A DNA stretch of 47,607 nt from an uncultured Candidatus Saccharibacteria bacterium (GTDB lineage: Bacteria > Patescibacteriota > Saccharimonadia > Saccharimonadales > Saccharimonadaceae): assembly GCA_947304135.1 (NCBI GenBank), contig CAMYZZ010000004.1, positions 1 to 47,607 on the forward strand, in the 5' to 3' direction. Each line of letters opens with the position of its first letter. The first letter of the stretch is position 1. Positions 1 to 47,607 of this stretch are shown here, in pieces. The position numbers and the translations under genes are program-made. Under the pieces are notes generated by a model. It was not told the DNA's origin and did no database searches. It saw nothing but the letters and a program-made list of their open reading frames with translations.

Positions 1-2
1 GT

Positions 3-101
3 GAAGATGCAAAATTATTACGACCAGTTTGCGACTATAATCTAATCTATAAAAATCGGGGCCTGGCCAACATAAAAATTGCCGAACTGGTGAAGCCGTA
101 A
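3..101 (+). other. possible 3' end of an upstream CDS
   Basis: One plus-strand frame is open from base 3 to a TAA at 99-101 and encodes about 32 residues, ending near ..IKIAELVKP. The residues look protein-like, but the frame is too short to recognise and the start lies outside the window. The stop codon sits inside the left arm of the large hairpin at 51-183. It could equally be a chance open frame. Confidence 0.25.
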
Positions 102-183
102 AAATTACAACGAAAGTTGTAATTTTTACTTGGCTTCAGCCTGGAAAATTCTTGCAATTTTTATGTTTAGCCACCCGGTTTTT
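51..183. repeat. large nested inverted repeat (about 133 nt hairpin)
   Basis: Several nested arms pair around a GAAA centre at 112-115. The innermost 14-bp arms (98-111 and 116-129) are perfect. The next are 91-97 with 132-138, then AACATAAAAATTGC (69-82) with its exact complement at 154-167, and an outer A-rich/GGG arm (51-60) with 174-183. The element lies about 50 bp downstream of the stop codon of the secreted repeat protein (minus strand). It may be a terminator for that gene, a palindromic mobile remnant, or a structured DNA site. Only the pairing is seen; the role is inferred. Confidence 0.7.
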
Positions 184-234
184 TAATGTCACACAACGTA
201 CATTGCGCGACATCAATATTCCAGAAAAGCTAGG

Positions 235-2004
235 TTAGCGAACAATACAAACCACAGGGTACGAGTCCGTACGAACGCCGAAGTCGATGCCGGCGCGCGA
301 GCTACTGACGTAGAGGCCGTAGGCGTAGCGAAGACTGTCCGGAGTAGACGACAAATAGTAGCCGGACCAGCCCGTAGTATTGTATATAGTACCATCACTA
401 CCATAGGCGTTAATTAGAGATTGGAATTCAGATAGAGATGGAACGCCAGTACCGGAAGGGCAAAGGGTCGCGGCATTATCGAAGGTTGCGGTTCCTTGGC
501 TAGTCTTAGTGTAGCAAGCTCCGTTGCTACCGTTATTGAGCTTGATGTATTGTACGTTGGAATGCATAAATGTGCTGCCCGTTGATGCGCCAGAACACTT
601 TTGAGCTAACGTTCTAGTGTCCAGTGTCCCCGTAAAGCTCAACGTCCCGCCGCTTGCTATATTGTTGTTCGTTACCGTTACAGTCTGTTGTCCAGTTGCA
701 CTAGTGCCTGTAGAGTACCCTGTGCAAGTGTACCCGCTTGGACAAGACACGCTGGACAGATAATAGCCACTGGTTGGAGTTACTGTAACAGTATTGCTGC
801 CGCCGTAAGGCACAGTGATAGAAGGAGATCCAGAAGAGGTATTACTGTTAGATATCGACACAGTAAACGCCCTAAGTGCGCCAGTGAAGCTTAGTGTGCC
901 TCCACTCTCTGTGCTATTATTCGCGACCGTCACGGTCTGCGTGTTTGTTGCGTCAATACCTGTAGTGTACCCAGTGCAGGTATACCCGCTTGGGCAAGAA
1001 ATGCTAGAGAGATAATAGTTAGAATCTGGCGTAACGGTTACTGTAGCGCTTCCGCCGTATGGTATGGTAAGTGATGCTGCACCAGAAGTAGTATTGGTGT
1101 TAGATACTGTAATGGTGTAGCTTGCGAGTTCCCACTCTGCAGTAAGTGTAGCCGAGCCAGTAAAGTCTTCTTCTCCCATCACCGTGATCGTACTTCCGGG
1201 CTGGTAAGTGGTGGTACCATCCGTGTAGCCAGTAAAGTTATACCCTACTCTACTCGGTGCCGTGGATGGGATAGTAAATGTGTGACTAGCAGAGACTTCC
1301 GACACAGATTGGTCAGTTGGTAGGTCGGTTACAGATTCTTCGGTCCCAGGGAGAAAATGCAGAGTGTAGTCTGTTTGGATTGGATTTGCCACCCCAGAAA
1401 AGACCAGGGTGTTTTTGTATAGCCCAGAGATTTTGTCCATGTTGGCATTGACGCCAATGTAGACATCTGTCCTATCTGCTGCAGAAGCGGTACTAGAGGA
1501 ACCAATCTCTTCTGTGGTGTTGTGGGCTGGAACTGGGTCGTAGGTTAGATTGTCTAGACTGTAGCCCCATCTATTGACAGAGGATCCTCTAGCTTGGGAG
1601 AAATCCGCTAGAGAGACGCCGCCGGTCCCTAGGGTTGGGATAGTATATGTGTCATCTTCTTGGTTAACAAGGTCAGTAGTATATGTAGCAGGATCCCCTT
1701 TCTGGAAGTCTGTAGACATATATAGCTTATATCCTGTTCTATTGCTAGTAGCAGCTTCTACAATAAAATTGTCTGAAGTAAATGCTCCAGTCGGGGTGAC
1801 AACAAGTTCAAGGTCTAAAGAATCTATGGCCGTGGTAGCGGTCTTGTCTAAAATTCTGATAGAGACTACGTCGGATAGTTCTAGGTCTACGCGACTAGAG
1901 ATTGCAGAAGTTTCTGGGGGGGGGGTGCATATAGTAGCAGCTAAACTACAAACTGCAGCTATACTTACCCCACAACTTGCCAGAAGTTTCTTATGCATAA
2001 ACAT
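235..2004 (-). CDS. secreted repeat surface protein with lectin-like C-terminus
   Basis: A 589-residue secreted protein. The start is ATG at 2004 (reading MFMHKKLL), not the upstream TTG at 2037, because that TTG is part of the -35 box. A signal peptide (KK, then a hydrophobic stretch to about residue 25) is followed by a Thr-Pro-Pro-Pro segment encoded by a C10 tract. Next come an N-terminal beta domain (about 35-225), an InlB B-repeat-like segment with YNFTGYTDG and AEW motifs (about 230-300), two 84-residue repeats each containing SCPSGYTCTGY, and a C-terminal domain with GYYLSSTPDS and YAYGLYV that resembles the FISUMP/DUF1566 C-type-lectin-like family. No LPXTG or membrane anchor is visible at the C-terminus. 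The likely role is surface adhesion or host contact, by inference. The last 45 codons are unusually rich in NNC codons compared with the rest of the gene. Confidence 0.85.
   Translation of the reverse strand: MFMHKKLLASCGVSIAAVCSLAATICTPPPETSAISSRVDLELSDVVSIRILDKTATTAIDSLDLELVVTPTGAFTSDNFIVEAATSNRTGYKLYMSTDFQKGDPATYTTDLVNQEDDTYTIPTLGTGGVSLADFSQARGSSVNRWGYSLDNLTYDPVPAHNTTEEIGSSSTASAADRTDVYIGVNANMDKISGLYKNTLVFSGVANPIQTDYTLHFLPGTEESVTDLPTDQSVSEVSASHTFTIPSTAPSRVGYNFTGYTDGTTTYQPGSTITVMGEEDFTGSATLTAEWELASYTITVSNTNTTSGAASLTIPYGGSATVTVTPDSNYYLSSISCPSGYTCTGYTTGIDATNTQTVTVANNSTESGGTLSFTGALRAFTVSISNSNTSSGSPSITVPYGGSNTVTVTPTSGYYLSSVSCPSGYTCTGYSTGTSATGQQTVTVTNNNIASGGTLSFTGTLDTRTLAQKCSGASTGSTFMHSNVQYIKLNNGSNGACYTKTSQGTATFDNAATLCPSGTGVPSLSEFQSLINAYGSDGTIYNTTGWSGYYLSSTPDSLRYAYGLYVSSSRAGIDFGVRTDSYPVVCIVR
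634..1137 (-). repeat. two tandem 252-bp (84-residue) coding repeats
   Basis: Two copies, about 886-1137 and 634-885, are in register at 252 bp. Each encodes a unit with an IPYGGS/VPYGGS motif, VTVTP, a paired-Cys SCPSGYTCTGY motif and SGGTLSFTG. The copies have diverged at many bases, so this is not a recent slippage product. Confidence 0.85.
1916..1925 (-). repeat. C10 homopolymer in coding strand (candidate phase-variation tract)
   Basis: Ten consecutive G on the plus strand give ten C in the gene, read as ACC-CCC-CCC-CCA (Thr-Pro-Pro-Pro) at residues 27-30. A change of one base would frameshift the protein directly after its signal peptide. The gene is in frame at C10 here. Confidence 0.85.
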
Positions 2005-2008
2005 TTTT

Positions 2009-2037
2009 ATTGTAAACCGTGTTTGAGGCGGTGTCAA
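2009..2037 (-). promoter_or_regulatory. near-consensus promoter for the secreted repeat protein
   Basis: TTGACA (2037-2032), a 17-bp spacer, and TACAAT (2014-2009). The first ATG is only 4 nt beyond the -10 box, so the transcript should begin at or next to the start codon (leaderless). No Shine-Dalgarno sequence is possible. Confidence 0.8.
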
Positions 2038-2063
2038 GCGGAATTTGTGGTTTTTTATGCTTT

Positions 2064-2642
2064 CTAGCGGTTTTTGAGGGCGAGCTTGATGCGATCTTCG
2101 GTTGGGAGAGACGCATCCACGCCGGCTAGAGCTTCGGTGGCTTCTTTGAGCGGGAAGCCTAGCGCCATCAAAGCATCTAGGGCTTCGTCGTGCTCGTCAA
2201 TCTTTGGTGCGTTGGCTATGGTGGCAGTGCCATACTTAGAAGGTAGACCGACTTTGTCTTTTAGGTCTACAATGACACGTTCGGCGGATTTTTTACCGAC
2301 GCCGGAAGCTTTAGCGATAAAGGCGGCGTCACCGTTTGCGATAGCGTTTCTGACATCTTCTGGCGTACCAAGAGATAAAATCGCCATGCCGGCTTTTGGG
2401 CCGACGCCGTTGACAGAGATGAGGAGTTCAAAAATCTTTTTGGCGGCCAATGTAGAGAAGCCATAGAGCTCTTCGGCAGTTTCTGATACTTTGTGATAGG
2501 TATAGAATTTTCTTTCGTCGTCTAGGTTGGTGTCTTCAAAATCTAGGCTGGTCAGGGCGAGCTCGTAGCCGACACCGTTTACGTCGATAATGATAGAATT
2601 GTTGAATTTTTCGGCAACAGTGCCTTTTACGTGGGCAATCAT
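2064..2642 (-). CDS. ruvA: Holliday junction branch migration protein RuvA
   Basis: 192 residues, the usual RuvA length. RuvA binds four-way DNA junctions as a tetramer and loads the RuvB motor in recombination repair. The N-terminal OB-fold begins MIAHVKGTVAEK and contains GVGYEL. The helix-hairpin-helix pair follows (SVNGVGPKAGMAILS and ASGVGKKSAERVIVDL), and the C-terminal RuvB-binding domain ends at DRIKLALKNR. The -10 hexamer TATAAT (2654-2649) ends 6 nt before the ATG, so the mRNA is predicted to be leaderless. It is divergent from the small gene at 2677 and shares a palindromic promoter with it. ruvB and ruvC are not adjacent here. Confidence 0.96.
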   Translation of the reverse strand: MIAHVKGTVAEKFNNSIIIDVNGVGYELALTSLDFEDTNLDDERKFYTYHKVSETAEELYGFSTLAAKKIFELLISVNGVGPKAGMAILSLGTPEDVRNAIANGDAAFIAKASGVGKKSAERVIVDLKDKVGLPSKYGTATIANAPKIDEHDEALDALMALGFPLKEATEALAGVDASLPTEDRIKLALKNR

Positions 2643-2648
2643 GGGTAT

Positions 2649-2666
2649 ATTATAGCATGATATAAT
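2649..2666. promoter_or_regulatory. head-to-head overlapping extended -10 promoters (ruvA / small gene)
   Basis: ATTATAGCATGATATAAT is a near-perfect palindrome carrying TGCTATAAT on the minus strand and TGATATAAT on the plus strand. The ruvA start is 6 nt from its -10; the plus-strand gene starts 10 nt from its -10. The two polymerase footprints must overlap. Confidence 0.75.
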
Positions 2667-2676
2667 ATATCTGATT

Positions 2677-2874
2677 ATGTCTAGAAAAGTGAATTATAAA
2701 AATACTGTTTTTGAGCCGGAGAGGTGTTGGGTGGGTGAGTCGCACAAGATTTGTTATAAAACGCGCGATGAGGCAGAGGTGGCGGCGCGAGTGGCCGAAC
2801 ATGACCATGGTGCGCCAAAGCTTACCGTTTATAAATGTGAGTTTGGGGATCATTGGCACCTCTCTTCCCTTTAG
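2677..2874 (+). CDS. small hypothetical protein (65 residues)
   Basis: A compact 65-residue protein beginning MSRKVNYKNTVFEPERCWVGES, with two Cys (residues 18 and 54) and a His-rich C-terminus (EHDHG, GDHWHLSSL). The Cys/His spacing is compatible with metal binding, but no known motif is matched. It is transcribed divergently from ruvA, with the -10 box 10 nt before the ATG and no Shine-Dalgarno site. Its stop codon overlaps the stop of the convergent esterase gene by 3 nt. The function is not recognised. Confidence 0.75.
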   Translation: MSRKVNYKNTVFEPERCWVGESHKICYKTRDEAEVAARVAEHDHGAPKLTVYKCEFGDHWHLSSL

Positions 2875-4544
2875 CGTCTGCCACAATTTGGGGTGAGGGG
2901 GATGGCTGGCGATGTGGTTGCGGCCATAGCTGTAGTTGTGGTGTCTATATGTATGGCTGCTCCCATGTTATCTATGCTGTCCATACCGCCATAGCCTAAT
3001 TCGCTGATAATAATTTCTTTTTGCTCGCCTAGGCTGCCGTCTTTTTTGATAGTGGTGAGGATGACTTTGTCGCCAGGCTTGGTATCGGTAATATTGATCT
3101 CCTTTTCTGTTGTGATGCCTAGTGGCGCATCGTTAATAGAAATGAGTGTAGCAACGGTGTCTTCTGCGTTTACTTTGACGCTTTCGGCGTAGGCGGAATT
3201 ACTAAACAAGGAGAAGGGGTTGAAGTTGGATTTTTCGCGCGTCTTAGTATTGGCGGAAACGGCTTTGGAACCTTCTGCTTCTAGGTAAATTACCTTGATA
3301 TTTATGCCATTTTTTTCTTGCATTGAGCTAATGTTGGTTTTGTCTGTGTTAGATAAGGTCGAAGCTAAAATATATACAGTGTTCCAATGTGGATGCTCTA
3401 GTGCATATCTTAGGCGCTTTGCAAGCGTGTTTTCTGTAGCAACATCCCAACGCAGTTTGCCGTGCCAAAAACTATCCACAGAGCTGGTGGGTGGGACGGT
3501 GTTTAGGTAATAATAATTCTCGTAGTCAAAATTTGAGTTGTTGTAAAAAGCTAGGCTAGAAGTGTCGCTGTTATAGTAAATCTCACGGACTTTGTAGAGA
3601 GCTTCGGCAAGGTTTGGATAAAAACCTTCGCTGAGATAATTGTAGTCCAGCAAGATGAGGCTGTCGGTTGGAGCAGCCCTCTTAGGTGGGAAGGCTACGC
3701 TGATTTTGTCGGTAATATCTTTGGCGGCTTTTTTGATAGTTCCCTGGTCTATGTAACTAGTGTGGCCGGTCATGGCGTTTGCTTTGATGTTTTCTAGGAA
3801 ATTGCTCGTCCCACTCACGTCTTTTGCACTGAGATTGAGGCCGGCGCCGCAGACCAAATCTTGATCATTGCAATAGAGGCCGAGTTTGCCAGACCAGCCG
3901 GATTCTGCGTAGGGATTTTTGGCGCCAAGTGAGCCGCGTGCGGTTTTGCAGTTTGGGGCATAGGCGCGGTAGTCTGACAAGTCTTGACCATGACAGGCAG
4001 GTGGATCTATTCCTTCACCTTCTGGCAGATATAGTTTTGGATCGCCAAAAGTGGCGGCATAGATTATGCGCGAAGGGTCAATTTTTGACGCCGAGGTTGT
4101 AATTACCTGCGCACCTTGGGAGTAGCCAGCAAGGACAAATTTGGTCTTTGGACAGGAAGTTGAGATACTAGAAATATACGTGGTGAGCTCAAATGAACCT
4201 TCTTTGACACTATCGCCATAGCTTGCGGCGGTGCCAGCAGAAACAGCGGCAGAGATAACGTTGAAAAAGTCTAGACCGACCGCCTGGTACTGATGCCCGT
4301 CTTGGGAAGTGGAGCCAAGTTCGTAAAAACTGTAGCTGAGGTCGTTTCGCGGGGCGAGCGCAGAATCTAGTTCAGTTTTTAGATGCTGATATTCTTTGTC
4401 ATCTAAGGTTTGGCCGGAGCCGCGAGCAAAGATGATTTTGATGTCGTCGCAGGATGCGGCGGAGACTGGTGTAGCTAAAGGTTTACAGACGGCAGTGAAG
4501 GCTACAGCACTGACGGCTAGAAATGCGTTGAGAGCTAGACGCAT
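2871..4544 (-). CDS. secreted cutinase-family esterase with extra C-terminal region
   Basis: 557 residues. A signal peptide (about 1-30, ending VSAASC) precedes a cutinase/acetylxylan-esterase alpha-beta hydrolase domain (about 32-280). Its nucleophile elbow is GYSQG, with Ser142; likely Asp227 or Asp229 lies in YCNDQDLVCG and likely His261 in TGHTSYID. Paired Cys residues fit the disulfides of that family. After about residue 290 there is a second region, with a DYNYLSEG segment and a VYILAS strand, that could be a divergent VWA-like fold, then a low-complexity Thr/Ala tail. AGGAGG lies 5-6 nt before the ATG. Cutinases hydrolyse ester bonds of lipids or cutin and are typical of Actinobacteria and fungi. 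A role on lipids of an actinobacterial host is inference. No sorting signal is seen. Confidence 0.88.
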   Translation of the reverse strand: MRLALNAFLAVSAVAFTAVCKPLATPVSAASCDDIKIIFARGSGQTLDDKEYQHLKTELDSALAPRNDLSYSFYELGSTSQDGHQYQAVGLDFFNVISAAVSAGTAASYGDSVKEGSFELTTYISSISTSCPKTKFVLAGYSQGAQVITTSASKIDPSRIIYAATFGDPKLYLPEGEGIDPPACHGQDLSDYRAYAPNCKTARGSLGAKNPYAESGWSGKLGLYCNDQDLVCGAGLNLSAKDVSGTSNFLENIKANAMTGHTSYIDQGTIKKAAKDITDKISVAFPPKRAAPTDSLILLDYNYLSEGFYPNLAEALYKVREIYYNSDTSSLAFYNNSNFDYENYYYLNTVPPTSSVDSFWHGKLRWDVATENTLAKRLRYALEHPHWNTVYILASTLSNTDKTNISSMQEKNGINIKVIYLEAEGSKAVSANTKTREKSNFNPFSLFSNSAYAESVKVNAEDTVATLISINDAPLGITTEKEINITDTKPGDKVILTTIKKDGSLGEQKEIIISELGYGGMDSIDNMGAAIHIDTTTTAMAATTSPAIPLTPNCGRR

Positions 4545-4573
4545 GGTTCCTCCTTTTTTAATGTATGGAACTC

Positions 4574-4602
4574 ATATTAGCAACTCGAAATTTGGAACTC
4601 AA
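4574..4602 (-). promoter_or_regulatory. promoter for the cutinase-like gene
   Basis: TTGAGT (4602-4597), a 17-bp spacer, and TAATAT (4579-4574) preceded by TGC, an extended -10. A leader of roughly 25 nt carries AGGAGG before ATG 4544, so this unit is translated from a Shine-Dalgarno site. Confidence 0.55.
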
Positions 4603-4621
4603 GCATAAGCGAAGGACTTTT

Positions 4622-4650
4622 TTGTTGTAGAATTTACAACATGGTATAAT
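4622..4650 (+). promoter_or_regulatory. promoter for the dCMP deaminase gene
   Basis: TTGTTG (4622-4627), a 17-bp spacer, and TATAAT (4645-4650) preceded by TGG. The GGAGG at 4661-4665 lies 5 nt before ATG 4671 and decides the start. Confidence 0.65.
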
Positions 4651-4670
4651 GGTAGAAAATGGAGGCTAAA

Positions 4671-5222
4671 ATGACAGATTCTAAACAACGGGGTTGGGAC
4701 GAGTATTTTATGAGTATTGCGGACGAGGTGGCAAAGCGCAGTAAAGACCCTTCGTCCAAAAATGGCTGTGTGATTGTGGACGCAAAACATCGCCCGGTTT
4801 CTTTCGGATACAATGGCATGCTTCAGGGTGCGGACGAGAGCAAAATGACTTTGACCGAGCGCCCAATGAAATATTATTTTGCGATCCATTCCGAGATGAA
4901 TGCGCTAATTTTTTCGCAACGCGATGTGTCTGGCTGCACGCTCTACAACAAGATTGCAACTTGCGAAAACTGCCTCAAATATTGCCTCCAAGCTGGGATT
5001 ACTAGGTTTGTATATAAGGAGCTGCGCGTACATTCGCATAGAAATGACAGCAAAAATTCTATGACCAATATCGACACGGACGAAGCGATTATCAGGATGC
5101 TTTCTTCGATGCCGCATGTTGAGACGCTTAATCTTTCCAATGGTAAAACTTATATCGAAGACATTTTGGATTCTTACGAAAAGGGTTCTGCTGAGCGTAA
5201 ACGTCTAGAAGCCTGGCTGTAG
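4671..5222 (+). CDS. dCMP/cytidylate deaminase family protein
   Basis: 183 residues from the ATG with GGAGG 5 nt upstream; the ATG at 4659 overlaps that site and is rejected. Zinc-dependent deaminase fold: HSEMNAL supplies His73 and the proton-shuttle Glu75, and TCENC supplies Cys98 and Cys101. It is similar in layout to ComEB-type dCMP deaminases, which convert dCMP to dUMP for dTMP supply. It sits close to ung, tdk and tmk, which fits pyrimidine deoxynucleotide salvage. The exact substrate (dCMP, or another cytosine or adenine nucleotide) is not fixed by the motifs alone. Confidence 0.85.
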   Translation: MTDSKQRGWDEYFMSIADEVAKRSKDPSSKNGCVIVDAKHRPVSFGYNGMLQGADESKMTLTERPMKYYFAIHSEMNALIFSQRDVSGCTLYNKIATCENCLKYCLQAGITRFVYKELRVHSHRNDSKNSMTNIDTDEAIIRMLSSMPHVETLNLSNGKTYIEDILDSYEKGSAERKRLEAWL

Positions 5223-5239
5223 GTTTTTAAGTTTACGTT

Positions 5240-6790
5240 TTAAAGTTCCTCAATCCACTCGTCGTTTAGATAGCTTAGGAAATTATATTTTTTGGTTTCT
5301 TTTCTAATTTTGGTGGTTTTACTTAAGATGTAGAGTTTTTCTTTGGGGCGGGTTAGGGCGACATAAAAAAGCCGGGCTTCGTCTAAAAAAAGGTTTTCTG
5401 CTGTGTCGCCAAAAATCTCGTAGAGTCCGCCAGATTTGTCTGGCCCGGGAAATTTTCCGGCGTCTATTTCTAGTAAAATCACAATGTCGGATTCTAGACC
5501 CTTGGAGCGGTGGATGGTGGACTCGCTGATTAGATTCTCTAGGTTTTGCTCTGGATATTCTTTTGCGAGATTTTGGCGGATTTGTTCTGTAAAATCCAAA
5601 AGACTAATACGCTCAAAATTTAGGTCGTTGTTTCTGGAAAGAATTTTGATGGTTTTATTTGGGTTTGTTTTGATGATTTTTAGAATGGTGGTTTGGTAGT
5701 TTTCAAAAAGCATATTTTTGATAAAGATTTCCGCGTGGGTTTTGTTGCCAGTTTTGCAGCCTTTATAGTCTTTCATGCATTTACCCATAAAATAATTTGC
5801 ATTTTTTACAATGGTTTTGCCGGAACGATAGTTGGTGGGAATAAATAGTTTGGCGGAATCCTCTGGAAAATATTTTTTAAAGTTTTTAAAATATTTCACA
5901 TCGGAGCCAGCAAAACGGTTGATGGCTTGCCAGTCGTCGCCCACGGCAAGTAGCTTAGAATCTGGAACGCGAGATCTCAAGGCGAGGATGAGGTTTAGGA
6001 AAAGTTTGGAAAAGTCTTGATATTCGTCAACAAAGATATATTTGTATGGAAATTCTAGGTTTTCTTTGCGAATTTTTTCTGCGGCATGAAACATCATTTC
6101 GTTGAAATTAGTCTTCCCTTTTTGTTTTAAAGATTTTTTGTAGTGAAGCAAAATTTGGTAGAGATTCTCTAGGTTAGTTTTGATGTCGGAGTCTTCTAGC
6201 TGCTCGATTTTTTCTTGCAGCAGATTATAGTCTTCAAAAAATTGTTGTTCGGCACGGGTGATGAATTGCAAGGCTTTTTCTGGTTTGGCACCGCTTGTAG
6301 TGAATTGTGCGACGATTTCTGGGTTAGTGCTGCTGACGGCTTTTTGGATGAGTTTGAGATTCTCTGTCTCGGTGATGAGGCTGTTGCCGATTCTTTCTTT
6401 CCCGCCCAAAATTTTATAGGCAAAGCCATGGAACGTGGTGGCGATTTTTGGTGGATGCTCGAAAAGTGGCGTGCCATCAAAAGTAATACGCGTGAGGCGT
6501 TCGTTGATTTCCGCGCGGGCCTTGCGGTTAAAGGAAAACACGATGATTTCTTTTGTGTCAATATTTTCGTGAGTCAAAAGATAGACGATTTTGGCGACAA
6601 TAGTCCTGGTTTTGCCGGAGCCAGCGCGGGCGGTGACTAGAGTATTTTTGTGTACGTCTAGCACGATTTTGGCCTGATTTTTGTCAACAGAATAGGGTTT
6701 GCCGTCTTCGGCAATATGTGACATAAACCATTTTTGTAGCTCGCGGGTTTTCACGTGGTCTATGCTCGCACGGGCGGCTTGGTTTTGCAA
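5240..6790 (-). CDS. UvrD/Rep-like superfamily 1 DNA helicase (short form)
   Basis: 516 residues, shorter than the roughly 720 of UvrD, PcrA or Rep. Walker A is AGSGKT (56-61). Later motifs include VFSFNRKA (Ia region), FVDEYQDFS (Walker B / motif II), GDDWQAINRF (motif III), HRSKGLESDIV (motif V) and FYVALTRPKEKLYIL (motif VI). All core ATPase motifs are present, so it should be a 3'-5' translocase acting in DNA repair. The short length suggests reduced 1B/2B inserts. The chosen start is a TTG at 6790; the next in-frame Met (6724) would remove a segment preceding the Q-motif-like GKPYSVDKNQA. It lies 10 nt downstream of ung, probably in the same transcript. Confidence 0.9.
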   Translation of the reverse strand: MQNQAARASIDHVKTRELQKWFMSHIAEDGKPYSVDKNQAKIVLDVHKNTLVTARAGSGKTRTIVAKIVYLLTHENIDTKEIIVFSFNRKARAEINERLTRITFDGTPLFEHPPKIATTFHGFAYKILGGKERIGNSLITETENLKLIQKAVSSTNPEIVAQFTTSGAKPEKALQFITRAEQQFFEDYNLLQEKIEQLEDSDIKTNLENLYQILLHYKKSLKQKGKTNFNEMMFHAAEKIRKENLEFPYKYIFVDEYQDFSKLFLNLILALRSRVPDSKLLAVGDDWQAINRFAGSDVKYFKNFKKYFPEDSAKLFIPTNYRSGKTIVKNANYFMGKCMKDYKGCKTGNKTHAEIFIKNMLFENYQTTILKIIKTNPNKTIKILSRNNDLNFERISLLDFTEQIRQNLAKEYPEQNLENLISESTIHRSKGLESDIVILLEIDAGKFPGPDKSGGLYEIFGDTAENLFLDEARLFYVALTRPKEKLYILSKTTKIRKETKKYNFLSYLNDEWIEEL

Positions 6791-6800
6791 GCATAGGCGT

Positions 6801-7481
6801 TTACCAATTGATTTGCTTTAAACCATGAGCTTTAAGATAGTCGTTGCATTTTTTGAAATGGCCGCATCCAAAAAACCCGGCATAGGCAGAAAGTGGCGAC
6901 GGATGTGGGGCTTCCAAAACTAGATGCCTCGAGCGATTTATGAGTTTGGCCTTGTTTCTGGCGTCTCTGCCCCAAAGTAGAAAAACCAGACCTTCTTTTT
7001 GTGCGTTTAGGTATTTGATTGCTTCTTCGGTGAAGGTTTCCCAGCCGTGGCCGCGATGTGAGCCGGCGTGGTGAGCTTCGACGGTTAAAACGTTATTGAG
7101 CAGTAAAACTCCTTGTTTTTGCCAATTGTTGAGATTGCCAGATTCATGTCTTTTTTGCATGGCGGAAAAATCTTCTTTTGGCAAAATATTTTGGTATTCG
7201 TCTTCTATTTCCTTATAAATATTTTTGAGTGATGGTGGAATAGGTTGAGCGTCTGGGACAGAAAAAGCCAGGCCGTGGGCGGCCCCGGGAGTGTGGTAGG
7301 GATCTTGGCCGAGGATAACTACTTTGACCTGGTTCAGATCGGTCGAAAAGGCGCGAAAAACTTTTTGCTTGGGCGGAAAAATAGTCTTTTTTGCGTAGGC
7401 ATCATGCAAAAAATTTGAGAGCTCTTTGAAATATGGTTTTTCAAACTCGGAATCTAGAAATGGCTTCCAACTTTCGTGCAT
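6801..7481 (-). CDS. ung: uracil-DNA glycosylase, family 1
   Basis: 226 residues from ATG 7481. The GTG at 7487 directly abuts the -10 box TATAAT (7493-7488) and would not be transcribed, so the leaderless ATG is preferred. It excises uracil from DNA. The water-activating loop GQDPYH is present, as are LLLNNVLTVE, the SHRGHGWETF segment, and the minor-groove loop HPSPLSAY with the catalytic His. UNG next to dCMP deaminase and tdk is consistent with control of dUTP/uracil load. The UvrD-like helicase follows 10 nt downstream. Confidence 0.97.
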   Translation of the reverse strand: MHESWKPFLDSEFEKPYFKELSNFLHDAYAKKTIFPPKQKVFRAFSTDLNQVKVVILGQDPYHTPGAAHGLAFSVPDAQPIPPSLKNIYKEIEDEYQNILPKEDFSAMQKRHESGNLNNWQKQGVLLLNNVLTVEAHHAGSHRGHGWETFTEEAIKYLNAQKEGLVFLLWGRDARNKAKLINRSRHLVLEAPHPSPLSAYAGFFGCGHFKKCNDYLKAHGLKQINW

Positions 7482-7487
7482 GAACAC

Positions 7488-7505
7488 ATTATAGCATGCT
7501 ATAAT
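7488..7505. promoter_or_regulatory. perfect 18-bp palindromic divergent promoter (ung / tdk)
   Basis: ATTATAGCATGCTATAAT reads TGCTATAAT on both strands. The two TGC extensions overlap in the central GCATGC. On the minus strand ATG 7481 is 6 nt from the -10 (leaderless). On the plus strand tdk starts at 7525 with a GAGG Shine-Dalgarno site in between. Confidence 0.8.
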
Positions 7506-7524
7506 AGAGAAAAGTTGAGGTAAT

Positions 7525-8115
7525 ATGGCAAAACTATATTTTAGATATGGGGCGATGGGGTGCGGAAAAACGATGCAACTTTTGCAGGTAGCATTTAATT
7601 ACGAAGAACGTGGGCATAAGGTTTGCGTAATCAAGCCAAAGATGGATACAAAAAACGGTGATAAGCTGCTTACGCGCATTGGGCCAGAGCGAAAGACGGA
7701 TTTTTGCGTCACAAAAGACGACAACTTGTATGAGCTTGTGAAGAGCAAGTTTAGTGATGTGGCCTGTGTTTTGGTTGACGAAGCGCAGTTTTTGACAACC
7801 GAACAAGCAGACCAGCTGATGAAAATCACTACCAAACTAGATATCCCCGTAATGGCTTATGGCTTGAGGCTTAATTTTCGTTTATCTGGCGGCGGATTTG
7901 ACGGCGCTACGAGGCTTCTTCAAATTGCTCATGATATTGACGAGATCAAGACTATTTGTGAATGTGGCCACAAGGCAACTTGCAATGCCAGGTTTTTAAA
8001 TGGCAAGTTTATGGCAGATGGACCGGATGTTTTGATTGACGATGGCCATTCCAAAATTGAGTATCGCGCGATTTGCCCAGCTTGCTTTGAGAAATATTTG
8101 GAAGGAGAAAAATAA
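7525..8115 (+). CDS. tdk: thymidine kinase (TK1 type)
   Basis: 196 residues. It phosphorylates thymidine to dTMP. P-loop GAMGCGKT near residue 10, VDEAQFL (Walker B with catalytic Glu), and a lasso region with two Cys pairs (CECGHKATC and CPAC) that bind zinc in this family. GAGG precedes the ATG. The stop codon overlaps the start of tmk by one base, so the two salvage kinases that take thymidine to dTDP are translationally coupled. This suggests thymidine salvage is important, as expected for an epibiont relying on its host. Confidence 0.95.
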   Translation: MAKLYFRYGAMGCGKTMQLLQVAFNYEERGHKVCVIKPKMDTKNGDKLLTRIGPERKTDFCVTKDDNLYELVKSKFSDVACVLVDEAQFLTTEQADQLMKITTKLDIPVMAYGLRLNFRLSGGGFDGATRLLQIAHDIDEIKTICECGHKATCNARFLNGKFMADGPDVLIDDGHSKIEYRAICPACFEKYLEGEK

Positions 8116-8723
8116 TGTATATTGTGATTGAAGGTCAGGACGGTACCGGCAAGTCGACTCAGGTGCGGCTTTTGCAGGAATATTTTGAGAAGCAAGGTAA
8201 AAAAGTAGTAGTGATGGACGAGCCGGATGGCGATTTGCCGCAGGCGCATGAGCTACATGATTTAATCTTGGTCAAAGGTAAGGATTATGGCTTAGAGCCG
8301 ATGACAAATGTACTTCTTTTTACGGCTGCTAGAGTAGAGCTTTGGAAGAAGATTGCAGAGCCAGTCCTAAAGAGTGGTGGGGTAGTGATTTCTGCTAGAA
8401 ACTGGTGGAGCACGCTAGCTTACCAGGGCTATGGCGAAGGTATTTCTAGGAGCAAGATTATTAGGCTGACAAAAGAACTTTTGCCGGCTCCGTATGTGAC
8501 GCCAGATCTTGGCGTAATTTTGACGACTTCGGACGAAGTACGATTGTCTCGCCAGGGCGGACGCGGAAAAGCCACAGAAACTTTCGAAGCCAAGCCGAGT
8601 GAGTTCCAGCAAAAAGTAAACAATGCCTACCCAAAGATTGCCAAAGAATTTGGAATTAATGTCGTGGATGCTTCTGGCACGATTGAAGAAGTGTTTGCCT
8701 TGATTATGGCGCTAGTCAAATAG
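8115..8723 (+). CDS. tmk: thymidylate kinase, divergent
   Basis: 202 residues. P-loop EGQDGTGKST at residues 6-15. It phosphorylates dTMP to dTDP. The segment SARNWWSTLAYQGYG (93-107) aligns with the family DR[YH]xxSxxAYQG motif, but the conserved Asp is Ala94 and the aromatic or His residue is Asn96; Arg95 is kept. LID-like residues lie at SRQGGRGKATE. The start overlaps the tdk stop by one base, with GAAGGAG inside tdk. The context supports dTMP kinase, but the missing Asp makes altered specificity possible. Confidence 0.88.
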   Translation: MYIVIEGQDGTGKSTQVRLLQEYFEKQGKKVVVMDEPDGDLPQAHELHDLILVKGKDYGLEPMTNVLLFTAARVELWKKIAEPVLKSGGVVISARNWWSTLAYQGYGEGISRSKIIRLTKELLPAPYVTPDLGVILTTSDEVRLSRQGGRGKATETFEAKPSEFQQKVNNAYPKIAKEFGINVVDASGTIEEVFALIMALVK

Positions 8724-9695
8724 CTATTTAAACTCTAGTGTAAAAACGTTAGTCTTTTGTTCTTCGTCGACGTAGGCGCCAACTTCCCAGCCGTTTTTCT
8801 CGGCGACGGATTTGGCAATGGCAAGACCCAGGCCAACGCCCTCTGTGGTTTTGTCGGCTTGGTAGAAACGTTCGAAAAGATGCTCTAGTTTGGATTTTGG
8901 GATAGGTTTACCGTCGGAAATGACAAAGATACGATCTTTTTTGACGTTTATGGCGACGGTATTTTTGCAGTATTTGATGCCGTTGTCTAGGTAGATATTG
9001 AGGATTTGCTCAAATGCGGTGCGGTTTAGTTTGACCTTGTAATCGTCTGAGACGGAGCACGAAATGGTGATGGATTTTCCCTGCTCGCTGGCCTTAGCGT
9101 CAAAAGCAGAGATGGCGTTTTTAACAGTTTTTGGAAGTATTATTTCTTTGACGGAGGTAGCTGTAGGGATAGATTCGCTTTTTGCGAGCGCAAGAAGCTG
9201 GTTGTTTAGCTCGGCTAGGTCCTCGGCTTTTTCCATGGCATTATCTATCCATTTGTTGTTTTTAATATCGGCGGCCTCTAAATTGGCCTGGATGACGGCA
9301 AGTGGGGTTTTGATTTCGTGAGAGGCGTTGGCGATGAACTCCTTCTGGGCATTGTAGGCATCGCGAACTGGACGAATGGAACGCTCGGCGAGCAGGATAG
9401 AAATGATGGCGATAATAGATTCGACGGTGATGCCGGTGACGATGAGGGAAATCAATAGGGTTTTGAGTGAGGCGGAACGTTCGGCTTCGATGCGCTCGGC
9501 AATTTTTTCGTTAAACTCTTTGGTGATTTCTGGATTGTCGCCGACTTGGATTTGGATGGCGGGACCGGGTTTTTCTCCGCGGCGGCTGGAGTCACCTGCG
9601 GCAACGAGATAAATAGAAGAAAACGCCACCAAAAGTACGGCGGCGCTAATAAGGACGTTTGTAAGGATGAATTTTTGTTTTAGTTTTTTAAACAT
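8724..9695 (-). CDS. sensor histidine kinase (two-component, CiaH-like role proposed)
   Basis: 323 residues. Two membrane segments (about 10-32 and 78-103) enclose a 45-residue extracytoplasmic loop. HisKA follows with NASHEIKTPL (phospho-acceptor His126), then a HATPase_c domain with LDNGIKYC (N box), ISDGKP (G1), LFERFYQ (F box) and VGLGLAIAK (G2). The start overlaps the response-regulator gene by 16 nt, so they form one operon. The stop directly abuts the convergent tmk stop with no terminator visible. The small sensor loop suggests detection within the envelope rather than binding of a large ligand. The link to HtrA is inferred from shared operators. Confidence 0.93.
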   Translation of the reverse strand: MFKKLKQKFILTNVLISAAVLLVAFSSIYLVAAGDSSRRGEKPGPAIQIQVGDNPEITKEFNEKIAERIEAERSASLKTLLISLIVTGITVESIIAIISILLAERSIRPVRDAYNAQKEFIANASHEIKTPLAVIQANLEAADIKNNKWIDNAMEKAEDLAELNNQLLALAKSESIPTATSVKEIILPKTVKNAISAFDAKASEQGKSITISCSVSDDYKVKLNRTAFEQILNIYLDNGIKYCKNTVAINVKKDRIFVISDGKPIPKSKLEHLFERFYQADKTTEGVGLGLAIAKSVAEKNGWEVGAYVDEEQKTNVFTLEFK

Positions 9696-10342
9696 AGTTT
9701 ATAACCTAGGCTCCTAATGGTTTTAATTTTAACATTACTTTTTAGTTTTTCGAGTTTCTTGCGAAGATAGCTGATATAGACTTCGACATAGTTGTCTTCG
9801 CCGGCGCTATCGCTACCCCAAACGTGAGCGAGAAGAAATTCTTTGCTCTGGACATGATCAGGATTTCTGATTAGAGTTTCTATTAATGCTGCTTCTTTTT
9901 CGGAAAGGTGAATATCGTTGAGGCTGCGCTCTTCGAGATTGTAATAGAGGTCTCCATAGCTAATGATTTTTTCGTCTTGCAAGGCTGGGCGGCGAACTAG
10001 GGCGCGAAGGCGGGCGACGAGCTCGGAGGTTTTGAATGGTTTGGCAAGATAATCATCTGCACCGTAGTTTAGGCCCTTGATTTTATCTTCTACTTGGGAG
10101 AGGGCAGAAAGCATAATGATTGGTGTCTTGATACCGCGCCCGCGGACGTCTTTTAGGATTTCTAGGCCGGATAGTTTTGGCAGCATGATATCTAGAACGA
10201 TTGCGTCGTAAGTTGGTTTGACAGCCAAGCTTAAGCCTTCTTCGCCATCTGCTGCATGGTCGACGGAGATGCCGGACTTTTCTAGGACATGAATAACGGC
10301 GTCAGCTAGGTATTTTTCGTCTTCTACGTATAAAATTCTCAT
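9680..10342 (-). CDS. OmpR/PhoB-family response regulator (CiaR-like operator upstream)
   Basis: 220 residues. The receiver domain carries acidic residues in YVEDE (near residue 8), phospho-acceptor Asp51 in VLDIMLPKLSG, the switch Ser in IIMLSA and Lys in LAKPF. The winged-helix DNA-binding domain (about 125-220) includes LSEKEAALIETL, VEVYISYLRKKL and RSLGYKL. The ATG is 6 nt from the -10 TATAAT, so the mRNA is leaderless. A perfect TTTAAG-N5-TTTAAG repeat lies 9 bp upstream of that -10, in the position of a class II activator, suggesting autoregulation. The same repeat precedes htrA at 29.5 kb. Confidence 0.95.
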   Translation of the reverse strand: MRILYVEDEKYLADAVIHVLEKSGISVDHAADGEEGLSLAVKPTYDAIVLDIMLPKLSGLEILKDVRGRGIKTPIIMLSALSQVEDKIKGLNYGADDYLAKPFKTSELVARLRALVRRPALQDEKIISYGDLYYNLEERSLNDIHLSEKEAALIETLIRNPDHVQSKEFLLAHVWGSDSAGEDNYVEVYISYLRKKLEKLKSNVKIKTIRSLGYKLCLKN

Positions 10343-10348
10343 ATTTTT

Positions 10349-10380
10349 ATTATACTCTAAAACCTTAAAGGTTTCTTAAA
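10349..10380 (-). promoter_or_regulatory. CiaR-like operator and promoter of the two-component operon
   Basis: On the minus strand TTTAAG (10380-10375), five bases AAACC, TTTAAG (10369-10364), nine bases, then TATAAT (10354-10349) and six bases to the ATG. The 11-bp repeat period is one helical turn, as expected for an OmpR-type dimer. No good -35 is present where the operator sits. Confidence 0.75.
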
Positions 10381-10389
10381 ATGGCTGTT

Positions 10390-11739
10390 TTAGAGTTTTG
10401 GTGCTTTTTCGGCGCTGATAGTGGAGGCGGTCATGGTGAGAGCGGTTTCTATTGGGAGGAGCTTGCGATTTGCGAGTGTGATGTTCCCCATTGGGCGGCC
10501 AAAGACTGCTTTGCCGATTATCTTGCCATTGCCATCGCGAAGGACGGCGACAGCTTCGATGTGGTGACGTTGTAGAAACCTGCTTTCTGAGTCTGTGAGA
10601 GCGAGCCAGATGCCGCGGGCTGGAGCACGGAGACTTTCTATTTTGGAGATTTCGGCGCTGGATAACTTTGTGTGTTCTGCGTCATAAAATTTCCCGTCAA
10701 TAACTAGACCGAAGTTTTGGAAGTGGAGATGGTCGCCTAGGAATCCTGCAAGCTCGTTGTAATCCAGATACTCACTAGAAAGGGCGCTGAGTTTTTTGAC
10801 AATATAAACAATATCTACGTCTTGGACGGAAGCAAGCGAGCGGACATAATCACTAATTTCGCTGAGGACTGGAAATAGCAGTAGAGCGATAATGATAACA
10901 ATAGAAACAAGGATGACAACTTCTGTAGATGGATTTGGAACTTTGAACAGCGCGATAAAGACGACAAAGAAAATGGCAAGATAGAGAATGGCCATAAAGG
11001 ACATGATGATGATATGTGAGAGGGTTTTGAGCCAGCGACCAGAAAGGTTGATGAGGTGATAGCGGATGATGGCGTAATAATGGAAAACCCAGGCGATACA
11101 CATGGCGAGTGGGCCAATCCAGATGGTGCTATATTGACCAAAAACTGGAAGGATAAGGTTGAAGACTAATGCGATAACACCAGTGATAGTGAAGCCGATA
11201 AAGACGATAGTGTTGGCGCGCTTGATGCTTTTTGCGGTGGCTTTTTTGGCGTTGATAAGCAGGCCGAGCATATATAGTGCAACTGTGACACAGAAATAAA
11301 TACCAAATAGAAGGTAGAAGAGGTTTTGGTGGAGGTGGACAATGTTGCCGGAAATACTATTTAGCTCTATGGTGGAATATAGAATGTGTGGGTCATAAAC
11401 AATAAAGCCGATGAGGGTGCCGCCAAGGATTGCAAAAATGGCCATGGCGATTTTGCCGAGGAGATATTTGTGGCAGGTATAGGACATGAGGCCCCAGCAC
11501 ATGACAATGGCGGCGATATAGAATGTCAAAACGACAACGCTTGTAAGCTCAATGCTAGTAGTTTCTGAAAGGGCCAAGAAAACGCCGATTGGCGCGGCCC
11601 AAAAAAGGCAGGCGATGGTAGTAAAGAAGAAAATGAAAGCCTGTGCGCGCTCGCCTTTTCTAGCTCCGAGCAAGACAGAAAAGCCCGAAAGCAAAGTTAA
11701 AAGTGAAACAGCAGTAAGCAAAATATTGATTAGTTGCAC
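10390..11739 (-). CDS. multi-pass membrane protein with 7TM-type sensor region and degenerate GAF-like C-terminus
   Basis: 449 residues. About nine hydrophobic segments span residues 1-300. The first seven resemble the N-terminal 7TM receptor module found in bacterial sensor kinases (MQLINILLTAVSLLTLLSG onward; HYYAIIRYHL after the last of these). A soluble C-terminal region (about 310-449) has a GAF-like pattern (FQNFGLVIDGKFYDAE, AVLRDGNGKIIGKAVFGRP) but no HisKA, HATPase or GGDEF. The start is GTG with AAGGAGG 4 nt upstream; the overlapping ATG is out of frame. It lies 47 bp upstream of the response regulator on the same strand. It may be a sensory partner of that system, but this is inferred only from position. 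Confidence 0.75.
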   Translation of the reverse strand: MQLINILLTAVSLLTLLSGFSVLLGARKGERAQAFIFFFTTIACLFWAAPIGVFLALSETTSIELTSVVVLTFYIAAIVMCWGLMSYTCHKYLLGKIAMAIFAILGGTLIGFIVYDPHILYSTIELNSISGNIVHLHQNLFYLLFGIYFCVTVALYMLGLLINAKKATAKSIKRANTIVFIGFTITGVIALVFNLILPVFGQYSTIWIGPLAMCIAWVFHYYAIIRYHLINLSGRWLKTLSHIIIMSFMAILYLAIFFVVFIALFKVPNPSTEVVILVSIVIIIALLLFPVLSEISDYVRSLASVQDVDIVYIVKKLSALSSEYLDYNELAGFLGDHLHFQNFGLVIDGKFYDAEHTKLSSAEISKIESLRAPARGIWLALTDSESRFLQRHHIEAVAVLRDGNGKIIGKAVFGRPMGNITLANRKLLPIETALTMTASTISAEKAPKL

Positions 11740-11800
11740 ATGACCTCCTTTGGTAATATTTTAGCATAAGCAACTAGAGTCATCAAGAAAAATAAGCATG

Positions 11801-11824
11801 AAAAAGACCGCTTCAAAAGCGGCC
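11801..11824 (-). terminator. Rho-independent terminator after the GGDEF gene
   Basis: On the minus strand, GGCCGCTT, a short loop and AAGCGG, then TCTTTTT. It lies 19 nt after the stop codon of the GGDEF gene. Confidence 0.8.
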
Positions 11825-11842
11825 TTATCTTTGCAAATTCAA

Positions 11843-12907
11843 TTATTGTTTACGACGATCAAAGCAAGTGTTGCTCTTGTAGAACGCTGCTTTGTCTTGG
11901 TACATTTTGATCTCAGCGGCCTTTTGCAAGTCGGCCATGTTGAGATGTGGTTTTTTCTTGGTTTCGCAACCAGTTGCTATGTGGTAGCCACATTCTTCGA
12001 TTTCGTTTATCATTTCTTCGATACTTTCTTTGATAATTTCATCAGAACAGTCCGAAACAAAGATAACGAATTCGTCGCCACCGATACGATAGGCTAAATC
12101 TTCGCCAAAGTATTTTAAAACTTTTTCGGCTACAGTCTTGAGCATTTTATCACCAGCTGTATGATTAACTGTGTCGTTGATAGTCTTGAGACCATTAACG
12201 TCGACATATATACAACTGAGACTCTTTTTGCACTGCTTTGGAAGATTGCAAATATCGTACTCGTAAGCATTTCTGCTGTTCATGCCGGTGAGCGCGTCTG
12301 TGCGGCTAAGTTCTTGAAGTTTGCTTTCCGCAATGTAAGATTTGATCTTGTTGCGGGTAAGCGCAACCCCACAGTTCATACCGAGAAGCCCAAATACTAT
12401 AGTATCAACAATGTCATTGTTTAAGATTGCTCCTGTTTTGTTGGCAAAACAAAGAATCATAAAAATGACGCAGTGTAACACGGTAATGGCAATCATCTGG
12501 TATGGTTGCACTATGAATAGTGCTGGCAAAAGAACTAACATTACCATAAAGGTAACGGTTTTTTCGTCTGGATCTGTAACAGTTCCAATTAGAATGCCAT
12601 AAGTGAAGAATACAACGAAGCAAGTATGAACTAATGACATAATCAATCTTGGATATTTCTTTGCAAAGAAGAGCGAAAGAAATAAACAAAGTAGTGAGAT
12701 GATTGAGCCAATACCGTAAACGGTGTGGTTCATACCTATCCCTTCAATAAAGTAGGATAGTACAAACATGAGCGTGATTAGGAAAGACGCTAATCCGGAG
12801 ATTGCGTTTACTAATACTCTGTTTGTTTCGTTGATTTTTCCCTGTATTCTTTCATAATCAGAAGCTGTTGCTCCTGCGTAGAAGAATATGTTTTTGATTT
12901 TTTCCAT
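11843..12907 (-). CDS. membrane-bound GGDEF diguanylate cyclase
   Basis: 354 residues from ATG 12907, chosen because AGGAGGGG lies about 8 nt upstream. Six or so membrane segments (about 25-185) precede a GGDEF domain (about 200-350) with SRTDALTGMNSRNAY, the intact active-site RIGGDEF, and the tail motif AEIKMYQDKAAFYK. The inhibitory I-site Arg (RxxD) is replaced by Phe, so product feedback is unlikely. It should make cyclic di-GMP at the membrane. No EAL or PilZ partner is in the window. The protein reads like Firmicutes (clostridial) GGDEF proteins, and a second-messenger cyclase is unusual in so small a genome, so horizontal acquisition is possible. Confidence 0.9.
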   Translation of the reverse strand: MEKIKNIFFYAGATASDYERIQGKINETNRVLVNAISGLASFLITLMFVLSYFIEGIGMNHTVYGIGSIISLLCLFLSLFFAKKYPRLIMSLVHTCFVVFFTYGILIGTVTDPDEKTVTFMVMLVLLPALFIVQPYQMIAITVLHCVIFMILCFANKTGAILNNDIVDTIVFGLLGMNCGVALTRNKIKSYIAESKLQELSRTDALTGMNSRNAYEYDICNLPKQCKKSLSCIYVDVNGLKTINDTVNHTAGDKMLKTVAEKVLKYFGEDLAYRIGGDEFVIFVSDCSDEIIKESIEEMINEIEECGYHIATGCETKKKPHLNMADLQKAAEIKMYQDKAAFYKSNTCFDRRKQ

Positions 12908-13001
12908 GATAGATCCCCTCCTATTTTCTGGAAAAAATTGAATTTGCAATATTTTAATGTACGGTTAAACATATTGTCTAACTGTACTTAATTATAGCAC
13001 A
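12908..13001 (-). promoter_or_regulatory. promoter and about 75-nt leader of the GGDEF gene
   Basis: Extended -10 TGTGCTATAAT (TATAAT at 12996-12991), then a leader holding an imperfect hairpin, GTAC-A-GTTA pairing with TAAC-C-GTAC (about 12958-12986), and AGGAGGGG before the ATG. The leader is long for this genome. No match to the cyclic di-GMP riboswitch core was recognised. Confidence 0.5.
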
Positions 13002-13085
13002 GATTGGCTAAAAAGTCAATAGCGTTAGGGGGGTGAGAGATAGGGGATACTGAGGGATACTCCTTGCTTCTCTCGGAGAAGCCAA

Positions 13086-13111
13086 GAAAAACACCCAAAC
13101 TTAGTTGGGTG
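13086..13111 (-). terminator. terminator after tRNA-Gln
   Basis: On the minus strand, CACCCAA, a 6-nt loop and TTGGGTG, then TTTTTC. Flanking AAGAAAA/TTTTCTT arms extend the stem to about 20 bp, and its outer end reaches into the CCA tail of tRNA-Gln. The 80 nt to its left (13000-13080) hold no gene that I can see. Confidence 0.75.
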
Positions 13112-13118
13112 CTTTTCT

Positions 13119-13193
13119 TGGCTGGGGATGAGGGATTCGAACCCCCGAATGGTGGGACCAGAACCCACTGCCTTACCACTTGGCGAATCCCCA
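13119..13193 (-). tRNA. tRNA-Gln (anticodon CUG)
   Basis: Acceptor arms TGGGGAT/ATCCCCA, D-arm CGCCAAGTGGTAAGGC, anticodon stem GTGGG/CCCAC with loop TTCTGGT (CTG at the anticodon), T-loop GGTTCGAATCC, discriminator G and encoded CCA. It reads CAG. Confidence 0.93.
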
Positions 13194-13216
13194 ACAAGGG
13201 ATCCTAATACTTAATA

Positions 13217-13245
13217 ATTCTATCACCCCTTGCTAAAATAGTCAA
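13217..13245 (-). promoter_or_regulatory. tRNA-Gln promoter
   Basis: TTGACT (13245-13240), a 17-bp spacer, and TAGAAT (13222-13217) preceded by TGA. Transcription would start about 17 nt before the mature tRNA. Confidence 0.65.
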
Positions 13246-13258
13246 GATGTAGTATAAT
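13230..13258 (+). promoter_or_regulatory. promoter of the 403-residue orphan gene
   Basis: TTGCTA (13230-13235), a 17-bp spacer, and TATAAT (13253-13258). The leader of about 55 nt contains a T-rich stretch, a GGGTTGCATGGCCC inverted repeat and AAGGAGGT 8 nt before ATG 13321. It overlaps the divergent tRNA-Gln promoter. Confidence 0.65.
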
Positions 13259-13320
13259 ATTTCCTGTAGTTTTTTGTGTGGGTTGCATGGCCCAAGTAGC
13301 TTTACAAGGAGGTTCTATTT

Positions 13321-14532
13321 ATGAGCTCATGTTGGGAATTACCTCGTGCAGACTTTCATTCTAGTACTCGAGGATATGGGCATTTAGCAGAGGGAGATCT
13401 AAAGGATTGGGCCTCTGATGATGCGGATTTGTCTATTCAGTTTAAAGATGGTAAGATAAGCCGAAATTCTGACAACAAAGATAGATCTACGCGCAAGTGC
13501 ACAATGATGAAAAGAATCGAAGTTGCTTTTTCACAGCGTGCAAGTGCAGAGGTCTATGGCGAATATCGTGACGTTTATCAACAATTGTTTGACGAAAAAC
13601 TTGAGGATCCAGGTTTGCTCCATAATTTTGAATACTTTAATATTCCAAGTTCAGATTTTATGTTGATGTTTTACATTTCTATGTGGACTGGAAAAATGGC
13701 AGACGCAATGGTTTATCTTCACAATTACGGTTGGGATCTAAAGAGGGTATTTCGAAAAGTTCCAGCAAACGACGTATGGTTCCAGATGAGTTTTTATGAA
13801 GCGATGAATATCAACGAGCGTATCAAGGCGCAGTCGGTAGTCGATAAAATCGATTCGATTGTGGCAAAAAAGTCTTTTGCAGATGACAGCAGCTATAGGA
13901 TCGCAGTGCATGCGACCGCTTTTGCTGGTGGTAATTTGCCGGAGAGACTTTATGGTACGAGTGACGGTCGTGGTGCGAGGTGGATTGGCGATCAAGCAAG
14001 AGAGCCAGAAGACTTACATCTCACCGTGTTTGATAATGGTGATGTGCGCTCGATGGAGGAGCTTTATCCAGATGGTGAGGGAGAGTTTGTGGAATATATT
14101 CACGAATCTTTTGAGGATGTGGCAAAACATCCAGAACTTCATGGCACACAGGACTTGGTTTGGATGCACGGTCTTTCGATGTATCTTGGTCCAAAAGTTC
14201 CTGATGCGCTTCAGGCTGGATTTGTGCTTCTAAATGATAGCGGCGAGATGATGTATGATTATTTAATCATGACAGAAAGTTTGCGCCGTTGTCTTACAAC
14301 GCAGGGTTGGCCAATTGATGCCAAGTATATGTATGTTCAAAATAGCGTAAACGATGCTTATCTCCAGGCGCAGAGAGATGTTACCGCATTTAACTTGAGG
14401 ATGAAAAAAGCAGAATCTCTATTTGAGATTGAAAAGCTTGAAATCACTGAGGTCTATCCTTGGGGCGCAACTAGTGTCAGAGTAACGCTTCGTAAATATC
14501 AGGATATTAGAAATATTGCGTATTCATTTTAG
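13321..14532 (+). CDS. uncharacterised 403-residue cytoplasmic protein
   Basis: The function is not recognised. It has no signal peptide or membrane segment. The N-terminal 65 residues are polar and low in hydrophobics. The middle region (about 70-200) is helical and acidic or aromatic (YGEYRDVYQQLF, MLMFYISMWTGKM). The C-terminal half (about 230-403) has alternating strand/helix character with VWMHGLSMYLG, AGFVLLNDSGEMMYDYLIM and a terminal pair of strands GATSVRVTLRK. This order weakly recalls the second half of a class I methyltransferase fold, but no glycine-rich SAM motif is visible. It has a strong AAGGAGG, its own promoter and its own terminator, so it is a single-gene unit. Confidence 0.8.
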   Translation: MSSCWELPRADFHSSTRGYGHLAEGDLKDWASDDADLSIQFKDGKISRNSDNKDRSTRKCTMMKRIEVAFSQRASAEVYGEYRDVYQQLFDEKLEDPGLLHNFEYFNIPSSDFMLMFYISMWTGKMADAMVYLHNYGWDLKRVFRKVPANDVWFQMSFYEAMNINERIKAQSVVDKIDSIVAKKSFADDSSYRIAVHATAFAGGNLPERLYGTSDGRGARWIGDQAREPEDLHLTVFDNGDVRSMEELYPDGEGEFVEYIHESFEDVAKHPELHGTQDLVWMHGLSMYLGPKVPDALQAGFVLLNDSGEMMYDYLIMTESLRRCLTTQGWPIDAKYMYVQNSVNDAYLQAQRDVTAFNLRMKKAESLFEIEKLEITEVYPWGATSVRVTLRKYQDIRNIAYSF

Positions 14533-14550
14533 AACCATCTAGAACCTTAA

Positions 14551-14577
14551 CCCCCGGGATACCGGGGGGTATTTTTT
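14551..14577 (+). terminator. Rho-independent terminator
   Basis: CCCCCGG, loop GATA and CCGGGGG, then a six-T tract. It lies 18 nt after the stop of the orphan gene. Confidence 0.9.
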
Positions 14578-14586
14578 GCATGTTTA

Positions 14587-14615
14587 TTGATACTCTACAC
14601 TTCTTATGGTAAAAT
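14587..14615 (+). promoter_or_regulatory. promoter of the CAP-domain gene
   Basis: TTGATA (14587-14592), a 17-bp spacer, and TAAAAT (14610-14615) preceded by TGG. ATG 14624 is 8 nt past the -10, so the leader is absent or 1-2 nt. Confidence 0.75.
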
Positions 14616-14623
14616 TTTGATAG

Positions 14624-15571
14624 ATGGCTGCAGCAATGCTAAAACAAACCAGAATGACAATTCTGTTGTCGATAAATGCAGTGGCAATTCTTGTTGCTGG
14701 GATTTTGATTGCTAGTGCGATTGGATTAAATGGTGGCTTGGAATTTAAGATGGTCGACGAAAAGACCGAAGACAATCTTGCGGCCGATGATGATATATTG
14801 CTAATTGATTCGACTTCTGGTGAAGTAGTAACTCCGCTTGCTTCCGATTCTGGCTCCGAAGATGCAGCGCTTGCTTATTCTTTTGACAAGGGTACGGTTT
14901 CAGGAAGCGAGCTTTGGAATGCGGATAAGTTAACAATCTACCAGACTGCAAACATTGATCTTTGTATTAATGATAGCGTAAGTGAGCCTGGCCATATGTA
15001 TTGGCAAACTAGCAATACCGATGTAATAAAAGGCTTTTATAGCGAGGCTAGAACACGGCTTGGTTATTCAACGGTGAGGTGTCGTTATCCGGCGATTTCT
15101 GGGACTGGTACGACGACTATTACAGCTGGGACCTATGATGGTCTGAAACGTGATTCTATAGAGGTAACCGTGGTGGAGCCACCGGTGGACGAGTGGAAAA
15201 AAGAGGTGTTAGACTTGGTTAATAAGGAGCGAAAAAAATATAATCTCAGTGAGCTTTCTTGGGGCGAGACCTGTGCGGAAGCCGCAGAGACACGCGCAAA
15301 AGAAAGTGTGGTTTTGTATGATCACAAGCGTCCAGATGGTAGCTCTTGGGATTCGGCCTGTAAGCCTTTGGCTGGTGGAGTTGCTGGGGAGAATTTGGCA
15401 GCTGGAAACACGGCAGTTTCTCCGGAAACAGTTGTCAGAACTTGGATGGATTCTGAGACGCACCGTGCAAATATTCTGTCTGATAAGTTTACAAAGATGG
15501 CAGTTGGTTTTGTGTTTGACTCAGCGTCGCAATATAAGACTTACTGGTCGCAATTCTTCTCCAACTACTAG
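14624..15571 (+). CDS. secreted or membrane-anchored CAP/SCP-domain protein
   Basis: 315 residues. An N-terminal signal anchor (about 10-32, MTILLSINAVAILVAGILIA) precedes an acidic linker and a Cys-containing beta domain (about 85-185) resembling a bacterial Ig-like or BIG2 fold. The C-terminal CAP domain (about 190-315) has LDLVNKERKKYNLSELSW, a His in DHKRP, GENLAAGN, WMDSETHRANIL and the last strand VGFVFDSASQYKTYWSQFF. These are the standard CAP motifs with the His/Glu cavity residues present. CAP proteins are extracellular; their bacterial role is poorly defined. No sorting motif is visible. It converges on the CapA-like gene with 5 nt between stops. Confidence 0.88.
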   Translation: MAAAMLKQTRMTILLSINAVAILVAGILIASAIGLNGGLEFKMVDEKTEDNLAADDDILLIDSTSGEVVTPLASDSGSEDAALAYSFDKGTVSGSELWNADKLTIYQTANIDLCINDSVSEPGHMYWQTSNTDVIKGFYSEARTRLGYSTVRCRYPAISGTGTTTITAGTYDGLKRDSIEVTVVEPPVDEWKKEVLDLVNKERKKYNLSELSWGETCAEAAETRAKESVVLYDHKRPDGSSWDSACKPLAGGVAGENLAAGNTAVSPETVVRTWMDSETHRANILSDKFTKMAVGFVFDSASQYKTYWSQFFSNY

Positions 15572-15576
15572 ACTTA

Positions 15577-16878
15577 TTATTGGTTCTTTGGGCTGGCGTC
15601 CGCTAGGCGGGTGAGATAGTTTTTGGCTGCGTCGCCGCTAATGATTGCAGGTTGAAAATCTGTGCCATACATGGTTTCGGTGATACGAGTTTGGAGAAGT
15701 TTTTGGCCGCTGAAATAATGTGTAAGGATAAGGCTTCTTTCGGTGCCCGGCCAAAAGATTTGATCAAAGAAGAGGTTGCCAAGACCATAATAGATTGGCT
15801 TGTCTTGATAGAGCTCAAAAGTCTGAGGCTGGTGCGCCTGTGTGCCTACGACCATATCTGCGCCCATATCGATGAGGTTGCGGAATAATTGTTCTTGGCC
15901 AGAGATTGGATAATCACAGGATGGCATTTCTTCGCCGTCTTCTGGATAGCTGTAACATTCAAAGAATTGGACATCAACGATGACGTATTTACCCTGGTCT
16001 TTAGCTGCTTTGATTTGGGACTTGGTTAATTCTTCGTCGTAAATGTTGGCTCCAGGATGACCCATGGAAGCGCCTTGGCCGTTTCCTTTTGTGGAGGTGG
16101 AGTTGTTGATGCCGATCCAGGTGATCTCGGTGCCGTCTTGTTTAAATTCTAGAGGCTTTGCGGCGTCTTCTTCGTCGGTCCCGCCGCCAAAAGTGAGCAT
16201 GCCGTCGTCGCGATATTTTGCGATGGTTTCTAGGTTGGCGGTGGCGCCCCAGTCATTGTTATGATTGCCGGTAAGCTCTACGATGTCTACGCCGATGGCG
16301 GTGAGGGTAGAGTACATGCCTGGGCTAGAGCAGAGAGTCATGTTGGCGGAATTGGAACAGGAATCAGAAAAACTAACTTCGTTGCTAGTGTGAGTCAGAT
16401 CGGTAGAACTTAGGAAATCGGCGACTTTTTCGGCAAAATAGGCGCCGTCACCAACGGAAGCTAGCTTGGTCAAAAGTCTGCGAGTGAGGGCGGTGACGCC
16501 GGTTTGATTGAGAGTGAGAAACTCTGGGTCTTCTTTTAGAATATCCAGTGGATATTTTCCATCAACGTTGACTACGCGAGCGCGGTAGTCTAGATTATCT
16601 AGAGAGATAGCGTAGATTTCTGTATCGTCCGGAGAGATGTCAGCTGGGTCGGTTATTTCTTTGAGATTTTTTAGTTCTTCTGAGGTGATGTTGTCGGTCT
16701 TAAAATTGTAAAAGCCGGTGACGGGGATGAGAATTTCTTCAAATTCGGCGCTGCTAGTTGTGGCGTGAGAACTGTCTTTTGGGCGAGCTAGCCAGAGAGC
16801 GAACAGGGTGACATTTAGAGCGAACAGCGCAATAAAAATAAGCAGGAGCGGTCTCCTGAAATCTCGCTGCCTACTCAT
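15577..16878 (-). CDS. CapA-family (poly-gamma-glutamate-type) metallophosphatase-like protein
   Basis: 433 residues. One N-terminal membrane segment (about 10-30) leads to an extracytoplasmic CapA/PGA_cap domain. Motifs seen are VDIVELTGNHNNDWG, GMLTFGGGTDEEDA, ITWIGINNST, GADMVVGTQAHQPQTFE and PIYYGLGNLFFDQ, the usual calcineurin-like metal-ligand set of this family. A Cys-rich insert (SDSCSNSANMTLCSSPG) is unusual. CapA proteins are tied to capsule or poly-gamma-glutamate and to envelope polymers; no capB, capC or capE is nearby. It overlaps the upstream sortase gene by 8 nt, so the two are co-expressed and may act together at the cell surface. Confidence 0.87.
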   Translation of the reverse strand: MSRQRDFRRPLLLIFIALFALNVTLFALWLARPKDSSHATTSSAEFEEILIPVTGFYNFKTDNITSEELKNLKEITDPADISPDDTEIYAISLDNLDYRARVVNVDGKYPLDILKEDPEFLTLNQTGVTALTRRLLTKLASVGDGAYFAEKVADFLSSTDLTHTSNEVSFSDSCSNSANMTLCSSPGMYSTLTAIGVDIVELTGNHNNDWGATANLETIAKYRDDGMLTFGGGTDEEDAAKPLEFKQDGTEITWIGINNSTSTKGNGQGASMGHPGANIYDEELTKSQIKAAKDQGKYVIVDVQFFECYSYPEDGEEMPSCDYPISGQEQLFRNLIDMGADMVVGTQAHQPQTFELYQDKPIYYGLGNLFFDQIFWPGTERSLILTHYFSGQKLLQTRITETMYGTDFQPAIISGDAAKNYLTRLADASPKNQ

Positions 16879-17491
16879 CTTGTAATTCCCTTGTGGTTAG
16901 TTTAGCTGTAACAATAATGCGATGTGTGTGATCGCCATTTGTGTCTTCGATTTTCTCGCCTGAGCAGGTCATGAGAACGATGGTTGGAGTGTCTACTGCA
17001 GCTAGGATATCTTCCATGTTGACGTCGGCTTTGAGTTTTTCTTCTATAAGGGCAGTGGTGTAGCTTTGGCCCTGATAAATAATCTGATCACCAATTTGGA
17101 GATTTTTTAAATCTTTGAACACGCTTGAAGAATGGCCAAAGATGAAGTATTTGTTGTCATGCATGGTGAAAGAAGCGGCGATTTGTTCTGGAACGGATAG
17201 ATCGGAACCGCTCAAGGTGCTGATTTTGACAGGAGTGGAGAGCGAGATTGCGGGGATTTCTAGAGATTCTTCGGCGGTTTCTGCTTCTGCAGCGTAGACA
17301 GCTTCGGCACTTTTGACTGGTTGGAGACCAATTGCAAGGAAGGCAAAGCCGGCCACAAAATAGATTAGAAAAATACCTAAGTATAGTCTAGCCTTTCGAT
17401 TCCTTAGTTTTGACGATAGGGATAGAAAGAGGCGACTCCTACTTAGCTTTTCCTCCAAAAAATGGCGGCAACTTTCTATGACACTTCCCAT
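16871..17491 (-). CDS. sortase-family transpeptidase
   Basis: 206 residues. A basic N-terminus, one membrane segment (about 37-58) and an extracytoplasmic sortase barrel. Catalytic residues: His120 in FIFGHSSS, Cys176 in VLMTCSG and Arg191 in THRIIV. Sortases join surface proteins bearing LPXTG-like signals to the envelope. No protein in this window carries an obvious sorting signal, so its substrates lie elsewhere or use a divergent motif. The -10 TATAAT (17507-17502) lies 10 nt before the ATG with no Shine-Dalgarno site. It overlaps the capA-like gene by 8 nt. Confidence 0.92.
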   Translation of the reverse strand: MGSVIESCRHFLEEKLSRSRLFLSLSSKLRNRKARLYLGIFLIYFVAGFAFLAIGLQPVKSAEAVYAAEAETAEESLEIPAISLSTPVKISTLSGSDLSVPEQIAASFTMHDNKYFIFGHSSSVFKDLKNLQIGDQIIYQGQSYTTALIEEKLKADVNMEDILAAVDTPTIVLMTCSGEKIEDTNGDHTHRIIVTAKLTTRELQDE

Positions 17492-17501
17492 TTATGCTTT
17501 T

Positions 17502-17507
17502 ATTATA
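17502..17507 (-). promoter_or_regulatory. extended -10 of the sortase operon
   Basis: TATGCTATAAT on the minus strand, 10 nt before ATG 17491; any leader would be only a few bases. Confidence 0.65.
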
Positions 17508-17546
17508 GCATAGGCGGAAAGAATTTTGATACTTTTTGTGCTAAAT

Positions 17547-18092
17547 TTAGACTCCGGGCGAGAAGGCTTTGAGCTTGGTGCGGTGGGTTTTGTAGCGAGG
17601 GTCATGTTTACCTACTTCTGCCCAAAAAGCAGCGGAATGATCCATATGGTTGAGGTGTGCTAGTTCGTGTAAAATGACGTAATCACGTAGTGGTTCGGGG
17701 ACCTGCATGAGGCCAATATTTAGGGAGATGGTGCGATTTGACGAACAGCTACCCCAGCGAGTGCCGGCATGTGAGAGGCGAACCTTGTCATAGTTATATC
17801 CATAAAGTTTGGCAAAGTATTCTAGCCGATATGGTAAATATTCTTTGGCTTTTTTCATGAGGAGCTTCTTTTTGGTGTCTCTGGCGCGTTGTGAGCCAGG
17901 GTCTTTGACTGGCAATTTAGCACGAATAACCTCGCGGTTTGCATTTAAAAATCGCTTGGCGAGAAAAGTGGAGGTATAGGTCGGCACAGACATTTGAAGC
18001 CGACCAGAAGTAGAGACCGAAAATTTTACACCGGTCGCCCAGGTGTTTTTTCGGACTAAGACTTCGCCGAATTCTTTATCCTCTATAATCAT
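17547..18092 (-). CDS. YgjP-like (DUF45) zinc metallopeptidase
   Basis: 181 residues. The zinc motif HELAH lies in VILHELAHLNHMDHS, followed by FWAEVGKHDPRYKTHR, and is preceded by GTRWGSCSSNRTISLN, the diagnostic pattern of the YgjP/WLM DUF45 family. It is cytoplasmic, with no signal peptide. Substrates of this family are poorly known. It starts 2 nt after the stop of the upstream P-loop kinase gene, so they form an operon. Confidence 0.88.
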   Translation of the reverse strand: MIIEDKEFGEVLVRKNTWATGVKFSVSTSGRLQMSVPTYTSTFLAKRFLNANREVIRAKLPVKDPGSQRARDTKKKLLMKKAKEYLPYRLEYFAKLYGYNYDKVRLSHAGTRWGSCSSNRTISLNIGLMQVPEPLRDYVILHELAHLNHMDHSAAFWAEVGKHDPRYKTHRTKLKAFSPGV

Positions 18093-18094
18093 TA

Positions 18095-18592
18095 TTAGCC
18101 AGCAAGCTGAGACAGGGTGTGGGAAAGCTGGGTCTCAAAGGTATGTTTGCCAGAGAGGACAATTGGTTTTTCGGACTCAGAAGGGGCTTCGAGCTCGGAA
18201 ATTTTGCGATCGTATTCTTCTTTGGCTTTGGCGACAGATTTGAGACGATTTTTGAGGCGAGTTTTGATAGTATTGACGTCGGTCTGGATCCAGACTAAAG
18301 ATGGATTGTAGCCCTCTTCTTTTAGAAGAGCCTTGACTTCGTCACGTTCGGCCTCGGTCTTGAGCTCGCCTTCTAAAATGACGTTTTGACCGGTCCTGGC
18401 GATGAGATCAAGGATGAAGAGCATCTTTTTGCGGTCTACGCCCAAATCTGCCTCAATTTCTTCTAGATTGTAATATGGAGCTCTAAATTGTTGCGAAAAT
18501 TTTTCGCAGAATGTTGTTTTGCCACTAGCCGGAGCTCCAAAGACGAGAATCGCCCGAGGCTGTGACAATGTCTGTGATTTTTTACCTTCCAT
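18095..18592 (-). CDS. small P-loop kinase/ATPase (AAA_33-like)
   Basis: 165 residues. Walker A GAPASGKTT near residue 20, a NVILEGEL strand in the Walker B region, and WIQTDVNTIKTRLKNR, which fits a LID/Arg region. The architecture matches the AAA_33 / zeta-toxin-like small-molecule kinases. The substrate cannot be read from the sequence. The -10 TATAAT (18608-18603) is 10 nt before the ATG and no Shine-Dalgarno site is present. It is followed after 2 nt by the YgjP-like protease gene. Confidence 0.78.
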   Translation of the reverse strand: MEGKKSQTLSQPRAILVFGAPASGKTTFCEKFSQQFRAPYYNLEEIEADLGVDRKKMLFILDLIARTGQNVILEGELKTEAERDEVKALLKEEGYNPSLVWIQTDVNTIKTRLKNRLKSVAKAKEEYDRKISELEAPSESEKPIVLSGKHTFETQLSHTLSQLAG

Positions 18593-18602
18593 AATAATTT
18601 TA

Positions 18603-18608
18603 TTATAG
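18603..18608 (-). promoter_or_regulatory. extended -10 of the kinase-ygjP-like operon
   Basis: TGTGCTATAAT on the minus strand, 10 nt before ATG 18592. Confidence 0.65.
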
Positions 18609-18625
18609 CACAGGTTGTGGGTGCG

Positions 18626-19303
18626 CTAGGACTTTTTCGGTTTTTTCGTGCTGGAATTTGAGATTAGGACTTGGGATGGATAATAAAAACCCCAAGCCAA
18701 AAAGTCGAACAAACGCTTTAAAAAGAATGGTAGTATGTGGATGTGGGCAAAGAACGAGCCAGCAACGCAGAGATCGCAGCATAGGAAAAGACTGAATCCG
18801 TAGAAGGCGGAGATGGCTGAACCATTTTTTGGAGATTTTTTGTGCCATTTGTAGGACAAAATGAGGTTTGAAACGAGGAAAAAGGCGTATATTGCGCCAA
18901 GCAGATAAATGCAATATGGGCCAGCGGCAAATGCAAGGATAATGTAGGCGAGCAGTGCGCCGACTGCGAATGGGGCTACGTTTTTGCCGAGCGGTTTGAT
19001 GCGGGCAAAATGAGCAAATTGCGCAAGGACAAAAATCAGGACGCCGATGCGAGAGACATTGTTGAATGCAAGGACTAGATCGGCAGTAAAAGTAAGGAAA
19101 AATGCAATAACCAGTAGTTTGTCACTAGAATATTTTTGGATGACATAAATAAAACAAAAGGCGAGGCCGAGAAGTTTTAGCATGGTGACGCCAAAGAAAT
19201 TTGGGAAAAAGGCATCTAGTGAAATAAATCCACAAAAAATAAAGAGCCAAATTCCCTTCCAGACTTTATCCACCCGTTTGAAATAGGAAAACAGCTCTTT
19301 CAT
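18626..19303 (-). CDS. YhhN-like integral membrane protein (lysoplasmalogenase family)
   Basis: 225 residues from ATG 19303. Further upstream in frame the sequence is tRNA-Trp, so longer starts are rejected. About eight membrane helices. The pattern FLTFTADLVLAFNNV in the third-fourth helix region and FYGFSLFLCCDLCVA carry the acidic residues expected in the YhhN/TMEM86 family, members of which cleave the vinyl-ether bond of lysoplasmalogens in animals. The bacterial role is uncertain. A TTGCCA-17-TATCCT promoter overlaps the 3' end of the tRNA gene, and the -10 ends 7 nt before the ATG, so it may be leaderless as well as read through from the tRNA. Confidence 0.8.
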   Translation of the reverse strand: MKELFSYFKRVDKVWKGIWLFIFCGFISLDAFFPNFFGVTMLKLLGLAFCFIYVIQKYSSDKLLVIAFFLTFTADLVLAFNNVSRIGVLIFVLAQFAHFARIKPLGKNVAPFAVGALLAYIILAFAAGPYCIYLLGAIYAFFLVSNLILSYKWHKKSPKNGSAISAFYGFSLFLCCDLCVAGSFFAHIHILPFFLKRLFDFLAWGFYYPSQVLISNSSTKKPKKS

Positions 19304-19310
19304 TAAGTTT

Positions 19311-19339
19311 AGGATAACAAAAAATGGCAGGGATGGCAA
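19311..19339 (-). promoter_or_regulatory. candidate promoter of the YhhN-like gene inside the tRNA-Trp end
   Basis: TTGCCA (19339-19334), a 17-bp spacer, and TATCCT (19316-19311) preceded by TGT. The -35 overlaps the acceptor stem of tRNA-Trp; the ATG follows 7 nt after the -10. Confidence 0.45.
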
Positions 19340-19400
19340 GACTCGAACTCGCGACACCCGGTTTTGGAGACCGGCGCTCTACCAACTGAGCTACATCCCT
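19325..19400 (-). tRNA. tRNA-Trp (anticodon CCA)
   Basis: Acceptor AGGGATG/CATCCCT, D-arm TAGCTCAGTTGGTAGAGC, anticodon stem CCGGT/ACCGG with loop CTCCAAA, T-loop GAGTTCGAGTC, discriminator G and encoded CCA. A TAGAAT extended -10 (19420-19415, minus strand) lies just upstream. Confidence 0.93.
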
Positions 19401-19433
19401 ACGCGCTTATTGCTATTCTACCATATCTTGTGG

Positions 19434-19439
19434 TAAAAT
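19434..19439 (+). promoter_or_regulatory. extended -10 of the glucan operon
   Basis: TGTGGTAAAAT ends 7 nt before ATG 19447. The more upstream ATG (19438) overlaps the -10 itself and cannot be a start. It is divergent from the tRNA-Trp promoter. Confidence 0.7.
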
Positions 19440-19446
19440 GGAAGAG

Positions 19447-20664
19447 ATGAAAGTGCTAATGCTTGGGTGGGAGTTGCCGCCACACAATTCTGGAGGGTTA
19501 GGCGTTGCCTGTCTGAATCTTTCTAAGGCGCTAGCAAAAGATGGTGCGAAAATTGATTTTGTGGTCCCGTATACTGCACCATTGTCTGAGCAAACTGATT
19601 TTATGAATGTGATTTCCGCGACCAAATATAAGCCAGAACAAAAATTTGGGCAAGAGAAATATGGTGCATATAATTCGCGAGGTTATGATAAGACTGTTCC
19701 TAAAAATACAATAACAATTCGCAAGGTTCAAAAGGACTACGTGAAGTTCATTAAAAAGCACCTGATGGATTTTAAGCCAGATGTAATTCATGCGCACGAT
19801 TGGCTAACTTTTGAGGCTGCGATTCTTGCAAAAAAGAACTATGGTGTGCCACTTGTTGCGCATGTTCATGCAACGGAATTTGATCGTAGCGGCAGGCGCG
19901 GCGGCAATAAATTGGTTGAAGAGATTGAGAGAAATGGACTTCTAATGGCGGACAAAATTATTGCTGTCTCTGGGGCGACAAAACAAATCATCATGGATAA
20001 ATACGGCATTCCTGCTGACAAAATTGATGTAATTTACAATTCCATCGACGAGGATTTTGCAAAAAAGACTTATAAATATGACGAAGAAGACTACTATTAT
20101 CTTGAACAAATGAAGGAGCGCGGGTGCACAATTGTCTCGACGGTTGGTAGATTTACGGTACAAAAGGGCCTGAAGAATTTCATTAAGGCAGCTAGACTTG
20201 CGCTTTTTAAAAACCCAAAGCTGATTTTTGTTTTGGCGGGTGATGGCGAACAAAAAGGCGAGCTTTTGGAGCTTGCCGCAAGCTATGGCGTTTCAAAAAA
20301 TGTAGTGTTTACCGGATTTGTGCGTGGAAAGCAGCTCCGTGATATTTATGAACTTTCGGATATTTTTGTAATGAGTTCGGTTTCGGAGCCATTTGGACTG
20401 ACCGCACTTGAAGCTGCGCATCATGACGATGCAATTATTTTGACAAAACAGTCTGGTGTTTATGAGGTAATTCGAAACGTCATGTCTTATGATTTTTGGG
20501 ATACAGACAAGCTTGCGAATGCGATTTTGGCACTCTCAGATGGCTCGGTCTTATCTAGGGTTTTGAAGCAAAATATGCATGCAGAATGTAAAAATCTATC
20601 TTGGGATGATATTGCAAAACAGGTGGAGCTGATTTATAATAAATTAGATAAGCATAAGGAGTAA
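19447..20664 (+). CDS. glycosyltransferase, GT4/GT5-like (glycogen or alpha-glucan synthase type)
   Basis: 405 residues from the leaderless ATG 19447. The N-terminal Rossmann domain starts MKVLMLGWELPPHNSGGLG, the hallmark of starch/glycogen synthase-like retaining transferases, with HAHDWLTFEAA and HVHATEFDR. The C-terminal GT-B domain has VGRFTVQKGLKNFI, FVLAGDGEQKGEL and SEPFGLTALEA (the E-x7-E nucleotide-sugar site). It should transfer glucose from a nucleotide sugar onto an alpha-glucan. The GH57 gene follows after 2 nt, a pairing seen in alpha-glucan metabolism of many CPR and archaeal genomes. The exact acceptor is not known from sequence. Confidence 0.9.
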   Translation: MKVLMLGWELPPHNSGGLGVACLNLSKALAKDGAKIDFVVPYTAPLSEQTDFMNVISATKYKPEQKFGQEKYGAYNSRGYDKTVPKNTITIRKVQKDYVKFIKKHLMDFKPDVIHAHDWLTFEAAILAKKNYGVPLVAHVHATEFDRSGRRGGNKLVEEIERNGLLMADKIIAVSGATKQIIMDKYGIPADKIDVIYNSIDEDFAKKTYKYDEEDYYYLEQMKERGCTIVSTVGRFTVQKGLKNFIKAARLALFKNPKLIFVLAGDGEQKGELLELAASYGVSKNVVFTGFVRGKQLRDIYELSDIFVMSSVSEPFGLTALEAAHHDDAIILTKQSGVYEVIRNVMSYDFWDTDKLANAILALSDGSVLSRVLKQNMHAECKNLSWDDIAKQVELIYNKLDKHKE

Positions 20665-20666
20665 GA

Positions 20667-21848
20667 GTGCCATCAATTTGTCTATATTTGCATCTGCATC
20701 AGCCTTGGCGCTATCAGAAATATAGTATTTTTGATGTTGCAAAAACTTCAAATTATTGGTACGAAAAAGATTATTACGGCAAACAAAATAACGAGCGTAT
20801 TTTTAAAAAAGTTGCCGAAAAATCTTACCATCCGATGCTCGATCTGATTGAAAAAAATCTTCGCAAATATCCTGAGTTCAAAATTTCCCTTTCTATCTCC
20901 GGGACGTGGATTGAGCAGGCGGAGGAGTGGGACCCTTCACTTATTATTCAACTCTCGCGGATGATTTCTACTGGCAGGGTTGAGATTGTGGGTGAGACAT
21001 ATTATCATTCCCTTGCCTTTTTTGAGGACAAGGCTGAGTTTAAAGAGCAGGTGCGCAAGCATTCTGATACGATTGCGCGGCTTTTTGGCGTGCGCCCAAG
21101 GGTGCTTCGAAATACTGAGCTGGCATATAGCGATGAGGTCGGGGTCTGGGCGTCGCAAATTGGTTATACTGCAGTGCTAGCTGAGGGAGCTGAAAAAGTT
21201 TTGGGCAAGAAGAGCCCAAACAATGTTTATATTGCAGAAGGAACCTCGGGACTGAAGTTGCTTCTTAGAAATTATCGTTTGTCCGATGATATTGCGTTTC
21301 GTTTTGCTGATAAAACCTCAAAGGATTATCCATTGACGGTCGATAAATATTTTGCCAAATTGAAGAAAGAAAAGGGCGACGTGATAAACCTATTTATGGA
21401 CTTTGAAACGTTCGGCGAAAATATTTGGAAAAGTACCGGGATTTTTGAGTTTATGAACGAGCTGATTTATAAGATTGTTAAAGAGGGCAATTTTATGACG
21501 GTTTCAGAAGAAGCATATTTCTGCAAGCCGGCCGGTGCGATTTCTATGCCAAAAACTGTGACATGGGCAGACAAAGAGCGTGATCTTTCAGCGTGGTTTG
21601 GAAACGATTTGCAAAAGGAGGCGACAAGGGTCCTGTATGACCTATTACCACTTGCACGTTCGCAGGGGGGCGACGTTTATGATGATTGGCGCAGACTTTC
21701 GACGTCGGACCACGTTTATTACATGAGTACAAAATATTGGAGCGATGGCGATGTACATGCGTATTTTTCGCCGTTTGATTCGCCGTATGATGCGTTTATG
21801 TATTTTATGAACGTCGTCCGCGACTTAGAATATCGTTTGCATAATTAA
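20667..21848 (+). CDS. GH57 family glycoside hydrolase (alpha-amylase/glucanotransferase type)
   Basis: 393 residues from GTG 20667, with AAGGAG at 20656-20661 inside the end of the transferase gene. Conserved region 1 HLHQPW (residues 9-14), ISGTWIEQ (region 2), the nucleophile Glu151 in LRNTELAYSD and the acid/base Asp245 in FMDFETFGE are all present. GH57 enzymes cleave or rearrange alpha-1,4/1,6 glucans. There is no signal peptide, so it acts on cytoplasmic storage glucan. It is coupled to the GT4/GT5-like synthase, which suggests a minimal glycogen-like storage cycle. Confidence 0.92.
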   Translation: MPSICLYLHLHQPWRYQKYSIFDVAKTSNYWYEKDYYGKQNNERIFKKVAEKSYHPMLDLIEKNLRKYPEFKISLSISGTWIEQAEEWDPSLIIQLSRMISTGRVEIVGETYYHSLAFFEDKAEFKEQVRKHSDTIARLFGVRPRVLRNTELAYSDEVGVWASQIGYTAVLAEGAEKVLGKKSPNNVYIAEGTSGLKLLLRNYRLSDDIAFRFADKTSKDYPLTVDKYFAKLKKEKGDVINLFMDFETFGENIWKSTGIFEFMNELIYKIVKEGNFMTVSEEAYFCKPAGAISMPKTVTWADKERDLSAWFGNDLQKEATRVLYDLLPLARSQGGDVYDDWRRLSTSDHVYYMSTKYWSDGDVHAYFSPFDSPYDAFMYFMNVVRDLEYRLHN

Positions 21849-21951
21849 TTGCAAGAAAAAAGGCTCTAGATTGGTGTTTTCTTCGGGCGAAGTGCTACTT
21901 TGGTAGAGCGAGCCTGAAAAAATACCAAGATAGAGTCTTTTTGCTGCAATT
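21847..21951. repeat. about 105-nt imperfect hairpin between convergent genes
   Basis: The outer arms AATTGCA/TGCAATT include both stop codons of the flanking genes. Further in: AGAAAAAAG-CTCTA with TAGAG-CTTTTT, TTGGT with ACCAA, TTCGGGC with GCCTGAA, and an apical GCTAC/GTAG hairpin with loop TTTG. Almost the whole interval pairs. It probably acts as a bidirectional terminator for the GH57 gene and rpmG, but a stable small RNA is possible. Confidence 0.7.
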
Positions 21952-22159
21952 AACGCTTCTTTTCCTTGACTTCGTTACGTCCGAGGTTTTTCTTAGTCTC
22001 AGTGAACTTGACGTGTTTGCGAAGAATTGGATCGTATTTTCTGAGAGAAAGCTTGTCTGGGGTATTCATGGTATTTTTCTTGGTATAATAGGCACGAATT
22101 CCAGATTCTTCAGAAACTAGACCAATGAGTTTGCGCTTAGTATTATTCTTTTTAGCCAT
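21950..22159 (-). CDS. rpmG: 50S ribosomal protein bL33 (Cys-free form)
   Basis: 69 residues. [41 protein letters not shown] and LRKHVKFTE(T)K match bL33. None of the four zinc-binding Cys residues of the C+ form is present, and a basic tail (NEVKEKKR) extends the usual length of about 55 residues. The -10 TAAAAT (22175-22170) is 10 nt before the ATG, with no Shine-Dalgarno site. It is a single-gene unit ending in the large hairpin. Confidence 0.93.
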
Positions 22160-22169
22160 ATTGTTTGAT

Positions 22170-22175
22170 ATTTTA
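22170..22175 (-). promoter_or_regulatory. extended -10 of rpmG
   Basis: TGTGATAAAAT on the minus strand, 10 nt before ATG 22159. Confidence 0.6.
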
Positions 22176-22209
22176 TCACAGATTGGGCAAAATGTAAAGA
22201 GAAATGGAG

Positions 22210-24490
<2,281 letters not shown>

Positions 24491-24497
24491 CTCTGTA

Positions 24498-24503
24498 ATT
24501 ATA
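24498..24503 (-). promoter_or_regulatory. -10 box of queA-tgt (leaderless)
   Basis: TGTTATAAT on the minus strand, 7 nt before ATG 24490. It sits just downstream of the terminator of the preceding gene. Confidence 0.7.
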
Positions 24504-24513
24504 ACATAATTTT

Positions 24514-24540
24514 AAAAAAAGGCCAGCGTTTGCTGGCCTT
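24514..24540 (-). terminator. terminator of the first coiled-coil gene
   Basis: On the minus strand, AAGGCCAGC, loop AAAC and GCTGGCC, then TTTTTTTA. Confidence 0.9.
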
Positions 24541-24554
24541 GTGTGGGGTGGTGA

Positions 24555-25253
24555 CTATTGGCTCATTTTAAGAGCCTTGATTGTTTCAAAAATTTTTTCG
24601 TGCTCTGCTTGAGCTTCTTCGTATTTTCTTGTCAGTTCTTCTCCGACCATTCGGTTTGTTTCAATCTGACTTTCGATGCTCATGACTACACTTTTCGCAT
24701 CGGTTGCTGCTAGGATAGCAAGCTTTACTTCTTCGTCTGCTTTGCCCCAGATTTCAAACTCTGCGGTGAGTTCAAATTTCTCGAACTCCTCTTTTCTTCT
24801 TCTGGCATACTGGGAAAGCCTTGCAAGCTCTTCGCGGTATAATTTCACGCGATTTTCATGAGCGAATTTGCGTTTTTTCCAGTAGGCCTGGTTATCAGCC
24901 TCATCTGTAATGTTTTGTTCACATTCTGCAACAAAGCATTTTTCTAGCTTAATGTTGTTTTCGGCATAAGTAGTCAGAACCTTTAGGCGAGATAAGAATG
25001 AAAGATATTCTTCATGTGCTTTTTTGTAATCTGGTCTATTCTTAATGAGGAAATTTTTTCTAGCGGTTTTTTCTAGTTTTTCTGCCTCTTGGCAGTCTTC
25101 CCAAGCGGATTCGCGGTCTTTTTGTAGGCCGAGGATAGATTGCTTGGTAGCTTCAATTTGCGCTGAAAGATCTTGCATACACTGCAAGATACGCATATCC
25201 TCTTTGCTAAGTTCATCTAGACTCTCTTCTTCGATTTTGTTAATTTCTAACAA
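24555..25253 (-). CDS. coiled-coil protein, function unknown (block member 1)
   Basis: 232 residues, almost wholly charged helix with heptad character (about 10-60, 75-170 and 190-230). No signal peptide, no membrane segment, no known motif; a few Cys (25, 54, 106, 110) are scattered. The start is a TTG at 25253, weakly supported by AGAAAGG 11 nt upstream; no in-frame ATG is nearby. It has its own TGCTATAAT promoter and terminator. It lies next to two further coiled-coil genes of the same style. A structural or scaffold role is possible, but nothing specific can be claimed. Confidence 0.75.
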   Translation of the reverse strand: MLEINKIEEESLDELSKEDMRILQCMQDLSAQIEATKQSILGLQKDRESAWEDCQEAEKLEKTARKNFLIKNRPDYKKAHEEYLSFLSRLKVLTTYAENNIKLEKCFVAECEQNITDEADNQAYWKKRKFAHENRVKLYREELARLSQYARRRKEEFEKFELTAEFEIWGKADEEVKLAILAATDAKSVVMSIESQIETNRMVGEELTRKYEEAQAEHEKIFETIKALKMSQ

Positions 25254-25294
25254 ATAATCACCAACCTTTCTTTTAATGTACCACCCACTCCTAA

Positions 25295-25310
25295 TATTAT
25301 AGCACGAATT
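25295..25310 (-). promoter_or_regulatory. extended -10 of coiled-coil gene 1
   Basis: CGTGCTATAAT on the minus strand, followed by a leader of about 45 nt containing an AGGAGTGGGTGG stretch. Confidence 0.55.
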
Positions 25311-25350
25311 ATTAAAAAAGTCAATGTATACCTCTGTTGATTTGTATCAG

Positions 25351-25374
25351 AAAAAGCCAGCCTACGGGCTGGCT
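25351..25374 (-). terminator. terminator of coiled-coil gene 2
   Basis: On the minus strand, AGCCAGCC, CGTA and GGCTGGCT, then TTTTTC. The palindromic stem is the same as in the next terminator, with the loop reading the other way. Confidence 0.85.
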
Positions 25375-25384
25375 TAGGGGTAAA

Positions 25385-25756
25385 TTAAGGTTCTAGTGAA
25401 TTTTTGCGCATAAGGCGCTTGATCTCTACTTTGATTTGTCGAATCTGAGATTTGGTGCGTCTGAGCTCTTTGTAGATGCTCTCTAGTTTGTAGTAAGCAG
25501 CTTTTGAATCCTCAGTCCTTTGCTGGTAGTTTCTGATGAGCTTTTCGCGGTAATCATCACATTCTTTTGGACGATTTTTATCTTCGTCAAAACGTCTGAT
25601 TTCTTGATAAGCTAGAGTGACTCTTTTGTCGCGGATAACTAGTTTATGCTGCGTGGTGTCTCGATCTTTTAGGAGTCTAGCGCGTTTCTCTTCGGCATTT
25701 TTGAGCTCTTCTTGTAGCTGCTCGATGGTTTTTGGGTGCTTATTTTCATTCCTCAT
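25385..25756 (-). CDS. coiled-coil protein, function unknown (block member 2)
   Basis: 123 residues from ATG 25756, chosen because AAAGGGGGT lies just upstream; the longer frame would run through the preceding terminator. It is highly charged: KTIEQLQEELKNAEEKRARLLKDRD, then Arg/Lys-rich helices ending KRLMRKNSLEP. The N-terminal helix faintly recalls DUF3847-type proteins next to plasmid relaxases, but the match is not strong enough to assign. A TACAAT -10 lies upstream. No membrane segment. Confidence 0.72.
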   Translation of the reverse strand: MRNENKHPKTIEQLQEELKNAEEKRARLLKDRDTTQHKLVIRDKRVTLAYQEIRRFDEDKNRPKECDDYREKLIRNYQQRTEDSKAAYYKLESIYKELRRTKSQIRQIKVEIKRLMRKNSLEP

Positions 25757-25811
25757 AATTTTACCCCCTTTCCGAACAAAAATATAATTTGATTGTAGCG
25801 TAGAATGCAGG

Positions 25812-25834
25812 AAAAAGCCAGCCCGTAGGCTGGC
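25812..25834 (-). terminator. terminator of coiled-coil gene 3
   Basis: On the minus strand, GCCAGCC, TACG and GGCTGGC, then TTTTTCC. Confidence 0.85.
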
Positions 25835-25863
25835 CGTAATGGTGCGCAATTTGTTTAGGTAGT

Positions 25864-26598
25864 TTATTTTCTCAGTTCTGCTTTGAGCTGCTCTAGGACG
25901 ATGTCTTTATCTTCGCCTAGGATTTTGGCTGATGCATTTACTAATTGTTCCATGCCGATTTTTACGTACTTGTCTTTTTCGTTTTGGATTGTAAAAATCT
26001 CGTTTTGGAGCTCGCTTGCTTTTGTCATCGTTTCTCCGAATATCTCGCGAAGATTATCGATGTTCTTTTTGAGGCTTTCGAGCTCTGGGCATTTTGAGAG
26101 CTCGCCGCACTCCATGAAATTAATTACAGTAAGAGCACGCATTTGTTCGACTTCTGCTACAAGCTGCTTCTCTAGGTTATTGTTAACCATTTCTTCGTGA
26201 GCGAGCTTATTCTCATAAGTGACTAGCTCGTGACCATCGCGCCCAAGATAGAATGTTCTTTCGGGCGCTTCATCTAATACTGCAGCTAAGGCTGTTTTGA
26301 GCGCCTTGACGTTCTTTTGTCTTTCGGCAATCACGTGGCTTTCTTCTCTAACTGCATCGAGTTGCTCTACGACGTAGTAGTAATTCTCGTTAAACTCATA
26401 GAGTTCGATATCTAGCTTAGTATTGTAGCTCTCCTCAAGTTCTTTGATCTGTTTCCAGATTTCTAGACCCTTATCACGAGCAGCTTTGAATCTGGCAATT
26501 TTGAGGTTTAGCTCTTTGTCTAGCTCTGCTAGCCGTTTGTGATTTGCTTTGTACTCCTGCTTAATCTCTTCAATTGCTGGTACCCCGCTGTTTTCCAT
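25864..26598 (-). CDS. coiled-coil protein, function unknown (block member 3)
   Basis: 244 residues from ATG 26598, selected by AGGGGGAC 8-9 nt upstream. Long helices (about 5-110 and 150-244) flank a short non-helical centre (PERTFYLGRDGHELVTYENK). Cys residues occur only in MECGELSKCPELE, a CxxxxxC pair. No membrane segment or known domain. It lies downstream of a short hydrophobic reading frame with its own Shine-Dalgarno site, probably in the same transcript from the TGCTATAAT at about 26753. Confidence 0.75.
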   Translation of the reverse strand: MENSGVPAIEEIKQEYKANHKRLAELDKELNLKIARFKAARDKGLEIWKQIKELEESYNTKLDIELYEFNENYYYVVEQLDAVREESHVIAERQKNVKALKTALAAVLDEAPERTFYLGRDGHELVTYENKLAHEEMVNNNLEKQLVAEVEQMRALTVINFMECGELSKCPELESLKKNIDNLREIFGETMTKASELQNEIFTIQNEKDKYVKIGMEQLVNASAKILGEDKDIVLEQLKAELRK

Positions 26599-26620
26599 TA
26601 TTCTTTTGTCCCCCTTCGAT

Positions 26621-26701
26621 TTAGTGATGTTCGCCACCGGTAATAGTTACCAGGCTACTGAGAAATATAGCGCATACTGCTATAATGTACAATGTCGACA
26701 A
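26621..26701 (-). CDS. possible 26-residue single-helix membrane peptide
   Basis: TTG start preceded by AAGGGGGTGATC (8 nt spacing), stop TAA at 26623-26621. The product STLYIIAVCAIFLSSLVTI is one hydrophobic helix followed by TGGEHH. Size, hydrophobicity and the GGGGGTGAT leader resemble type I toxin or holin-like peptides of Firmicutes. It lies between the promoter and coiled-coil gene 3, with 22 nt between its stop and that gene's ATG. It may be a leader peptide, a toxin or a chance frame. Confidence 0.45.
   Translation of the reverse strand: MSTLYIIAVCAIFLSSLVTITGGEHH
26678..26686 (+). promoter_or_regulatory. antisense extended -10 across the small peptide gene
   Basis: TGCTATAAT on the plus strand lies inside the peptide frame. 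A transcript from about 26693 would be complementary to the peptide's start codon and Shine-Dalgarno site and would meet a T-tract and a weak hairpin (about 26724-26738). The -35 region is poor. Confidence 0.35.
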
Positions 26702-26747
26702 CTTGATCACCCCCTTTTTTTAGCTGTTTGAACGACAGTTTTGTTAT

Positions 26748-26756
26748 TATAGCATG
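26748..26756 (-). promoter_or_regulatory. extended -10 of the peptide/coiled-coil 3 transcript
   Basis: CATGCTATAAT on the minus strand, about 35 nt upstream of the GGGGG Shine-Dalgarno site of the small peptide. Confidence 0.6.
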
Positions 26757-26799
26757 AAAAAAGTTGGAAGTAAAGCGTTTTAGCTTAGGATTTTGTAAG

Positions 26800-26823
26800 A
26801 AAAAGCGCCCTATTTAAGGGCGC
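26800..26823 (-). terminator. Rho-independent terminator
   Basis: On the minus strand, GCGCCC, a 7-nt loop and GGGCGC, then TTTTTC. The only candidate upstream on that strand is the 32-residue frame at 26844-26942. Confidence 0.75.
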
Positions 26824-26843
26824 CGATGCGGCGTAATTTTGCT

Positions 26844-26942
26844 CTAGTTCGTCTTTTGGAGATGAGATATAGAATATGCTAGCGTGTAGCGCACCATCGT
26901 TGCCGGTTTTAAATCTGTACTTCGGTTAAATTTTTCTTGCAT
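26844..26942 (-). CDS. possible small protein (32 residues)
   Basis: The ATG frame reads MQEKFNRSTDLKPATMVRYTLAY and ends SISHLQKTN. It is followed after 20 nt by a strong same-strand terminator, which has no other obvious gene to serve. There is no clear Shine-Dalgarno site, and the start overlaps the -35 of the divergent tRNA-Thr promoter, so a chance frame or a non-coding RNA is possible. Confidence 0.35.
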   Translation of the reverse strand: MQEKFNRSTDLKPATMVRYTLAYSISHLQKTN

Positions 26943-26965
26943 TCTATAGGCTCTAGTGTTATAAT
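26937..26965 (+). promoter_or_regulatory. tRNA-Thr promoter
   Basis: TTGCAT (26937-26942), a 17-bp spacer, and TATAAT (26960-26965). Transcription would start next to the mature 5' end at 26974. Confidence 0.75.
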
Positions 26966-26973
26966 TTAAACAT

Positions 26974-27049
26974 GCCTCGATAGCTCAGTCGGTAGAGCGC
27001 ATCCATGGTAAGGATGAGGTCACCGGTTCAAACCCGGTTCGAGGCTCCA
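26974..27049 (+). tRNA. tRNA-Thr (anticodon GGU)
   Basis: Acceptor GCCTCGA/TCGAGGC, D-arm TAGCTCAGTCGGTAGAGC, anticodon stem CATCC/GGATG with loop ATGGTAA, T-loop GGTTCAAACCC, discriminator T and encoded CCA. A T-rich stretch and the small hairpin GCAGTCAA/TTGGCTGC (27063-27079) follow. Confidence 0.93.
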
Positions 27050-27120
27050 TTTTTTATGAGAGCAGTCAATTTGGCTGCCTTTACATAGATGCACATTAAA
27101 ACTACAAGGGGGTAATGAAT

Positions 27121-28317
27121 ATGGGAACTTTTTATGGTTTCTGGACCTGCAGGGCCTGTGGTCGTGAAAACTCTGGTAAAGACCAGAACTGTAATGGTTG
27201 TGGGCGCCCAAGGGATAAGGATACAAAATTTTATCCTGTTTCGCGCGGGAATTCATCAAAGCCCCGCGAATACATCGAAAATTATGTCAATCATGGTCCA
27301 GATTGGAACTGCAGTTTTTGTGGCAGGATGAATCCAGCCACAAGGACAACTTGCGAAGGCTGTGCACATACTCGTGATCAATCTGACAAACACTATTTTG
27401 AGTTGCACCCAGAAAGGGTGGAGACAAGAGAGAGACTGGAGGATTTTGACCGAGACAGTGATGAACCGGATTGGGATCGCAGTGGTGACCCGATATATCG
27501 GGAGCAGCGACATGAATCTGGGGTGAGCTCTGATAAAGAAGACATGTATAAAGAGCATTTTTCTTCTGACGGTTTTTCTAAGATTCCTGAAAATGTAGCG
27601 GATTTTGTCAAAGGCCTAGATGTCGGCAGCTTTATCAAACCGATTCTTGCAGTACTGGCAATTATTGCCACAATAGTTGGGTTAGTATTTCTCTTAAAGC
27701 CAAAAACTGCAGAGATTACGGTAGTTGATAAGGCTTGGGAAAGAAACGTTGTTATCGAAGAGTATCGTACGGTGCAGGAAGAGGATTGGTTTGTTCCGGC
27801 TGGTGGTCGAATGACTGGCTCGTATCAGGCAATTCACCATTATGGCACGGTATTTGACCATTATGATACAGTCACGAAAAGTCGCCAGGTTGCTATTGGT
27901 GGTCATTACGAAGTTTCAGGATACCAAGATAATGGCGACGGAACCTTTACGGAACAGCAGACCTGGGTGACGGATTATACGACGAAGTATTACACGGTGC
28001 AAGAGCCAGTGTACGCGCAAGTACCTGTTTATCAGACTAAATATCGGTACGATATCGAGCGGTGGCAGTTTGATCATAACGAAACCACTCGTGGACATGA
28101 TGACAGACCATACTTTGCTGATACTAGGGGGCTTGCAGACAGATTTCGCACGGATGGCACTACGGAAAAGTATACGATCACTGCCACATATTTCAAAAAG
28201 GATAAACTCATCGAGAAAGATTATGAGGTTGATTTTGAAAAATGGCAAGAGCTTTTAGTTGATCACAAGTATACCGTAAAAATCCATGCTGGAAATATGC
28301 TCGAATTCATTGAGTAG
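27121..28317 (+). CDS. membrane protein with two RanBP2-type zinc fingers and an extracytoplasmic beta domain
   Basis: 398 residues from ATG 27121, which has AAGGGGG 8 nt upstream; ATG 27115 is only 2 nt from it. Two W-x-C-x2-C-x3-N-x6-C-x2-C fingers (residues 8-27 and 62-81) match the RanBP2/NZF signature. An acidic linker precedes one membrane helix (about 162-184, PILAVLAIIATIVGLVFLL). The C-terminal 210 residues are rich in Tyr, Val and Thr strands (VVIEEYRTVQEEDW, YYTVQEPVYAQVPVYQTKYRYDIE). The topology would place the fingers in the cytoplasm and the beta domain outside. RanBP2 fingers usually bind ubiquitin or single-stranded RNA in eukaryotes; the function here is unknown. Confidence 0.82.
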   Translation: MGTFYGFWTCRACGRENSGKDQNCNGCGRPRDKDTKFYPVSRGNSSKPREYIENYVNHGPDWNCSFCGRMNPATRTTCEGCAHTRDQSDKHYFELHPERVETRERLEDFDRDSDEPDWDRSGDPIYREQRHESGVSSDKEDMYKEHFSSDGFSKIPENVADFVKGLDVGSFIKPILAVLAIIATIVGLVFLLKPKTAEITVVDKAWERNVVIEEYRTVQEEDWFVPAGGRMTGSYQAIHHYGTVFDHYDTVTKSRQVAIGGHYEVSGYQDNGDGTFTEQQTWVTDYTTKYYTVQEPVYAQVPVYQTKYRYDIERWQFDHNETTRGHDDRPYFADTRGLADRFRTDGTTEKYTITATYFKKDKLIEKDYEVDFEKWQELLVDHKYTVKIHAGNMLEFIE

Positions 28318-28320
28318 TTA

Positions 28321-28343
28321 AGCGCCCCTCGGGGCGCTTTTTT
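28321..28343. terminator. bidirectional terminator
   Basis: GCGCCCC/GGGGCGC stem with T-tract on the plus strand and A-tract upstream serving the minus strand. It is shared by the zinc-finger protein gene and htrA, overlapping the htrA stop. Confidence 0.85.
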
Positions 28344-29532
28344 ATTTGGCGTTTAGTGTTATGCTTATTTCTTTTTCTTTATATGTATTTCTACTTGGAT
28401 ATTTAACTTTCACTGCTACTTTGTCTCCACTCTTTTTCTTATTTAAAACTTTTTTAATGGTTTCTAGTGATGTGACTTTGTTCCCATCAATTTCCGTTAT
28501 GATGTTCCCAATTTCTAGCTCCGATTTTTCTGCGTTACCATCGGATGTCATTGCTGAGATATAGAAACCTTCTGGGAGTTTATAGTTCTTGATACTTCCC
28601 GCGTTTGTCATATAGCCTTCAACTCCTAGTGTCAGCTCAGTATCGTTTTTGCCATCTATTAAGTCTTTTATAATATCTTTTACATTTGAGATTGGGATTG
28701 CGAATCCCATACCCTCAATACTGGCAGTGGTACCTGATACATTTGAAGAATACTTCGCAGAGTTTATGCCGATAACTTCACCCTTACTATTTAGCAATGC
28801 ACCACCACTGTTCCCTCCGTTGATGGCGGCGTCGGTTTGTATCATATCTTGCGTCGACTCGTCCGTGGTAACTTCCCTATCTAGTGCGCTAATGACGCCT
28901 GTTGTTACTGATTGGCCATACCCAAGTGCATTGCCGATTGCGATGACGCCACTTCCGACTTTTAGTGAATCGCTGTCACCGGTGGTTGCGATTTTAATCT
29001 TTTTCAGTGTTTCTCCATCTAGGCTTTCTTTTTTAATTGCAACCACTGCAATATCTTTTCTTTCGGAGATTCCCTTTACGGTAGCGTCATAGCTTTTGTC
29101 GTCAATGAATTTGACGGATAGTTCGCTCGCATCCTCAACGACATGATAGTTCGTTAAGATAAGGATTTCGCCATCGTTTTCCGAGATGATAACGCCTGAG
29201 CCTGCGCCTTCGGTCGTGTAACTTCTACTACTGCCATAAAAGGATGGTCCAAATATGCCCGAGCTAATGACTGTTTTGCTGGTTATTGCAACGATTGACG
29301 GCATGACCTCTTCAACTACTTCCGAGACATCAGTAATATATATGCCATCGGATTTGACGGTTAGTGTGCCGGTGTGTTGTAATTCTATGTTTTCGGTTTG
29401 TGAATTTTGATTATTAGATATGATTAACCAGCAAGAAATGCCTGCAATTATGAGTAGGAGCGCAGAACAAATAGAGCTGATTATTATTCTGGTTTTCTTT
29501 GTTTTCTTGATTTTCTTTTGCTTCTTTGTCAT
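28342..29532 (-). CDS. htrA: HtrA/DegP-like membrane-anchored serine protease
   Basis: 396 residues. Very basic N-terminus, one membrane anchor (about 15-38), trypsin-like domain with His130 (TNYHVV), Asp160 (RKDIAVVAI) and Ser242 (GGNSGGAL), then a PDZ domain (about 300-396: LGVEGYMTNAG, GFYISAMTSDGNAEKSELEIGNII). It degrades or refolds damaged proteins in the envelope. The ATG is 7 nt from the -10 TAAACT (leaderless), and an exact TTTAAG-N5-TTTAAG repeat lies 10 bp upstream of the -10. In streptococci this is the CiaR operator of htrA. Control by the two-component system at 8.7-10.3 kb is therefore predicted. Confidence 0.96.
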   Translation of the reverse strand: MTKKQKKIKKTKKTRIIISSICSALLLIIAGISCWLIISNNQNSQTENIELQHTGTLTVKSDGIYITDVSEVVEEVMPSIVAITSKTVISSGIFGPSFYGSSRSYTTEGAGSGVIISENDGEILILTNYHVVEDASELSVKFIDDKSYDATVKGISERKDIAVVAIKKESLDGETLKKIKIATTGDSDSLKVGSGVIAIGNALGYGQSVTTGVISALDREVTTDESTQDMIQTDAAINGGNSGGALLNSKGEVIGINSAKYSSNVSGTTASIEGMGFAIPISNVKDIIKDLIDGKNDTELTLGVEGYMTNAGSIKNYKLPEGFYISAMTSDGNAEKSELEIGNIITEIDGNKVTSLETIKKVLNKKKSGDKVAVKVKYPSRNTYKEKEISITLNAK

Positions 29533-29539
29533 TCTTTAC

Positions 29540-29572
29540 AGTTTATTCTGGAAAGCTTAAAAGAAGCTTAAA
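29540..29572 (-). promoter_or_regulatory. CiaR-like operator and promoter of htrA
   Basis: TTTAAG (29572-29567), CTTCT, TTTAAG (29561-29556), ten bases, TAAACT (29545-29540), then seven bases to the ATG. It is identical in repeat sequence and nearly identical in spacing to the site before the response-regulator gene. Confidence 0.75.
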
Positions 29573-29586
29573 AAGTTACTTGAGGC

Positions 29587-31701
29587 CTAAATAATAACGT
29601 CGGTTTTTTCAATATCTTTTGAGATGTTGTGTTTTAACTCAATGATTGGACGACGAATGACCAAGCCTAGTAGCAGCGGAATGATTGTATGGCAAAGCAG
29701 TAGTAGAAGTGCGATGGTATAGGTGGAGCCATAGAACCCACCAATAGTTTCACGAACCGCAGTCATGGATGGGTAAAACGGCATAAATGGCTGTAACCTT
29801 TGGAAGAAGCTTGGAAGTAATTCAATAGGGAAAGTTCCACCGGAACCGGCAACTTGGGCGACCATAATGACAACTGCAACAGCTTCTCCGATTTTGCCAA
29901 ATGAAATGGCAAGGGAGTAAATAATTAGCATGAAAACAAGACTTGAGAGCATGATAGTAAATAAGAACAGTGGCATATTTAGGATTTGGACGCCAAGTAC
30001 AATGTCACCAAGGCCAATGACTAGACCCTGGCAAACGGCGATTGAAGCAAAAAGTAGAAATCTACCAAAGTAGGCTTGGTATGGTTTGATTCTGCTTTCG
30101 TCATCTTCAATGTCGGTTTTGAGAATAGCAACAAGTAATGTGCAGCCGACCCAGGTGGCAAGAATGGTGTAGAATGGCGCCATTTTTGAGCCGTAGTGGT
30201 CAATCTTATAGAGTTCGGTTTTTTCCGTAGCGATCGGCTCAGAAATAAATTTGGCAATATCTTCTGGAGTGTTTTGGAGTAAGTTAACAATTTTCAGAAA
30301 TAGATCGCTTTCGGTCGCGCCGCCGATGGTAGTGGCGATTTTGCCAAGGTCGTTTTCTAGATCGGCCAATAGCGTGTCGATATTTGCATTCATACTGCTC
30401 ATACTATTTAAAGCGTCAATGGTGTTTCCAAGTGCAATATCGCTTTTTGTGAATGCGCTATCAACATAAGACAATGAGCCGATAACGCTAGAAATAGCAG
30501 ATGAGGCATGGTCAATGGCCTTTTTGACTGTTGGAGCGGTAATATTTTGATAATGCGTATTCGCATCATTAATACTAGAATGTAGTTCATAAGCTTTGGT
30601 TTTGGCTTTGTCGAGAATCGGAGTATTGCCTTCTGCGACGGACTGGAGCAATGCCCTTAGCTCAAGATTTTTTTGGATGTTATTAGTGAGTTTATCTTGC
30701 AAGTCTGAAAGCATATTGGCGCCAGCAAGATTTTGGAGCGAGACGATAACTTCTTGCTCTTTAGATAAGATTGTGTTTAGAGCATCAATTAGGGCTATTG
30801 CTTTTTCCGCTTTTTCACGAGCATGGGTATCATTTATATCAATTGAGTTAACTTCATTTTCAATAGTGCTACTAACTTTTTCGGCAGCGTTAAATATTGT
30901 AGTGATATTATCATTTATTCTGGAGTTGAGGTTATTTAGCGAACTGGTTTGACGCTGGACTTCTTGGAGGTTGCCGGCGGTATTTATCGTATCAATGTTT
31001 GTTGGTAGTAGATTCTTGACTGCGGAGAGGGCGCTAGCGGTTGAGCTAGATGCGGCAGAGATAGTATTAAGGGTGGCGCGAAGTTTTTCGATTCCCTGTT
31101 TTGCTTCGCTAAGTCTCATTGTTACCTTGGTAATAGTGGCAGTGCCTTTTTCCTCAATATTTAGATCTTCGGCTTTGTCAGCTGCCTTATAGACTGCGGC
31201 ATTTACGATGGCTTGGTCAAGCGTTGTTTCTAAAGTGCCAACAGCCTTGTTCGTAATGATTGGCGCAATGGGATTTTTCTTGTCATTAACAATAAAATCA
31301 AAAGTTGGTCTAGATATCTCGGTACCGTCAAATATGGTTGTGATTTTATTGCTGAAGTTTTCTGGAATAAGGATTGCGCCATAGTATTCACCGCTTTCAA
31401 CTTTTTTGCGTGCATCATCTTCGTCTGTAAATACCCACTTCATGGCGCTATTGCTTTTTAATTTTTCGGTTAACGAATCGCCAATGTTAATATTTTCGCG
31501 TAGGAGATCAACGCCTTCATCTTTATTAACAACGGCGATTGGAATATTGCCGGTTTTATCATATGGATCCCAGTTTGAATCAATATTTAGCCAAGCGTAA
31601 ATTCCGGGAATAAAAATCATGCCAATTAAAATGACAATTGCCATTTTACTTTTTTTGATGCGCATAAGATCGCGCTTAAAAACTTTAAATATTTCCTTCA
31701 T
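29587..31701 (-). CDS. YhgE/Pip-family membrane protein (ABC-2-like)
   Basis: 704 residues. One N-terminal membrane helix (about 20-38) after KEIFKVFKRDLMRIKKSK, then a 470-residue extracytoplasmic region, partly coiled coil (about 170-450), and five to six C-terminal helices (about 510-690) with GSGGTFPIELLPSFFQ. This is the layout of YhgE/Pip proteins, related to EsaA of type VIIb secretion and the lactococcal phage infection protein. The N-terminal motif IAVVNKDEGV is typical. No other type VII genes are in the window. The spacing to the tRNA-Tyr upstream is 34 nt and no Shine-Dalgarno site is seen. Confidence 0.88.
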   Translation of the reverse strand: MKEIFKVFKRDLMRIKKSKMAIVILIGMIFIPGIYAWLNIDSNWDPYDKTGNIPIAVVNKDEGVDLLRENINIGDSLTEKLKSNSAMKWVFTDEDDARKKVESGEYYGAILIPENFSNKITTIFDGTEISRPTFDFIVNDKKNPIAPIITNKAVGTLETTLDQAIVNAAVYKAADKAEDLNIEEKGTATITKVTMRLSEAKQGIEKLRATLNTISAASSSTASALSAVKNLLPTNIDTINTAGNLQEVQRQTSSLNNLNSRINDNITTIFNAAEKVSSTIENEVNSIDINDTHAREKAEKAIALIDALNTILSKEQEVIVSLQNLAGANMLSDLQDKLTNNIQKNLELRALLQSVAEGNTPILDKAKTKAYELHSSINDANTHYQNITAPTVKKAIDHASSAISSVIGSLSYVDSAFTKSDIALGNTIDALNSMSSMNANIDTLLADLENDLGKIATTIGGATESDLFLKIVNLLQNTPEDIAKFISEPIATEKTELYKIDHYGSKMAPFYTILATWVGCTLLVAILKTDIEDDESRIKPYQAYFGRFLLFASIAVCQGLVIGLGDIVLGVQILNMPLFLFTIMLSSLVFMLIIYSLAISFGKIGEAVAVVIMVAQVAGSGGTFPIELLPSFFQRLQPFMPFYPSMTAVRETIGGFYGSTYTIALLLLLCHTIIPLLLGLVIRRPIIELKHNISKDIEKTDVII

Positions 31702-31710
31702 TTTTAGTCC

Positions 31711-31735
31711 ATAAAATAAGCCCTAAGGGCCTTTT
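31711..31735 (-). terminator. short terminator after tRNA-Tyr
   Basis: On the minus strand, GCCC, TTA and GGGC, then TTATTTTAT. The stem is short and may be leaky toward the YhgE-like gene. Confidence 0.5.
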
Positions 31736-31821
31736 TGGTGCTGGAGGTAGGACTCGAACCTACGATGGGGGAACCCCGGCAGATTTACAGTCTGCTGTCA
31801 TAGCCACTAGACGACTCCAGC
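31736..31821 (-). tRNA. tRNA-Tyr (anticodon GUA)
   Basis: Class II tRNA with long variable arm. Acceptor GCTGGAG/CTCCAGC, anticodon stem GCAGA/TCTGC with loop CTGTAAA, variable arm GGGGTTCCCCC, T-loop GGTTCGAGTCC, discriminator A and encoded CCA. Confidence 0.93.
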
Positions 31822-31872
31822 GTATAGTATAGAACTAAAGAAGATTATACCAAATTTTTTTCAATATGTAAA

Positions 31873-31897
31873 GAAAAGGGCCGCAAGAATGCGGCCC
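31873..31897 (-). terminator. terminator of the HD-domain gene
   Basis: On the minus strand, GGGCCGCA, loop TTCT and TGCGGCCC, then TTTTCTTT. Confidence 0.88.
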
Positions 31898-31928
31898 GAA
31901 ATTAAAACGGGGATGATAAGAAAAGGAT

Positions 31929-32552
31929 TTATGAATTAACCAACTCAACTTTGTATACTAAAGCCAAGTTGTCATTCACCGAACGGATGTTTTCTCTTAA
32001 AATATAGAGAAGGTTAGAGAGCTCAGGCCATTTTTCTTTGGCCTCTTTTAAAACTGGAAGAAGCAGTTCGTCTGTCTCTTTGATATTTTTGATGATAGCT
32101 TCTTCGTCTAGAGCGCCAAGCATAGTTGAAAGATTATTGTATCTATCGATTGCTTTACATATTAGCGCGGCACGACTCTCTAAAAGTTCTTTGAAATAAC
32201 GTTTTTTTGCATCGGCTTTTTCTTCGCCAGGATGTTGGGTAAAGGTCATATAGCGAACCCCCCGAACAACATCTTTTGAAAAAGGTAATGCAGAGACAGA
32301 AAATCCTGTATCCTCACAAACATCGTGCAGAAGGATGGTTGCGACGATATGGTCGTCTTTGATATTTAATGCAACAGCGTAGCAGGCCATCTGTAAGGGA
32401 TGAATGACTGCGGGCAAACCGCTTCCCTTCCTAGTCTGGCCAGCGTGTTTTTGCTGGGCAAAACCAAGGGCTTTCATACTTTCTGGCATGCCAGCTCCTT
32501 GAAAAAAACCGCGTAGATAAGTAATCATCTTATCTATATTATATTCTCTCAT
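31929..32552 (-). CDS. HD-domain protein, RelA/SpoT hydrolase-like (possible alarmone hydrolase)
   Basis: 207 residues from ATG 32552, with AGGAGG 10 nt upstream; the GTG at 32561 is too close to it. HD motifs: HAGQTRKGSGLPAVIHPLQMA, LLHDVCEDTG and KAIDRYNNL match the (p)ppGpp hydrolase domain of RelA/SpoT/MESH1. The canonical His in the last motif (DRxHN) is Asn here. There is no synthetase, TGS or ACT domain. It may hydrolyse ppGpp or a related nucleotide. Single gene with its own terminator. Confidence 0.82.
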   Translation of the reverse strand: MREYNIDKMITYLRGFFQGAGMPESMKALGFAQQKHAGQTRKGSGLPAVIHPLQMACYAVALNIKDDHIVATILLHDVCEDTGFSVSALPFSKDVVRGVRYMTFTQHPGEEKADAKKRYFKELLESRAALICKAIDRYNNLSTMLGALDEEAIIKNIKETDELLLPVLKEAKEKWPELSNLLYILRENIRSVNDNLALVYKVELVNS

Positions 32553-32620
32553 TATTCTCACACCTCCTAATGTGCTCCCCTGAGGTGATATTATATCAAA
32601 TCTTGCAACTTTTGAAAAGT

Positions 32621-32630
32621 TTGCTATAAT
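32621..32630 (+). promoter_or_regulatory. extended -10 of tRNA-Thr (UGU)
   Basis: TTTGCTATAAT on the plus strand, ending 9 nt before the mature tRNA. Confidence 0.7.
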
Positions 32631-32639
32631 AAATTTATT

Positions 32640-32715
32640 GCCACCTTAGCTCAGTTGGTAGAGCAACGGTTTTGTAAACCGTAGGTCGTCAGTTCAAGCC
32701 TGACAGGTGGCTCCA
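32640..32715 (+). tRNA. tRNA-Thr (anticodon UGU)
   Basis: Acceptor GCCACCT/AGGTGGC, D-arm TAGCTCAGTTGGTAGAGC, anticodon stem ACGGT/ACCGT with loop TTTGTAA, T-loop AGTTCAAGCCT, discriminator T and encoded CCA, followed by a T-tract. Confidence 0.93.
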
Positions 32716-32743
32716 TTTTTTTGTTTTGAAATATTTAGCTAAT

Positions 32744-33646
32744 TTAGACGCGTCGGCGTGCGGTTGGGCGGGATGTTGGACGCGAAACTGGACGGGCGAC
32801 TGGACGTGTAGCTGGTCTGGTAGGGCGGGCTGGACGAGCGGCAGCTGTTCTAGCTGCAGGACGGGCAGCAGCCGTTCTAGCTACTGGGCGCGAGGCGGCT
32901 GTGCGCGAAACTGGACGTGGGATCGAACGGCTGGCTGGAGGATTTGCCATGCGTGCAATAGCGTGCGTCTGGCGAGTAGTAGAACGAGTTAGACGTGAGC
33001 CTGGGCGAACCAGCCGACGTTTTTTGACTGTAGCTTCGGCGATTTGTTTTTCAATGCGCGCATTAGTTTCTGCGATGGCTTCTTCATCACCGGCATCCTG
33101 GTAGATTTTGAGAATTTGTCGAAGGGTAGACAAGCTATGATCAAGATCATAGGCGGATTCTAGGGCCTCGATTGCGTTTTTGCGGTTGCCCATACGCTCT
33201 TCTGCCTTAGAGAGGGCGATATAACGAGACGGCATGTCGCTCTCTAACTCCAATGCTTGGCGAAAGGCCATGGCTGCCTTTTCGTATTCGCCAGTTTCTA
33301 GATAGATTAGACCGACGTTATGGATTGACGATGCGTTATTGTCGAGTGATTGCGCAATCTCGAAACATTCAATAGCTTCGGCATATTTTTGACTTTTGGC
33401 ATAAAGAATTCCGAGGCGGTTGTAGGCTGCGGCATTTTTTTCGTCGACATGAAGAATCGCGAGCAGGGCTTTTTCGGCGCGGAGGGGTTTGCGCTCGCGC
33501 ATAGAACTTTGGGCGATTTGCCAAAGCTTCTTGACCTGCATGGCGGTCTTGTCGCTTAGCTGGTCTTTCTCGTCCTTCTTTTTAAAAATTGGGAACAAAA
33601 AAACCATGTAGAGACAAAGAATTAGGATTGCTATAATTCCTAGCAT
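32744..33646 (-). CDS. membrane-anchored TPR protein with Arg/Pro-rich tail
   Basis: 300 residues. An N-terminal membrane helix (1-20) precedes three to four TPR units (about 45-200; AAAYNRLGILYAKSQKYAEAIECF is the clearest) and a 90-residue tail of RPVAR/RPTSR-type repeats ending in TARRRV with almost no acidic residues. TPRs mediate protein contacts; the tail may bind nucleic acid, anionic wall polymers or proteins. The -10 TAAAAT (33658-33653) lies at the end of the upstream gene and is 6 nt before the ATG: leaderless. The tail DNA is made of imperfect GC-rich repeats. Confidence 0.85.
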   Translation of the reverse strand: MLGIIAILILCLYMVFLFPIFKKKDEKDQLSDKTAMQVKKLWQIAQSSMRERKPLRAEKALLAILHVDEKNAAAYNRLGILYAKSQKYAEAIECFEIAQSLDNNASSIHNVGLIYLETGEYEKAAMAFRQALELESDMPSRYIALSKAEERMGNRKNAIEALESAYDLDHSLSTLRQILKIYQDAGDEEAIAETNARIEKQIAEATVKKRRLVRPGSRLTRSTTRQTHAIARMANPPASRSIPRPVSRTAASRPVARTAAARPAARTAAARPARPTRPATRPVARPVSRPTSRPTARRRV

Positions 33647-33652
33647 GTAATT

Positions 33653-33658
33653 ATTTTA
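33653..33658 (-). promoter_or_regulatory. -10 box of the TPR gene (leaderless)
   Basis: TGTTAAAAT on the minus strand, overlapping the stop region of the HolB-like gene, 6 nt before ATG 33646. Confidence 0.6.
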
Positions 33659-34339
33659 ACATAAATCGGCAATGAAATGAAGTTTCAAGTGGCCATTTCG
33701 CTTGAGGTTTTCCTGGAGGGTGATAAGTGATTGAGCTTTTTTAATAAACTGTAGCTTGTTGGTTTTGAAAAATGATTTGTAGGCTATTTCTATGGCAGCG
33801 TCTATGACTTTTTGTAGATATAGACGTGAATTCTTTTTGAATTCTTTTTCTTTGCTTATATCATTGTAAATCGGCAACAAGTCGGAGGATTTTGCAGTGA
33901 TGATGCGTTTGGCATAAAATTTTATATCACTATCGGCTTGGACCGGTTTTTCTTCTTGATTTCTGACACGTTCGATATAGACATTGGCACGAGATAGGAT
34001 TGTCGGGAGTAGTTCGGATGGTTCTTTTGTAAATAATACGAAATGATAATTTTCTTTTGGCTCTTCTAGGAGTTTCAAAATGGCATTCTCGGCTTGTTCG
34101 TTCATAGTTTCTGCATGATTAATAACTATATAGTAGGGCGATGTTTTGTGTGTACTACAAAGATCAAAGAGCTCGCGAACTTTATCTACGGATATTTTGT
34201 TGTTTTCGTCTGGTTCTAGGATAAAAGAATTTTTGGACTCAAAAAAATCACTGAGGTTAAATTCTGATTTTAATGACAAAATGCTAAAACCGGATTTTTC
34301 TATAAATGATGGGATTTTCTCGATCTTTTCAAAGAACAT
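33656..34339 (-). CDS. DNA polymerase III delta'-like clamp-loader subunit
   Basis: 227 residues, shorter than typical HolB (about 330). It matches the region from the sensor/Walker B area: ISVDKVRELFDLCS, YYIVINHAETMNEQAENAILKLLEEP and LLPTILSRANVY. No Walker A is present, as for non-ATPase delta'. It overlaps the upstream pseudouridine synthase by 11 nt (TTTGA of that stop lies in its start). It should join DnaX in the clamp loader. The C-terminal part is too divergent to recognise. Confidence 0.8.
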   Translation of the reverse strand: MFFEKIEKIPSFIEKSGFSILSLKSEFNLSDFFESKNSFILEPDENNKISVDKVRELFDLCSTHKTSPYYIVINHAETMNEQAENAILKLLEEPKENYHFVLFTKEPSELLPTILSRANVYIERVRNQEEKPVQADSDIKFYAKRIITAKSSDLLPIYNDISKEKEFKKNSRLYLQKVIDAAIEIAYKSFFKTNKLQFIKKAQSLITLQENLKRNGHLKLHFIADLC

Positions 34340-35285
34340 CGGATTTCATTTCCTCGTCAAACTCGGCAGGGATTGTAGCTTCAAAGATGCGGCGTTCGCC
34401 ATCCGTGCCGTCTTTTGATGTGTTTGGAATAGTGATTTCGAGTGATTTGGCATGGAGAAAAAGACGACTACCTTTTGACTCTGGGTTGTAGACTGGATCT
34501 CCAACAATAGGACAACCGATATATTTGAGGTGGACGCGGAGCTGATGAGTGCGGCCTGTTACAGGCTTTAATAATAGCATAGACTTGCTATTTGTTTGGC
34601 TTATAGTTTTGTAATATGTTTCTGCGGGTTTGCCTTTTGGGTCAACCATAAAGGTGGTTGGGCGTTTCATATTTCTGGCAATTGGAAGATTAATGACAGC
34701 TTCTGAGTTTTTAGGGATGCCGTCTACGACTGCAACGTAGGTTTTGTGAGTTTTGCGCTCTTGAAACTGCTTGCGTAGCATGGACTGCGTCGCTTCATTT
34801 TTGGCGAGAATGACAACTCCTGAGGTGCCGCGATCTAGGCGGTGGACAAGGAGGCCGTAATCTTCTAAGGTGGTTTCTTCGGTAAACTCGCCTTTAGCCA
34901 TAGAAAGTAGGCCAGCTGGCTTATTAATGACTAAAACGTTTTCATCTTCGTAAATTGTGATTTCTTTGATATCGATTTTTGTGGCGCGTTCTGGAACTGA
35001 GAGGCTAATAATATTATTTTTTGAGCCATTTTCGTCCTCTATAATAACTTCTAGATTTGGTTTTTTGACGATTTCTCCGTTTAGCGTAACGTAGCCGGAT
35101 TTGATGAAATTTTGGAGGGTAGAACGGTTGAATTCTGGATGTTCTTCTACGAGAATGTGATCAAGGCGACGGCGTTTGATAGGGTTTTCTCCGGAACTCA
35201 AAACAACATCGCCGTTTTTGACGCGCGACATTTCTGGTTTGCTAAATTTTTTGCCGGTGATAATCACTGAACATCTTTCCACCAA
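34329..35285 (-). CDS. RluA/RluD-family ribosomal large-subunit pseudouridine synthase
   Basis: 318 residues. An N-terminal S4 RNA-binding domain (about 38-100, RRRLDHILVEEHPEFNRSTLQ) is followed by the catalytic domain with HRLDRGTSGVV (nucleophile Asp), NLPIARNMKRP, LKPVTGRTHQLRVHL and GDPVY. It isomerises specific uridines in 23S rRNA. The start is uncertain: GTG at 35285 is the longest, GTG at 35270 and ATG (reading MSRVKNG) are alternatives, and none has a good Shine-Dalgarno site. Its stop is TGA, showing TGA is a stop codon here. Confidence 0.92.
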   Translation of the reverse strand: MVERCSVIITGKKFSKPEMSRVKNGDVVLSSGENPIKRRRLDHILVEEHPEFNRSTLQNFIKSGYVTLNGEIVKKPNLEVIIEDENGSKNNIISLSVPERATKIDIKEITIYEDENVLVINKPAGLLSMAKGEFTEETTLEDYGLLVHRLDRGTSGVVILAKNEATQSMLRKQFQERKTHKTYVAVVDGIPKNSEAVINLPIARNMKRPTTFMVDPKGKPAETYYKTISQTNSKSMLLLKPVTGRTHQLRVHLKYIGCPIVGDPVYNPESKGSRLFLHAKSLEITIPNTSKDGTDGERRIFEATIPAEFDEEMKSDVL

Positions 35286-35286
35286 T

Positions 35287-35307
35287 AAAAAAAGACCCCG
35301 GTGGGTC
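35287..35307 (-). terminator. terminator after tRNA-Ala
   Basis: On the minus strand, GACCC, ACCG and GGGTC, then TTTTTTT. It ends immediately before the start of the pseudouridine synthase frame. Confidence 0.8.
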
Positions 35308-35316
35308 TAGGAAATA

Positions 35317-35392
35317 TGGTGGAGCACACGAGAATCGAACTCGTCACCTCTTCAATGCCATTGAAGCGCTCTACCAAATGAGCTAGTGCCCC
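35317..35392 (-). tRNA. tRNA-Ala (anticodon GGC)
   Basis: Acceptor GGGGCAC/GTGCTCC, D-arm TAGCTCATTTGGTAGAGC, anticodon stem CTTCA/TGAAG with loop ATGGCAT, T-loop AGTTCGATTCT, discriminator A and encoded CCA. TGTGCTATAAT (about 35433-35443, minus strand) is the likely promoter. Confidence 0.93.
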
Positions 35393-35451
35393 ATCGTTTC
35401 TTTATTGATTATTTATTAACTTACTTTTGTTTATTATAGCACAGATTGTGG

Positions 35452-35457
35452 TAAAAT
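35452..35457 (+). promoter_or_regulatory. -10 box of trpS (leaderless)
   Basis: TGTGGTAAAAT, ending 6 nt before ATG 35464. It is divergent from the tRNA-Ala promoter. Confidence 0.7.
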
Positions 35458-35463
35458 AAAAGT

Positions 35464-36474
35464 ATGAAAACGATTTTAACTGGGTTACGTGTTGGGAGTG
35501 AACTAACACTTGGAAATTTCTTGGGTGCCCTTCTTCCGATGGTGCGTCTTGCAAACAAATATAGTAGTGAGATGAATGTGAATATTTTTGTACCGGATTT
35601 GCATTCGATCGTTGGTCCAGTTGATGTTGATCTTAGAAAAAATACTGTTTTATCCTTGAAATATTATTTGGCAGCCGGATTGAAGCTAAACCAGAATGTC
35701 CATATATATCGTCAGAGCTATGTTCCTGCTCACTCTGAGATGTTGTGGCTCTTAAATTCCCTATCCACTATGGGTGAGCTTTCACGTATGACACAGTTCA
35801 AAGAAAAAAGTGCTGGCAAGAAATCCGTCGATGTTGGTATCTTTGACTATCCTGTCTTAATGGCGGCAGACATATTGTTGTATGATGCAAACTACATTCC
35901 TGTTGGCGAAGATCAATTCCAGCACCTTGAGCTTACGCGTAATCTCGCGATGCGTACAAATAATAAGTTTGGTGACATATTTACCATCCCGGAAAAGACA
36001 GAAGATCAGGTAAAGTTTATGGGTAATAAAGAGGGTGTGCGTATTCGTGATTTGGTCAATCCGGAGAAAAAGATGAGCAAATCCGCCCGTTCGGAAAACA
36101 GCAAGATTATGCTCACGGATAAGCCAGAGGTTGCCGCCAAAAAAATCATGTCTGCTACGACTGATTCGGTTGGTAAGATTCAATATGATATGTTTAACCA
36201 GCCAGGCATTTCTAATCTTCTTCAGATCGAGGCACTTATTAACGATAAGCCGCTTCAAGACGTAATCTCTACCTGGGCCGGCGAGACTCGCTATGGAGAT
36301 CTAAAAAAGCAGGTAGCATCCTCTGTATCGGCATTTCTTTCCGATTTACAAGAAAACGTGGCTGCGATTTCTGACGATATGATTTATGAACTTTTTGAGG
36401 TTGGTGAGGCTTATGCTAATGACATTGCAGACAAGAAGTTGTTGAAATTGCAAAAGGCATTAAAGTTAAGATAA
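35464..36474 (+). CDS. trpS: tryptophanyl-tRNA synthetase
   Basis: 336 residues, the normal length. Class I motifs: TLGNFLGAL (HIGH equivalent) and KKMSKSA (KMSKS), with FDYPVLMAADILLYDANYIPVGEDQFQHLELTR typical of TrpRS. It charges tRNA-Trp. Leaderless start. The PerM-like gene follows after 9 nt. Confidence 0.97.
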   Translation: MKTILTGLRVGSELTLGNFLGALLPMVRLANKYSSEMNVNIFVPDLHSIVGPVDVDLRKNTVLSLKYYLAAGLKLNQNVHIYRQSYVPAHSEMLWLLNSLSTMGELSRMTQFKEKSAGKKSVDVGIFDYPVLMAADILLYDANYIPVGEDQFQHLELTRNLAMRTNNKFGDIFTIPEKTEDQVKFMGNKEGVRIRDLVNPEKKMSKSARSENSKIMLTDKPEVAAKKIMSATTDSVGKIQYDMFNQPGISNLLQIEALINDKPLQDVISTWAGETRYGDLKKQVASSVSAFLSDLQENVAAISDDMIYELFEVGEAYANDIADKKLLKLQKALKLR

Positions 36475-36483
36475 AGGAGGTCT

Positions 36484-37575
36484 ATGGCAAAATCTATTCA
36501 GGTTGATACCAAAACATTTATTAGATTCTGGCTTGTTGTAGCGGCAATAGTTCTTTTGGCGCTTCTTGTCATCCGCGCAAAAGAAGGGCTAATTGTAATT
36601 GGCGCTTCTATCTTTTTGGCAGTTGCGGTTACTCCACTCAAAAACAAGATTGACAAGATTTATGGGAAAAAGTCTCACCCAGGGCTTTCAGCTGGCTTAG
36701 CGGTTGGCGGACTGGCGCTGGTGGTCGGTATTATCGTCGCAACTGTTGGGCCAGTAGTTCTGAGTGAAACATCAAAATTTGTCACGCAGGCACCAGATCA
36801 GATTCAACATTCTTTGTCTGGGCTTGACTTTATTAATGATATTGGTAGAAAATTTGGAATTGAAAATGCCCAGGGTCAGCTTGTAACTTTCTTCAAGAGC
36901 GCTATTCAGAACGTACTTGGATCTTTGCCACAGACGCTCTTTAGCAGTGTAGGTACGGTTGCAAATGCTTTGACGGCTTTTATCCTCACGATAGTTCTAT
37001 CGATTCTTTTTATGACCCAGGGCCCGACACTTTTAAACACTCTTCTTCAGAAATTTGACGCTAAACACGGAAAAGAAACGGCGCTCACGAAAAGGATTCT
37101 GGACAAAATTGCTGCGGTGGTTTCTGGATATGTGACTGGACAGTTGATGGTCGCACTTATCGATGGGATAGTAGCGGGGCTTACGGTATTTGTGCTATCA
37201 CTAATTTTTGGCTTCTCTTCTGGGCTCGCAATCCCGATGGGTATGTTGGCATTTATCTTCTACCTCATACCAATGTTTGGGCCGATTCTTACTTGCGCGT
37301 TGGTTTCTCTGCTTATGTTCTTCTCTAATCCTTGGGCAGGATTAGTATTCCTTGTGTTTTATCTTGTATTTGAGCAAATCCAGGGTAATGTAATCGCTCC
37401 ACGCGTCCAGAGCGGCAAAATGGCTTTGCCACCACTTGTGATTTTAATTGCTATTACATTAGGTATGTATATGTTTGGCCTGATTGGTGCTATCATTTCT
37501 ATCCCGATTGCTGGCATTATCAAAGTCTTGGTTGATGAATATCCAAGAATAAGAACTTTGTCAAACGAAGGATAA
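36484..37575 (+). CDS. AI-2E/PerM-family membrane transporter
   Basis: 363 residues. About eight helices in the usual pattern: two pairs at the N-terminus, a 110-residue amphipathic insert, and a C-terminal bundle with MLAFIFYLIPMFGPILTCAL and FEQIQGNVIAPRVQSGKM, the conserved motif of this family. Members export diverse solutes or act as antiporters; a specific substrate cannot be given. GGAGG lies before the ATG. Second gene after trpS, ending in a strong terminator. Confidence 0.9.
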   Translation: MAKSIQVDTKTFIRFWLVVAAIVLLALLVIRAKEGLIVIGASIFLAVAVTPLKNKIDKIYGKKSHPGLSAGLAVGGLALVVGIIVATVGPVVLSETSKFVTQAPDQIQHSLSGLDFINDIGRKFGIENAQGQLVTFFKSAIQNVLGSLPQTLFSSVGTVANALTAFILTIVLSILFMTQGPTLLNTLLQKFDAKHGKETALTKRILDKIAAVVSGYVTGQLMVALIDGIVAGLTVFVLSLIFGFSSGLAIPMGMLAFIFYLIPMFGPILTCALVSLLMFFSNPWAGLVFLVFYLVFEQIQGNVIAPRVQSGKMALPPLVILIAITLGMYMFGLIGAIISIPIAGIIKVLVDEYPRIRTLSNEG

Positions 37576-37602
37576 AAAATTCCCCCTTTTGGGGGATTTT
37601 TT
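37575..37602. terminator. bidirectional terminator
   Basis: TCCCCC, TTTT and GGGGGA with a T6 tract rightward and an A6 tract leftward, between the PerM-like gene and cysS. Confidence 0.85.
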
Positions 37603-37612
37603 ATGGGCTGGT

Positions 37613-38968
37613 TTATGCTGTCATTTGCCAGATTGGACCATCTGCGGTGTCTAGGATGGTGAGGTTTCTGCTTAAAAGGTCATCTCTAATTTTATCGGCG
37701 ACAGCGTAATCTTTATTTTTGCGGGCTAGCTCGCGGGCATAGAATTCATCTGCAAGATCTTGGGTGATATCAGGTGTAGATGCTACGAGATCTAGGCCGA
37801 GCAGCTTATCTACAAACATCCAGTCTTCTAGGCTTAGCATAGAATTGTCGATTAGTGCGAGAATTTCGGAAGAGTTGAGGTTGTTTTGGGCGAGCTTTAG
37901 TGCTTTGGCTTGATCAAAGTTATCTACAGTACTGATGGCGTCTTGTTGATATAGCCTTGCGATGCGATTTCTCCAATTGAGGCGGCGAGCTTTTGCTGCT
38001 GAGAGATCGTTTAGACTGAAGTTGCGCTCTGTTCTATAATGACCTTGTAAGGTCCAGAGCTTATAATCTAGTGGGTCGAAGCCTTTTTCTTTTAGATCGC
38101 TCAAAGTATAGGCGTTGCCAAGGGATTTGGAGAGTTTTTGGCCGTCTATCAGAATGAAATTGTTGTGGAGCCAGAAGTTGGCGAGTTTTTTGCCGTAGCC
38201 AGCTTCGTATTCGGCGATTTCGTTGGTGTGGTGGATTGGTATATGATCGATGCCGCCGGCATGAACATCGATTGTGTCGCCGAGCTCTGTATGAATGATA
38301 GTAGCACATTCTAGATGCCAGCCTGGATAGCCAATTTTGTTATTGTAGCGCCATTGCATAGCGTGGTTTTCGCCCGGGCGGACGTATTTCCAGACGGCAA
38401 AATCGGATGGATTCTTTTTCTCGCTACTGAACTCTACTCTAGCACCGGCTTTGAGACCTTCTAGGTCTAGGCCGGCAAAATCTGCATAGGTTTTGAATTT
38501 GCTGGTATCAAAGAAGATACCATCAGCTGTCTCATATGTATAACCTTTTTTTGTGAGATTATCGACTAGCTCTTCGTCCTGTTTGATATAATCGGTGGCG
38601 CGAGCGATTTTGGCTGGTTCGGTTAGATTGAGAGACTTGAAGTCTTTTAGGAATGCATCAATATATTTGTCGGCGATTTCCCAGACGGTCTTACCTTCTG
38701 TGCGTGCACCTTTTTCAAGTTTGTCTTCGCCGTCGTCAGCATCAGAAGCAAGGTGGCCAACATCAGTTAGGTTGAGGACACGGTTGACATTGAAACCAGA
38801 GAGAGTGAGCATGCGGACAAGAAAATCCCAGTAGATATATGAAGTAAAATTGCCAATGTGGGCATAGCTATAGACTGTTGGTCCGCAGGTATAGATTTTG
38901 ACGTTTCTTGGGTCCTGCGGGGTAAACTCGTCGATGGTTTTAGTGAGTTGGTTATATAGCTTAATCAT
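37613..38968 (-). CDS. cysS: cysteinyl-tRNA synthetase
   Basis: 451 residues. CGPTVYSYAHIGN (zinc Cys plus HIGH motif), WHLECATI (second zinc Cys), GGIDHIPIHHTNEIA (His/Glu zinc ligands) and QKLSKSLGN (KMSKS) are all intact. Its start overlaps the upstream DHH phosphoesterase gene by 8 nt, so it lacks its own promoter. Confidence 0.97.
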   Translation of the reverse strand: MIKLYNQLTKTIDEFTPQDPRNVKIYTCGPTVYSYAHIGNFTSYIYWDFLVRMLTLSGFNVNRVLNLTDVGHLASDADDGEDKLEKGARTEGKTVWEIADKYIDAFLKDFKSLNLTEPAKIARATDYIKQDEELVDNLTKKGYTYETADGIFFDTSKFKTYADFAGLDLEGLKAGARVEFSSEKKNPSDFAVWKYVRPGENHAMQWRYNNKIGYPGWHLECATIIHTELGDTIDVHAGGIDHIPIHHTNEIAEYEAGYGKKLANFWLHNNFILIDGQKLSKSLGNAYTLSDLKEKGFDPLDYKLWTLQGHYRTERNFSLNDLSAAKARRLNWRNRIARLYQQDAISTVDNFDQAKALKLAQNNLNSSEILALIDNSMLSLEDWMFVDKLLGLDLVASTPDITQDLADEFYARELARKNKDYAVADKIRDDLLSRNLTILDTADGPIWQMTA

Positions 38969-39995
38969 CTTCTTTTTCCTCGGATTTTTTAATGGTGTCT
39001 ATGGCTATAATTAGCTCGTGGACGGTGTCTTCATAGGATAAATCGTACGTTCTGAAGCCAGAAGCATAAGGATGGCCGCCACCGCCAAAGTATTCGGCAA
39101 TCTTGTCGGAGATTGGAATAGTGGAACGGAGTTTGCCGGTAACTTTGCCATCTGGATAGGTTTTGATAGCAACAGCGATTTCTACACCCTCTACCATACG
39201 GAGTTCTTCTAATATTAGGACGTTTGGATTATATTCGTCGGAATATTCAGAAATATCTTCCCACGGGATGTGGACGGTAGCAAGTTTGCCATCTAGGTAG
39301 TATTCTACGCGATTTATGAGGTCGGCTTTGTAGGATAAAATGCGAGGAGATTTCTTAGAGAATTCACGGCGCTTTTCGTCTAGATCAAAAACATCCAGGC
39401 CATGTGCTACGAGGTCGGCAATAATCAGAAAGGTATCGGAGCTGACCGATGCGGAAACTAGGCCAAGCGTATCAGACAAAATACCATAGTAGAGATATTC
39501 GCAAGCCTTTCTTTCCCTATCTTTGGTGACGCTATCTAGCTTGTCGAACTCGCCATTAACCGAGAGCAGTTTCTGCTCTTTGGCGATACGATAGATGAGG
39601 TCGCAGCAGGCTGGTAAAGTCTGGACTAAGCCCTGGTGGGCAAATTCTAGGTCGTCTTCAGTCTCGTGGTGATCTAGAACAAAGACCGGAGAAATCGCAA
39701 GGCGGTTTTTGATGGCTGGGTCGTCTAATAGCTTGGAAAGTAGGATATTTGCAGCAGTATCTACGATAATATAGCCGTCCGCATTAAAATCGAATTCATT
39801 TGTAACTCTGGACCAGTCGCTAAAATAGCGGAGATATTTTGGGATATCTACTGGGCAATAAAGAGAAACTTCTATGCCATCAAGAAGATAGTCAAGGGCG
39901 AGGGCGGAGCCTAGGGAGTCGCCATCTGGGTTCTCGGCCTGGATGATGGAAATGCGTTTTTTATCCTTCAAAAACTCAGTAAATGTGTTGTACAT
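38961..39995 (-). CDS. DHH/DHHA1 phosphoesterase (NrnA-like)
   Basis: 344 residues. DHH motifs: NPDGDSLGSALAL, IIVDTA, FVLDHHET and a C-terminal DHHA1 domain with GGGGHPYASGFR. This layout matches NrnA/RecJ-like nano-RNases or cyclic-dinucleotide linear-product phosphatases: degradation of 2-5 nt RNAs or pApA/pGpG. The -10 TATAAT (40007-40002) ends 6 nt before the ATG: leaderless. Operon with cysS. Confidence 0.92.
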   Translation of the reverse strand: MYNTFTEFLKDKKRISIIQAENPDGDSLGSALALDYLLDGIEVSLYCPVDIPKYLRYFSDWSRVTNEFDFNADGYIIVDTAANILLSKLLDDPAIKNRLAISPVFVLDHHETEDDLEFAHQGLVQTLPACCDLIYRIAKEQKLLSVNGEFDKLDSVTKDRERKACEYLYYGILSDTLGLVSASVSSDTFLIIADLVAHGLDVFDLDEKRREFSKKSPRILSYKADLINRVEYYLDGKLATVHIPWEDISEYSDEYNPNVLILEELRMVEGVEIAVAIKTYPDGKVTGKLRSTIPISDKIAEYFGGGGHPYASGFRTYDLSYEDTVHELIIAIDTIKKSEEKEDD

Positions 39996-40001
39996 AAGAT
40001 A

Positions 40002-40007
40002 ATTATA
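40002..40007 (-). promoter_or_regulatory. -10 box of the DHH-cysS operon (leaderless)
   Basis: CTGATATAAT on the minus strand, 6 nt before ATG 39995, in the short gap after rmuC. Confidence 0.7.
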
Positions 40008-40016
40008 TCAGATTAT

Positions 40017-41186
40017 TTACTCAACCTCAATTTTGCCAATCAGTTTGGTGGAGGCAGTATCCGGAAGTGCCTCAACGTCTTTTAGCTTGCGTTCAATTTG
40101 GCGAGAGGTAGTAGAGGCCTGCTCAATTTTATTGGCGGATTCAACAAGCTTTTTGTGGGTAGCGTCAAGTAAGTCGCCAAATTTGCCAAATTGCGATTTG
40201 ACGGCGCCAAGGACTTGCCAGACCTCACTGGAGCGTTTTTCGATCGCAACAGATTTAAAGCCCATCAAGAGGCCGTTTAATGCGACTGGGAGAGTGCTTG
40301 GTGACGTAACGGAAACATGATGTTTTTGGCGGATTTCGTCTGATAGGCCAGGAATGCGTAGGATCTCAGCATAGAGAGACTCGGTTGGGACGAACATGAT
40401 GCCAAAATCTGTAGTGGCAGGCGGATCGAGATATTTGGTAGAGATTTTCTTGGCTTGCTCTTTTACATCTGTGGCGAGGGCTTTGGAGTATTTTTCTATT
40501 TCGGCTTTGTCACCGTTGTCGTATGCTGCGAGCAAGCGGGAATAGTTTTCTACTGGGAATTTGGAATCTATCGGCAGGTAGATGGTGGAATCTTCGTCTT
40601 TGCCGGGCATTTTGATAGCAAATTCGACACGGTCATTTGAGCCTTTTTTGGTAATTATATTTTCTTCGTATTGACTGGAGTTCAGGATATCGGTAATGAT
40701 AGAGCCGAGTTGGACTTCGCCATAGATGCCGCGAGTTTTGACGCCTTCCATGACCTTTTTGAGATCTCCAACGCCAGTGGCGAGGTTTTTCATCTCGCCG
40801 AGACCTTGGTAAACTTGGGTTAGCTGGCCAGAGATAGTCTTGAAGCTTTCGTTGAAGCGCTTTTCGACTGATGCTTTGAGTTTTTCGTCGACGGTTTCGC
40901 GCATCTCCTCGAGCTTTTTAGTGTTTTCGTCTTGCAAAGTTTTGACGCGCGTATCAACAGTCTTCTGGATGTTCTGCAGATTGCCAGAGATTTCTTTGCG
41001 GTTCTCGCGGAACTCGGTTTCTATCTTTGGAGTTAATTTGTCTGTAACTGCCTCTATGCGAATGAGGCGCTCTAAGACTGCCTTCAGTTCTTCTGAATTA
41101 TCTGCTGAATGGGCTGGTTTTTTGACCAACAAAAGAATTAATAATGCTAGATTAATACACCCCAAAATTACAACAAATATTTCCAT
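40017..41186 (-). CDS. rmuC: RmuC-family DNA recombination protein
   Basis: 389 residues. One N-terminal membrane helix (about 2-22), a coiled coil (about 30-135), then the RmuC nuclease-like domain with RGIYGEVQLGSII, VEFAIKMPG, YLPIDSKFPVENY, DFGIMFVPTESLYAEI and TSPSTLPVALN. RmuC limits DNA inversion/recombination in E. coli. It has its own promoter, TTGATT-17-TAAAAT (41238-41210), and GTGAGG before the ATG. Confidence 0.94.
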   Translation of the reverse strand: MEIFVVILGCINLALLILLLVKKPAHSADNSEELKAVLERLIRIEAVTDKLTPKIETEFRENRKEISGNLQNIQKTVDTRVKTLQDENTKKLEEMRETVDEKLKASVEKRFNESFKTISGQLTQVYQGLGEMKNLATGVGDLKKVMEGVKTRGIYGEVQLGSIITDILNSSQYEENIITKKGSNDRVEFAIKMPGKDEDSTIYLPIDSKFPVENYSRLLAAYDNGDKAEIEKYSKALATDVKEQAKKISTKYLDPPATTDFGIMFVPTESLYAEILRIPGLSDEIRQKHHVSVTSPSTLPVALNGLLMGFKSVAIEKRSSEVWQVLGAVKSQFGKFGDLLDATHKKLVESANKIEQASTTSRQIERKLKDVEALPDTASTKLIGKIEVE

Positions 41187-41219
41187 TTGACCTCACTTTT
41201 AACTGTTCTATTTTACCAT

Positions 41220-41249
41220 AAACTTTAAGCTAAATCAAGCTTAAAGTTT
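41220..41249. repeat. perfect 12-bp inverted repeat at the end of recR
   Basis: AAACTTTAAGCT (41220-41231), loop AAATCA, and AGCTTAAAGTTT (41238-41249). The hairpin starts within the last codons of recR. Its loop holds the -35 of rmuC, so it may end the recR operon or modulate rmuC. It has no GC-rich stem or T-tract. Confidence 0.75.
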
Positions 41250-41846
41250 GGTACGGTTTTCTAGTGCGGCAGAGATGGTGATTTGGTCTGCATAGGAGAT
41301 GTCTACACCGAGCGGGAGGCCACGGGCGAGCCGAGTGACTTTTAGGTCTCCAAATTTTTCGCCGAGGATTTTTTGGAGCAATAGTGCGGTAGATTCCCCT
41401 TCTACCGATGGATTGGTCGCGATAATGACTTCTTTTGCGCCGTCTTTTTCGATGCGCGATACTAGCTCTTTGATGTGAAGTTCATCTGCCGTGATTCCGT
41501 CTATCGGGGAAATAGCACCGCCAAGGACGTGGTAAGTCCCTTTGTAGCCTTTGGTTTGCTCAATGGCATAAATGTCTAAAGGTTCTTCTACTACTAAGAT
41601 GGTGGTTTTATCGCGTTCTGGATTTTCGTAGAGTGGGGACACACTTTCGGCTGCATCGATAAGCGCAAATGTGACAGGGCAGGATTTGACCCCGCTATGC
41701 AAATGATTTAGCGAGGTTGCTATACTATTTGCTACGCCTGGGTTGGCACGAAAAAGATAGTAGGCGTACCTTTCGGCACTTCTTGGACCGACACCAGGCA
41801 AATTACCCAGGGCTTCAATGACCTGTTTTAGAGCTTCGGGGAGCAT
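41241..41846 (-). CDS. recR: recombination mediator RecR, zinc finger lost
   Basis: 201 residues. HhH LGNLPGVGPRSAERYAYYL and TOPRIM (ILVVEEPLDIYAIE, VIIATNPSVEGESTALLL) are normal. The region that is normally a C4 zinc finger (C-x2-C...C-x2-C before the PERD segment) reads SCPVTFALIDAAESVSPLY and keeps a single Cys56. RecR clamps onto DNA with RecO/RecF to load RecA. The start is 1 nt after the ybaB stop: last gene of the dnaX operon. Confidence 0.95.
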   Translation of the reverse strand: MLPEALKQVIEALGNLPGVGPRSAERYAYYLFRANPGVANSIATSLNHLHSGVKSCPVTFALIDAAESVSPLYENPERDKTTILVVEEPLDIYAIEQTKGYKGTYHVLGGAISPIDGITADELHIKELVSRIEKDGAKEVIIATNPSVEGESTALLLQKILGEKFGDLKVTRLARGLPLGVDISYADQITISAALENRTKL

Positions 41847-41847
41847 T

Positions 41848-42144
41848 TTAGAGGCCGATATTACCGAGCGCGCCCATTAGAGGCTTCATTTTGTCTGTAG
41901 CAATTTCTTGGGCTTTGGCATAACCATCGCGGAAGCAATTTTCAATCCAACGCTCAAGCTCGTGAATGTCGTCTAGATCTACCTTTTCTGGATCGATTGT
42001 GACTTTTTTGACTTTGAGTTCGCCATTGATCTGAACGACAACTGCACCGTCGCCGGCTTCAACTTCTACAATTTCGTTTTTGAGCTCTTTTTGTGCTTTT
42101 CTAAGCTGATTTAACATTTTCATCTGGTCAAAGGTCTGTCCCAT
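41848..42144 (-). CDS. ybaB: YbaB/EbfC nucleoid-associated protein
   Basis: 98 residues. MLNQLRKAQKELKNEIVEVEAGDGAVVVQINGELKVKKVTIDPE is the standard family pattern, and NIGL ends the protein. It binds DNA as a dimer. It usually lies between dnaX and recR; here dnaB and a membrane protein gene separate it from dnaX. Confidence 0.95.
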   Translation of the reverse strand: MGQTFDQMKMLNQLRKAQKELKNEIVEVEAGDGAVVVQINGELKVKKVTIDPEKVDLDDIHELERWIENCFRDGYAKAQEIATDKMKPLMGALGNIGL

Positions 42145-42155
42145 ATAAACTCCTA

Positions 42156-43604
42156 TTATTCGTATAGATATATTCTATCAGAATTTGTTGATTTTGACGA
42201 GGTAATAATACGGGATAAATCGTATGGCAGTCTGGCTGGCCATTTGCCCAGGGTGGCAATTTTCTTGATTTTTTCTTTGTCGGAGCTTGATGGCGTGTCG
42301 CTACTGATAGTATAATTCTCTTTTTCTTCTAGAATCTTGTAAAAATCGTATTCTAGAGTGTCGCCCGTGATTAAGAGTACTGTGCCAGGTTCGATATTTT
42401 CGCGAATAAGAGCGAGATCGTCTGTGAATTCGTTTGCGACCATTGGATTATAGCGGTAGCCAAAGACATAGTGTGCATAACTTGCAATAAGGATAAGACC
42501 GAGGAAGACGGCAATTGGAATGAGTCCGAAGACGCGCGCGTATGGGTTCTCTGGAAAGAGCCCGTACCATTTTTCCAGGATATAGCGGATGCCGTGGGCG
42601 GTGAGAATTGCGAGAGGAATAATGATAAGGACTGCTGCGTCAGTTCTAAAGCCAGAAATAATGATTGTAAATACAATGAAGACCGAGGCAATTGAGTTTC
42701 TGGATGCGAAGAAGCCTTTGGTGGTTGATATCAGGCCGGTAATAGCTAGCGCGAGCGAGGCAAGGCCTATCATTGGGGCGAGGAAGACAGATTCGATGTT
42801 CCCTGTCCAAGAGAAGAATGGTAGAAAAGCATCTTTGATGTTGTTTAGGAATGTCCCCCAAGAGAAATCATGCATAAAGAAGAGTTCTTCTAGAGTGGTT
42901 GGGTATTTGATGAGTTCATATCCAAGATAACCGATGATGCCAAGGACGGCAAGGCAAGCCAAAATAAATGGGATCTTTGGCAGTGTTTTGATCATGAATC
43001 GAAGGTGAGGATGAACAAAGGCGTAAATGACTGAAAAGATGGCAAAATAAATCATGTAAGGGGTAAATAGCGACAGAATGAGGAATAATGCAAACAGGAA
43101 GGCGTAAAATGTTTTCTTTAGTACTTTGCCATTGATTTTGGAGCCAAGCCAGAGTAAAAGTGTTGGCCAGAATACCAACATGATAAGAGGTGTGCCGCTA
43201 CCTGCAAGATAGAGAAAAGGTGCGGACAGGACAGTTAAAATGGATGAAATGATGGCGACATTGTTTTTGAACCAACGGTTTAGAAGCAGGATAAGTAAAA
43301 TGCCCAGAATAAGACCAATGGCGATGCTTGGAAGCTTAATTGCATAAGCATTTAAGCCGAGAAAGGTGACAGATAATTTTTGGAGTAGATGATATGGCAA
43401 ATCAACTATATTGCCAGACATAGCGCTTTCAAAAGAGACATCATGTGAGGCGACCACCGACTCCATCTCTGCAGTAGACAGACCATCTGGGCTAAGCAAG
43501 GGTGTCAAAAAAACTAGCGCGACGAATGCGAGAAAAAGTAGTGCGTAGCCGATGCCATAGCGATGTCTGTATAGAAAAAGTTTAGAAATGGTTATTTTCT
43601 TCAC
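42156..43604 (-). CDS. GT-C-type membrane glycosyltransferase-like protein (GT39/PMT-like)
   Basis: 482 residues. About eleven to twelve helices start at RYGIGYALLFLAFVALVFL. The first extracytoplasmic loop (PDGLSTAEMESVVASHDVSFES) sits where PMT/ArnT enzymes have their catalytic acidic residue. A soluble C-terminal part follows (about 410-482, PGTVLLITGDTLEYDFYKILEE). It probably transfers sugars from a polyprenyl phosphate to envelope acceptors; donor and acceptor are unknown. It is unusual within a replication-gene operon: 12 nt after dnaB and 11 nt before ybaB. Confidence 0.8.
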   Translation of the reverse strand: MKKITISKLFLYRHRYGIGYALLFLAFVALVFLTPLLSPDGLSTAEMESVVASHDVSFESAMSGNIVDLPYHLLQKLSVTFLGLNAYAIKLPSIAIGLILGILLILLLNRWFKNNVAIISSILTVLSAPFLYLAGSGTPLIMLVFWPTLLLWLGSKINGKVLKKTFYAFLFALFLILSLFTPYMIYFAIFSVIYAFVHPHLRFMIKTLPKIPFILACLAVLGIIGYLGYELIKYPTTLEELFFMHDFSWGTFLNNIKDAFLPFFSWTGNIESVFLAPMIGLASLALAITGLISTTKGFFASRNSIASVFIVFTIIISGFRTDAAVLIIIPLAILTAHGIRYILEKWYGLFPENPYARVFGLIPIAVFLGLILIASYAHYVFGYRYNPMVANEFTDDLALIRENIEPGTVLLITGDTLEYDFYKILEEKENYTISSDTPSSSDKEKIKKIATLGKWPARLPYDLSRIITSSKSTNSDRIYLYE

Positions 43605-43616
43605 ATAACCATTATA

Positions 43617-44987
43617 TTATTCATCATGCTTTTTGTCTAGCGACATAAAGCGCAAAAGTTGTGGATGGAAATAGAGCTCAACTTTGCCGACGGAGCCATG
43701 GCGGTGTTTCTGAATAAGCAACTCGGTGATGTTTGTTGGCTCGTAGCCTTCCTCGTTCATATGGTAATAGTCGACACGATGAAGCATCATCACAAGGTCT
43801 GCATCTTGCTCGATGGAGCCAGACTCGCGGAGATCTGATAGGACTGGACGAGGATCGTCGCGACCTGTAACATTACGAGAAAGCTGTGCTAGGGCTATGA
43901 CGGGAACCTCCAATTCACGTGCAAGTTGTTTGAGACCACGAGAAATTTCGGTGACCTCTTGGACGCGGTTGCCCTTGTAGCGATCTGAGCCAGTGATGAG
44001 CTGCAAGTAGTCTACGACGATAAGGCCGATATCGTGGTCGTGTTTGGCACGACGGGCTTTGTTTCTTAGTTCTAGGACGGTCATAGTAGAGGAATCGTCA
44101 ATATATACTGGAGTTTCTCCCATTTCGCCTAGAGCGTCGCCAATTTTAGCAAAATCGTCGTCAGAAATATTACCCGTACGGATGCTCCAGTTGTCGATTC
44201 CGGACACATCAGAAATCATGCGGTCTACGATTTCGTTGGCGGCCATCTCCATCGAGAAGAATAGGACGCCACGTTTGTTGATGGTAGCAACATTGTAGGC
44301 AATGTTTTGAGCGAAGGTAGTTTTACCCATGGCAGGGCGCGCGCCGATGATGACAAGATCACCTTTTTGGAGACCGGCAGTCTTGCTGTCTAGGTCTTTG
44401 AAACCGGTTTTGAGACCGCGGAGTGCACCACGATTTTTATGTAAATCTTCGATACGGTCATAAGCATCAACTAAGAGGTCTTCTAGGGCGTGATAGTCTG
44501 ATTTGGTTGTATTGTCGGATACCTCATAGAGTTCCTTTTCTGCTTCTCCTAGCAGGGAGGTGATATCCTCGCCTTCCTCGTAGGCTTTTTCGACGATTTT
44601 TGCACCAGTATCGATTAGGCGACGGCGGATGGCGCAGGCGGAGATGATATCTGCGTAGGCGCCGGCGTGGGCGGCAGTAGGAACGTAATTGGTTAGCTCT
44701 GTTAGAAATGCTGCCCCGCCGATTTCTTTGAGCTTCTTTTCGGCTCGAAGTTTGGAGGTTAGCGTCAATAGATCAATTGGACGATGTTCGGCATAGAGGT
44801 TGGCCATAGCCTGAAAAATCGTGCTATTTGTAGGGTCATAAAAATCTGCAGAATTGATTTTTTCAAGGATTTCTGGAAAATTAGTATCAGAAAGCAAGAT
44901 GGCGCCCAGTAAAGATTTTTCGGCATTCAAATCTTGTGGTGCAGTTTTCTTAAACTTTTCAGTAGTAGCCTGTTTTTGACCTTCCAT
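43617..44987 (-). CDS. dnaB: replicative DNA helicase DnaB
   Basis: 456 residues. N-terminal primase-interacting domain (PQDLNAEKSLLGAILLS), linker, and RecA-like C-terminal domain with Walker A GARPAMGKTTFAQN, Walker B LIVVDYLQLI, and QLSRNVTGRDDPRPVLSDLRESGSIEQDADLV. No intein. GGAGGTCAT lies before the ATG. It is 20 nt downstream of dnaX in the same operon. Confidence 0.98.
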   Translation of the reverse strand: MEGQKQATTEKFKKTAPQDLNAEKSLLGAILLSDTNFPEILEKINSADFYDPTNSTIFQAMANLYAEHRPIDLLTLTSKLRAEKKLKEIGGAAFLTELTNYVPTAAHAGAYADIISACAIRRRLIDTGAKIVEKAYEEGEDITSLLGEAEKELYEVSDNTTKSDYHALEDLLVDAYDRIEDLHKNRGALRGLKTGFKDLDSKTAGLQKGDLVIIGARPAMGKTTFAQNIAYNVATINKRGVLFFSMEMAANEIVDRMISDVSGIDNWSIRTGNISDDDFAKIGDALGEMGETPVYIDDSSTMTVLELRNKARRAKHDHDIGLIVVDYLQLITGSDRYKGNRVQEVTEISRGLKQLARELEVPVIALAQLSRNVTGRDDPRPVLSDLRESGSIEQDADLVMMLHRVDYYHMNEEGYEPTNITELLIQKHRHGSVGKVELYFHPQLLRFMSLDKKHDE

Positions 44988-45007
44988 ATGACCTCCACTT
45001 TATTCGA

Positions 45008-46408
45008 TTAGAACGGACTGTCGCCCGAGCTGACTTCTGTTACTGCTCCCATTATATCAGAGATTTTGCCGACTTTTCCGTTTTTTGCAAGATGCTCTGC
45101 GCTGTCATGAATTTCAATAGCAAGACCAGAGGATAGGTTGGAGTTTAGGACACGTTTGTTGTTGGTAGAATTTAGGATAATACGATGGGTTTTGCGTTCG
45201 ACATAGATAAGCAGTTTGTCGGCTTTGACTTCGTAGGTGCATTTTTCTAGGATGGCGGCGATGGCCGTATTGACGGATTTTATAGTGGAAAGATAGGTAT
45301 TCCAGTCGAAGGGGCCGCTTGGAAGGGTAGTTTCTGCGGGAGTAGTGACAGGTGAAGGTGTTGGAGCGGTGGTGGCTTCTGCGGCTTCTACTGGCGTCTT
45401 TAGGGGAGCTTTGGGGCTAATCTGAGATTTTGGTGCAGTAGTAGTCGACATAGGGGATTGAGCGGCAAAGATAGGCTTCTCTGCGGCTTCAGCGAGAAAT
45501 GCTAGGAGAATTTTAGCTTCGGCATAAGGGTTTTTGACGCTTGGTAAACGCTCTAACAGTGGTAGAGTTTTTGGTTCTGGGTGTGCTACAATGTGTTCTA
45601 TCAGGTTTTCGGCTAGGATTTCTGGCTTGTTGCCGGAGGCGATTTCTTTTTTGAGCAGTTCGGAAATAGTGGCGATATTTCCCTCTTTGTAGGCGGAAAG
45701 GAGACTTTCGGTGGTTTGTTCTTCTGGTAGGCCGAGGGCTTCAAGTACGGATTCTTTCGTGATTTTGCCGTCTTTTAGAGTGGAAATTTGGTCTAGTAGA
45801 GAGATAGAATCGCGAAAACTACCGCCGCCGCGGCGAACAATAATATCTAATGCATCCTCTGCGATGTCGATTTTTTCGGCATTTGCAATTTTTTGGAGGT
45901 GACTGGCCATTATGTCTGGGGAGGCGAGTTCAAAATTGAAAACTTGAGCGCGTGAGGTGATTGTAACTGGAACTTTGTAGGCATCGGTGGTGGCCATGAT
46001 GAAAATCACGCTTTTTGGGGGTTCTTCTAATGTCTTCAGCAGTGCGTTGAAGGCAGCCTTGGAGAGCATGTGGACCTCATCAATGATATAGACCTTGTAT
46101 TTACCCTCAGTCGGCGCGATGACTGCTTTTTCGCGGAGATCGCGGATATTGTCGACGCCGGTGTTGGAAGCGGCATCAATCTCAATAATATCCACATAGG
46201 AATCTTCTATTTCGTATTTGAATTTGTTAACTTCGTGGGCAAAAATGCGGGCAACAGAGGTCTTGCCGCAGCCACGCGGGCCAGTAAAAAGATAGGCATG
46301 GGAAAATTTGCCGGATTTTAGGGCATTTTCTAGGGGTTTTGTGACGCGTTCCTGACCGATAACATTGGCCAGTTTAGTCGGACGATATTTACGGTATAAG
46401 GCCTTCAT
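45008..46408 (-). CDS. dnaX: DNA polymerase III subunit tau/gamma, zinc module absent
   Basis: 466 residues. Walker A GPRGCGKTSVARIFA, Walker B DEVHMLSKAAFNALLKTLEEPP and sensor TSRAQVF are intact. Between Walker A and EIDAASNTGVDNIRD the usual insert with four zinc-binding Cys residues is replaced by a short Cys-free stretch (NKFKYEIEDSYVDII). A Thr/Pro/Ala-rich linker (about 325-365) leads to a short C-terminal domain. The -10 TATAAT (46420-46415) ends 6 nt before the ATG: leaderless. It heads the operon dnaX-dnaB-GT-C gene-ybaB-recR. Confidence 0.96.
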   Translation of the reverse strand: MKALYRKYRPTKLANVIGQERVTKPLENALKSGKFSHAYLFTGPRGCGKTSVARIFAHEVNKFKYEIEDSYVDIIEIDAASNTGVDNIRDLREKAVIAPTEGKYKVYIIDEVHMLSKAAFNALLKTLEEPPKSVIFIMATTDAYKVPVTITSRAQVFNFELASPDIMASHLQKIANAEKIDIAEDALDIIVRRGGGSFRDSISLLDQISTLKDGKITKESVLEALGLPEEQTTESLLSAYKEGNIATISELLKKEIASGNKPEILAENLIEHIVAHPEPKTLPLLERLPSVKNPYAEAKILLAFLAEAAEKPIFAAQSPMSTTTAPKSQISPKAPLKTPVEAAEATTAPTPSPVTTPAETTLPSGPFDWNTYLSTIKSVNTAIAAILEKCTYEVKADKLLIYVERKTHRIILNSTNNKRVLNSNLSSGLAIEIHDSAEHLAKNGKVGKISDIMGAVTEVSSGDSPF

Positions 46409-46414
46409 GATTTT

Positions 46415-46420
46415 ATTATA
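46415..46420 (-). promoter_or_regulatory. -10 box of the dnaX operon (leaderless)
   Basis: CGTGATATAAT on the minus strand, 6 nt before ATG 46408. Confidence 0.75.
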
Positions 46421-46446
46421 TCACGCAGCCCAGGTGTTTTTCCGAA

Positions 46447-46468
46447 CAAAAAACCGCCCCGAGGGGCG
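46447..46468 (-). terminator. terminator before dnaX
   Basis: On the minus strand, CGCCCC, TC and GGGGCG, then GTTTTTTG; it serves the 172-residue gene. Confidence 0.88.
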
Positions 46469-46476
46469 ATTCGAGC

Positions 46477-46995
46477 TTATAAGGCGGCTTCTACTGCTGC
46501 CCAGCGGGCGTCTGGATTGTCGGCTGGGATGATAACGGCGACCTGGGAGCCTTCTTGGAGGCGGAAATAAGTAACAGAAGCATAAAGCACCTCGTATTCT
46601 TTGCCGGAAACTTCTACAAAGTATTTATCGTCGTGGTGAGTGAGTGTGCCGATGACGGTTTTTCTATCGACTGGGCCGATCTGCTTATAGAGGAATTTGC
46701 CTTCTGGAGTGATGGTGAGTTTCATGATATCGCCCTCGACAAGCTTAGATTTGGAAGCATAGTTGGCTGGAACAGGGTAATTTTTTCCGTCTTGATCGAC
46801 CATGATTTGACCGTCGAAGACACCTTCGATAATTTTGCCTTCTGGAGTAGAGATAACAACATCACGAGGAGCGGTGATAGCTTCACCGTCGCCAAGCACA
46901 GAAGTGAGCAGCTCTTTGGCTGCAGACAAATTAGTCTCAGCCTCGGTTAGAAGGCTGCGTAATCTTTTTATTTGTTTATCTGGTAGGTCAGACAT
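46477..46995 (-). CDS. conserved-looking hypothetical protein (172 residues)
   Basis: N-terminal helix/coiled coil (1-35, IKRLRSLLTEAETNLSAAKELL) followed by three small beta-barrel-like segments: VISTPEGKIIEGVFDGQIMVD, KLVEGDIMKLTITPEGKF and TVIGTLTHHDDKYFVEVSGKEYEVL. These may be OB- or KOW-like. The C-terminus ends NPDARWAAVEAAL. No catalytic motif is evident. It sits between rplL and dnaX with its own promoter (TTGACA with TAATAT or TATAAT, about 47030-47065 minus strand) and GCGAGG. The context hints at translation or replication, but the function is unknown. Confidence 0.82.
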   Translation of the reverse strand: MSDLPDKQIKRLRSLLTEAETNLSAAKELLTSVLGDGEAITAPRDVVISTPEGKIIEGVFDGQIMVDQDGKNYPVPANYASKSKLVEGDIMKLTITPEGKFLYKQIGPVDRKTVIGTLTHHDDKYFVEVSGKEYEVLYASVTYFRLQEGSQVAVIIPADNPDARWAAVEAAL

Positions 46996-47154
46996 AACCT
47001 CGCATCCTGTCTGTTAAATATAGTATTAATATTATATTATACCCGTGGTATGTTCTTGTCAATGTTTTTCTGTCAAAAGTTTTACACAAAATTTACAGGG
47101 TAGTTTAAGAAACTGTTGTAAAGTTGACAATGACAAATTGAAAAAATATGTTAG
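46996..47154 (-). promoter_or_regulatory. intergenic region with promoter of the 172-residue gene
   Basis: Minus strand: two TTGACA hexamers 14 bp apart (about 47060-47082), then GGGTATAATATAATATT. TTGACA-17-TAATAT is the best-spaced pair. A leader of about 40 nt ends in GCGAGG before ATG 46995. On the plus strand TTGACA-17-TATGTT (about 47123-47151) also occurs and would read antisense into rplL; I doubt it is used. No gene is seen in this stretch. Confidence 0.55.
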
Positions 47155-47182
47155 AGTCAAAAAACCACCCCTGTTGGAGTGG
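47155..47182 (-). terminator. terminator of the rplL transcript
   Basis: On the minus strand, ACCACTCC, CAACA and GGGGTGGT, then TTTTTTG. It is 29 nt after the rplL stop. Confidence 0.88.
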
Positions 47183-47210
47183 TCTTTTGAAACATTCGGC
47201 CAAGTATAAA

Positions 47211-47594
47211 TTAGGCGAGCTCGACAGTAGCGCCGGCTTCCTCAAGGGATTTCTTAAGAGCTTCAGCTTCGTCTTTTGCGACTTTCTCTTTAACGGTTGC
47301 AGGAGCACCGTCAACGATAGCTTTAGCCTCACCAAGACCAAGGCCAGTAGCCTCTTTAACGGCCTTGATAACAGCGATCTTTTGTGCGCCAGCGTCTTTC
47401 AAGACGACGTCGTACTCAGATTTGCCTTCATCAGCAGCGGCAGCATCGCCACCAGCAGCAGGACCAGCAACTGCAACAGCGGCAGCAGCAGGTTCAATTC
47501 CATATTCATCTTTAAGTACGTTCTTAAGTTCGTTAACTTCGAGAACGGTTAGTTTTACTAGCTCTTCAGCAAGTTTTTTAACATCAGCAGCCAT
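47211..47594 (-). CDS. rplL: 50S ribosomal protein bL12 (L7/L12)
   Basis: 127 residues. N-terminal dimerisation domain ([25 protein letters not shown]), Ala/Gly-rich hinge ([15 protein letters not shown]), and C-terminal factor-binding domain ([35 protein letters not shown]). It recruits elongation factors to the ribosome stalk. GAAAGGAGC lies before the ATG, so it has a Shine-Dalgarno site and is probably the second gene after rplJ, which would lie beyond the window end. Confidence 0.98.
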
Positions 47595-47607
47595 GATAGC
47601 TCCTTTC

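Follow-up and report, generated by a model that had tools for sequence, protein, structure and literature searches.

The two-component locus and its promoter

The DNA analysed here (the window, 47,607 nucleotides) comes from an uncultured Candidatus Saccharibacteria bacterium and carries a two-component system on its minus strand. The response regulator (RR, P0001; 9680..10342, minus strand) joins a receiver domain (D51) to a winged helix, with PF00072 and PF00486 both above cut-off in a Pfam profile search, which is the receiver plus Trans_reg_C architecture of the OmpR/PhoB family. Its recognition helix reads YVEVYISYLRKKL. The gene of the sensor histidine kinase (HK, P0002; 8724..9695, minus strand), with Pfam HisKA and HATPase_c domains, overlaps the RR gene by 16 nt. 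The RR is the sole PF00486 protein of the genome, so the likely owner of an OmpR-type operator is unambiguous. Its closest named homologues (L031-L055; 62-83% identity) all belong to Candidatus Saccharibacteria.

The operator box (10364..10380, minus strand) lies upstream of the RR gene, in a 47-nt intergenic gap whose flanking genes share a strand. Read from 10380 to 10364 on the minus strand, the sequence TTTAAGAAACCTTTAAG is an exact TTTAAG-AAACC-TTTAAG, that is, a TTTAAG-N5-TTTAAG direct repeat with an 11-bp period. A perfect TATAAT (10349..10354, minus strand), assigned as the -10 element from its sequence and from the spacing in orthologues, follows after 9 nt and stands 6 nt before the ATG (10342). 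The initial annotation had described an exact repeat of 11-bp period 9 bp before the -10 of the RR gene, and a rereading of the sequence gives the same arrangement. OmpR/PhoB operators typically consist of head-to-tail half-sites that repeat every 10-11 bp close to the -35 position, and the box has this form, with its 11-bp period and its place 9-10 nt before the -10. Further upstream, the gene of a 449-aa, apparently multi-spanning protein without a Pfam match (10390-11739, minus strand) ends 10 nt before the box; a GGDEF (diguanylate cyclase) protein is encoded at 11843-12949 (minus strand) of this very small genome.

The exact box is rare. It occurs twice in the window, at the RR and htrA promoters, where dinucleotide shuffling leads one to expect 0.02 copies (none of 100 shuffled sequences has two or more). 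The entire 711-kb genome (97% complete) holds no further exact copy; it was scored by pattern searches with a reversed-pattern control that returned none. The earlier reading of a single further exact copy in the 47.6 kb, upstream of htrA, is thus correct (29572-29556, minus strand), and it extends to the whole genome. Relaxed matching is another matter: two mismatches give 7 matches in the window vs 11.8 expected, which is no excess over chance, and one mismatch gives 14 sites in the whole genome vs 12 for the reversed control, which is background level. Because relaxed matches occur at chance level, only exact or near-exact copies in a proper promoter position are informative, and relaxed counts were not taken as evidence by themselves.

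A conserved box that covaries with the recognition helix

The box is kept at most orthologous promoters, as the initial annotation had anticipated for relatives. It is present with at most two mismatches at 19 of 26 RR promoters (25 orthologous loci and the window), usually just 5' of a TATAAT-like element and mostly at a spacing of exactly 10 nt. The RR orthologues of family genomes show the same conservation and placement upstream of the RR gene; in the upstream regions of some orthologues (L051, L054) no box was found. Two layouts alternate among the orthologues, with the box either about 22 nt from the ATG or about 40-44 nt from it with a purine-rich ribosome site. In the 22-nt layout only 6-7 nt separate the end of the -10 from the ATG, as is seen at the RR gene of the window (10343-10354), at htrA (29533-29545) and at about half of the RR orthologues. 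With the -10 this close to the ATG, such transcripts are predicted to be leaderless. The remaining half or so of the orthologues have a leader of about 20-30 nt and a purine-rich ribosome site.

The core of the recognition helix, VEVYxSYLRKKL, is nearly invariant in the closest RR orthologues. Two related species have changed helices, VESYMSRIRKLL and VEAYMSRIRRLL (VESY/VEAY...SRIR; G195/L198 and G163/L201), and at their own RR promoters the box is altered as well, to TTTCAG-N5-TTTTAG. TTTCAG- or TTCTCAG-type repeats occupy the corresponding position at some more distantly related Saccharibacteria RRs (L206, L211). Among the sequence data, the covariation of helix and box in the two related species speaks most strongly for the RR reading the box. 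Very probably, then, the box is the binding site of the adjacent RR, kept in most relatives.

The box at the htrA promoter

The second exact box (29556..29572, minus strand; TTTAAGCTTCTTTTAAG at 29572-29556) lies 23 nt upstream of the htrA start codon, in a 54-nt gap between same-strand genes. It is followed after 10 nt by a weak -10, TAAACT (4/6; 29540..29545, minus strand), 7 nt before the ATG. The gene (P0003; 28342..29532, minus strand) encodes an HtrA/DegP-type serine protease with one trypsin and one PDZ domain, as judged from Pfam, NCBIfam TIGR02037 and PDB relatives.

Five other family genomes (G018, G029, G119, G129, G166) likewise have an exact box before htrA. For these five, a null model that assigns each exact site to one of 700 promoters at random yields about 2e-8, a value that is optimistic owing to the relatedness of the genomes. 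Boxes with one or two mismatches precede htrA at five further loci, at 22-27 nt from the ATG in four of them (L157, L159, L169, L180) and at 50 nt in the fifth (L174). Among genomes with the closest RR orthologues, 16 of the 16 checked have an htrA gene without a box, and in most of these htrA lies closely behind a gene for a membrane protein of about 265-290 aa. The HtrA of the window is at most about 42% identical to the HtrAs of its own genus and about 40% identical to those of all groups tried; we place no trust in its very long branch in the tree. Its gene adjoins an upstream YhgE/Pip-type (ABC-2 permease) gene, in a context that differs from that in the genus (28342-31701), and the protein may be a displaced or acquired copy.

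On these sequence comparisons, the htrA link is real here and recurrent in the family across distant genera, and it is not stable; in the window genome it may be recent. The proposal of conserved targets therefore stands in part: the htrA box recurs in more distant genera, but it is gone from the 16 genomes with the closest RR orthologues.

The VTC operon and other candidate regulon members

The genome of the window has 14 sites that differ from the box at no more than one position; 5 of them have a perfect TATAAT 7-16 nt downstream, vs 0 of 12 control sites (Fisher p ~0.03, again optimistic because the genomes are related); the background chance of a TATAAT at this distance is about 0.7% per site. 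The five TATAAT-backed sites precede the RR gene; a VTC-domain gene with a membrane-protein gene behind it, the latter DUF4956-like by eye; a gene for a DUF3048 protein; one for a HAD/phosphomannomutase-like protein; and one for a 75-aa membrane protein together with the gene that follows it. The htrA box is backed only by the weaker TAAACT.

The VTC-domain operon is a better conserved second target than htrA and, being outside the window, was invisible to the initial annotation. Exact boxes stand at the VTC genes of three genomes, G126 (VTC 77% identical), G062 and G012. Across the genus, the box at the VTC promoter shows 0-2 mismatches in 9 of the 11 genomes that carry the RR, whereas in 4 of 4 genomes without it there are 3-5 mismatches; a genome was scored as lacking the RR when nothing in it strongly matched the RR of the window, and in G126 a contig end cuts the RR. 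The two RR-bearing exceptions, whose VTC promoters have no TTTAAG box, are exactly the helix-shifted genomes G195 and G163. In five genus members (G062, G175, G181, G089, G116; L249, L252, L254, L256, L263) the VTC gene sits close to the RR gene in divergent orientation, and the two promoters point away from each other.

Exact boxes are also found upstream of an FtsX-type ABC permease gene (L007, in G069) and of a gene in G163 (L022) whose product has a similar start, MFKNMLKRSW, and runs into ABC ATPase-like sequence. These ABC-type genes are possible further members of the regulon. One genome, G134, holds 42 exact boxes, and we rejected these as a large regulon: most lie in tandem arrays, many followed by GGTTTTGTTCGGTTTTAC, with no clear promoter. 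The arrays have an 11-bp period, extend over several contigs (L023, L125-L153) and resemble a dispersed repeat element rather than promoters; they were excluded from the counts.

A proposed mechanism of autoregulation

Our main reading, to which we give a probability of roughly 0.85, is that the box serves the adjacent RR-HK system as its autoregulatory operator, and that the RR activates its own promoter and a very small regulon in response to envelope or surface stress. Two phosphorylated RR protomers would bind head-to-tail on the 11-bp direct repeat. With transcription starting at the ATG, the box would cover about -38 to -22, that is, the place of the -35, 9-10 nt before the -10, from where the RR would most likely recruit RNA polymerase (class II activation, positive feedback). 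Besides the RR operon, the predicted regulon comprises htrA and the VTC-domain operon, to which a few other promoters can probably be added. The signal is most likely envelope or surface stress, a role suggested by the htrA target and by analogy with CpxRA, CssRS, MprAB and CiaRH. CpxRA, CssRS and MprAB are envelope-stress systems in which an OmpR-family RR controls an HtrA-type protease and its own operon. The system described here shares this regulator family with them and would share this pair of targets, but its operator sequence differs from theirs and no specific sequence kinship was found.

The box could also be real and serve negative autoregulation, with the RR repressing from a site so near the -10. 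OmpR-type regulators can repress, and pneumococcal CiaR, which activates most of its targets, represses manLMN (PMC8317062). We consider repression improbable here, since the box replaces the -35 and keeps an almost constant distance of 10 nt to the -10, which is the layout of CiaR-activated promoters.

Relationship to CiaRH and other known systems

Activation by the adjacent RR leaves the question of where the system comes from, and the initial annotation had proposed a CiaRH-like regulator. We compared the RR with a sequence that we take to be that of S. pneumoniae CiaR, to which it is about 37% identical, less than to many other RRs. The helix of that sequence agrees with the published CiaR recognition helix, VVEVYVSKVRKKL (PMC3091779). 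A comparison with an Enterococcus CiaR-like RR (38% identity) had the same outcome. In the RR tree, the Saccharibacteria RRs form a clade of their own, joined next by RRs of Clostridiales, Erysipelotrichaceae and Ktedonobacter and apart from the CiaR pair, with CiaR on its own long branch.

A true CiaRH, whether an ortholog or a transfer from a streptococcus or a relative of one, would have inherited operator and htrA target together. The resemblance is considerable: the half-site and the 5-bp spacer are those of CiaR, the last half-site stands about 10 nt before the -10, much as in the streptococcal work, where TATAAT is set at a distance of ten from the last TTTAAG (PMC3091779), and the own operon and htrA are targeted as in S. 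pneumoniae (PMC8317062). The comparison of recognition helices, which the initial annotation had proposed, gives 9 of 13 identical residues between YVEVYISYLRKKL and VVEVYVSKVRKKL, so that the two are similar, but 4 of 13 differ. Common descent as CiaRH is nevertheless very unlikely, given the low identity, the separate clade and an htrA target that is unstable among close relatives. The targets also differ: CiaR-dependent small RNAs are the main targets of CiaRH, whereas both exact sites here precede protein genes, further targets such as the VTC operon are protein genes as well, and no small-RNA target is among the exact sites. The sensor kinase here is, unlike that of CiaRH, short (323 aa). 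What remains of the earlier proposal is a likeness in half-site, 11-bp period, -10 distance and helix, and not membership of CiaRH; as far as sequence can tell, the operator is CiaR-like and the promoter is laid out as a CiaR promoter, but the system itself is not CiaR.

A second regulator reads similar half-sites. The enterobacterial PmrA box consists of CTTAAG and NTTAAT, head-to-tail with a 5-bp spacer (PMC3973317), so a TTTAAG-type operator word is not unique to CiaR. The present system resembles PmrA/BasR in its head-to-tail (C/N)TTAA(G/T) half-sites, 5-bp spacer and OmpR-family winged helix, but has another helix and other targets; the RR scores 144 bits against the PmrA equivalog model NF007928 (NCBIfam), far under the 330-bit cut-off, and falls outside PmrA/BasR.

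That the repeats are chance AT-rich promoter sequence would fit the background level of relaxed matches and the loss of the htrA box in the nearest relatives checked, but a chance origin of the RR-promoter box is strongly disfavoured by the rarity of exact sites (2 in 711 kb, control 0), the conservation of the box at fixed spacing before orthologous RR genes, the exact htrA boxes in five other family genomes and the covariation of the box with RR presence and helix.

Implications for regulation in Saccharibacteria

Little has been described of how Saccharibacteria and other ultra-small episymbionts control transcription, and a search of the paper collection used here for two-component regulation in Saccharibacteria/CPR found nothing relevant. 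A common operator word and a common htrA target do not prove shared ancestry with CiaR, and this calls for caution elsewhere. The result is a small, testable regulon of a lone OmpR-type system, for which operator, promoter geometry and targets (the HtrA protease and the VTC-domain operon) are predicted, and the natural helix/operator variants can be used for specificity tests. More tentatively, and at somewhat less than even odds, the operator word, promoter geometry and htrA target of CiaRH may have been arrived at from a separate RR lineage by the lone OmpR-type system of this ultra-small symbiont. The regulon would then be undergoing visible rewiring: some lineages would have taken on htrA as a target, the VTC operon would stay under control wherever the RR persists, the operator would decay once the RR is gone, and in two species helix and operator would have shifted together.
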